From positions 1 to 30,475 of the IMG/VR virus record IMGVR_UViG_3300028044_000046: DNA of 30,475 nucleotides; one strand, written 5' to 3'. The position numbers and the translations under genes were made by a program. Source of the stretch: a virus. This document shows positions 1-30,475 of the stretch, one piece after another (the first letter of the stretch is position 1; each line of letters opens with the position of its first letter). The notes below the pieces were generated by a model. The model was not told the origin of the DNA. It did no database searches and worked only from the letters and a program-made list of their open reading frames with translations.

Positions 1-153
1 CAGCAGAAGCATCAGCAGCATCAGCAGCATCAGCAGCATAAGCAGCAGCAGCACTAGCAGCAGCAGCACAAGCAGCATCAGCAACAGCACGAGCAGCATC
101 AGCAGCACTAGCAGCAGCAGCAGCACTAGCAGCAGCAGCACAAGCATCAGCCA
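1..153. repeat. Degenerate CAG/CAT trinucleotide tract
   Basis: About 150 bp of imperfect trinucleotide repeat (cagcagcatcagcag on the plus strand, GCT/GAT codons on the minus strand). It encodes the Ala-rich tail of the flanking minus-strand gene and continues beyond the window edge. Interruptions are always whole codons, so the frame is kept. This fits growth by slippage or unequal exchange under coding selection. Confidence 0.85.
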
Positions 154-487
154 AATCACCATTACCATTCAAGGCATCGATGACCTGTTGACAGGCATCT
201 TCTACCGGTTGCCAGTAATCAGATAGAATAGCTGGTTGTACTTTTCTCGCCGTAGCTAAGGCATATTCGACACATGCGATACGAAACTTGCGCATCACTA
301 TATCTATATCGATAGTATTCCAAGTAAACGAAGTTCTGTTGAACTTTTTCTTGAATTCTACCGTATCGAAATAATGCAACAGGCCATTGAACTGCTCGGG
401 CGGTTCACAGAGAACCGCCCACATCTCGGCTTGATGGTCAAGCATTTTTGTACCGCCGTTTGTTTGTCGCTGTTCACAATTCAACAT
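1..487 (-). CDS. Protein of unknown function with Ala-rich repeat tail (3'-partial)
   Basis: An open frame starts at the ATG at 487 (MLNCEQRQTNGG...) and runs off the left edge without a stop, giving 162 codons. The first ~108 residues are ordinary and include a DYWQPVEDACQQVIDAL segment. The remaining ~55 are almost wholly alanine interrupted by Asp, Ser, Tyr, Cys and Arg at short intervals (ADAA, AASAA, AAYAA units), nearly all Ala codons being GCT. Such tails occur in uncharacterised phage proteins, and I recognise no enzymatic motif. No good Shine-Dalgarno sequence precedes 487; an in-frame ATG at residue 15 is an alternative start. It follows the 519-1250 gene by 31 nt. The reading frame is convincing; the function is unknown. 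Confidence 0.7.
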   Translation of the reverse strand, partial: MLNCEQRQTNGGTKMLDHQAEMWAVLCEPPEQFNGLLHYFDTVEFKKKFNRTSFTWNTIDIDIVMRKFRIACVEYALATARKVQPAILSDYWQPVEDACQQVIDALNGNGDLADACAAAASAAAAASAADAARAVADAACAAAASAAAAYAADAADAADASA

Positions 488-518
488 CTAGGGTAATCCA
501 AAGAGCGTGATAAAAATA

Positions 519-1250
519 TTAGACCTTCAACGACCAGGTTTGAGCCCGATAATATTCCAAGGTATCTTTCCGCGCAGCCCTAAAGAGACCTTTAACTGCA
601 ACGGTTTTATTGGTAGATAGATAGTGGTCAAACAAGTTAGTCGTTGGACAGCGAGCATCCACACTCAACATGATGCGATCATCTTTGTGATCACGGAACC
701 AATACTCGTGCAGGCTATGGCCCTTGCGATAAGCCCTAACTTTCTTGATAAGGGTTAGTTCCTGCTGTTCAGTTTCGTAGTTAAGTACATCCCCTCTAAG
801 AGGATGATACTGGCCATCGAACACCAAATCAAGTTCCTTATCGTATTGATAGAAATAAGGCAGCTTGTATAGCATACCCAAAAACTTCGTGGGGAATTGA
901 TAGTTCTGACCAGCTGTCTTAAATTCGCCGCTTAGGAAGCGAGCCAAATCTTGCCGAAACGGAGTGAAGCGATCACCGCGAAGTGTAGTCAAAACAATCT
1001 TATCATTATAATGTCTGCGAACGATTCCTGCAAAGACACGATCTTCTTCGGTAATCTGTTCTTTAATGAAGTTGGACATGAAATCGTGTCCAATGGTGCC
1101 GTTTTCTACATCAGGATCTTGGTTAGTTAGTCGATAAAGAACACAACTAAGCAGCAACGGATCCTCATGAGTTAAGGTTGTTGGCTCCGGGATATCAAAT
1201 TTACTGTCCCAATCATGAGTGTCAACAATAACCGGATTAAATCGAGTCAT
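519..1250 (-). CDS. Phage protein of unknown function (243 aa)
   Basis: A 243-residue soluble protein, MTRFNPVIVDTHDWDSKF... I recognise no family. It is rich in Tyr, Phe, Asp and Arg, has no membrane segment, and shows no clear nucleotide-binding or metal motif. The start is well supported: AGGAGATAT lies directly before the ATG at 1250. A plausible sigma70 promoter (TTGCTT, 17 bp, TATATT) lies 19 nt upstream, so it is probably transcribed apart from the uvsX-uvsY operon that ends ~220 bp before it. Confidence 0.8.
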   Translation of the reverse strand: MTRFNPVIVDTHDWDSKFDIPEPTTLTHEDPLLLSCVLYRLTNQDPDVENGTIGHDFMSNFIKEQITEEDRVFAGIVRRHYNDKIVLTTLRGDRFTPFRQDLARFLSGEFKTAGQNYQFPTKFLGMLYKLPYFYQYDKELDLVFDGQYHPLRGDVLNYETEQQELTLIKKVRAYRKGHSLHEYWFRDHKDDRIMLSVDARCPTTNLFDHYLSTNKTVAVKGLFRAARKDTLEYYRAQTWSLKV

Positions 1251-1268
1251 ACATATCTCCTATAATTC

Positions 1269-1297
1269 AATATAGACGAATTCTAAAAATAAAGCAA
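1269..1297 (-). promoter_or_regulatory. Putative sigma70-type promoter for the 519-1250 gene
   Basis: On the minus strand TTGCTT (1292-1297) is followed after exactly 17 bp by TATATT (1269-1274), then the AGGAG ribosome site and the ATG at 1250. The -35 box lies inside a perfect 14-nt palindrome (AAGCAATATTGCTT, 1292-1305), which could be an operator. Confidence 0.5.
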
Positions 1298-1309
1298 TAT
1301 TGCTTATGA

Positions 1310-1332
1310 GTTGGATAGGGTCCCTATCCAAC
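1310..1332. terminator. Perfect inverted repeat, possible terminator
   Basis: GTTGGATAGGG, one base, then CCCTATCCAAC: an 11-nt inverted repeat about 140 nt downstream of the uvsY stop and just upstream of the next promoter. There is no clear U-tract on either strand, so it may be a processing hairpin or a protein-binding palindrome instead of an intrinsic terminator. The rest of the 223-bp gap (1251-1473) shows no other gene. Confidence 0.4.
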
Positions 1333-1473
1333 TTGGTTAAGTTTGACAAAGCTATAAGAACAATCGTTGTATACGATTTTAAGTCATTGTAACCCTCTAT
1401 ATAACGCCGGATGCGTTCAATTCATCCTATGATTTGACATTATAGATTTTTGAGGGGAAAAGCAAGCCGCAGC

Positions 1474-1932
1474 TTACCCAATTGTGATATCTTCCATTCC
1501 GGCTACCCTCAATCTCACGACATGACCTAACATAAAGTTCTTGCTATCCAGACCCTTCATTATACCTAGAAACTTGTTTCGCACTAGAGCGACCTCGTTG
1601 ATCAGTACCTCGAAATCGATTACCTCATCTTCACCGTCGACATACTTTTCAGCGTCACGGCTAGACAATGCCCTGTTATATTTTTCTAGGTATTTTTGAA
1701 AATGTGTTCTGCGAATCTTTCGTAATTGGATATTTAAGTAGTTGAGTACCGCTTCGATCTCTTGTAATTGATTGAAGCGATACTCAGCTATACCAGGAAG
1801 TGCAGCAATATTCTTTTCGATATTACCGTATACCTTGACATCAGACTTTGCCGACTGTATCTCGCGCTCATAGTACGAGATAAAATCGGGAAGTGCGCTT
1901 AAATCTCGTGAGACTCTGCTGTACCAGGTCAT
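1474..1932 (-). CDS. uvsY: UvsY-like recombination mediator
   Basis: A 152-residue, largely helical protein with many charged residues. T4 UvsY (137 aa) loads the UvsX recombinase onto gp32-coated single-stranded DNA. The call rests on size, the C-terminal region (RNKFLGIMKGLDSKNFMLGH, compared with the UvsY end with its KSRGFAIKHIQDMR stretch), and position as the last gene of an ssb-uvsX operon. The start ATG at 1932 overlaps the stop of the preceding gene by 4 nt, indicating translational coupling. No other family fits better, but similarity by eye is modest. Confidence 0.7.
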   Translation of the reverse strand: MTWYSRVSRDLSALPDFISYYEREIQSAKSDVKVYGNIEKNIAALPGIAEYRFNQLQEIEAVLNYLNIQLRKIRRTHFQKYLEKYNRALSSRDAEKYVDGEDEVIDFEVLINEVALVRNKFLGIMKGLDSKNFMLGHVVRLRVAGMEDITIG

Positions 1933-2198
1933 AAGTAAGGATCGTCGTAATCTTCGTCAAAATATACGTCATCTTCGTCCCGTCGAGCCTCGACCAGACC
2001 GTCTTCTGGCGTCTCTAGATAATAATCTAACGCTTGCTTGATATCAATGTCCCCACGAAATGCCTGTTTAATCTCGGTTGGAGAATAGTCTTCCTCGACT
2101 AAGTAATTAACCAGCATTTCAGCAGCACTGTCAATATCTCCCGAGTCAATGCTACCTCTGAGAAGTTTCCAGATTTCATTAACTAGCACTAGGCTCAT
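1929..2198 (-). CDS. Small acidic protein between uvsX and uvsY
   Basis: An 89-residue protein (MSLVLVNEIWKLLRGS...) with a helical first two-thirds and a strongly acidic C-terminal tail of Asp, Glu and Tyr. Its start overlaps the uvsX stop by 4 nt and its stop overlaps the uvsY start by 4 nt, so it is made in step with both. I do not recognise a characterised family. A role in presynaptic filament assembly is only a guess from position. Confidence 0.75.
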   Translation of the reverse strand: MSLVLVNEIWKLLRGSIDSGDIDSAAEMLVNYLVEEDYSPTEIKQAFRGDIDIKQALDYYLETPEDGLVEARRDEDDVYFDEDYDDPYL

Positions 2199-3265
2199 TC
2201 TGCTGCATCCTCTTCTTCGACTACGGTAGGAATGATCTTCGCTGACTTTTGTTCAAATTCTGTCATAACAGTATCTAAGCAATTGTCATCATTGCGTTCC
2301 CATCCCTTACGAAACTTCTTGATGACGGTCCCGTCAAGGCGAGTATAAACAAGAGAGTTGCCTTCCTTAGCAAGCATTCCAGCCTTTTCGATCAAATCAA
2401 CTAGACCTGAATAAGGACTCATGCCCGTCTCATATGGAATCTTAACTTGCACAGATTCGAAAGGCTTCGCATAACGAGTTTTCATGATCTTACATGCAGC
2501 ACGAATTCCCCTGACTTCAGAAATCTTGTTGCCGTCTTCGTCTTCCTTGAGTTTCAATTTCTTCATCGCAACTACGATTGACGATGCGTAGACGAAGCCT
2601 TGACCACCTGAAATTTTGTCATCAGGATCAAACATGTCTTGTGATGCATAAGTGTGATTAGTAGCAACCAATCCAACATTATGATTACCGAACATGTTTA
2701 CGCAGTTACGAACAAGTGCAGTCAGTGCCTTAGGCTTACGGCCCATGTCACCCTTCATGTCGCCTGCTTCGAACTGATTAACATCAGTAGGAGTGAGCAA
2801 CATACCAAGCGAGTCGATGATAAACAAAACTTTAGGCTTCTCGGGGCCGTCAGGAATAGTCTTATAGCCCTTCATGAATTCATGAATAGTCCTAGCAACG
2901 TCATCAATCATTGCCATATTCAGCTTGAGTAACTTTTCTTCACTAGTGTCAACGCCGAGAGCATGTAGCCAGGCTTCGTCTAGTGCATTTTCACTATCAA
3001 TGAGTACGACATAGATGCCCTGCTCTTGGGCATGTCGTACTAGATTTCCTGAACAAATGAATGATTTTCCTGCGCCCGACTCTCCGGCAAAGACAGTAAC
3101 TTTACCAAGAGGTACGCCTTTGTTAAAATCACCGCTAATGAGATAATTAAGTGCATGATTGCCTGTACTAATCCAATCTGTTGGGTCGTTGAACCCGATA
3201 CTAAGACCGTCAATAGCCTTAGTGATGTCCTTACGGAAACGGCTTACGTCAAAGGGCTTTGACAA
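2195..3265 (-). CDS. uvsX: UvsX-like RecA-family recombinase, TTG start
   Basis: A RecA/UvsX strand-exchange ATPase of 356 aa (T4 UvsX is 391). Walker A GESGAGKS is at residues 61-68 and Walker B VLFIIDS at about 146-152. A conserved region with TNHTYASQDMFDPDDKISGG follows, ending in FVYASS, as in phage UvsX. It forms filaments on ssDNA for recombination-dependent replication and repair with gp32 and UvsY. The start is a TTG at 3265, since no in-frame ATG lies near; AGGAG is placed 8 nt upstream, which makes this start convincing. It lies downstream of the ssDNA-binding gene and a small DUF gene in one operon. Confidence 0.95.
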   Translation of the reverse strand: MSKPFDVSRFRKDITKAIDGLSIGFNDPTDWISTGNHALNYLISGDFNKGVPLGKVTVFAGESGAGKSFICSGNLVRHAQEQGIYVVLIDSENALDEAWLHALGVDTSEEKLLKLNMAMIDDVARTIHEFMKGYKTIPDGPEKPKVLFIIDSLGMLLTPTDVNQFEAGDMKGDMGRKPKALTALVRNCVNMFGNHNVGLVATNHTYASQDMFDPDDKISGGQGFVYASSIVVAMKKLKLKEDEDGNKISEVRGIRAACKIMKTRYAKPFESVQVKIPYETGMSPYSGLVDLIEKAGMLAKEGNSLVYTRLDGTVIKKFRKGWERNDDNCLDTVMTEFEQKSAKIIPTVVEEEDAAE

Positions 3266-3276
3266 GTTGTATTCTC

Positions 3277-3504
3277 CTATCTGATCTTTGCAACTTTATC
3301 ATTGAATGATAATTTTTCAAGTAATTCGGGACTATTCTCTGCCAATCGGTCGATGTTGTGGTCGCCGGGATAATGGCGTAGAATGCCCCTCGCTCTGTCT
3401 CGAATGATACTAGGAACTCTGGGAGTTTTTCCAGGGTCACATAGTTCTTCCAATAGTTTTTTACCTTGCTTTAACGCCCGGTATCTTTCATCTGCTTTTG
3501 TCAT
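3277..3504 (-). CDS. BPSL0761-like small protein
   Basis: A 75-residue protein beginning MTKADERYRALKQGKKLLEE. The arrangement 'DER.RAL....+.LLEEL', then 'R.RA..+LRHYP', resembles the BPSL0761 family of small bacterial proteins of unknown function. An upstream in-frame ATG at 3522 has no ribosome site, whereas AAAGGAAA sits 6 nt before the ATG at 3504, so I choose the latter. It lies between the ssDNA-binding gene and uvsX, 11 nt before uvsX. Its role in the recombination operon is unknown. Confidence 0.7.
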   Translation of the reverse strand: MTKADERYRALKQGKKLLEELCDPGKTPRVPSIIRDRARGILRHYPGDHNIDRLAENSPELLEKLSFNDKVAKIR

Positions 3505-3521
3505 TGATGTTTCCTTTATCA

Positions 3522-3550
3522 TTTAGGGGGAGGCAATGCCTCCGCCTAAA
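3522..3550 (-). terminator. Stem-loop between ssb and the next gene (attenuator or processing site)
   Basis: TTTAGG, G, GGAGGC, loop AAT, then GCCTCC, G, CCTAAA: two 6-bp stems separated by one G-G mismatch with a 3-nt loop. It starts 8 nt after the ssb stop. No U-tract follows, so partial termination or RNase processing that keeps ssb mRNA more abundant than uvsX mRNA is more likely than full termination. Confidence 0.6.
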
Positions 3551-3558
3551 TAGTCACC

Positions 3559-4557
3559 TTACATCTGGCGAGCGCGGATCATCTTCAAGATGTCCTGTGC
3601 CTTATCACTTGACGATTGAGACTTCTGAGGACTAGATGCCGAATCATTTACTTCAAACGGGGGAGCATCATCTACGTCGTTGAACTTCGGGGAAGATACT
3701 GTTGCGGGGGTGCTAGTTCCAGTAGTCACCGATTGTTTTGTCGCACCAGCACCCGAAGGGGCCTCGACACCATATGGACGATAATATGCGCCCCACTTTT
3801 CAGTGTCGTACGGTCTACCGTCGACAGATGCTTCGAACATTTCTTTGATGATGCGAAGTTCTGCTTCACTCGGCTTCTTTGGTAGGAAGTCAGCAAGGCT
3901 ATACAGCCTATGCGCATCAATCGCAGCCATTTCAGCTTCGGTCAACGGAGTTTCTTTGCGGGCCCAACTTGACGTGGTATACTCTGCAAACCCTCCCTTA
4001 CCGGGGGTCTTACGGACATTGAAATCAAGTCCCCTGATGTAATCAGTTGGCAACTCTTCCATCTCAGGATCCATCAACGATGCCTTAATGATCGTTTGAA
4101 TCTGCGAAGTAACGACAAATCGACGAATAGGGTTAGTTGGGGTCACGTCATCGCCGATTGGGTTTTGCCTAACAAAACCCTGATAAATGTAAGAACGCTT
4201 CTTCCAATACTTATTAGCCAGTTCCTTGAGAGACTCATCCTTGTACCACGGACGAACTTCTGCTAGAATAGGACAGTTATCGCCGTACATTTCTACACAC
4301 GGCACTTGAACCGTGACGTTCTTCATGGTATTGTCACCCTTGACACCATTAAATGGAAGCTTGATGACCTGACGTTCGATCCAAAAGAACGTGTTGTTTG
4401 GATCAGCATCTGGAAGGAATCGGACTGTAGCAGTAGTACCTTCATCGATGTTCCAATGAGGATAAATTGCGTTATCTGATTGTGTGTTTGAACCTTTATT
4501 TTGGTTCTTGTTTTCTGCTGCTGTAATATGCGCGCGGATTTCTGCTAGACTTGCCAT
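3559..4557 (-). CDS. 32: gp32-like single-stranded DNA-binding protein
   Basis: A 332-residue protein with the order expected of a T4 gp32-type SSB. It has a short basic N-terminus, an OB-fold core starting around residue 32 (HWNIDEGTTATVRFLPD, FFWIERQVIKLPF), a Cys pair at C87 and C95 where T4 gp32 has its zinc knuckle, and a low-complexity Ser/Thr linker before an acidic tail used for partner contacts. It coats ssDNA during replication, recombination and repair. AGGAG lies 8 nt before the ATG. A strong sigma70-type promoter lies about 90 nt upstream, and the gene heads the uvsX-uvsY operon. The T4 zinc ligands are only partly conserved. Confidence 0.85.
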   Translation of the reverse strand: MASLAEIRAHITAAENKNQNKGSNTQSDNAIYPHWNIDEGTTATVRFLPDADPNNTFFWIERQVIKLPFNGVKGDNTMKNVTVQVPCVEMYGDNCPILAEVRPWYKDESLKELANKYWKKRSYIYQGFVRQNPIGDDVTPTNPIRRFVVTSQIQTIIKASLMDPEMEELPTDYIRGLDFNVRKTPGKGGFAEYTTSSWARKETPLTEAEMAAIDAHRLYSLADFLPKKPSEAELRIIKEMFEASVDGRPYDTEKWGAYYRPYGVEAPSGAGATKQSVTTGTSTPATVSSPKFNDVDDAPPFEVNDSASSPQKSQSSSDKAQDILKMIRARQM

Positions 4558-4644
4558 TTTGTTTTTCTCCTATTAAAATGTGCTATATGTTGAGCTTTAG
4601 TATGTGATTTATGTTTGCTGTCGGAGACAACTACCACAGTGTTT

Positions 4645-4673
4645 AATATACTAGATATCAAACCCTGTGTCAA
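4645..4673 (-). promoter_or_regulatory. Consensus sigma70 promoter of the ssb-uvsX operon
   Basis: On the minus strand TTGACA (4668-4673), a 17-bp spacer and TATATT (4645-4650) form a near-perfect housekeeping promoter. Transcription would start near 4638, giving a leader of about 80 nt before the ATG at 4557. Confidence 0.8.
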
Positions 4674-4710
4674 TATATTTATGCCAGTAATGGGTAATTA
4701 ATAAAATAGT

Positions 4711-6246
4711 TTAAGATTCATCCACTCCAAGTAACTTAGCCAAACGTGAAGTCTTTATTTTTTTCTTTGTAGTATGCTTTGCCCGGCCTATCGGGGTATC
4801 ATCAGTAGACGTGTCATCATCGTCAGTCTTGTCCGACACAAAATCAATGATTTTTTTCACACCATTCGTAGTCTTAAGTAATTTTGTAATTTTTTCTTTA
4901 TCATAATCAGGCGTTTTATCATATAATTTCAATATTTTTTCAGCCATAGATTTACTAAACTTGTGTGTGCCGTCTTCTAACTCAATCGAACCAGTTGTTC
5001 CTTCGTCAGCGATCTTGCGCAGTTGGCTAATTATCGAAGAATCTGATTCTTTTGTGAATAATAATGCTAGATTGCTTTCCTCTATCTCATCTTTGTGCGG
5101 TTCGTTTTTGACTCTACGCAGAGCCTTAGGAGGATTAGCGTCTCTCTTGTTGTCTTCATGTTCTTTCTTGCGAAGGTGTGCAGGCTTGTCAATATCCTTA
5201 CCCATCCAAGGCTCGAGAGCTTCATCAAGCTCTAACTTCTCGCTGATAACATTATCAGCCCAGTTTTCGAGCATATTAACTTCATTCATTTCTGCTATGT
5301 TCTTCCGAAGGCGAGAGAGGATTGGCATAACCGATTCTATCCGAGGATCCATGGTTTCCTGCACGAATAATTCATTGATAGTGTCGTCATTCTCATCTTC
5401 CATGAGAGGAGGCGACCATGATTCGAAATAAGCATTATAGCCGCGATGTCCACGCATCTTGCCTAACGATTCACGTAGTTTATTATAGTGATTGATACCT
5501 TCTAGAACTAGTTTCTGCGTTGATTCAGTAAACTCGCCGTTGCGTGTTGCGCGAACAAATCCAGCCATCTTATTATATTCTTCGCACAACTTTTTGATAT
5601 GGTTCCATCGATCATCGTTAGGAACTCCGCCCTCAGCAACATGACGAGCATAGACTTGTGCCACCCCTGGCTTAGTAGTGGGAGCTAAAAAGCGTTCTCC
5701 GTGTATATTTTCAAGGTATATTTTCGCTACGTTACGATAACGCTGTTCGCCTTCTTCGATGTTACGATTGTGTTGAAGAACGATCTTTACATTCGGTACG
5801 GCGTCGTTGTAACTTCTAGCCCTACCCATTGAATGATATCCTTCTGCTACTCGCTCTTTCACCTTGAGATGCTCCCGTTGTCTCATGCGATCCCCCAATT
5901 GATCTTTGTTAGATAGTTCGAAGTCAAGTTGTCTGCGTTGCGCCCAGTTCTTCAAATGTTTTAAAAATCCCTCCCAAGTATCATCATATTCTACTCCCGG
6001 AGTAATGTTGTCAGGACTGTCAGCTTGCTCATCGTCATAATATACGATAACTTTACTAGAATCATCAAGGCTGACCCAAACTTTACCATAGTCTGTGCCA
6101 TCTTTCTTAAAAGTAAATTCTATAACATCGGCTTCCTGTGAAACTCGAACCCGTTTATTCTGACTATTAAGCGGAACAGGAGTATAACCTCTAACTTTTA
6201 AGAGGTTATAAAGTTCATTGTTGAAGCTTTCGGTATCGCGTGCCAT
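4711..6246 (-). CDS. Conserved large phage protein of unknown function
   Basis: A 511-residue charged, mostly helical protein starting MARDTESFNNELYNLLKVRG. The N-terminal ~100 residues look like a compact alpha/beta domain (DGTDYGKVWVSLDD, VIVYYDDEQAD). The middle has conserved-looking blocks (NIEEGEQRYRNV, ERFLAPTTKPGVAQVYARH, MRGHRGYNAYFESW). The C-terminus is Lys-rich. It resembles a family I associate with marine T4-like phages, with no known function. It contains LDE|A (ELDEALEP) and LVLE|G, which fit the prohead-protease consensus. A longer reading from a TTG at 6306 is possible, but the ATG at 6246 has a late-promoter box 5 nt upstream. It follows the terminase genes, so a virion role is plausible. 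Confidence 0.75.
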   Translation of the reverse strand: MARDTESFNNELYNLLKVRGYTPVPLNSQNKRVRVSQEADVIEFTFKKDGTDYGKVWVSLDDSSKVIVYYDDEQADSPDNITPGVEYDDTWEGFLKHLKNWAQRRQLDFELSNKDQLGDRMRQREHLKVKERVAEGYHSMGRARSYNDAVPNVKIVLQHNRNIEEGEQRYRNVAKIYLENIHGERFLAPTTKPGVAQVYARHVAEGGVPNDDRWNHIKKLCEEYNKMAGFVRATRNGEFTESTQKLVLEGINHYNKLRESLGKMRGHRGYNAYFESWSPPLMEDENDDTINELFVQETMDPRIESVMPILSRLRKNIAEMNEVNMLENWADNVISEKLELDEALEPWMGKDIDKPAHLRKKEHEDNKRDANPPKALRRVKNEPHKDEIEESNLALLFTKESDSSIISQLRKIADEGTTGSIELEDGTHKFSKSMAEKILKLYDKTPDYDKEKITKLLKTTNGVKKIIDFVSDKTDDDDTSTDDTPIGRAKHTTKKKIKTSRLAKLLGVDES

Positions 6247-6251
6247 AATAC

Positions 6252-6259
6252 TATTTAGT
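6252..6259 (-). promoter_or_regulatory. T4-like late promoter box (ACTAAATA)
   Basis: ACTAAATA ends 5 nt before the ATG at 6246, the same spacing as before terL-N (9507). No strong Shine-Dalgarno sequence is present. Initiation about 6 nt downstream of the box would make a leaderless mRNA. Confidence 0.5.
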
Positions 6260-6413
6260 CTTCCCGTGATAAATAATGTTGCGAGCACCAGATCGACACT
6301 CAACAATTCGGCTAGTGCTTTGAAAAAGTATTAGCTATGACTATTTATTCAATTAATAACCGCAGTATAATCTACTGTTTGAAGATCAGAAGAAAGCCAG
6401 CTGCTGGTAAATA

Positions 6414-6584
6414 ATGACAAGCACAACTTTTGGGAAGAAAGATGTAAACCACAATCCCATGAAACGATTAGCTAACCGTACCCGACCAACGCAAATTATG
6501 ACGACCTGTCCACATTGCGAACAAACAATGGGTATCAGTAACTACAAGAAATACCACGGTGATAAGTGTAAGTTTAAGAAATGA
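6414..6584 (+). CDS. Small CCHC zinc-finger protein, opposite strand
   Basis: A 56-residue ORF (MTSTTFGKKDVNHNPMKRLA...) ending in a compact finger: CPHC, 12 residues, then HxxxC (YHGDKC) and a basic tail KFKK. Similar short C-P-H-C...H...C-K proteins occur in phages near mobile endonuclease genes. It is on the plus strand against all neighbours and its stop overlaps the end of terL-C by 11 nt. TAAATA abuts the ATG; no clear ribosome site is seen. The intact metal-binding spacing supports a real product, perhaps linked to mobile elements of the terminase locus. Confidence 0.5.
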   Translation: MTSTTFGKKDVNHNPMKRLANRTRPTQIMTTCPHCEQTMGISNYKKYHGDKCKFKK

Positions 6585-7935
6585 CTGCAAAGAAAGGTAA
6601 AGGCAGGATAATGTCATCATGGTCACGAATTTGGCTCTCTAAGTCACCGTGATAATCCGCTAGTTGTGTCATAATTCTAACTGCTAATAGTGAAGCCATT
6701 ATCAAATCGTCATGGTCTCCTACTTTAGCCGCATAGCTTCCACCAGAAGCTACAAACGCTTTAAGTTCACTGATGAGTGATCGGCTATGAATAGACATCT
6801 TCTTTGATTCTAGCAGTGTTTTGAATTTAGCACACGCGGCAAGTTTAGGTTTGTTAGTGGTAGTGAATCCTCTTCTACCTTTACCTGGCTCACTAATAAA
6901 GATACCGGATATATTTGATTCACCATACTCGTTCAATGAAACAATCGCAGCTTGACCGATACCATTATTTTCAATTGAGTAATATATATTATTTGGTTCC
7001 AAAGTCTGTTCTGCGATGTACTTACAAATCTCAGCAAGTAACTTAATCTGACTGGGGATATCAGTCTTGTTGTGCTTCCACTCACCTATCTGCGTAGTAG
7101 TACTTGCTTCAAATATTTGAATAGCAGCAGGATCGCCTCCGGTACCTAAGGAAGGATCCAGCGCAACTACGTATAACCTACCCTTCTCGGGCTTTTTATA
7201 CCAGCGGACCTGACCCATTCGGTTGATAGGCTCAACACCCTCAAGCATGATCAGTGTGTTTGGATTTATCAGAGTCTCGTCCGCAATAATAAATTCGCAA
7301 TTTATCTCTCGGTTGAAACGATCATCACCGAGCTGGGCACGCATTTGTTCTGCCCACTTCTCATCACGTTCAGGATGTTCGTGCCAATATGCTCTATATG
7401 CTCTAAAGCCGTTGACCCCTACTTCTGTCGTGTTGCCAAACTCATCTTCAGTCTTGTTAGCCATCTTCCAGATTAGAGCAAACTGATCTTCGTCTGAGTT
7501 CGGGGTTGATGTGATGATCGCCTTACCACCAGTTGCTAGCGTGGGTGTGATAGAAGTCCAAAATTCTTTAGCGATTGAAGGGCGGACGAACGCAAATTCA
7601 TCGCAATTTTTTGTTATAATACCGTCATTTACTAAAAATCTATGTAGTTCATCTTCTACTTCTATGATATCATATACTTCAGTTTGTTCTTGTTCGTTTA
7701 TGCCGATAATTTGTTCAAGTCCATCCACAGTATCAATATAGTCCGAAACATTTAACTCTTTTACCGGTATTTTATTTTTACCATTAAAAAAGAAATGTGC
7801 CTCAGTAGCATCAACTGTTTTACCATTCGTTAGAGTAATTTTATACGTGGTCTTTTTTCCTGAAAAGGTTATTCCTTTAAAGTCTTTCCACCCTGAGGGT
7901 GTTAATATTTCGTATTCAGTGTTTTCAGCAAACAT
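6574..7935 (-). CDS. terL: Large terminase C-terminal part fused to a C-terminal split intein
   Basis: A 453-residue protein. Residues 1-110 are the C-intein and 111-453 the C-extein. The extein starts CDEFAFV, the end of the terminase Walker B. It continues through the ATPase motif III region (KAIITSTPNSDED) into the RNase H-like nuclease, whose acidic residues are in ALDPSLGTGGDP, SIENNGIG and GDHDDLIMA. After trans-splicing with the product of 8839-9507 it would give a gp17-like DNA-packaging motor of 515 aa. I chose the ATG at 7935 because the residues from there (MFAENTEYEILTPSGW) resemble the known atypical terminase C-intein start. An upstream ATG at 7974 adds 13 residues. The gene begins inside the 3' end of the endonuclease gene. 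Confidence 0.9.
   Translation of the reverse strand: MFAENTEYEILTPSGWKDFKGITFSGKKTTYKITLTNGKTVDATEAHFFFNGKNKIPVKELNVSDYIDTVDGLEQIIGINEQEQTEVYDIIEVEDELHRFLVNDGIITKNCDEFAFVRPSIAKEFWTSITPTLATGGKAIITSTPNSDEDQFALIWKMANKTEDEFGNTTEVGVNGFRAYRAYWHEHPERDEKWAEQMRAQLGDDRFNREINCEFIIADETLINPNTLIMLEGVEPINRMGQVRWYKKPEKGRLYVVALDPSLGTGGDPAAIQIFEASTTTQIGEWKHNKTDIPSQIKLLAEICKYIAEQTLEPNNIYYSIENNGIGQAAIVSLNEYGESNISGIFISEPGKGRRGFTTTNKPKLAACAKFKTLLESKKMSIHSRSLISELKAFVASGGSYAAKVGDHDDLIMASLLAVRIMTQLADYHGDLESQIRDHDDIILPLPFFAVIS
7606..7935 (-). other. C-terminal half of a split intein (IntC, ~110 aa)
   Basis: A block B-like segment has the T..H motif (DATEAHFFF), block F is around EVYDIIEVEDELHRF, and block G ends FLVNDGIITKN followed by Cys+1 at 7603-7605. 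The last residue is the required Asn, but the residue before it is Lys where His is usual. Block B lies in the C-half, so the split is after the first ~50 residues, as in the atypical AceL-TerL type and unlike the gp41-1 type. Confidence 0.88.
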
Positions 7936-8834
7936 AATAAAGTTTCTATATCCTGTTGTTGAGTGTTTTCCCATACAAAATACGTACGGAACCCCCGCTG
8001 TTCATATATGGCTTTAGCTTTTTTATAATCTCGTGCTAAAACCTGATCCGCATTTCTTACCGGTCCTTTCGGAGTTTTCCATTTATTCCATGCATCTTCA
8101 GTAATGCACGGATCGGCATGCCATGCATTAGACTGGTATTCTATTACCATATTAAAATTCGGAATAGTAAGATCGTAATAGTAATAGTTGCCTTCACCGT
8201 CGTTGATAGCATATTCAGTTTTATCAAAATAATACTTAATTTGGTGTTCGTCTAGGTAATATAATATTGGTTTCAATATTTTCTTTGATATTCTGCTTGC
8301 GCCTACTACTCTGGTTATTCCCTGCTTTAAAAGGGTTTGTCTAAGTTTTATATGAGCATTCTGTTCTACGGTTAATCCATTTTCTAAAACAGTAGTAACT
8401 CTATTATAGGCTTGACGCTGGTACCCGTTGCGCCCTGATTCATCAATGTTAGCCATATGAGTTGCGCGTGTTTGTAAACCTTTGCGCTCGTATCCAGTAA
8501 GTCCGTCTGGGCCAATAGATTCCAACTTAGCTCTTGCTTTGTCTTGTGATAATTCGTATTTTGTTTTTCCGGTATCCGGGTCTAATTGTTTAAGACCTGC
8601 ACTTATATTAGCTTTTCTTTTTTGCGCTATCTTTTTAACTCCGGGGTACTTCGCATCATACTCTTCTACTGTCATTCCCAATATACGCTCAATATATGAG
8701 GATTTAATCATACTCATGCGGGCGTTGGAAACAGGGCAAATTACATAATCATAGCCTTCTCCTAAGGTATCATCATATAAATGCGCGTTTCGGTATTTCG
8801 ACCTTCGGATAAATTCTTCTATTTTAGTATTCAT
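7902..8834 (-). CDS. Vsr/EDxHD-type homing endonuclease between the terminase halves
   Basis: A 310-residue free-standing endonuclease. The N-terminal half has NUMOD-like DNA-binding repeats (GLTGYERKGLQTRAT, RNGYQRQAYNRV). The C-terminal third has a Vsr-like nuclease fold with D221, then E232 in VIEYQSNAWH and H239, followed by RDYKKAKAIYEQRGF and YFVWE. This matches the EDxHD family, known from genes lying between split-intein halves in environmental phage sequences. It would cut intein-free terL alleles and spread the whole cassette. It starts 4 nt after the terL-N stop and overlaps terL-C by 34 nt. A late-promoter box lies 5 nt before its ATG. Confidence 0.85.
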   Translation of the reverse strand: MNTKIEEFIRRSKYRNAHLYDDTLGEGYDYVICPVSNARMSMIKSSYIERILGMTVEEYDAKYPGVKKIAQKRKANISAGLKQLDPDTGKTKYELSQDKARAKLESIGPDGLTGYERKGLQTRATHMANIDESGRNGYQRQAYNRVTTVLENGLTVEQNAHIKLRQTLLKQGITRVVGASRISKKILKPILYYLDEHQIKYYFDKTEYAINDGEGNYYYYDLTIPNFNMVIEYQSNAWHADPCITEDAWNKWKTPKGPVRNADQVLARDYKKAKAIYEQRGFRTYFVWENTQQQDIETLLCLLKTLNTKY

Positions 8835-8838
8835 AGAT

Positions 8839-9507
8839 TTATTTATCTTTTTTATCTACAAACCCAAACTCGTCATTGAGGACATTTTCAGGATTATACA
8901 TTCTTGTATATAGGTTTTTTAGCGTGATATCTTCTTCTAATAATGTATTCTTGTTTCTAATTCTTACTGTAGTTGTATCACCGTCTAAACAATAAAGTAA
9001 TGAAATACTCATACCACGTCCGGTATTTTCAGTGGTGGTTGCACTCAAGATTCTTGATCCATTCTCGAAGTCTATTGAACCTTTATTATAAGTAGTCACT
9101 CCTGCTTTGATGTGATCGGGGCAATTTTCATATGCATAGCGAACACGCTGCATGATTTCTTGTGCACCGGCATATTTGTGTGCAGCTATAAGAATAGTTG
9201 AATCTGGAATGAACATAGCATACCATAGTAGATAGCCGGCTGCACTGGTACTTTTACCGGTTTGTCTCGGCATGAGACTAATACTAAAACGATAGTTGTG
9301 ATAGGTTTCAATCAATCGTTCTTGGTATTCCCAAGGATGGTACATCATTGATCCTTTAGTAGGATGCTGAATGTAGAAGAAGTTATCCATGAAATACAGA
9401 TAACCAGAGTCTAGGTCACAGCACTTGAGGAACTCATCGAGTTGCTGTTGATTTTTGAACACCGTTTTCTTGTAGGGGTCCTTGATTAAGGTGGATACTG
9501 TTGCCAT
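8839..9507 (-). CDS. terL: Large terminase N-terminal part fused to an N-terminal split intein
   Basis: A 222-residue protein: N-extein 1-172, N-intein 173-222. The extein has the terminase Walker A MPRQTGKST (residues 79-87), an adenine-binding region before it (HPWEYQERLI), and ends SISLLY, where Walker B should continue as DE. The ATPase core is therefore split just before its catalytic Asp-Glu, and neither half can be active alone. I start at the ATG at 9507; a TTG at 9537 would add 10 residues but would overlap the preceding gene. The stop lies within the late box of the next gene. Confidence 0.92.
   Translation of the reverse strand: MATVSTLIKDPYKKTVFKNQQQLDEFLKCCDLDSGYLYFMDNFFYIQHPTKGSMMYHPWEYQERLIETYHNYRFSISLMPRQTGKSTSAAGYLLWYAMFIPDSTILIAAHKYAGAQEIMQRVRYAYENCPDHIKAGVTTYNKGSIDFENGSRILSATTTENTGRGMSISLLYCLDGDTTTVRIRNKNTLLEEDITLKNLYTRMYNPENVLNDEFGFVDKKDK
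8840..8847 (-). promoter_or_regulatory. Late promoter box (GATAAATA) of the terminase endonuclease
   Basis: GATAAATA ends 5 nt before the ATG at 8834, with no ribosome site between. The box overlaps the last codons and stop of terL-N (GAT AAA TAA). A dedicated late promoter would separate endonuclease expression from terminase expression. Confidence 0.5.
8842..8991 (-). other. N-terminal half of a split intein (IntN, ~50 aa)
   Basis: It starts at Cys (TGT, 8989-8991) with CLDGDTTTVRIRNKNTLLEE, a typical block A (C-L-x-G-D-T), and ends VDKKDK with a normal stop. At 50 residues it is much shorter than the ~90-100 of DnaE or gp41-1 types and longer than the ~25 of AceL-TerL. The basic end (KKDK) and acidic stretches in IntC could aid association. 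Confidence 0.88.
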
Positions 9508-9512
9508 ACTAG

Positions 9513-9520
9513 TATTTAGT
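9513..9520 (-). promoter_or_regulatory. Late promoter box (ACTAAATA) of terL-N
   Basis: ACTAAATA ends 5 nt before the terL ATG at 9507. Its TAA is also the stop codon of the gene ending at 9516. No Shine-Dalgarno sequence lies between box and start. Confidence 0.5.
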
Positions 9521-9698
9521 TTGTAAGTTCTTCCCAACCAAACTTATATAATAAATCTGCGTTACCCGCAGTGTACGAAACTGCAAGGGTTAGAGTGCTT
9601 GGTGTGCCGTTAGCATAACGCCACAGTTGTAGTCTTTTCTTTATATCTTCACCAATTTCTACTTCATCACGACTACTAGTTAACCCTGCATAAACCAC
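9516..9698 (-). CDS. C-terminal part of a small virion-type protein (possibly frameshifted)
   Basis: Sixty codons from a GTG (VVYAGLTSSRDEVEIGED...) reaching nearly to terL. The frame has no good start of its own and lies -1 relative to the gene at 9680-9901, which it overlaps by 19 nt. Read together, the two give one ~130-residue protein, with the join near GNLTV...VVYAG. I think this is the C-terminal half of that protein, displaced by a one-base change, a sequencing error or recoding. No classic slippery heptamer is visible. Confidence 0.5.
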   Translation of the reverse strand: MVYAGLTSSRDEVEIGEDIKKRLQLWRYANGTPSTLTLAVSYTAGNADLLYKFGWEELTN

Positions 9699-9901
9699 AG
9701 TACCGTTAAGTTTCCGGATGTGCCAATCTCTGAAATATGTGCGTCTACGTTGCCGGGTATGTTAACGTTACCAGTAATGATGATGTTACCCGTAAACCCA
9801 GTGCGAACAAATACCTGACCGGTATCTTCGTTAAGTTCTAACGCTTGGTTGATATTACGTAGATACCAGGGCGCTACATTCGATGGTTCGGGCTCGGCCA
9901 T
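9680..9901 (-). CDS. Small virion-type protein, N-terminal part
   Basis: Seventy-three codons starting MAEPEPSNVAPWYLRNINQA. It includes a short beta-rich run of Gly-Asn steps (GNIIITGNVNIPGNVDAHIS) of the kind seen in phage structural proteins, then EIGTSGNLTV before an early stop. The last six residues (LWFMQG) look out of place, supporting a frameshift into the following frame. The ATG directly follows the U-tract of a terminator hairpin, so there is no normal ribosome site. Confidence 0.6.
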   Translation of the reverse strand: MAEPEPSNVAPWYLRNINQALELNEDTGQVFVRTGFTGNIIITGNVNIPGNVDAHISEIGTSGNLTVLWFMQG

Positions 9902-9907
9902 AAAAAA

Positions 9908-9933
9908 ATACTCTCATATTTCTATGAGAGTAT
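9908..9933 (-). terminator. Rho-independent terminator with GAAA loop
   Basis: On the minus strand: an 11-bp stem ATACTCTCATA/TATGAGAGTAT, loop GAAA, then TTTTTT. It ends the methyltransferase transcript, and its U-tract runs directly into the ATG of the next gene at 9901. A late box GATAAATA (9931-9938) overlaps the upstream arm, so a late transcript could begin at the hairpin. Confidence 0.85.
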
Positions 9934-9941
9934 TTATCTTA

Positions 9942-10631
9942 TTATTTAATATCTAGGGGTCTTGCTTTAGTAGCAACTATACAGTAGTACTTTTCAGTGA
10001 CCTTTTTAGTTTCGCCATCTTCGGTCGGGATATGAAGGTCAAACTCTAGGTTGTTGAACAAATCGATATTGAATCCAGTTCGGCGTAGCAATGCTGCTAA
10101 TTGGTTTGAACCGAGAATAGAATAGTGATTTAGGTTTTCCTCATGCTGTCGTTCACAGTCGGGAGCAGGAACTTCGATGTAAATCTTCGAACCTTGCTTA
10201 AGAATACGATTATATTCCATCAATGAGAAGACAGGATAGGGTGAATGTTCAAGAGCGTGACGAAGGAAGATGAAATCAACTGATTCGTCATAGTACCCGT
10301 CTTTTTGTGGCAAGAAAGATAGATCATATTTTTTGATCGTGTGACCTTTACTCTCACAGATGTTGACATCTTCAGGACTTAATGTTACCCCAGTTAGATT
10401 AGTGTATTCTCTGCTTTTCATCTCGTCAAGAAAATAACCCGGTCCACATCCCAAATCAAGAATGTGTGCATCCTTAGGTAAATTCAGTGGATCAATGTAC
10501 GTTTCTACTACTTGTTTGGTGAGACTTTGATGAAATTGACTGTCGCCTTCAGCATATATGTGGGCAGTATATATGTACTCGTTATAAAACTTGAGCTTTA
10601 CCAGGTCTAGTGTTTGGTTGATATCTATCAT
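9942..10631 (-). CDS. SAM-dependent class I methyltransferase
   Basis: A 229-residue Methyltransf_11/23-type enzyme. Motif I is ILDLGCGPGYF, followed by motif II-like LTGVTLSPEDV and the acidic motif IV region SVDFIFLRHALEHSPYPVF with an EHS step, then a PAPDCERQHEENLNHYS segment. It probably methylates a small molecule, glycan or protein; no DNA-methylase catalytic motif is seen. The ATG at 10631 is preferred; a TTG at 10667 would add 12 residues. A strong terminator follows. The upstream gap (10632-10800) has no clear gene or promoter. Confidence 0.85.
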   Translation of the reverse strand: MIDINQTLDLVKLKFYNEYIYTAHIYAEGDSQFHQSLTKQVVETYIDPLNLPKDAHILDLGCGPGYFLDEMKSREYTNLTGVTLSPEDVNICESKGHTIKKYDLSFLPQKDGYYDESVDFIFLRHALEHSPYPVFSLMEYNRILKQGSKIYIEVPAPDCERQHEENLNHYSILGSNQLAALLRRTGFNIDLFNNLEFDLHIPTEDGETKKVTEKYYCIVATKARPLDIK

Positions 10632-10800
10632 GCATTTTTCTTTCTTGGAGATATAATTGGGTGTCAAAGTGCCATCATAATGTGATTGCCTCAGTCGCCG
10701 ATGTTCATATTATTGTTTTCGTAAAATTACTTATACTAGCTAAAATGAAGTATTATTTTTTTATAGTTGTACGAACTGCTGCGGGCCCGAACCAACTTCT

Positions 10801-11166
10801 TCATTTTTTATATCCCTTAAAGGGCTTGATAGGACTTTGGTTTTGTGTACTACTTAATTCTTTGCTAGTCAAATCACCATCATTCAAATCTTTGAACGGT
10901 ATACCGGCAGTTTTATATGCTATTTTTAACATATCTTGTTCTAATTCAGTATAGGGGTGTGCGGTATTATTTTTTCCTGCCCAACTCTCGCTGTTTAGTT
11001 TAGGGATAATTTTTCCATCAGTTGCTGCTACTGCCATCATTACCCGGTTTAAGTCGTATGTTCGGTCATATTGACTTGCTGCGAACGTATTTAACCCAAC
11101 GGTAGATTGCTGTTGTCGTTTAGATAGTTTTCCTTTAGTCTCAGTAATGAACTCATGCGCTCTCAT
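10801..11166 (-). CDS. Internal-protein-like paralogue B with capsid-targeting-like N-terminus
   Basis: A 121-residue protein starting MRAHEFITETKGK and ending IKPFKGYKK. It shares both ends with its upstream neighbour (MRAWEFITEG... and LKPFKGYKR) but little in the middle. The N-terminus resembles the T4 internal-protein capsid-targeting sequence (IPI begins MKTYQEFIAE), where the prohead protease cuts after I-x-E. The start overlaps the stop of the neighbour by 4 nt. It has many Gln, Lys and Asn residues, no membrane segment and no recognised enzyme motif. Encapsidation is inferred from the N-terminus only. Confidence 0.75.
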   Translation of the reverse strand: MRAHEFITETKGKLSKRQQQSTVGLNTFAASQYDRTYDLNRVMMAVAATDGKIIPKLNSESWAGKNNTAHPYTELEQDMLKIAYKTAGIPFKDLNDGDLTSKELSSTQNQSPIKPFKGYKK

Positions 11167-11570
11167 CTTTTATATCCTTTAAAAGGCTTCAAGACTGACT
11201 CTTTTCCGGTATCCATCAACTCGTCGCTAGATGGGGTGCTAACCATTTTCTTACCACTCTTGTTCACTTTTTTTAGTGCTTGGTCGATAAGATCACCGAT
11301 GTTTGGATCAAACGAAGATACAACTTGATGCTCTCCCCAAAGACTTTCTGCTTCAAACTCGTGCTTAAACTTGTTTTGGACGCCGTCATCCTGGCCGTTT
11401 TCAGCGCGACTTGCTGCAATCGCTAGCCCAAATCTATATAATTCGTAGAAGTCTTGATTCTTAAGACTTGGAATAATAAAAGTATTAGGGAGTGACATCG
11501 CTACTCTAGTTAACCCATCTTCGCTGTCAATGGGGTTTTTGCCTTCTGTAATAAATTCCCAGGCTCTCAT
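11163..11570 (-). CDS. Internal-protein-like paralogue A with capsid-targeting-like N-terminus
   Basis: A 135-residue protein starting MRAWEFITEGKN and ending LKPFKGYKR. Its middle (YRFGLAIAASRAENGQDDG, LDIDQALKK-like helical text near residue 90) is unlike known enzymes. FITE|G fits the T4 gp21 prohead-protease consensus (I/L-x-E before a small residue). Its ATG shares one base with the stop of the virion-type gene upstream (TAATG), placing it in a late structural operon. Confidence 0.75.
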   Translation of the reverse strand: MRAWEFITEGKNPIDSEDGLTRVAMSLPNTFIIPSLKNQDFYELYRFGLAIAASRAENGQDDGVQNKFKHEFEAESLWGEHQVVSSFDPNIGDLIDQALKKVNKSGKKMVSTPSSDELMDTGKESVLKPFKGYKR

Positions 11571-12100
11571 TATGGTTGTTCTATCGTTATAACGATGTTC
11601 GTTTCAGTTGTCATTACTGCACTTACATACCCGTCTAATCCTATATCTAGCCCATCGATCGGGTTACCCGCCCACATATTTTGTGAAGCAATAAAATGAA
11701 ATAGTATGTTTGGCGTCAACGGATCACACAGGACTCTGACGTTTCCGTTTACTACATCCATGTCGTATCTTGCTAACGCATTACCGAAAAAAGTAGAACC
11801 ATGTCCAGTAAACTTTACAGCGTTACCTGCTGTATTCAGCTGGGCAAACAGTTGAATAGTCTGGCTCTGTCCGACATCAGCAGAATATATATAAAACTCA
11901 CCCATAGTGAAAGTATTCGCCGCAGTTTCGAATATCACTTGACCTGATGTGTTGCCTGTAGTATATGCACTACTTGTATTTGTGTAAGTATAGAATAGAT
12001 TTGCAAAGTTATTGTTGATTTTAGCAAAGGCAACGCGTAACGGATCTCCCTCACCATCGTTCGGGAGTGTGCCTATATTGATAATTTCTTGTATGGCCAT
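11570..12100 (-). CDS. Virion structural protein with PNDGxGDxLRxAF N-terminal motif
   Basis: A 176-residue beta-rich protein. The N-terminus (INIGTLPNDGEGDPLRVAFA, then KINNNFANLF) is a motif shared by many phage structural and fibre-associated proteins. The rest is Thr/Asn/Gly-rich strand-like sequence ending VMTTETNIVITIEQP. GGAAGA lies before the ATG, and a TGATAAATA late box is 24 nt upstream. It heads a small operon with the two internal-protein-like genes. Exact virion location cannot be read from sequence. Confidence 0.75.
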   Translation of the reverse strand: MAIQEIINIGTLPNDGEGDPLRVAFAKINNNFANLFYTYTNTSSAYTTGNTSGQVIFETAANTFTMGEFYIYSADVGQSQTIQLFAQLNTAGNAVKFTGHGSTFFGNALARYDMDVVNGNVRVLCDPLTPNILFHFIASQNMWAGNPIDGLDIGLDGYVSAVMTTETNIVITIEQP

Positions 12101-12123
12101 ATCGGTCTTCCGTCGTTATGAAG

Positions 12124-12147
12124 TATTTATCAAACGGATTACCGTTT
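12124..12147 (-). promoter_or_regulatory. Late box TGATAAATA beside a stem-loop
   Basis: TGATAAATA (12124-12132) lies 23 nt before the ATG at 12100. Just upstream is the hairpin AAACGG-TAAT-CCGTTT (12132-12147), directly after the o-spanin stop, with extra outer pairing GAAGTA/TACTTC. It looks like an end-of-transcript hairpin next to a new late start, as at 9908-9938. Confidence 0.5.
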
Positions 12148-12148
12148 A

Positions 12149-12448
12149 TTACTTCTTACCGAATGACCAAAATGGTTTTGGCTTAGTAGCGGTGTCGAAA
12201 ATCTTCTGTTGTTCGTTGTACCAATCGTTCCATGCTTGATTCTGTTTCTTACACTTCGCGTACTTCACATAGTTTTCGGTGATGGCAATCATTACATCGC
12301 TGAGCTTGGCATTTTCAGCTAGGCGAGTTAGGGTTTCGCAATCTTGCCGTAATAATTCTGGCGCTTCTGGAAAGGTAGTAGTTACTGGAACTGCGGTGTG
12401 GGCACAAGAAGCGAGTAAAAAGCAAGCAATGACAATTATTTTTTTCAT
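12149..12448 (-). CDS. o-spanin (Rz1-like outer-membrane lipoprotein)
   Basis: A 99-residue lipoprotein: MKKIIVIACFLLASC is a signal peptide with lipobox LASC, giving a mature protein acylated at Cys15. The body has PEAPELLRQDCETL, then NYVKYAKCKKQNQAWNDWY, typical of phage Rz1-like subunits. With the i-spanin encoded directly upstream it would fuse inner and outer membranes at lysis. Its start overlaps the i-spanin stop by 4 nt. Confidence 0.8.
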   Translation of the reverse strand: MKKIIVIACFLLASCAHTAVPVTTTFPEAPELLRQDCETLTRLAENAKLSDVMIAITENYVKYAKCKKQNQAWNDWYNEQQKIFDTATKPKPFWSFGKK

Positions 12449-12894
12449 GGTTTATCAGGCTCCGAATCACCGCTTAACTCAGCAGCTAGATTGTGTGCAT
12501 GTACTACGTCAGGCGAGATAGTGCATTCACCATCGATAGCAGGAGCGTTATCACGTATATACTTGATTACGGTGTCTCCCTTTTTAGTAACGACCTGAGT
12601 GTCAGTGACATACCTAGTGACTACTTCGACGTTTGCCTTTGCTGCTTTAGTTCTCGCGTCTGCTAATTGCACTTCTAATTTAGCAACTCGAATTGCCTGT
12701 GCTTCTTTAGAAGCAAGGCCTCCTTGGAGATATAAACCGGTTCCTAATAGGAGAAATCCTATTATCCTAATTAGAGTTGTATATGAATATATAAACGGAA
12801 TCATCCTTAATAAAAAGGATGCTGCAACAAGAATCACACCTGACAAAAATATCAGATGAATGAATAGAACGGGAAGTATTGTTAATAACCACAT
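12445..12894 (-). CDS. i-spanin (Rz-like inner-membrane subunit)
   Basis: A 149-residue protein with two hydrophobic stretches (about 5-29 and 34-58), then a coiled-coil-like Ala/Lys/Glu segment (KLEVQLADARTKAAKANVEV). The VVTRYVTDTQVVTKKGDTVI pattern is characteristic of Rz proteins, and the end carries CTISPDVVHAHNLAA. It would span the periplasm and pair with the lipoprotein encoded next. Two membrane helices instead of one is slightly unusual. TATAAATA lies 8 nt before the ATG. No holin or endolysin gene is recognisable nearby. Confidence 0.8.
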   Translation of the reverse strand: MWLLTILPVLFIHLIFLSGVILVAASFLLRMIPFIYSYTTLIRIIGFLLLGTGLYLQGGLASKEAQAIRVAKLEVQLADARTKAAKANVEVVTRYVTDTQVVTKKGDTVIKYIRDNAPAIDGECTISPDVVHAHNLAAELSGDSEPDKP

Positions 12895-12902
12895 GATACT
12901 AT

Positions 12903-12910
12903 TATTTATA
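12903..12910 (-). promoter_or_regulatory. T4 late promoter consensus TATAAATA
   Basis: An exact match to the T4 late consensus, 8 nt before the i-spanin ATG and without a ribosome site between. Late expression of spanins is expected. Confidence 0.65.
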
Positions 12911-12935
12911 CCTCTGTACGAATTCTATAATTTCG

Positions 12936-14018
12936 TTATCTATCATAAAACTTCTTTATTTTATCAATTATATAAGTCACTTCAATGTCAGTAAGTTCAG
13001 GATATATAGGAAGACTAAGCACGCCGCGACTAAGCATCACGCTGGTACTCATCATGTCTGGTTTTACCAATCCAGCTGCAACGGGAAGCTCACTTAATGT
13101 ATATGGATAGTGAACCTTAGTAACAATCCCATGTTCATTCAGGTATGAATGTAGGTTGTTTCGATCATTGGTATAGATTACAAACTTTTGATATGAATGG
13201 TGATATGCCCCTTCTGAGAGACATCTAATAGGAAGGCCAGCGAACCCCGACAGATACATCTCTGCTATCTGTTTGCGCCTTGCTTGCCATTCATCGATAT
13301 ATTGCGTTCGGACCAAAAGATGAGCGCAATCGATCTCGCTCATCTTGGAGTTTGTGCCGGGATAGTCGTATTCAGATTTTCCGTTGTCTTTTGCTTTGTT
13401 TACAAACTCAAATAGTCCTTTATCGTGTGTAACTACTGCCCCGCCGTTTCCAGATGCATTCAGATTTTTTGTAGGATCAAAACTAATTGCCATACCCATA
13501 CCTATATTACCGAACGCTGAAAGCCAGTGTTGTGCTCCGTCTACTATCGTACGCTTATTAAAGTAAAGTGGGGATTCTGTCCCATATAGTCCTACATAAC
13601 AATGATAGACATAATTATGCACCCCCGGAAGGGTAGAGAAGTCTTCCAGAGTGTCAACGGGTAAACACCCGTATTTGTTAGTATCGCTAAGTTCTACTTC
13701 CCAACCATTGCTTAGAAATGCATTCAATGTTGCAGGATATGATAGATTAGGAAGAATGATCTTGGGTTTCGTCGAGTTATCAGATAAATCCCGAAAACGA
13801 ACATACTGAGCAATGAATTCTAATGCCTGTGTACCACTGTGTGTTACTATCGCGTAATTGCACTTGTTTTTTCTAGCCAGCCAGGTTTCAAACTTACGAG
13901 TGTATTCGCCGTCAACTAGTATACCCTCACGAAGTACATTATCAGTTGCTTCAAGCAACTCATCCTTAAGATTTACATATTGTCGCTTAAGACCAAAATG
14001 CGGTATTGAGATATTCAT
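12936..14018 (-). CDS. DegT/DnrJ/EryC1/StrS-type sugar aminotransferase
   Basis: A 360-residue PLP enzyme. The N-terminus (HFGLKRQYVNLKDEL) and THSGTQALEF cofactor region are typical. D160 in IVDGAQHW contacts the pyridine, and K184 in SFDPTKNLNASGNGGAVV is the Schiff-base lysine. Members transfer an amino group to keto-sugar nucleotides for surface glycans. It starts inside the last 32 nt of the epimerase gene with GAGG before the ATG, so the two are coupled. The substrate cannot be told from sequence. It may modify virion glycans or the host surface. Confidence 0.92.
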   Translation of the reverse strand: MNISIPHFGLKRQYVNLKDELLEATDNVLREGILVDGEYTRKFETWLARKNKCNYAIVTHSGTQALEFIAQYVRFRDLSDNSTKPKIILPNLSYPATLNAFLSNGWEVELSDTNKYGCLPVDTLEDFSTLPGVHNYVYHCYVGLYGTESPLYFNKRTIVDGAQHWLSAFGNIGMGMAISFDPTKNLNASGNGGAVVTHDKGLFEFVNKAKDNGKSEYDYPGTNSKMSEIDCAHLLVRTQYIDEWQARRKQIAEMYLSGFAGLPIRCLSEGAYHHSYQKFVIYTNDRNNLHSYLNEHGIVTKVHYPYTLSELPVAAGLVKPDMMSTSVMLSRGVLSLPIYPELTDIEVTYIIDKIKKFYDR

Positions 14019-14937
14019 AATACCTCTGAATTCCTTCCGAAATATTCATTGTAGGATTATACCCGAAATCTCTGCGAGCAGCACTGATGTCTAACGCACC
14101 TCTGCTAGGAAAAGTGTTGTCTCGGTCTGCTAGTTTTAATTTACCTTTGCCTACTATCGTAGTTACGATTGAGGCTGCTTCTTGCAGCGAGACTCCGTCA
14201 CCGCGCGTTATATTATATGTATAATTCATCGCAGTGTCGCTCAGTGACGCTCCTACGATGCCTGCGGCGGTGTCTTCTACGTAGGTAAAGTCCAGGCGTT
14301 CGTTTGGTCCATTAACTTCTAATAGTTTATCTTGCATTGCAGCTATGATAAATTTGGCTATAACTCTATCGTTGACATCTAATGGCCCATACACTGCGCT
14401 TGGCCGAAGGATCGTGTAGTCAAAACAGCCACGGTTAGCATAATCTTTGACTAGCATTTCGCCTGCTAGCTTCATTATACCATATTGACCAATTGGATTG
14501 CATGGTGTGCGTTCGTTGGTGCCATCGGCAAAATTACCATATACCATACTGCTGCTGATGTAGACAAAACGCTTAACCTTATGTTTAGCTGATACTTCGC
14601 ATAGGGTAAGCAACCCTTCAGACATTGTGCGAGAAGCTGCACTGGGATCAAGCCCGACTGCTTTCTGTCTAGGAAAACTAGCTAGATGGATTACTATATC
14701 TGGCTTGAATCCGCTGAAGGTTCTATCTACTGAGATTTGATCTACAATATCATATGGATGACACATTGCATCTACTTTTTTGGCTCGTTCTTTCACCAAT
14801 GCAGTGAGTTCGATGCTTGATACGATACCATAATTGGTATAATTATCAATTGTCAAGACATCATGTCCTAGACGCTCTAACTGTGCCACGACATTGTGCC
14901 CAATGAACCCCATACCACCTGTTACTAGAATTCTCAC
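13987..14937 (-). CDS. NAD-dependent epimerase/dehydratase (extended SDR), GTG start
   Basis: A 316-residue sugar-nucleotide enzyme. It has the Rossmann motif GGMGFIG (7-13), an acidic residue at the second strand (TIDNY), SSS at 128-130, and catalytic Y152xxxK156 in YGIMK. It acts on an NDP-sugar, and its neighbour suggests an epimerase or dehydratase step before transamination. The start is GTG at 14937, overlapping the upstream stop (GTGA). No ATG is available near the conserved N-terminus. Confidence 0.92.
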   Translation of the reverse strand: MRILVTGGMGFIGHNVVAQLERLGHDVLTIDNYTNYGIVSSIELTALVKERAKKVDAMCHPYDIVDQISVDRTFSGFKPDIVIHLASFPRQKAVGLDPSAASRTMSEGLLTLCEVSAKHKVKRFVYISSSMVYGNFADGTNERTPCNPIGQYGIMKLAGEMLVKDYANRGCFDYTILRPSAVYGPLDVNDRVIAKFIIAAMQDKLLEVNGPNERLDFTYVEDTAAGIVGASLSDTAMNYTYNITRGDGVSLQEAASIVTTIVGKGKLKLADRDNTFPSRGALDISAARRDFGYNPTMNISEGIQRYYEYLNTAFWS

Positions 14938-15131
14938 TGCTTGAAATCCATATATGGAGCAATATCATGATCAAATATTTTCGACATATCACGATATAAT
15001 GACTCACGTTCTCTTTCGGTCATGCCGGAGTTAAGAGTATACATTCTGTCGTCTTCGCTGATAGTGAGTCCATAATCGTGCCTATATGTGAGACACATAT
15101 TATTGATAATTTGTTCTCTGGTAAGTGTCAT
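14934..15131 (-). CDS. Small protein of unknown function (65 aa)
   Basis: MTLTREQIINNMCLTYRHDY..., ending APYMDFKQ. The ATG at 15131 shares one base with the upstream stop (TGATG), and GGAG lies 12 nt before it. A TTG six codons upstream is less likely. Charged and soluble, with no recognisable domain. It lies in the thyA operon and is coupled to the epimerase by a 4-nt overlap. Confidence 0.65.
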   Translation of the reverse strand: MTLTREQIINNMCLTYRHDYGLTISEDDRMYTLNSGMTERERESLYRDMSKIFDHDIAPYMDFKQ

Positions 15132-15367
15132 CAGAACTTCAATCTCCAAAAAGTGTATAGTTCAGGGGTAAACTTTGCGATAACACAACAATGGTATTCA
15201 AAACAAGCATGATCAATTTCCTTATGCCATGAAATTTCTACATTGTTATCTTTCAACCAGCTACCCATCTCACCCTTTTCCCATTGGCCTACTGTTAGAC
15301 CGGCTGCTATTTCGGCATCGTCGCGAAACAGGTCGATCCTGAAGTTAAGCACATTAACTTGCTTCAT
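15131..15367 (-). CDS. Small protein of unknown function (78 aa)
   Basis: MKQVNVLNFRIDLFRDDAEI..., with several aromatic residues and a Cys/His-containing stretch HACFEYHCCVIAKF. Not recognised. Its ATG overlaps the thyA stop by 4 nt (ATGA), so it is co-translated with thymidylate synthase. Confidence 0.7.
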   Translation of the reverse strand: MKQVNVLNFRIDLFRDDAEIAAGLTVGQWEKGEMGSWLKDNNVEISWHKEIDHACFEYHCCVIAKFTPELYTFWRLKF

Positions 15368-16197
15368 ACTGCCATAATAGCCGGCAGTGCTGGATGAGAT
15401 TGGTAATCTAGTAGTTTTATATCATCCATGTTAAACCCATCAATCTCAGTAACATTTGGGTTCAACCAAAGCGTAGGTGATGGGAATAGGGTCCGAGAAA
15501 GTAGTTCCTTTACCTGAGGCAAGTGGTTAGAATATATATGAGTATCACCTGTTGAGATAATCAACTCGCCTACATGCAAGCCGCATACCTGTGCAATCAT
15601 ATGTGTTAATAGTGCATAACTTGCGATATTAAAGGGAATTCCTAAATAAGTATCACAACTTCTCTGATACATGTGGCAGCTTAAACGGCCATTGTTGCTC
15701 ACACTGTACTGACTCATGACATGGCACGGGGGCAATGCCATCTGATCAAGTTCGTCCACATTCCAAGCAGTGAGTATGTGTCTACGACTATAAGGGTCTT
15801 GTCTGATCCCATCAATCAAGTTCTTGATCTGATCTACTCCGCCCCAGTTACGCCATTGCACCCCATACACCCTACCTAGATCACCTGGATACTTAGCATT
15901 AGGTTCCCAATAAGGAGCTGTAGCATTTCCTGACCAGATCGTGCTATTAACTGGATCCTTTGTTCCATGCAAGATTTCAGCTAAACGTCTTTCATCACCG
16001 CTTCCTTCTAAAAACCAAAGAAGTTCACTTACAACTGCTTTCCAAGCTAACTTCTTAGTCGTGATAGCAGGAAAACCCTCTCCTAGATCAAACCGTAGTT
16101 GCCTACCAAAAACGCTGATGGTCCCGACGGAAGTACGATCTGTCTTCTCTTCACCATTTCGTAGAATGTCCTTAAGTAAATTATGATATTGTTCCAT
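15364..16197 (-). CDS. thyA: Thymidylate synthase (ThyA)
   Basis: A 277-residue ThyA-family enzyme that makes dTMP from dUMP using methylene-tetrahydrofolate. The folate/dUMP loop (EKTDRTSVGTISVFGRQLRF), the catalytic Cys158 in LPPCH, YQRSCDTYLGIPFNIASYALL and the C-terminal YQSHPALPAIMAV are all present. E. coli ThyA is 264 aa. The folA gene is encoded 57 bp downstream of its promoter's upstream side (16254-16706), so the pair forms the classic phage dTMP module. TTGCGT-17 bp-GATAAT ends 5 nt before the ATG, and there is no ribosome site. Confidence 0.97.
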   Translation of the reverse strand: MEQYHNLLKDILRNGEEKTDRTSVGTISVFGRQLRFDLGEGFPAITTKKLAWKAVVSELLWFLEGSGDERRLAEILHGTKDPVNSTIWSGNATAPYWEPNAKYPGDLGRVYGVQWRNWGGVDQIKNLIDGIRQDPYSRRHILTAWNVDELDQMALPPCHVMSQYSVSNNGRLSCHMYQRSCDTYLGIPFNIASYALLTHMIAQVCGLHVGELIISTGDTHIYSNHLPQVKELLSRTLFPSPTLWLNPNVTEIDGFNMDDIKLLDYQSHPALPAIMAV

Positions 16198-16202
16198 ATT
16201 GT

Positions 16203-16231
16203 ATTATCTCATTATTCTCTATGCTACGCAA
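16203..16231 (-). promoter_or_regulatory. Putative promoter of thyA
   Basis: TTGCGT (16226-16231), 17 bp, GATAAT (16203-16208), ending 5 nt before the thyA ATG. The resulting mRNA would be leaderless. GATAATA also resembles the late box, so its class is uncertain. Confidence 0.45.
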
Positions 16232-16253
16232 GACTTTCTGTTACCTTTTATAC

Positions 16254-16706
16254 CTAGACACACTTCCGTTCCCAAATTTGATATTCGTGATCGGGAAATA
16301 TCTCACTATAAGTTACTCTATATTGATTTTCTAATTTAGGTAGGTCGATAAAAACATCACAAGTATAATGATCGTGCGTTTTTGTAAGATGCACGGTGTT
16401 GATCTGTCCCCAGCAACTGTCAATCAACTTAGCCCCGCCGATCAGCCAATACCAATCTGAGTGGTTGGTTATCTCCGAAACACAGGTCACACCTTCGCAT
16501 TCGAAAGGTCTTGACGTGACTACGATATTCATGCGGTTAGGTAATGGTTTTTTTGGAAGACTATCCCAAGTATTGCGGCCCATAATGATAGGTTGCCCTT
16601 CAGTTAGTCGCTTGAATCTTGGCAAATCACCCTGGATGTTAGTCCAGGGTAACTTGTTTTGATAGCCTATTCCCCCATTAGGGTCACATGCCAATATCAA
16701 TTTCAT
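16254..16706 (-). CDS. folA: Dihydrofolate reductase
   Basis: A 150-residue DHFR. It has MKLILACDPNGGIGYQNKLP with PWTN, catalytic Asp27 in GDLPRFKRLT, IIMGRNTWDSLPKKPLPNR for NADPH and folate binding, and YWLIGGAKLID. It regenerates tetrahydrofolate used up by ThyA. The start overlaps the upstream gene's stop by 4 nt. Confidence 0.97.
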   Translation of the reverse strand: MKLILACDPNGGIGYQNKLPWTNIQGDLPRFKRLTEGQPIIMGRNTWDSLPKKPLPNRMNIVVTSRPFECEGVTCVSEITNHSDWYWLIGGAKLIDSCWGQINTVHLTKTHDHYTCDVFIDLPKLENQYRVTYSEIFPDHEYQIWERKCV

Positions 16707-16999
16707 AGTCTATTCAACAACCGATCTGTTTCAGGTTGCACATGATCAGCTATGCTCTGTACATTAAGTACAAATTCAATGCCGAGTACGTTATCTTCCA
16801 ATTCGATCAATCTTCTGCTTATTATTTCTTCAATTTGTTCTGGATCAACGCCCTGAGACAACATTTGTTCAACGTTGATTGTTCTTTGCTTTTTTCCAAC
16901 CAGTTTTAGCACTAGCTTTCTAACAAATTCTACTGGAATCTTTTCTTTTTCGACGCCCTCGATCAACCGTTCCCATTTTTGTAAAAATTCAGGGGACAT
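16703..16999 (-). CDS. Conserved small helical phage protein (98 aa)
   Basis: MSPEFLQKWERLIEGVEKEK..., all-helical and charged, with 'LSQGVDPEQIEEIISRRL' in the middle. It seems familiar from marine T4-like phages, but I know no function. GAGG lies before the ATG, it overlaps folA by 4 nt, and it sits 14 nt after the next gene upstream. Confidence 0.75.
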   Translation of the reverse strand: MSPEFLQKWERLIEGVEKEKIPVEFVRKLVLKLVGKKQRTINVEQMLSQGVDPEQIEEIISRRLIELEDNVLGIEFVLNVQSIADHVQPETDRLLNRL

Positions 17000-17013
17000 T
17001 TACCTCATTAGCC

Positions 17014-17700
17014 TTATGCAATAGCAGCAACCTTTTTCGGACGGCCCCGTGGTTTATCGGACGTATTAGCAACCTTAGGGGTTGCTATAACAGTTGGGTC
17101 CAGCGAACGTGCTTCATTCAGTAATCTATCAGCTTCCGCCAATAGCCCCTTTGCTTCATTGCTCATTCGTTCTGCTTGCTGACGTAGATTGGTAGCAAGT
17201 GCAGTATCACCCAAAGCATCACCTGTTGACTGAACTCCGACTGACTCTGTTGGTCGTTCTCCCCGCATCTTACGAGCAACTGTAGCAGCGTCTTGAATTC
17301 CGCGGCTGCCGTCGATTTCAGCTAGTCTTTTAACTGCATCTTCGCCTAGTTGCATCTCGTTGAGGATCTTATTGAGGTCGCTCAATCTAATTTTTGTGTT
17401 TGGTGCCGGAGTCATCATGACTTGTTCAGTCTGAATCTTCTTCAATTGTCCTTCAGCATGTAGTTTTTGAAGGATAATATGCCCGTCTCTAGTATGTGTA
17501 CGATTCAACGCATCCGCGAGGTCTTGACTATGTTGTCCGATGTCACTCTCAATGCACTTGATCAATGGGTCATGGATATTCTGATTGAGCAATTCAGTGT
17601 AGACGACTAAAGCCATATGAGGCTCGCCTGGCACTTCGCGGAATACTACTGCAACCTTACGGTCTCCGTGTTTACCCACATGCCGTGTAAAATTTGCCAT
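17014..17700 (-). CDS. Conserved phage protein with AT-hook-like C-terminus
   Basis: A 228-residue protein. The N-terminal ~110 residues (FTRHVGKHGDRKVAVVFREV, then HMALVVYTELL) form a conserved block I associate with T4-like phages but not with a known activity. The middle is helical, with EDAVKRLAEIDGSRG and a coiled-coil-like RLLNEARSL. The end KPRGRPKK matches an AT-hook core (GRP flanked by basic residues), suggesting DNA contact. The start is well supported by AAGGAG 8 nt before the ATG. It leads the genes running into folA and thyA. Confidence 0.75.
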   Translation of the reverse strand: MANFTRHVGKHGDRKVAVVFREVPGEPHMALVVYTELLNQNIHDPLIKCIESDIGQHSQDLADALNRTHTRDGHIILQKLHAEGQLKKIQTEQVMMTPAPNTKIRLSDLNKILNEMQLGEDAVKRLAEIDGSRGIQDAATVARKMRGERPTESVGVQSTGDALGDTALATNLRQQAERMSNEAKGLLAEADRLLNEARSLDPTVIATPKVANTSDKPRGRPKKVAAIA

Positions 17701-17759
17701 TATTAAGTCTCCTTTAGATTAATAATAGTATTTAACTAGAAAACCAAACGGTTAAAAAT

Positions 17760-17978
17760 TTATCCCCAAACCAATTGATAAAAAAGAGCCTCTTTGGGGT
17801 CTTCGAACGCCACATACTTCCAACTCGTGCAAAATCTACCAGTCAGCTTTTCTAAGATCCAATTCCTAGAGTCATTGGTGTGTGTCGCAGTAGTAAGGAC
17901 AAAATGTTTAGGAACATATTTTAGTTCCCTGTCCATGTACCATTGATTTATATTAATGTCATCGATTGTCAATTTCAT
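17760..17978 (-). CDS. Small protein of unknown function (72 aa)
   Basis: MKLTIDDININQWYMDRELK..., with several Trp and Tyr residues. A GTG at 17990 would add four residues, but GGTGA before the ATG at 17978 gives a plausible if short-spaced ribosome site. No family recognised. Confidence 0.6.
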   Translation of the reverse strand: MKLTIDDININQWYMDRELKYVPKHFVLTTATHTNDSRNWILEKLTGRFCTSWKYVAFEDPKEALFYQLVWG

Positions 17979-18044
17979 TTCACCACACACAATATAGTAC
18001 TGCTACCGAAACCATTAAGCTAGGAACTACTAAACCCTAGAAAA

Positions 18045-19376
18045 TTAACCACTATTCTTACGATGATCATCGTAAATAGCCCAAACACCGAAAGGGGGGT
18101 TCGGATTGGGATCGCCGTGAATAATCCAAACCGTGTCGCAGTAATCAGGATCGCCCCAAGAGCCGCAAGGATACCCGTCAGTGAAGACGATCAAGCGTTC
18201 AGGCACAATTGCTTCTTTCTTGAGGTAATCAAAGATGCAAGTGAAGTCCGTGCCGCCGCCGCCCATCAGTTTGTATTCTTCGATATTTTCCATGTTTTCA
18301 GAAGTGAACTCCTGCATGTTATAGACTTTGGTATCGAAACACGCGATACGGATACGGTACCCAGCAAACGATTCCATCATACCTGCAACTTCGCTGATGA
18401 ACTGCATACCTTGCTTATTAGAGATAGACCCTGACATGTCGATAAACACGGTCACATCGATCTCTTCGCCGGGAGTCATACCTGGCATAACCGCATCCAT
18501 GTGCCAACTACGACGAGAAGGGCGCAGCCAAGTATAATCGGTTTTGATAGCAGAAGTCAGACTAGTCTGGATCAGTTCGTTCCAAGGCATAACTGGATCA
18601 GTAAGCTGCTTGATCATACGCTCAACGCCTTGCGGAATCGAACCTGCTTCGGCAGACTGTGCTGCGTTGATAATCGCTTGCTTTACTTCCTGGCGAACCT
18701 TTTCACGTTCTTCAGCAGACATGCGCGGGCGGCCTTCGCCGTTGCCTTCTTCATCGCTCTCGCCTTCGCCGTTGCCTTCTTCATCGCTCTCGCCTTCACC
18801 TTCATTGCTCATATGATCATCGATCATTTTATCAAGCAGGTCTTCGATGTTGATATACTGAACATTCTTCATCAGATCATCATAGATGAGTTCGGCCGCC
18901 GTGCTAGCATATTTGGTTTCATACAAGCAAGGAACCGTCGTGATGAACTCGCCGATCTTATGTTTCTTCAAATCAGCGTTCACTGCATAGTCAGCAGCGA
19001 TATTCCAGATTTCGGGGTCGCGGCCATCGCGACGATCCATATGATCGTAGACAACATGCAACACTTCATGACCAACAAGAAACTCAACTTCCTTCGTGCG
19101 AAGCATCATGATGAAGCGAGAATTGTAATAGAACTTCAGCCCATCCGTTGCAGCCGTAGAGCACCACTCGTCGGCATTGATAAGTTGAAGGCGAGTAGCG
19201 AGATTACCAAAAAACGAATGGTTAAGAAGGAGACCGATGCGTGCAGTGATGAGACGCTCCCTAGCTGCGTGATCAATCTTAGGATCGGTAGGACCAATAA
19301 GATTTTCAAACTTCTTGCTGCGAGTGCGCTTACCCTGCTTGGGCTTAGTCGCAGTACCGGGAATTACTTCACTCAT
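18045..19376 (-). CDS. VWA-domain protein with HExxH metallopeptidase-like N-terminus
   Basis: A 443-residue protein of the VWA-like/DUF2201 type. The N-terminal half has the zinc motif HEVLH at 103-107 (VGHEVLHVVYDHMDRRDG) and IAADYAVNADL. An acidic Gly/Glu/Ser/Asp linker at ~193-215 contains a perfect 10-residue duplication. The C-terminal VWA-like domain has MIDAS residues DMSGS (313-317) and a GGGTDF loop. Such proteins pair with MoxR AAA+ ATPases, and one is encoded at 21032-22126. AGGAG lies 6 nt before the ATG at 19376; longer readings lack support. Substrate or partner in phage infection is unknown. Confidence 0.9.
   Translation of the reverse strand: MSEVIPGTATKPKQGKRTRSKKFENLIGPTDPKIDHAARERLITARIGLLLNHSFFGNLATRLQLINADEWCSTAATDGLKFYYNSRFIMMLRTKEVEFLVGHEVLHVVYDHMDRRDGRDPEIWNIAADYAVNADLKKHKIGEFITTVPCLYETKYASTAAELIYDDLMKNVQYINIEDLLDKMIDDHMSNEGEGESDEEGNGEGESDEEGNGEGRPRMSAEEREKVRQEVKQAIINAAQSAEAGSIPQGVERMIKQLTDPVMPWNELIQTSLTSAIKTDYTWLRPSRRSWHMDAVMPGMTPGEEIDVTVFIDMSGSISNKQGMQFISEVAGMMESFAGYRIRIACFDTKVYNMQEFTSENMENIEEYKLMGGGGTDFTCIFDYLKKEAIVPERLIVFTDGYPCGSWGDPDYCDTVWIIHGDPNPNPPFGVWAIYDDHRKNSG
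18733..18792. repeat. Perfect 30-bp tandem duplication
   Basis: Two identical 30-bp units (18733-18762 and 18763-18792) in the VWA gene encode repeated GEGESDEEGN in the linker. Identity at every base suggests a recent duplication. Confidence 0.9.
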
Positions 19377-19403
19377 AAAAATCTCCTTGTTGAACATAAA
19401 CTG

Positions 19404-19432
19404 ACTATATGACATTGCACACGAAATGTCAA
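19404..19432 (-). promoter_or_regulatory. Consensus sigma70 promoter of the VWA gene
   Basis: TTGACA (19427-19432), 17 bp, TATAGT (19404-19409), followed by AGGAG and the ATG at 19376. It is nearly identical to the moxR promoter (TTGACT-17-TATAGT). Confidence 0.85.
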
Positions 19433-19501
19433 CCAAAAAATCAAAAAATATTTTTATAATTCCTAGCATAAATACTATTAAGCATGTAGAGTATAAACAC
19501 T

Positions 19502-20983
19502 ATGTTAGAAAGATTAAAAATATTGGTAGAAAAAACCAATCCCAGAGTTTTAGGTCAGGTACTGAAAAGTAGCAATTACATTGAATTATATGATTGGGTG
19601 GAACGTGAGACTATTAACTTACTTGATGCATCAATTAAAGAAAAAGTCTGGTACTTATTAAACAATAAGCCCAATTTTATTTGCAACCACGGGAACAAAA
19701 AAACGTTCAACCCTAAGAAGTTGCAATATGGATTCTGTGATAATATTAAGAATTGCCTTTGTTTTCAACAACACGCAAAAGAAAATTACAAACCAAGGGA
19801 TATGTCAATTGTTATTGAAAAAAGAAAAGACACCTGGTTGAAAAAATACGGAGTAGACAATGCCAGCAAAGCAGAAGGTGTGAAATCAAAAAGACGAGAA
19901 ACAATGTCAAAAAAGGACTACTCGTCAATATTTGATCAGTTGACTCATGAAAAAGAAACTTTAGGTTTCAACCAAGTAATACAAAGGGTATCTGAAACTG
20001 TCACTCCCTGTTTTTCGCGTGAAGAATATCACGGATCAAATAGGAAAAACAAATATTTATGGAAATGTAACGGTTGCCAACATCAATTTGAATCGCATGT
20101 TGATTATGGTACAATTCCGAAATGTAGTATCTGCTACCCTAAAACTGTATCAAGAGCCGAATCAGAAATAGCAACCTTCGTAAGAACACTCGGTGAAAAT
20201 ATTATAACAAATGACAAAACCATATTATCTGGAAAAGAATTAGACATTTATATCCCTGACAGAAATATTGCCATTGAGTATAATGGAATATATTGGCATT
20301 CTTCAATCAAGAAGACACCAAATTACCATGTTAACAAGATGCTAGAATGTAAAAAACAGAATATACAACTCATTCACATATTTGAAGACGAATGGCAAAC
20401 CAAACCCGAAATAGTGAAAAATAGATTGAGAAGCATTCTGGGGCACGACGATAGGGTAGCTGCTAGAAAATGTAATATAATAGAGTTAACATTTGAGGAA
20501 TACAAAAACTTCGTTGAGAAAACGCATATTCGAGGTTATGCCCATTCTACTATAAAATATGGGTTAGCGTTAGACGGTAAAATAAAAGCGGTGATGGGAT
20601 TTTCAAAATCTAGATATACCAAAGCCGGGCATGAGCTTATCCGTTACTGTTCGGACGGAACAGTAATTGGTGGAGCCGGAAAATTATTAAAACATTTTAT
20701 AAAGAAGCATAGTCCCGAATGTATCGTAACATATGCTGATAGATGTTGGAGTAATGGAAACTTATATAAAAAATTAGGATTTACTGACATTACTTCTAGT
20801 GAAGTCAATACCGGGTATTGGTATATTAAGAATGGTATAAGATATCATCGGTCTAACTTCACCAAAGCGAGACTGATTAAATTAGGATATGATCCAAACA
20901 AAAATGAATCTGCCATCATGCAAGAGTTAGGTTATACCAAAATACATGATTGCGGAAACTATAAGTTTATGCTAAATCCGTAA
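19502..20983 (+). CDS. EDxHD-type homing endonuclease with C-terminal GNAT-like domain
   Basis: A 493-residue mobile endonuclease, the only large plus-strand gene. The N-terminal part has a KYGVDNASK-type DNA-binding segment (about 113-135) and a zinc ribbon with C189/C192 and C208/C211. The Vsr-like nuclease core is at 218-300: E220/E222, D248, E259 in IAIEYNGIYWH, and H266. This resembles the core of the terminase-locus endonuclease. Residues ~320-493 look like an acyltransferase-fold domain ending DCGNYKF, often attached to such phage nucleases. It sits between moxR and the VWA gene. TATAAACA and CATAAATA boxes lie upstream, with no ribosome site. Confidence 0.85.
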   Translation: MLERLKILVEKTNPRVLGQVLKSSNYIELYDWVERETINLLDASIKEKVWYLLNNKPNFICNHGNKKTFNPKKLQYGFCDNIKNCLCFQQHAKENYKPRDMSIVIEKRKDTWLKKYGVDNASKAEGVKSKRRETMSKKDYSSIFDQLTHEKETLGFNQVIQRVSETVTPCFSREEYHGSNRKNKYLWKCNGCQHQFESHVDYGTIPKCSICYPKTVSRAESEIATFVRTLGENIITNDKTILSGKELDIYIPDRNIAIEYNGIYWHSSIKKTPNYHVNKMLECKKQNIQLIHIFEDEWQTKPEIVKNRLRSILGHDDRVAARKCNIIELTFEEYKNFVEKTHIRGYAHSTIKYGLALDGKIKAVMGFSKSRYTKAGHELIRYCSDGTVIGGAGKLLKHFIKKHSPECIVTYADRCWSNGNLYKKLGFTDITSSEVNTGYWYIKNGIRYHRSNFTKARLIKLGYDPNKNESAIMQELGYTKIHDCGNYKFMLNP

Positions 20984-20986
20984 AAT

Positions 20987-21016
20987 CGGGGAGAGGTTGT
21001 CTCTAACCTCTCCCCG
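20987..21016 (-). terminator. Strong hairpin terminator between moxR and the plus-strand endonuclease
   Basis: A 12-bp stem CGGGGAGAGGTT/AACCTCTCCCCG with a 6-nt loop. On the minus strand it follows the moxR stop and is trailed by ATTTTA. On the plus strand it directly follows the endonuclease stop, so it probably serves both convergent genes. Confidence 0.8.
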
Positions 21017-21031
21017 GAAAGCCAACTCTGA

Positions 21032-22126
21032 CTAGCTTGCTTCAACGATGTACTTGCCGTACTTTTTATGAAAGGTGTCGAAGTTCGACAGACGCTGCGG
21101 CTCGATAGGCAGCTTGTAAGTCTTCAGTGCGATCTTTGCACCCATCACGACCAGCTCCGTTTCGAAATTCTTCATGATATATTCGAAGAAATTATCAGCC
21201 ATCAGATGGAACTGTGCAGTGTCTACTTTCTTGTTATCGAGAGCTTCCTTCAGTTCATAACACATGGAAATCGTCAGCGAGTACATCGCAGAGATTTCCT
21301 TCACCTGAAGGTCCTTGACCTTACCGCTAAGAATATCAGCAGGATTGGGCATGCGGCTAGCGACCTTACGATGCGCCATGAACTTTACCCCGAGACCTTC
21401 GCCGACTGAGCCCGCAACCAGATTGAGAAGCGTATCAGTGTCAGAATCCTCGTCGTCGAGCAGATCGCTTACGAACGTCCACGTGCGCGGAGTAGCGAAC
21501 GCGCGCGAAGACGACTTCGCATCAAAATCATACAGATCCTGTTTAGCGAACGAAAGGTAACCAACGACATCCTTGTGAATACCCTTATTGACTGCCCACT
21601 GTTGCCAAACAGCGAAGTCAGGCTTCATTTCGATGTGAACGAAACGATTAGCAAGGGGCATGGGCATACGATACGTGACGCCCTTGTCGCTTTCGCGGTT
21701 GCCAGCAGCGATAATAACAACGTTGTCGGGCAGCTTATACTTGCCGACGCGGCGATTAAGAACCAGCTGATAACCAGCAGCTTGGACAGAAGGCGGAGCC
21801 GAATTCATTTCGTCGAGAAAAAGAACAACGATAGGATATTGTGCAGCGAATTCCTCCGTAGGAAGATCGACGGGTTCGGCCCAGTCCATCTTGCCGATGT
21901 CTTTATTATAGAAGGGAATGCCGCGAATATCAGTAGGTTCCATCTGCGCCATACGCAGATCAATCATGATACCGTTAAGTTCATCCGCAATGTCAGACAC
22001 AACTTCGGACTTGCCGATGCCCGGAGGACCCCACAGAAACACCGGACGCTTTGCCTTGAATGCCTTGTGAATAGCCTTACGGGCTTGAATAGAAGTAATC
22101 GCGAGATGATCGGAAACGTGAGACAT
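21032..22126 (-). CDS. MoxR-family AAA+ ATPase
   Basis: A 364-residue AAA+ protein. Walker A GPPGIGKS is at 33-40, Walker B VLFLDE at 101-106 followed by MNSAPPSVQAA, sensor 1 in VVIIAAGNRESDKG, and the arginine-finger region PMPLANRFVHIEM. MoxR ATPases remodel partner complexes and typically work with a VWA protein. Here the partner gene (18045-19376) lies just beyond the inserted endonuclease. AGGAG is 7 nt before the ATG, with its own consensus promoter upstream. Confidence 0.92.
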   Translation of the reverse strand: MSHVSDHLAITSIQARKAIHKAFKAKRPVFLWGPPGIGKSEVVSDIADELNGIMIDLRMAQMEPTDIRGIPFYNKDIGKMDWAEPVDLPTEEFAAQYPIVVLFLDEMNSAPPSVQAAGYQLVLNRRVGKYKLPDNVVIIAAGNRESDKGVTYRMPMPLANRFVHIEMKPDFAVWQQWAVNKGIHKDVVGYLSFAKQDLYDFDAKSSSRAFATPRTWTFVSDLLDDEDSDTDTLLNLVAGSVGEGLGVKFMAHRKVASRMPNPADILSGKVKDLQVKEISAMYSLTISMCYELKEALDNKKVDTAQFHLMADNFFEYIMKNFETELVVMGAKIALKTYKLPIEPQRLSNFDTFHKKYGKYIVEAS

Positions 22127-22181
22127 GTAGTAGCTCCTTGAAATCTAGAGAATGCGTTAGTGCGTCTCTCTTTATGTTCTT

Positions 22182-22210
22182 ACTATACGACGCCATGAGG
22201 TATAAGTCAA
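22182..22210 (-). promoter_or_regulatory. Sigma70 promoter of moxR
   Basis: TTGACT (22205-22210), 17 bp, TATAGT (22182-22187). It gives a leader of about 50 nt before the ATG at 22126. Confidence 0.8.
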
Positions 22211-22237
22211 CATATATTTTGCCTAACTAGCGTTTTT

Positions 22238-22498
22238 CTAGCTCATCAATTTGGCTATGATCAATAGCTTTTCTAAATGGTCGATCATATTATCCAAACG
22301 GACTTTGCATTCTTCGACCTTATGAGTTCTACGTGTCTGCCTGGCTTCGACTTCAAGCTGGCTTAGTTCAGTGACTACCTTGATGACATTATTCAAGAGG
22401 CGGAATGAATCCTGATTAAACCTGTTGTTGATTTTAGTATGACGGAAGGCATCAACGTATCTGCGGGCTTCTTCTGCGGTGTTGAAACGTTCGCTCAT
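22238..22498 (-). CDS. Small coiled-coil-like protein (86 aa)
   Basis: MSERFNTAEEARRYVDAFRH..., helical throughout with heptad-like leucines in the second half (ECKVRLDNMIDHLEKLLIIA). No known family. Its ATG overlaps the stop of the 804-residue gene by 4 nt, so it is translationally coupled to it. Confidence 0.65.
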   Translation of the reverse strand: MSERFNTAEEARRYVDAFRHTKINNRFNQDSFRLLNNVIKVVTELSQLEVEARQTRRTHKVEECKVRLDNMIDHLEKLLIIAKLMS

Positions 22499-24909
22499 AT
22501 CACAAAGTCTCCGATGACCTCGTCGTATACATCATCGTAGTCGGCTAAATATTGCGGATCATCGGATGGTAGATTGCAGCGTCTTTCTGCATCTTCCTGG
22601 CACTCATCCGTAAACCCTTCGAAGTGAACGCGGTACGGCCCAAACTCCTCTACACCAACCTCGTCAGGACTCAATGACTGTACGAAATCTTCTATTTCAC
22701 CTTCATATTGACTGTAATCTGAGGCTTCGTCTAGATTGCTTCTAGCTTTCCAAAACTCTTGGCCATCTGGCTTAACATCATCAGACGGGCGTAGTTTATA
22801 ATTGAATTTGCGCTCTATCTCGTTATAGATTTTAGTAGCGAAACCTTTACGGCGATAATCAGGGTGAACTACAATATCTTGCACTGATGCACTCCGGTCA
22901 TCGTCCCATTCATTATCTTTTGATATCTCACCGCCTGCAATCTCTTTCCCGTCACGCACAACTACAAACGAGTGTCTTGGTACGCCACCTTTTTTCCAGG
23001 TTCTAAAATTGATTGTCGTGGTAGGCTTACTTTCAGTTTCTTTAAGCTTCTTACCCTGTACGGCTGTGGTCTTGTCGGGTTCATCAGCGAGTCCAACCTT
23101 TGCTCTAGGCATAAACTTGTTGATTGACTTCCGTGTCAAAGGACCCAAGATACCATCAAGGTCAAGGTTAGCACCATACTTCTTATTCAAGTGTTTCTGA
23201 ATCTTAAGCACTGCTGCTTTTCTATCTTCGGTTTCGTTTACCGGGTCGTAATCTTCATTCGTGTCGTCGTCATCTTTGTCATCGTCGTCACGGTAAGGCA
23301 GGCGAACATTCTTGTAGCGTTCAGGGTCGTAGGGCTTGATCTCTTTCGGTTTTTTGGGTTCTTTCGGTTTGTTGGATTCTGGGCCTCTCCAGCCGCGCTC
23401 CCAAGCTTCCGCACCTTGTTTCATCGCTAGGTTGACATTTTTACCTCTTTTTCGGGCCTCGCGAGCAAAGTGACCAATAACCTCCTGCTTGGTAGTGTAT
23501 GCTTCATCAAGTTTTGCGTCCTCTTTAAAGAGTCCGCGCTTGAAACGTTCCCATTCAGCCTTCAGTGCGTCAGACGCCGCTTGCTTCTCGTATTGTGTTG
23601 CTGCAATCTTTTTATCTAGTTTGGTGACTTTGGGCTTGTTTATTTCTTCGGGTCTAATATTAAATTTCTGCATCAGCTTGTTGATGATATTAGTAGCCGA
23701 TTCTATTTCACCCTGTGTTCTACCTGAGGTATTCTTTAATTTGAGAATCTGTTGAATAGCACCGTCACGGTCGAGTGCTTCGTTTAAGGTAGTATCTATA
23801 TTACCGTTTTCGATACCTGCTTTCTCGAATTTTCTGAGTATAGGATGATCTTTCGGAAGATTATCATATGGGCCCATTGTTCTATAGTTATAGTTGCCAT
23901 CATGAAAATTTATATATCCCCTGATTATTACTCTTCCATATGCTGGTTCTAGATCCTGATGCACAAATGCAACACTATCGCCTGCTTTGAGGTAACCGTC
24001 TTTGTCGATAGTAAATCTAGCTGAGCCATACTTGTTATTACGAGCCAATGACTTTAATATATTGATTTTAGGATTAGCATGAATGATTTCTTGTGAACGG
24101 TATTCAGTTAGGTCATAGTCTTCAAACTCTTTTGATAATCTTTCAGCTAAATGGTCTAATTCTACGGTAGGTCGTATTGGTGTTGAATCGAGTTGTTTTT
24201 CTTCGATGGTAAGTTCTTCGCTGTGTAACTTATCTCTCAATGCATATAACGCATCAATAGCGCCTTGTGTTCTTATGATCTTAAATGCGAGATTTTCTGG
24301 ACTGAATTCTCCGCCCTTACTGAGTCCGGCTTGACGATATCGCTTGATCATCTTGAGAACATTACTGACTCTATTACTGTCATGCGTCTTCATCGCAAGC
24401 TTAATCAGATCAGACAATGTATCGTATTTTGCTTTAGTGGCAGCTTGATCAAGTGTTGCTTTACGCTTTTTTGGAATCTTGATCCATCTATCATTCAGGA
24501 TGCTATACTCACCTAATGATACGACTGGTTGATTTGTATCCTGTACATAGAGTTCGACAGGAACACCGTGAATAGTGATATCATGTGAGTCGTTGTAGAG
24601 TGTTTTCTTAGCCTGAAAAAGCTCCCGGTACACTTCATCATTAGGTAGCTTAGACATATCTACTAATATGTGCAAGTCTAAGTCGCTGTGTGGCGTGTAA
24701 GTAAACGCTGCGTTGGAACCGGATACTGTGATATCTTCTACGTCTATGTCGTAGATACCCAATTCATCCATAAAGTCTGCTGCGATTATTAATAGTTGCT
24801 TTTTAACCGCAGGATCTAACTTAGAGTTATGCCACAATTTGGGATTAAGTTCCGTGTGAAACTTAATTGCATCCGACAAGTTAAATGAGTTCAGTTCTTT
24901 GATGTCCAT
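22495..24909 (-). CDS. Multidomain fusion: nucleotidyltransferase, DUF2786-like, peptidoglycan-binding-like and GNAT parts
   Basis: An 804-residue mosaic. Residues 1-200 look like a polymerase-beta-fold nucleotidyltransferase: GS at 64-65, DLD at 76-78 (SDLDLHIL) and a third acid near E119. Residues ~280-370 form a beta-rich unit. Residues 382-423 resemble DUF2786. Residues 566-600 match a peptidoglycan-binding-1 repeat (IQKHLNKKYG, LDGILGPLTRKSI). Residues 640-720 are a GNAT acetyltransferase with the acetyl-CoA loop HPDYRRKGFATKIY. The last ~75 residues are an acidic domain. LNE|A (375-378), LDE|A (467-470), LKE|T (622-625) and LDE|A (726-729) fall between these units and fit the prohead-protease consensus. 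A late box lies 4 nt before the ATG. Confidence 0.85.
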   Translation of the reverse strand: MDIKELNSFNLSDAIKFHTELNPKLWHNSKLDPAVKKQLLIIAADFMDELGIYDIDVEDITVSGSNAAFTYTPHSDLDLHILVDMSKLPNDEVYRELFQAKKTLYNDSHDITIHGVPVELYVQDTNQPVVSLGEYSILNDRWIKIPKKRKATLDQAATKAKYDTLSDLIKLAMKTHDSNRVSNVLKMIKRYRQAGLSKGGEFSPENLAFKIIRTQGAIDALYALRDKLHSEELTIEEKQLDSTPIRPTVELDHLAERLSKEFEDYDLTEYRSQEIIHANPKINILKSLARNNKYGSARFTIDKDGYLKAGDSVAFVHQDLEPAYGRVIIRGYINFHDGNYNYRTMGPYDNLPKDHPILRKFEKAGIENGNIDTTLNEALDRDGAIQQILKLKNTSGRTQGEIESATNIINKLMQKFNIRPEEINKPKVTKLDKKIAATQYEKQAASDALKAEWERFKRGLFKEDAKLDEAYTTKQEVIGHFAREARKRGKNVNLAMKQGAEAWERGWRGPESNKPKEPKKPKEIKPYDPERYKNVRLPYRDDDDKDDDDTNEDYDPVNETEDRKAAVLKIQKHLNKKYGANLDLDGILGPLTRKSINKFMPRAKVGLADEPDKTTAVQGKKLKETESKPTTTINFRTWKKGGVPRHSFVVVRDGKEIAGGEISKDNEWDDDRSASVQDIVVHPDYRRKGFATKIYNEIERKFNYKLRPSDDVKPDGQEFWKARSNLDEASDYSQYEGEIEDFVQSLSPDEVGVEEFGPYRVHFEGFTDECQEDAERRCNLPSDDPQYLADYDDVYDEVIGDFVI

Positions 24910-24913
24910 GCTG

Positions 24914-24922
24914 TATTTATCA
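24914..24922 (-). promoter_or_regulatory. Late box TGATAAATA of the 804-residue fusion gene
   Basis: TGATAAATA ends 4 nt before the ATG at 24909, with no ribosome site between. This implies late, possibly leaderless expression, as expected for a virion component. Confidence 0.55.
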
Positions 24923-24930
24923 GCGTGACA

Positions 24931-25386
24931 TCACTCTTGCAATAGCTTAAGTAAGAAAGTTTCTAGGCCTTCGTTGAATGACCTGCTAAGATGTTTTGCC
25001 ATATTCTTTTGTGTTTTAATACTAGGTGGGCTGCCGGTACCTAATGCAGCGTGAGTAAACACACCGTAAAGTTTGATAACCGTAGGATTGCGGCCCGACA
25101 ACTCGTAGACAATACTGATATCACGGTTTAGATGTGCCTTTAAGCCTTTAGGTAGATACTTTTTATAGATGCCATCATTTAGAAAAGGTTTATCATTTGT
25201 ACCAAACGGGGCCATTGGATTGGCTAACTTTATGTTTATAAATTCTGAAATCTTCTGCAGGATATTGGGTGTGTCTTTGATGGCAACGGCTAACGATGGC
25301 TCCCACGTAGAACCATAATCAATTTGATTATTTGTAGGATTAGAGGATGCCACCGTATTTTTTAGCCATTTCTTGAAGATGTTCAT
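24931..25386 (-). CDS. Protein of unknown function, faint RelE/ParE-like end
   Basis: A 151-residue protein starting MNIFKKWLKN at 25386 (two earlier in-frame starts exist at 25395 and 25398). The C-terminal part, LNRDISIVYELSGRNPTVIK then LYGVFTHAALGTG, faintly recalls the RelE/ParE toxin core (a basic, strand-rich end with a final H-G step), but I cannot confirm it. It overlaps the upstream gene by 47 nt in the +1 frame around an A6 run (AAAAAAT), so the two may be one gene broken by an indel. Confidence 0.6.
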   Translation of the reverse strand: MNIFKKWLKNTVASSNPTNNQIDYGSTWEPSLAVAIKDTPNILQKISEFINIKLANPMAPFGTNDKPFLNDGIYKKYLPKGLKAHLNRDISIVYELSGRNPTVIKLYGVFTHAALGTGSPPSIKTQKNMAKHLSRSFNEGLETFLLKLLQE

Positions 25387-25540
25387 GGAACTCATCACCG
25401 GTCATCGGACCGTGCCACGGCCCATCGACAGCTTTAATGATGGAAACGACATCCTCAGTACGGAGCCCAGTGTCGTTATGAGCATCAAGAGACTCAAAGA
25501 GAGCCTTTTCGCTGGGCTGGGTAACTTCATTAAGTTTCAT
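25340..25540 (-). CDS. Small protein of unknown function (66 aa)
   Basis: MKLNEVTQPSEKALFESLDA... with HGPMTGDEFHEHLQEMAKKY near the end. No family recognised. It starts at the ATG at 25540 with both a late box (5 nt upstream) and a consensus sigma70 promoter (25572-25600) in front. A longer reading to 25600 is unlikely because it would cover the promoter. Confidence 0.6.
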   Translation of the reverse strand: MKLNEVTQPSEKALFESLDAHNDTGLRTEDVVSIIKAVDGPWHGPMTGDEFHEHLQEMAKKYGGIL

Positions 25541-25545
25541 GATTA

Positions 25546-25600
25546 TATTTATCTCTTGCTGACTATAAATAATAATAGCAGAATGGGTATCCGATGTCAA
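25546..25600 (-). promoter_or_regulatory. Tandem early (sigma70) and late promoter
   Basis: TTGACA (25595-25600), 17 bp, TATTAT (25572-25577) is a consensus host-type promoter. Downstream, GATAAATA (25546-25553) ends 5 nt before the ATG at 25540. The gene could therefore be transcribed in both phases. Confidence 0.75.
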
Positions 25601-25674
25601 CCGAAAAAATTAAAGTCGGCGAACCTATTTCTCTCATGTTTCAGAATCTTAGCATATAATAAATTTGCAGAGTT

Positions 25675-26577
25675 CTATTTCACGCTCATGGTTTCCTGCA
25701 ACTTAGACTCGATGTAGTCTACAATTTGATCTGCGACATCAACTTCGCAGTATTTTTCAAATCCTAAAAATCCTGGTGCTGAATTGGCCTCACATACTTT
25801 GAAACCATTCTTGTCAAAAAGTAAGTCTATTCCTGCAATATGTAGTCCGCATACCCTAGCAGTTTCTCTAGCAATATTTTCAATCTCTTCTGTTACTTTA
25901 AATATTTCTCCGTGCCCACCTGCACTGATGTTTGCACGGAAGTCACCATCGGGCGCTATTCTTTTCATCGCTCCGACCACTTTGCCACCAATGACTAAGA
26001 CTCTTAAATCTTCACCGGGACGCTCATTGACATATTCTTGCACAATCAAAGTTTTTCGGGTGTTGAGACTATTGATAAACTCCATTAGTTTGTTAAAATC
26101 ACGTTTCTTCTCGCATAGGTAGACACCATCACCATGACTGCCCGTGATAACTTTAACTACGCAGGGCCAGCCGATATTATCATTTACAATTTCAATGTCA
26201 ACTGGAAATCTTACCAACATTGTATTTGGAATAGGAATATTATTTTTTACCAAAAGTTGGTTTGTTCTAAGTTTATCTTTGGCAATTTCAATACTTTTAG
26301 AACTGTTGATGCAGTCTACGCCTGATTCTTCGAATTGTCGGATCAAGGCAGTAATAAATCCATTGGTCGTCGAACCGGTTCGTGGTAGCACAAGTTTAGG
26401 TGGTTCAATACACTTGCCGTTATATTTTAGGCTATTTCCGATATCGGTTCCGATAACTATATCAAAATTTTCTGGATTGGCGATTTCGGTTTTAATTCCG
26501 CGCTTGCTAAAACTTTCTATAAGTCTAGCAGTTCCGTATTCGTCTTCGTTACGTTTGGCTAGTATTAATACCGACAT
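25675..26577 (-). CDS. RimK-like ATP-grasp ligase
   Basis: A 300-residue ATP-grasp enzyme, the same length as E. coli RimK, which adds glutamates to the C-terminus of ribosomal protein S6. It has LPRTGSTTNGF near residue 65, DKLRTNQLLVKNNIPIPNT, the ATP-binding strands WPCVVKVITGSHGDGV and IVQEYV, then DLRVLVIGGKVVGAMKR, DGDFRANISAGG, and the metal site LHIAGIDLLF with VCEANSAPGF. It probably ligates an amino acid to a protein or peptide. S6 is only one possible substrate. It overlaps the phosphoesterase gene by 29 nt and has GGAA before its ATG. Confidence 0.9.
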   Translation of the reverse strand: MSVLILAKRNEDEYGTARLIESFSKRGIKTEIANPENFDIVIGTDIGNSLKYNGKCIEPPKLVLPRTGSTTNGFITALIRQFEESGVDCINSSKSIEIAKDKLRTNQLLVKNNIPIPNTMLVRFPVDIEIVNDNIGWPCVVKVITGSHGDGVYLCEKKRDFNKLMEFINSLNTRKTLIVQEYVNERPGEDLRVLVIGGKVVGAMKRIAPDGDFRANISAGGHGEIFKVTEEIENIARETARVCGLHIAGIDLLFDKNGFKVCEANSAPGFLGFEKYCEVDVADQIVDYIESKLQETMSVK

Positions 26578-27325
26578 TTGATTCCGTCCATGTTATAATT
26601 TCCCAACTACCGTTGTGATGTTCAACTAGTGCGGTGCAAGACTCTACCCAGTCACCGTCATTCATATATATTATATCGTTAATTGTTTTAATTTCGGCAT
26701 TGTGGATATGTCCACAAATTACTCCATCAAATCCTTTTCGTTTAGCATACGATGTTATGTTAAGTTCAAACTTAAACATAAAGTCAACCGCTTTTTTAAC
26801 TTTGTGCTTTAGGAACTTTGATAGAGACCAATAGCCAAACCCAAACCTATGTCTAATCCAGTTGAATCTACTGTTAAGTCCTAACACGAAATCATATGCT
26901 CGATCACCCAAAAAGTTAAGCCACGGGGCGACGCGAGTAATGCCGTCAAACAAGTCGCCATGCACTACCATGTACTTCTTGCCGTCTACTCCCACATGAG
27001 TTGTGGTGTTGCATATTTCAATTTTGCCGAAATTGGCGGCATAAGGTATCATGGGTCTTAAAAATTCGTCGTGGTTTCCTGCAACATAGACAACTCTAGT
27101 ATTACGTTTGCTATGTCCAAGAATGCGTCTAACTACGTTAGTGTGAGACTGCTTCCACTTCATACGATTCTGCTGAATCTTCCATGCATCGATAATATCA
27201 CCCACGAGATATAAAGTCTCGCAGGTATTATGCTTTAGGAAATTGTTAAGTAATTCAGCCTTGCAATCTTTAGAGCCCAAATGAACATCGCTGATAAAGA
27301 TTGTTTTATATGTGCTTAATGTCAT
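26549..27325 (-). CDS. LpxH-like metallophosphoesterase
   Basis: A 258-residue calcineurin-like enzyme with the full metal set: SDVHLG, LVGDIIDAW, GNHDE, VVHGD and CGHIHNAE. The spacing and the KAELLNNFL...ETLYLVGD text match UDP-2,3-diacylglucosamine pyrophosphatase (LpxH/LpxH2) relatives, which act in lipid A synthesis. The phage enzyme could equally split another pyrophosphate. It is co-transcribed with the RimK-like gene. TGATAAATA lies 20 nt upstream and GGGGAC before the ATG. Confidence 0.9.
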   Translation of the reverse strand: MTLSTYKTIFISDVHLGSKDCKAELLNNFLKHNTCETLYLVGDIIDAWKIQQNRMKWKQSHTNVVRRILGHSKRNTRVVYVAGNHDEFLRPMIPYAANFGKIEICNTTTHVGVDGKKYMVVHGDLFDGITRVAPWLNFLGDRAYDFVLGLNSRFNWIRHRFGFGYWSLSKFLKHKVKKAVDFMFKFELNITSYAKRKGFDGVICGHIHNAEIKTINDIIYMNDGDWVESCTALVEHHNGSWEIITWTESNVGINTSQT

Positions 27326-27345
27326 ATCATGTCCCCGTGTTACTC

Positions 27346-27354
27346 TATTTATCA
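27346..27354 (-). promoter_or_regulatory. Late box TGATAAATA before the phosphoesterase gene
   Basis: TGATAAATA lies 20 nt upstream of the ATG at 27325, leaving room for a short leader with the GGGGAC ribosome site. Another TGATAAATA occurs at about 27448-27456 with no gene directly after it. Confidence 0.45.
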
Positions 27355-27470
27355 GGGATAATAAATATGAAGCAAACAGTCATTCGAAAAATAAAATTAG
27401 CTAATGATAACCATTTGGTACCAGTTGATTAAGGCTCGTATCATAGTATTTATCACATGTCATGATGAGA

Positions 27471-27814
27471 GGGGCGCTAGTTGATTCTGTTTCCAAGTTC
27501 AACTAGCAAAACTCATATGGGGTTATGCAGCTAAGCGCATGTCCATGATGCTATCATTGTCGTTAGCATTTAGTTTTTTGAACTAATTGACGGTCGTGTC
27601 TTACCGGAAATCTCGCTTGTCTTTTCGTCGCCAATCGATACTAATTCGCCCCCATCAGAAACACATTAAGTAGGCTCGCATATCTGTCCTACTTGTTACC
27701 TAGTAAAGGGCTCGCGAGTTTCCATCCTTGCGGGCTGGAATAATGTGCTTGTGGTGGAGGCGCCGAACATCGCAGTTCGGGTCTTGTACAACTATTAACT
27801 CGGTCATCAATTAC
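27471..27814 (-). ncRNA. ssrA: Circularly permuted (two-piece) tmRNA precursor
   Basis: In minus-strand order the gene holds the acceptor piece, an intervening segment and then the coding piece, the permuted order of alphaproteobacterial ssrA. The acceptor piece ends CGCCTCC-A-CCA (27752-27762). The coding piece begins GGGGGCG at 27653, pairing with CGCCTCC over all seven positions (one G-U). The intervening segment (27654-27751) is closed by CACATTA/TAATGTG (27741-27747 with 27662-27668). The coding piece carries a tag frame at 27523-27567. A 9-bp hairpin (27476-27484/27499-27507) lies near the 3' end. It rescues stalled ribosomes with SmpB. The stem before the acceptor end is CCGAAC/GTTCGG with a short loop TGCGAT, not a standard TTCGAAT loop. 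Exact 5' and 3' ends are estimates. Confidence 0.92.
27523..27567 (-). other. tmRNA proteolysis-tag reading frame
   Basis: GCT AAC GAC AAT ... GCT GCA TAA encodes ANDNDSIMDMRLAA then stop. The ANDN start is typical of alphaproteobacterial tags (SspB side) and LAA is the ClpXP-type degron. The middle (DSIMDMR) is unusual, lacking the common A-L/V before the final AA and having two Met and an Arg. Confidence 0.9.
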
Positions 27815-27821
27815 ATTTATA

Positions 27822-27850
27822 TTTATACATTAAATGTATAATAGTGTCAA
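27822..27850 (-). promoter_or_regulatory. Consensus sigma70 promoter of tmRNA
   Basis: TTGACA (27845-27850), a 17-bp spacer and TATAAA (27822-27827), predicting a start near 27815, just before the acceptor piece. The -10 reads TATAAATA, so it is also an exact late box, and the RNA could be made throughout infection. Confidence 0.85.
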
Positions 27851-27858
27851 TTTACATA

Positions 27859-27933
27859 TTACCCAAAATTTGATCTTCTTCCTTTAACCCAGCCGAATGG
27901 GACTTCATTTTCGGTATTGTATTTGTTTATCAT
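27859..27933 (-). pseudogene. 24-codon ORF resembling the tail of a homing-endonuclease gene
   Basis: MINKYNTENEVPFGWVKGRR then SNFG and a stop. The P-x-G-W-V-K-G-R-R pattern is typical of NUMOD-type C-termini of phage homing endonucleases. It lies between the FDFSW-repeat gene and the tmRNA promoter and may be a remnant of a lost mobile gene. It could also be a real micropeptide; no good ribosome site is present. Confidence 0.35.
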
Positions 27934-27946
27934 TTGTCAAGCCTTT

Positions 27947-30475
27947 TTAAATCTTAGACTTGTCGAATCGTTCTTTCAGCCAGGCCCATTCATAACTAAG
28001 TTTCAACTTGTTGAAGTCTCCGCCAACTTTATCATAATATTCTGTGGCGTCAATTGCACCTTTGATACTGTATTGACTGAACTTTCCTTCTGCATTGTTT
28101 AGCCAAGCATCTAATCTAGTGCGAGCAATATCACTATCTTCTGCCTTTAACTTCAACACCTCTCTAAACGAAGTACGCCAAGTAGAAAACTCGTCTGTGT
28201 TATAGTTAGCGATACCAGACAACAACGGTACTACTTCGTGTTCATCGTCTAGAGTGAAGTCTAATCCCTTACCACTGTTGGCTAGAGTGAGTTTCTTATT
28301 GTAACATATAAGGCCTTGGTGACCATAAATCAATCCATTGACAGGATTCTTTGCATAGAAGATATAATGCTTTGCGATTTGCATTCTATCAGGCTGCCAG
28401 GACCAGTCAAATTTGGGGTCGATCTTTAGTTTGGCGAACACAGTAAAAGCCCAGGGTGTCTCGCTTGCTTCTAGTGCTGCATGATATGCTTGAACACGGC
28501 CATTGACTCCATCAACTCTCACTACACGGTTCTTGATATCCTTTGTGATCTCTTGTAGATGTTCCCAGTTTTCTTCGGCACCTGTTTCTCCGTTGCTCAA
28601 GTATACAATATCCATGGGCGAGGACACGGCTAATTTAGCTGCTCTCTTGATATAGGGATAATCGTATAATTCTTTCTTGACATACTCTTTAGCTTCATAT
28701 GGAACAGTAATTCGAGTTGCCCCGGTACTCGTAACTAAGATGTTTTTAGTCTCGGGTGCCCACAGATTCATAGGTTCAACTTCTGCCACGTCGATGTTTT
28801 CATTGTCAGACGTAGTGATAGTTGCATATGGAAAATCTTCTATATGCATTATTGCTTCAATCGATGTATCGTTGGTTGTAACAATGATTGGTTCTGGTAA
28901 TCTATTTACCTTCATCACACCGTTATAGTTGACCTTTGGATAATCTTCTAACAACGACATATCATATATGATCTCCTTAGTCTTGTTTACGTCAACAAGG
29001 AAAGTATCTCCAAACTTCTGTTTACCACTGGCAAATACATGAAGGTTATCTCTGGCAAAAGGATCACACATGTAAGAGAAATCAAAGGATGAGTAGTCGC
29101 ATACACTGCTGCAAAGCCACAGATAATGTTCTTTCTTTTCAGGCAATGATGTAACGATATCCTTTATTGTCTGTAGATAACTGTCGTTGTACTTGACAAC
29201 CGTTACATTTTTACCTGATGTCTTAGCAGTTATTTGCCGGATAACATTGTCAAGTTCTTTATTGCCGTGGTCGACGACAATGGTGTCGTATACACATTCT
29301 GTTGCTTTGGCCCGCATCGTCTTAACAAAGTTCAGGTTAGATAGATGTTCGATGATATTAATATATTTTGTATCTTCTGCAAAAGTTTCTCTATTGACTA
29401 AGAATGTAGAACCCCAATGTGACCACTGTGTGCCGAATACATTTACCATTTTCATCTGCCAGGGGTTAGGGTAATATTCGAAGTCGAAGTCACTATAGTC
29501 AAGTTCTGAGTTAAGAACCCAGACCAATTCACTCGTTGCACGGTTGACACACCGCTTTATAGTATCGACCCACGAATTAAGATACCGTGTCTTTTGAATC
29601 TTTGGGTGTAATAGTTTGAGTGCATCAAATCTTGCTTGTGATTCTATGTTACCCCTGTCAATATAAAACATATCAGCCTTATTGAATATCTTAAACAATG
29701 TCTTTTCATCAAGTTTAGTGTTGCCTTCAATGAAGTTAAAAGATGTTTTACCAGCCAGATAATTTTTACCGCTTACAAAATAAGTCTGAGTAAGTTCAGA
29801 CTCAGTACTACCAAAAACGTGTACATAATCTAATTGATATGCAGTTTCTACTATCTCAGGGCGCCAACTAAAGTCAAACGTTGAATAATCAATGTTTTTA
29901 TGCATTGCCCAAAATAGTTCGTTGGGGTGTTTTTTAATTAGGTCGTCTAATGTCGTCTCGATATAGTATCGTGATACAATTACTTCTTGCTCTGTGTGTT
30001 CTTTAGATATCCAATTGAGTTTAACCACTATCCCGTCGTTGTTTGGAGAAACATATCTTGGACCATTGGTGGCGTCTTCTAGTGTTCCAAACTGATAGAT
30101 GTACGGAGGAGCTTCAGGATGCGGAACCCATGAGAAGTCAAAGGTAGATACATCTATATCATTGATTTCCCAATTGTCCTTGCTTGGTAATAACTTTGCC
30201 TTAACGTCTTCGACATATTTGTATTCAGTTGCGTTAGGTGCAGTATATGTCGGGCCTCCCCTATTATTCCATACTGTAGCGAATGCATATATAAAAACAG
30301 GTTCTCTTGGGTCGGGTCGCCAACTAAAGTCAAATTTAGTTCTATCGATATTGCTAGGAATCTGCCACTTATCCCATTCTGGAAGCACAACAACATCATT
30401 CGTCATGTACTTGCGTTCGGTAGCACCTTCACAATGATATTCTAGTGTAGGAATGATCTCGGCATCGATATACTT
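27947..30475 (-). CDS. Glycosyltransferase-like protein with FDFSW repeats (5'-partial)
   Basis: At least 842 codons. The frame stays open from the ATG at 30406 to the window edge, and the residues there (GATERKYM) align with the repeat text NATEYKYV further on, so the gene continues upstream. About six repeats have the core D-x-S-x-F-D-F-S-W-x-P followed by an aromatic 'YIYxFGT' strand. Between them are segments like DIVYLSNGETGAEENWEHLQ and RVDGVNGRVQAYHAALEASE, which recall phage nucleotide-sugar-transferase-like proteins (usual form FISYDEP...GVxGI..AH..A). The expected acidic metal motif after the last segment reads FTVFAKLKID here, so this copy may be inactive. A role in glycosylation is inferred. 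Confidence 0.75.
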   Translation of the reverse strand, partial: KYIDAEIIPTLEYHCEGATERKYMTNDVVVLPEWDKWQIPSNIDRTKFDFSWRPDPREPVFIYAFATVWNNRGGPTYTAPNATEYKYVEDVKAKLLPSKDNWEINDIDVSTFDFSWVPHPEAPPYIYQFGTLEDATNGPRYVSPNNDGIVVKLNWISKEHTEQEVIVSRYYIETTLDDLIKKHPNELFWAMHKNIDYSTFDFSWRPEIVETAYQLDYVHVFGSTESELTQTYFVSGKNYLAGKTSFNFIEGNTKLDEKTLFKIFNKADMFYIDRGNIESQARFDALKLLHPKIQKTRYLNSWVDTIKRCVNRATSELVWVLNSELDYSDFDFEYYPNPWQMKMVNVFGTQWSHWGSTFLVNRETFAEDTKYINIIEHLSNLNFVKTMRAKATECVYDTIVVDHGNKELDNVIRQITAKTSGKNVTVVKYNDSYLQTIKDIVTSLPEKKEHYLWLCSSVCDYSSFDFSYMCDPFARDNLHVFASGKQKFGDTFLVDVNKTKEIIYDMSLLEDYPKVNYNGVMKVNRLPEPIIVTTNDTSIEAIMHIEDFPYATITTSDNENIDVAEVEPMNLWAPETKNILVTSTGATRITVPYEAKEYVKKELYDYPYIKRAAKLAVSSPMDIVYLSNGETGAEENWEHLQEITKDIKNRVVRVDGVNGRVQAYHAALEASETPWAFTVFAKLKIDPKFDWSWQPDRMQIAKHYIFYAKNPVNGLIYGHQGLICYNKKLTLANSGKGLDFTLDDEHEVVPLLSGIANYNTDEFSTWRTSFREVLKLKAEDSDIARTRLDAWLNNAEGKFSQYSIKGAIDATEYYDKVGGDFNKLKLSYEWAWLKERFDKSKI

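What the first reader, a model, noticed from the sequence alone, without database searches (positions are those of the whole stretch)
27471..27850. Phage-encoded circularly permuted tmRNA
A complete permuted ssrA gene is visible on the minus strand: consensus promoter, acceptor piece with CCA, an intervening loop closed by an extra 7-bp helix, a coding piece whose first seven bases pair with the acceptor strand, and an in-frame tag. A lytic phage carrying its own two-piece tmRNA could sustain ribosome recycling during host shutdown or redirect tagged proteins. Two-piece tmRNA is known from alphaproteobacteria, some betaproteobacteria and cyanobacteria, so this also marks the likely host group.
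Basis: partly seen in the sequence, partly recalled or inferred. Interest (0 to 1): 0.88.

Follow-up and report, generated by a model that had tools for sequence, protein, structure and literature searches.

The report
Phage split tmRNA with cargo slot
A large freshwater-type phage carries its own two-piece version of the bacterial ribosome-rescue RNA (tmRNA), and in many related phages the piece of RNA that must be cut out of its precursor carries an extra small gene or structured RNA, an arrangement that seems not to have been described.

Summary
A circularly permuted (two-piece) tmRNA gene lies on the minus strand at about 27814-27474: Rfam tmRNA_permuted 101.9 bits, E=5e-19; alpha_tmRNA 96.6 bits. 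CCA, a 7-bp acceptor stem with the G3:U70 alanine identity pair, and the tag ANDNDSIMDMRLAA are intact. The contig is phage, and 39 of 50 related phage records carry a permuted tmRNA over the Rfam cut-off, in the inspected loci downstream of the same gene. Phage-encoded permuted tmRNA is already known (phage Melnitz, PMC9004378). Host group cannot be read from it: one phage clade holds alpha-type and beta-type copies. The new part is the intervening sequence (IVS, the stretch between CCA and G1 that processing removes). In 242 unique viral copies it is long (median 91 nt; 37 in alphaproteobacteria) and closed by a covarying ~10-bp helix. In many it holds a small protein gene: 57 of 123 long slot clusters against 8.6 expected, including thioredoxin and DUF6356 proteins, mostly under purifying selection; near-identical tmRNAs hold unrelated cargo. 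Cultured Melnitz has an unannotated one. The window's 98-nt slot holds structured RNA, no ORF. Trans-translation with host SmpB is inferred; RNA data are lacking.

The parts
27820..27850 (-). Promoter: TTGACA (27850-27845), 17-nt spacer, TATAAATA (27827-27820)
   Evidence: Read directly. TTGAC..TA-type promoters lie upstream of 98 of 239 viral copies against 3.9 in shuffled upstream sequence
27752..27814 (-). Acceptor piece (5' piece of the precursor), ending in CCA at 27754-27752
   Evidence: RF04321 alignment, model positions from 1, 101.9 bits
27763..27780 (-). T arm CCGAA-CUGCGAUG-UUCGG, unusual 8-nt loop (or 6-bp stem with 6-nt loop)
   Evidence: Sequence; precursor fold gives 6 bp + 6 nt; other parsed relatives 5 bp + 7 nt
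27755..27762 (-). 3' strand of the acceptor stem CGCCTCC (27762-27756) plus discriminator A73 (27755)
   Evidence: Pairs 7 of 7 with 27653-27647, G3:U70
27654..27751 (-). Intervening sequence (IVS, 'slot'), 98 nt, to be removed by processing; structured, no ORF
   Evidence: Between CCA and G1; MFE -24.5 kcal/mol, z -1.7
27741..27750 (-). 5' arm of the slot-closing helix (AAGCACATTA)
   Evidence: 10 contiguous pairs with 27668-27659; in the MFE fold
27659..27668 (-). 3' arm of the slot-closing helix
   Evidence: As above; the helix covaries across 170 viral slot clusters, 94% paired against 65% with partners swapped
27474..27653 (-). Coding piece: G1 at 27653, acceptor 5' strand GGGGGCG at 27653-27647; 3' end approximate
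   Evidence: RF04321 and RF01849 alignments
27523..27567 (-). Tag reading frame ANDNDSIMDMRLAA plus stop TAA, resume codon GCT 27567-27565
   Evidence: ARAGORN at the relaxed threshold gives the same tag
27476..27507 (-). 3'-terminal hairpin GCTAGTTGA..TCAACTAGC with the conserved loop TTGGAAACAGAA
   Evidence: RF01849 alignment, precursor fold

Best explanation
27814-27474(-) is a functional, phage-borne two-piece tmRNA gene. It is transcribed from its own promoter as one precursor. Host enzymes (RNase P at TGAT^G1; 3' processing at CCA) are expected to cut out the 98-nt IVS. The acceptor and coding pieces stay paired, are charged with alanine by host AlaRS through G3:U70, bind host SmpB (none was found in the related phage records) and rescue stalled ribosomes during infection, adding the tag (A)ANDNDSIMDMRLAA. 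The IVS of this and other viral copies is a helix-closed slot that has become a site for exchangeable cargo: structured RNA in the window, small protein genes in many relatives. Shown here: gene anatomy, conservation and synteny, IVS length, closing helix, nested ORFs with Shine-Dalgarno sequences and purifying selection. Inferred: processing, charging, trans-translation, expression of nested ORFs from the precursor or the excised IVS, and the benefit to the phage.
For: Covariance-model hits at E=5e-19 and 2e-25. 39 of 50 related phage records carry RF04321 over the cut-off, in the inspected loci just downstream of the same large gene. Compensatory acceptor changes in the clade with U70 kept (CAGGTCC/GGGCCTG, CGCCTCC/GGGGGCG, CACCTCC/GGGGGTG, CATCTCC/GGGGATG, CCGGTCC/GGGCCGG). 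218 of 242 viral tags end in LAA. No SmpB (PF01668) in 28 related records, with 10 control genomes positive. Slot: 242 unique viral copies, median 91 nt, against 37 nt in 106 alphaproteobacterial copies and 30 nt in 58 further bacterial copies. Closing helix 94% paired against 65% with partners swapped. ORF over 75% of the slot in 57 of 123 long clusters against 8.6 with slot ends fixed; ATG plus Shine-Dalgarno 39 against 1.7; in 37 of the 57 the stop is the TGA of TGAT^G1. dN/dS 0.04-0.50 in ten testable families. Thioredoxin 4e-21 and DUF6356 7e-10 nested. tmRNAs with flanks over 90% identical have unrelated slots. Cultured Melnitz: 142-nt slot with an ORF; against a homologous nested ORF in L311, 8 identical, 14 synonymous, 3 nonsynonymous codons.
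Against: No RNA or protein data. The window's own slot has no ORF and only a modest folding z-score (-1.7). The window's T loop is abnormal and several P2 pairs of the models are broken, so partial decay is possible. My detector requires a 7/7 acceptor stem, G3:U70 and TCGA, so those features in the 242-copy set are by construction, and two of the three scans that fed it required TGATGGG. One nested-ORF case lies in a bacterial contig (L520, Rhodobiaceae MAG), so the trait is not strictly viral. Two small ORF families have dN/dS of 0.73-0.85 (few changes). ORFs that run open through the slot end are not clearly in excess as a class (15 against 9.7). The bacterial control is almost wholly alphaproteobacterial.
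Confidence: 0.85

Rival explanations
1. Passive remnant: a tmRNA captured from a host and now decaying in the window phage, with no function there.
For: Odd T loop and imperfect P2 pairs; ARAGORN at default misses it.
Against: Intact acceptor stem, CCA, tag and promoter; clade-wide retention at one place; the same sequence in a second record; slot-closing helix intact.
Confidence: 0.1
2. Decoy or altered tmRNA: the phage RNA competes with host tmRNA for SmpB/AlaRS, or swaps the tag so that phage products escape or host products are routed to degradation.
For: None of 153 viral tags equals any of 56 tags of the bacterial sample. A tag-less phage tmRNA (DS6A) inhibits endogenous tmRNA when expressed in E. 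coli (PMC11915505).
Against: Phage tags keep the normal ANDx...LAA ends, as expected for ordinary proteolysis tags; the bacterial sample is mainly rhizobial and other alphaproteobacteria and does not match these phages' likely hosts.
Confidence: 0.2
3. The nested reading frames are not genes: long slots are stable RNA structures, and the frames are chance.
For: 66 of 123 long slot clusters have no such ORF yet keep the closing helix.
Against: 57 observed against 8.6 with slot ends fixed; ATG plus Shine-Dalgarno 39 against 1.7; dN/dS well below 1; recognisable thioredoxin and DUF6356 domains; 14 synonymous against 3 nonsynonymous codons between Melnitz and L311.
Confidence: 0.05

Closest known systems
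Permuted (two-piece) tmRNA, Rfam RF04321 / RF01849 alpha_tmRNA
   Same: Gene order acceptor piece - IVS - coding piece, CCA, G3:U70, tag frame, 3' hairpin; both models hit above their cut-offs
   Different: Long helix-closed IVS and abnormal T loop; in relatives the IVS carries genes
ssrA of Methylophilales phage Melnitz EXVC044M (PMC9004378; MZ577097)
   Same: Phage-encoded alpha-type permuted tmRNA in a T4-like phage; found here to have a 142-nt slot with the same kind of closing helix
   Different: Followed by a glutamine riboswitch (RF01739); its slot holds an ORF, the window's does not; no close phage relationship was found
Permuted tmRNA with a tRNA-Ala gene inside its IVS (GCA-2688965 sp002688965.2, PMC11915505)
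   Same: A foreign gene nested in the IVS of a permuted tmRNA
   Different: One nominally archaeal case, reported as unique, and a tRNA gene rather than a protein gene
tmRNA group I introns, some with homing endonuclease genes (PMC11915505)
   Same: A tmRNA gene that hosts a protein gene inside an excised segment
   Different: Self-splicing intron in the T loop of tmRNA genes; here the IVS is removed by tRNA-type processing and none of the slot proteins I identified is an endonuclease

Membership tests
tmRNA, permuted form (RF04321) | Covariance-model score above the gathering threshold | tested here: met
   101.9 against 47 bits
tmRNA, permuted form (RF04321) | Acceptor piece with CCA upstream of the coding piece; 7-bp acceptor stem formed between the pieces | tested here: met
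   27762-27756 with 27653-27647, CCA at 27754-27752
tmRNA, permuted form (RF04321) | G3:U70 pair and A73 for alanine charging | tested here: met
   Sequence
tmRNA, permuted form (RF04321) | Normal T arm (5 bp, 7-nt loop) | tested here: inconclusive
   8-nt loop, or 6 bp with 6-nt loop, in the window; normal in the other parsed relatives
tmRNA, permuted form (RF04321) | In-frame tag with resume codon, ending in small hydrophobic residues | tested here: met
   ANDNDSIMDMRLAA* 27567-27523
tmRNA, permuted form (RF04321) | Transcript cut into two stable pieces | not testable with these tools
   Needs Northern blot or RNA-seq
tmRNA, permuted form (RF04321) | Works with SmpB in trans-translation | not testable with these tools
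   No phage SmpB found in 28 related records; host SmpB must serve
Alpha-type tmRNA (RF01849) | Best-scoring clade model is the alphaproteobacterial one | tested here: met
   96.6 bits, cut-off 50; but the clade is mixed alpha and beta, so no host inference
Skipping-rope RNA (RF02924) | Covariance-model hit in the slot | tested here: not met
   No match in the window slot up to E=5; relative L104 has one at 46.8 bits inside its slot
Slot with nested protein gene | ORF covering most of the IVS | tested here: not met
   No such ORF in the window's 98-nt slot; met in 57 of 123 long viral slot clusters

The most novel reading that the evidence does not exclude
The IVS of phage permuted tmRNAs is a general, exchangeable expression slot: small protein genes (or structured RNAs) sit inside a helix-closed loop directly after CCA, use a Shine-Dalgarno sequence that often lies in the closing helix, and commonly end with the TGA of TGAT^G1. 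tmRNA processing would then release a minimal mRNA, or a stop-less one where the frame runs on, coupling maturation of the ribosome-rescue RNA to expression of the cargo.
Probability: 0.5. Interest if true: 0.8.

Novelty: new variant of a known kind. Interest (0 to 1): 0.62.

Why it matters
tmRNA is treated as a finished machine whose intervening sequence is waste. If phages use that segment as a cargo site, then (i) a class of small phage proteins (membrane peptides, thioredoxin, DUF6356) has been overlooked because it lies inside an RNA gene (Melnitz has one unannotated); (ii) the maturation of a ribosome-rescue RNA and expression of a protein become linked on one transcript, which can be tested directly in cultured Melnitz; and (iii) tmRNA annotation should check the IVS, since long inserts drop copies below the covariance-model cut-off (L054, 40.9 bits against 47).

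Tried and rejected
ARAGORN at default: no call on the window, so absence in ARAGORN is not evidence of absence. Host inference from tmRNA type: rejected, because one phage clade holds both types. Window slot as skipping-rope RNA: no match. tRNAs in slots: ARAGORN finds none in 242 slots, although L070 looks tRNA-like by eye; not claimed. BLASTN of the tmRNA against cultured phages: only weak partial matches; one, Mesorhizobium phage Cp1R7A-A1, does hold a permuted tmRNA with a 93-nt slot, unannotated in its record. Looking for the nested membrane protein in cultured phages: none. The DUF6356 relative in phage C48C1 is not in a tmRNA slot that the detector recognises. HTVC008M match: lies over an annotated hypothetical protein gene, not followed up. 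'Open' frames that run through the slot end: not clearly enriched as a class, so only conserved families are named. Betaproteobacterial control: too few genomes with permuted tmRNA (1 of 399, then 4 of 120), only one of which my detector parsed (slot 30 nt).

Full report
1. The observation. Rfam's permuted-tmRNA model matches the window at 27814-27523(-) with 101.9 bits (cut-off 47, E=5e-19), and the alphaproteobacterial model matches 27870-27476(-) with 96.6 bits. ARAGORN finds nothing at default but at half threshold reports a permuted tmRNA with the tag ANDNDSIMDMRLAA. Read from the sequence: promoter TTGACA-17-TATAAATA at 27850-27820; T arm 27780-27763; acceptor 3' strand 27762-27756, A73, CCA 27754-27752; intervening sequence (IVS, here also 'slot') 27751-27654; G1 at 27653 with acceptor 5' strand 27653-27647 (7 of 7 pairs, G3:U70); tag 27567-27523; 3' hairpin 27507-27476. 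The slot-closing helix is 10 contiguous pairs, 27750-27741 with 27668-27659, and appears in the MFE fold of the slot (z -1.7) and of the whole precursor (z -2.9). The T loop is abnormal (8 nt, or 6 bp + 6 nt).

2. It is phage DNA. The window encodes a terminase large subunit, a UvsX-like recombinase, a T4-type single-strand binding protein, thymidylate synthase, an AAA ATPase and a homing endonuclease; the record is an IMG/VR virus contig. The 819-aa gene just upstream (27947-30406) has relatives in at least 95 viral contigs, on contigs up to 364 kb.

3. Conservation. 39 of 50 related records carry RF04321 above the cut-off; in the loci I inspected the copy lies right after the same gene. The acceptor stem varies by compensation with U70 kept. 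The copies score as alpha-type or beta-type within one phage clade, and acceptor and tag types are mixed, so the host group cannot be read from them. No SmpB was found in 28 of these records, with 10 of 14 control genomes positive, so the host's would be needed.

4. The intervening sequence. With a purpose-written detector (T arm, 7/7 acceptor, G3:U70, TCGA) applied to synteny-found loci and two pattern scans of IMG/VR I obtained 242 unique viral copies with a tag. Slots are 9-382 nt, median 91. In 106 alphaproteobacterial copies found with one of the same patterns the median is 37, and in 58 further bacterial copies from a phylum-wide search, to which the unusually long hits were deliberately added, it is 30. 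In 170 viral slot clusters the ten closing pairs are 94% paired, against 65% when 3' ends are dealt out among slots, with many compensating pair types.

5. Cargo. Of 123 slot clusters of at least 80 nt, 57 hold an ORF covering at least 75% of the slot; with the slot ends fixed and interiors shuffled 8.6 are expected (4.8+2.8+0.9), and for slots of at least 150 nt 25 of 35 against 0.9. Requiring ATG and a Shine-Dalgarno sequence: 39 against 1.7, maximum 6 in 200 shuffles. In 37 of 57 the stop is the TGA of the conserved TGAT before G1. Comparing related slots, dN/dS is 0.04 (CxC..CCGxC protein), 0.09, 0.10, 0.11, 0.24, 0.27, 0.28, 0.30, 0.38 and 0.50 in ten families, 0.73 and 0.85 in two small ones, and undefined in two with no synonymous change. 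Recognisable proteins are a thioredoxin (L196, Pfam 4e-21) and DUF6356 (L076, 7e-10). Relatives whose tmRNA flanks are over 90% identical have unrelated slots, for example L042 (141 nt, ORF), L043 (71 nt, helix) and L076 (178 nt, DUF6356). L104 has an Rfam skipping-rope RNA in its slot.

6. A cultured example. The published tmRNA of phage Melnitz (MZ577097) has a 142-nt slot with SD GGAG and the unannotated ORF MFKWLSKTRLVVITRDYFRERNRKADAKIPKYLSG..., which runs in frame past G1. Against the homologous slot ORF of L311: 8 identical, 14 synonymous and 3 nonsynonymous codons over 25.

7. Mechanism, shown and inferred. Shown by sequence: a complete gene, retained in a clade, with a slot that tolerates and exchanges cargo. 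Established knowledge: permuted transcripts are cut by tRNA-processing enzymes into two pieces held by base pairing (PMC11915505, PMC9004378); G3:U70 directs alanylation (own knowledge). Inferred: that this copy is processed, charged and used in trans-translation during infection; that the nested ORFs are translated from the precursor or the excised IVS; and that ORFs running past G1 become stop-less on processing.

8. Known and new. Phage two-piece tmRNA is known (PMC9004378: 53 by ARAGORN in 18,146 genomes; PMC11915505: 79 phage tmRNA sequences of all forms). The nearest precedent for cargo is one tRNA-Ala gene in the IVS of a nominally archaeal copy, called unique there. I found no report of protein genes in the IVS in nine full-text searches of an open-access library; two papers I looked up by id, one of them on two-piece tmRNA, were not held, so the priority claim is provisional. 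The window copy itself is a new member of a known kind; the slot makes the group a new variant.

9. Limits. No expression data. The window's slot has no ORF. The control is mostly alphaproteobacterial. One slot ORF (L520) lies in a Rhodobiaceae MAG, so the trait is enriched in, not exclusive to, viral contigs.

Noticed in passing
L636 (Melnitz MZ577097, 45984-46436): The published Melnitz tmRNA contains an unannotated ORF in its IVS that runs in frame past G1 into the coding piece, so it would lose its stop codon on processing.
   Followed up: partly
L104 1568-1660 (same slot as L044): An Rfam skipping-rope RNA (RF02924, 46.8 bits) lies wholly within the tmRNA IVS; some 'skipping-rope' phage RNAs may be tmRNA intervening sequences.
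   Followed up: no
L520 / G053:C12:6256-6625: The only RF04321 hit in a Rhodobiaceae MAG (MED766) has a 184-nt IVS with an apparent 49-aa ORF (MQKIKDIIKIAIGLEVIVILAFL...), so slot ORFs may also occur in streamlined marine bacteria.
   Followed up: partly
L145, L152, L196 and others: Some phage tags are very long (31 aa, for example ANADTFDFSAMSFTGNTVRGAANESRFALAA), and several look internally duplicated or fused.
   Followed up: no
L311, L354, L327, L340, L296, L356, L362, Melnitz: A recurring slot-protein family ends in a [KR]YL[SG] motif (KIPKYLSG, TPIRYLSG, NVPKYLGG, KRIKYLGL).
   Followed up: partly
L351, L361, L306, L347: Slots of 159-186 nt seem to hold two overlapping short ORFs, the second being the ...WSICADI... 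membrane protein.
   Followed up: no
window 25675-26577(-) and 26549-27325(-): A RimK-type ATP-grasp ligase (PF08443, 1.4e-51) and a calcineurin-like phosphoesterase follow the tmRNA; relative L083 has a COG2908 RNA motif (RF02939, 59.7 bits) near its tmRNA.
   Followed up: no
window 19502-20983(+): A homing endonuclease gene (phrog_3339, 2e-114) on the plus strand among otherwise minus-strand phage genes.
   Followed up: no
L122 2419-2512 (MT188704): Mesorhizobium phage Cp1R7A-A1 has a permuted tmRNA (tag ANDNHFEARALAA, 93-nt slot without an obvious ORF) that is not annotated in its record.
   Followed up: partly
window 27780-27763: T arm with an extra C (8-nt loop) unlike the other parsed relatives; identical in the second record L002.
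   Followed up: partly
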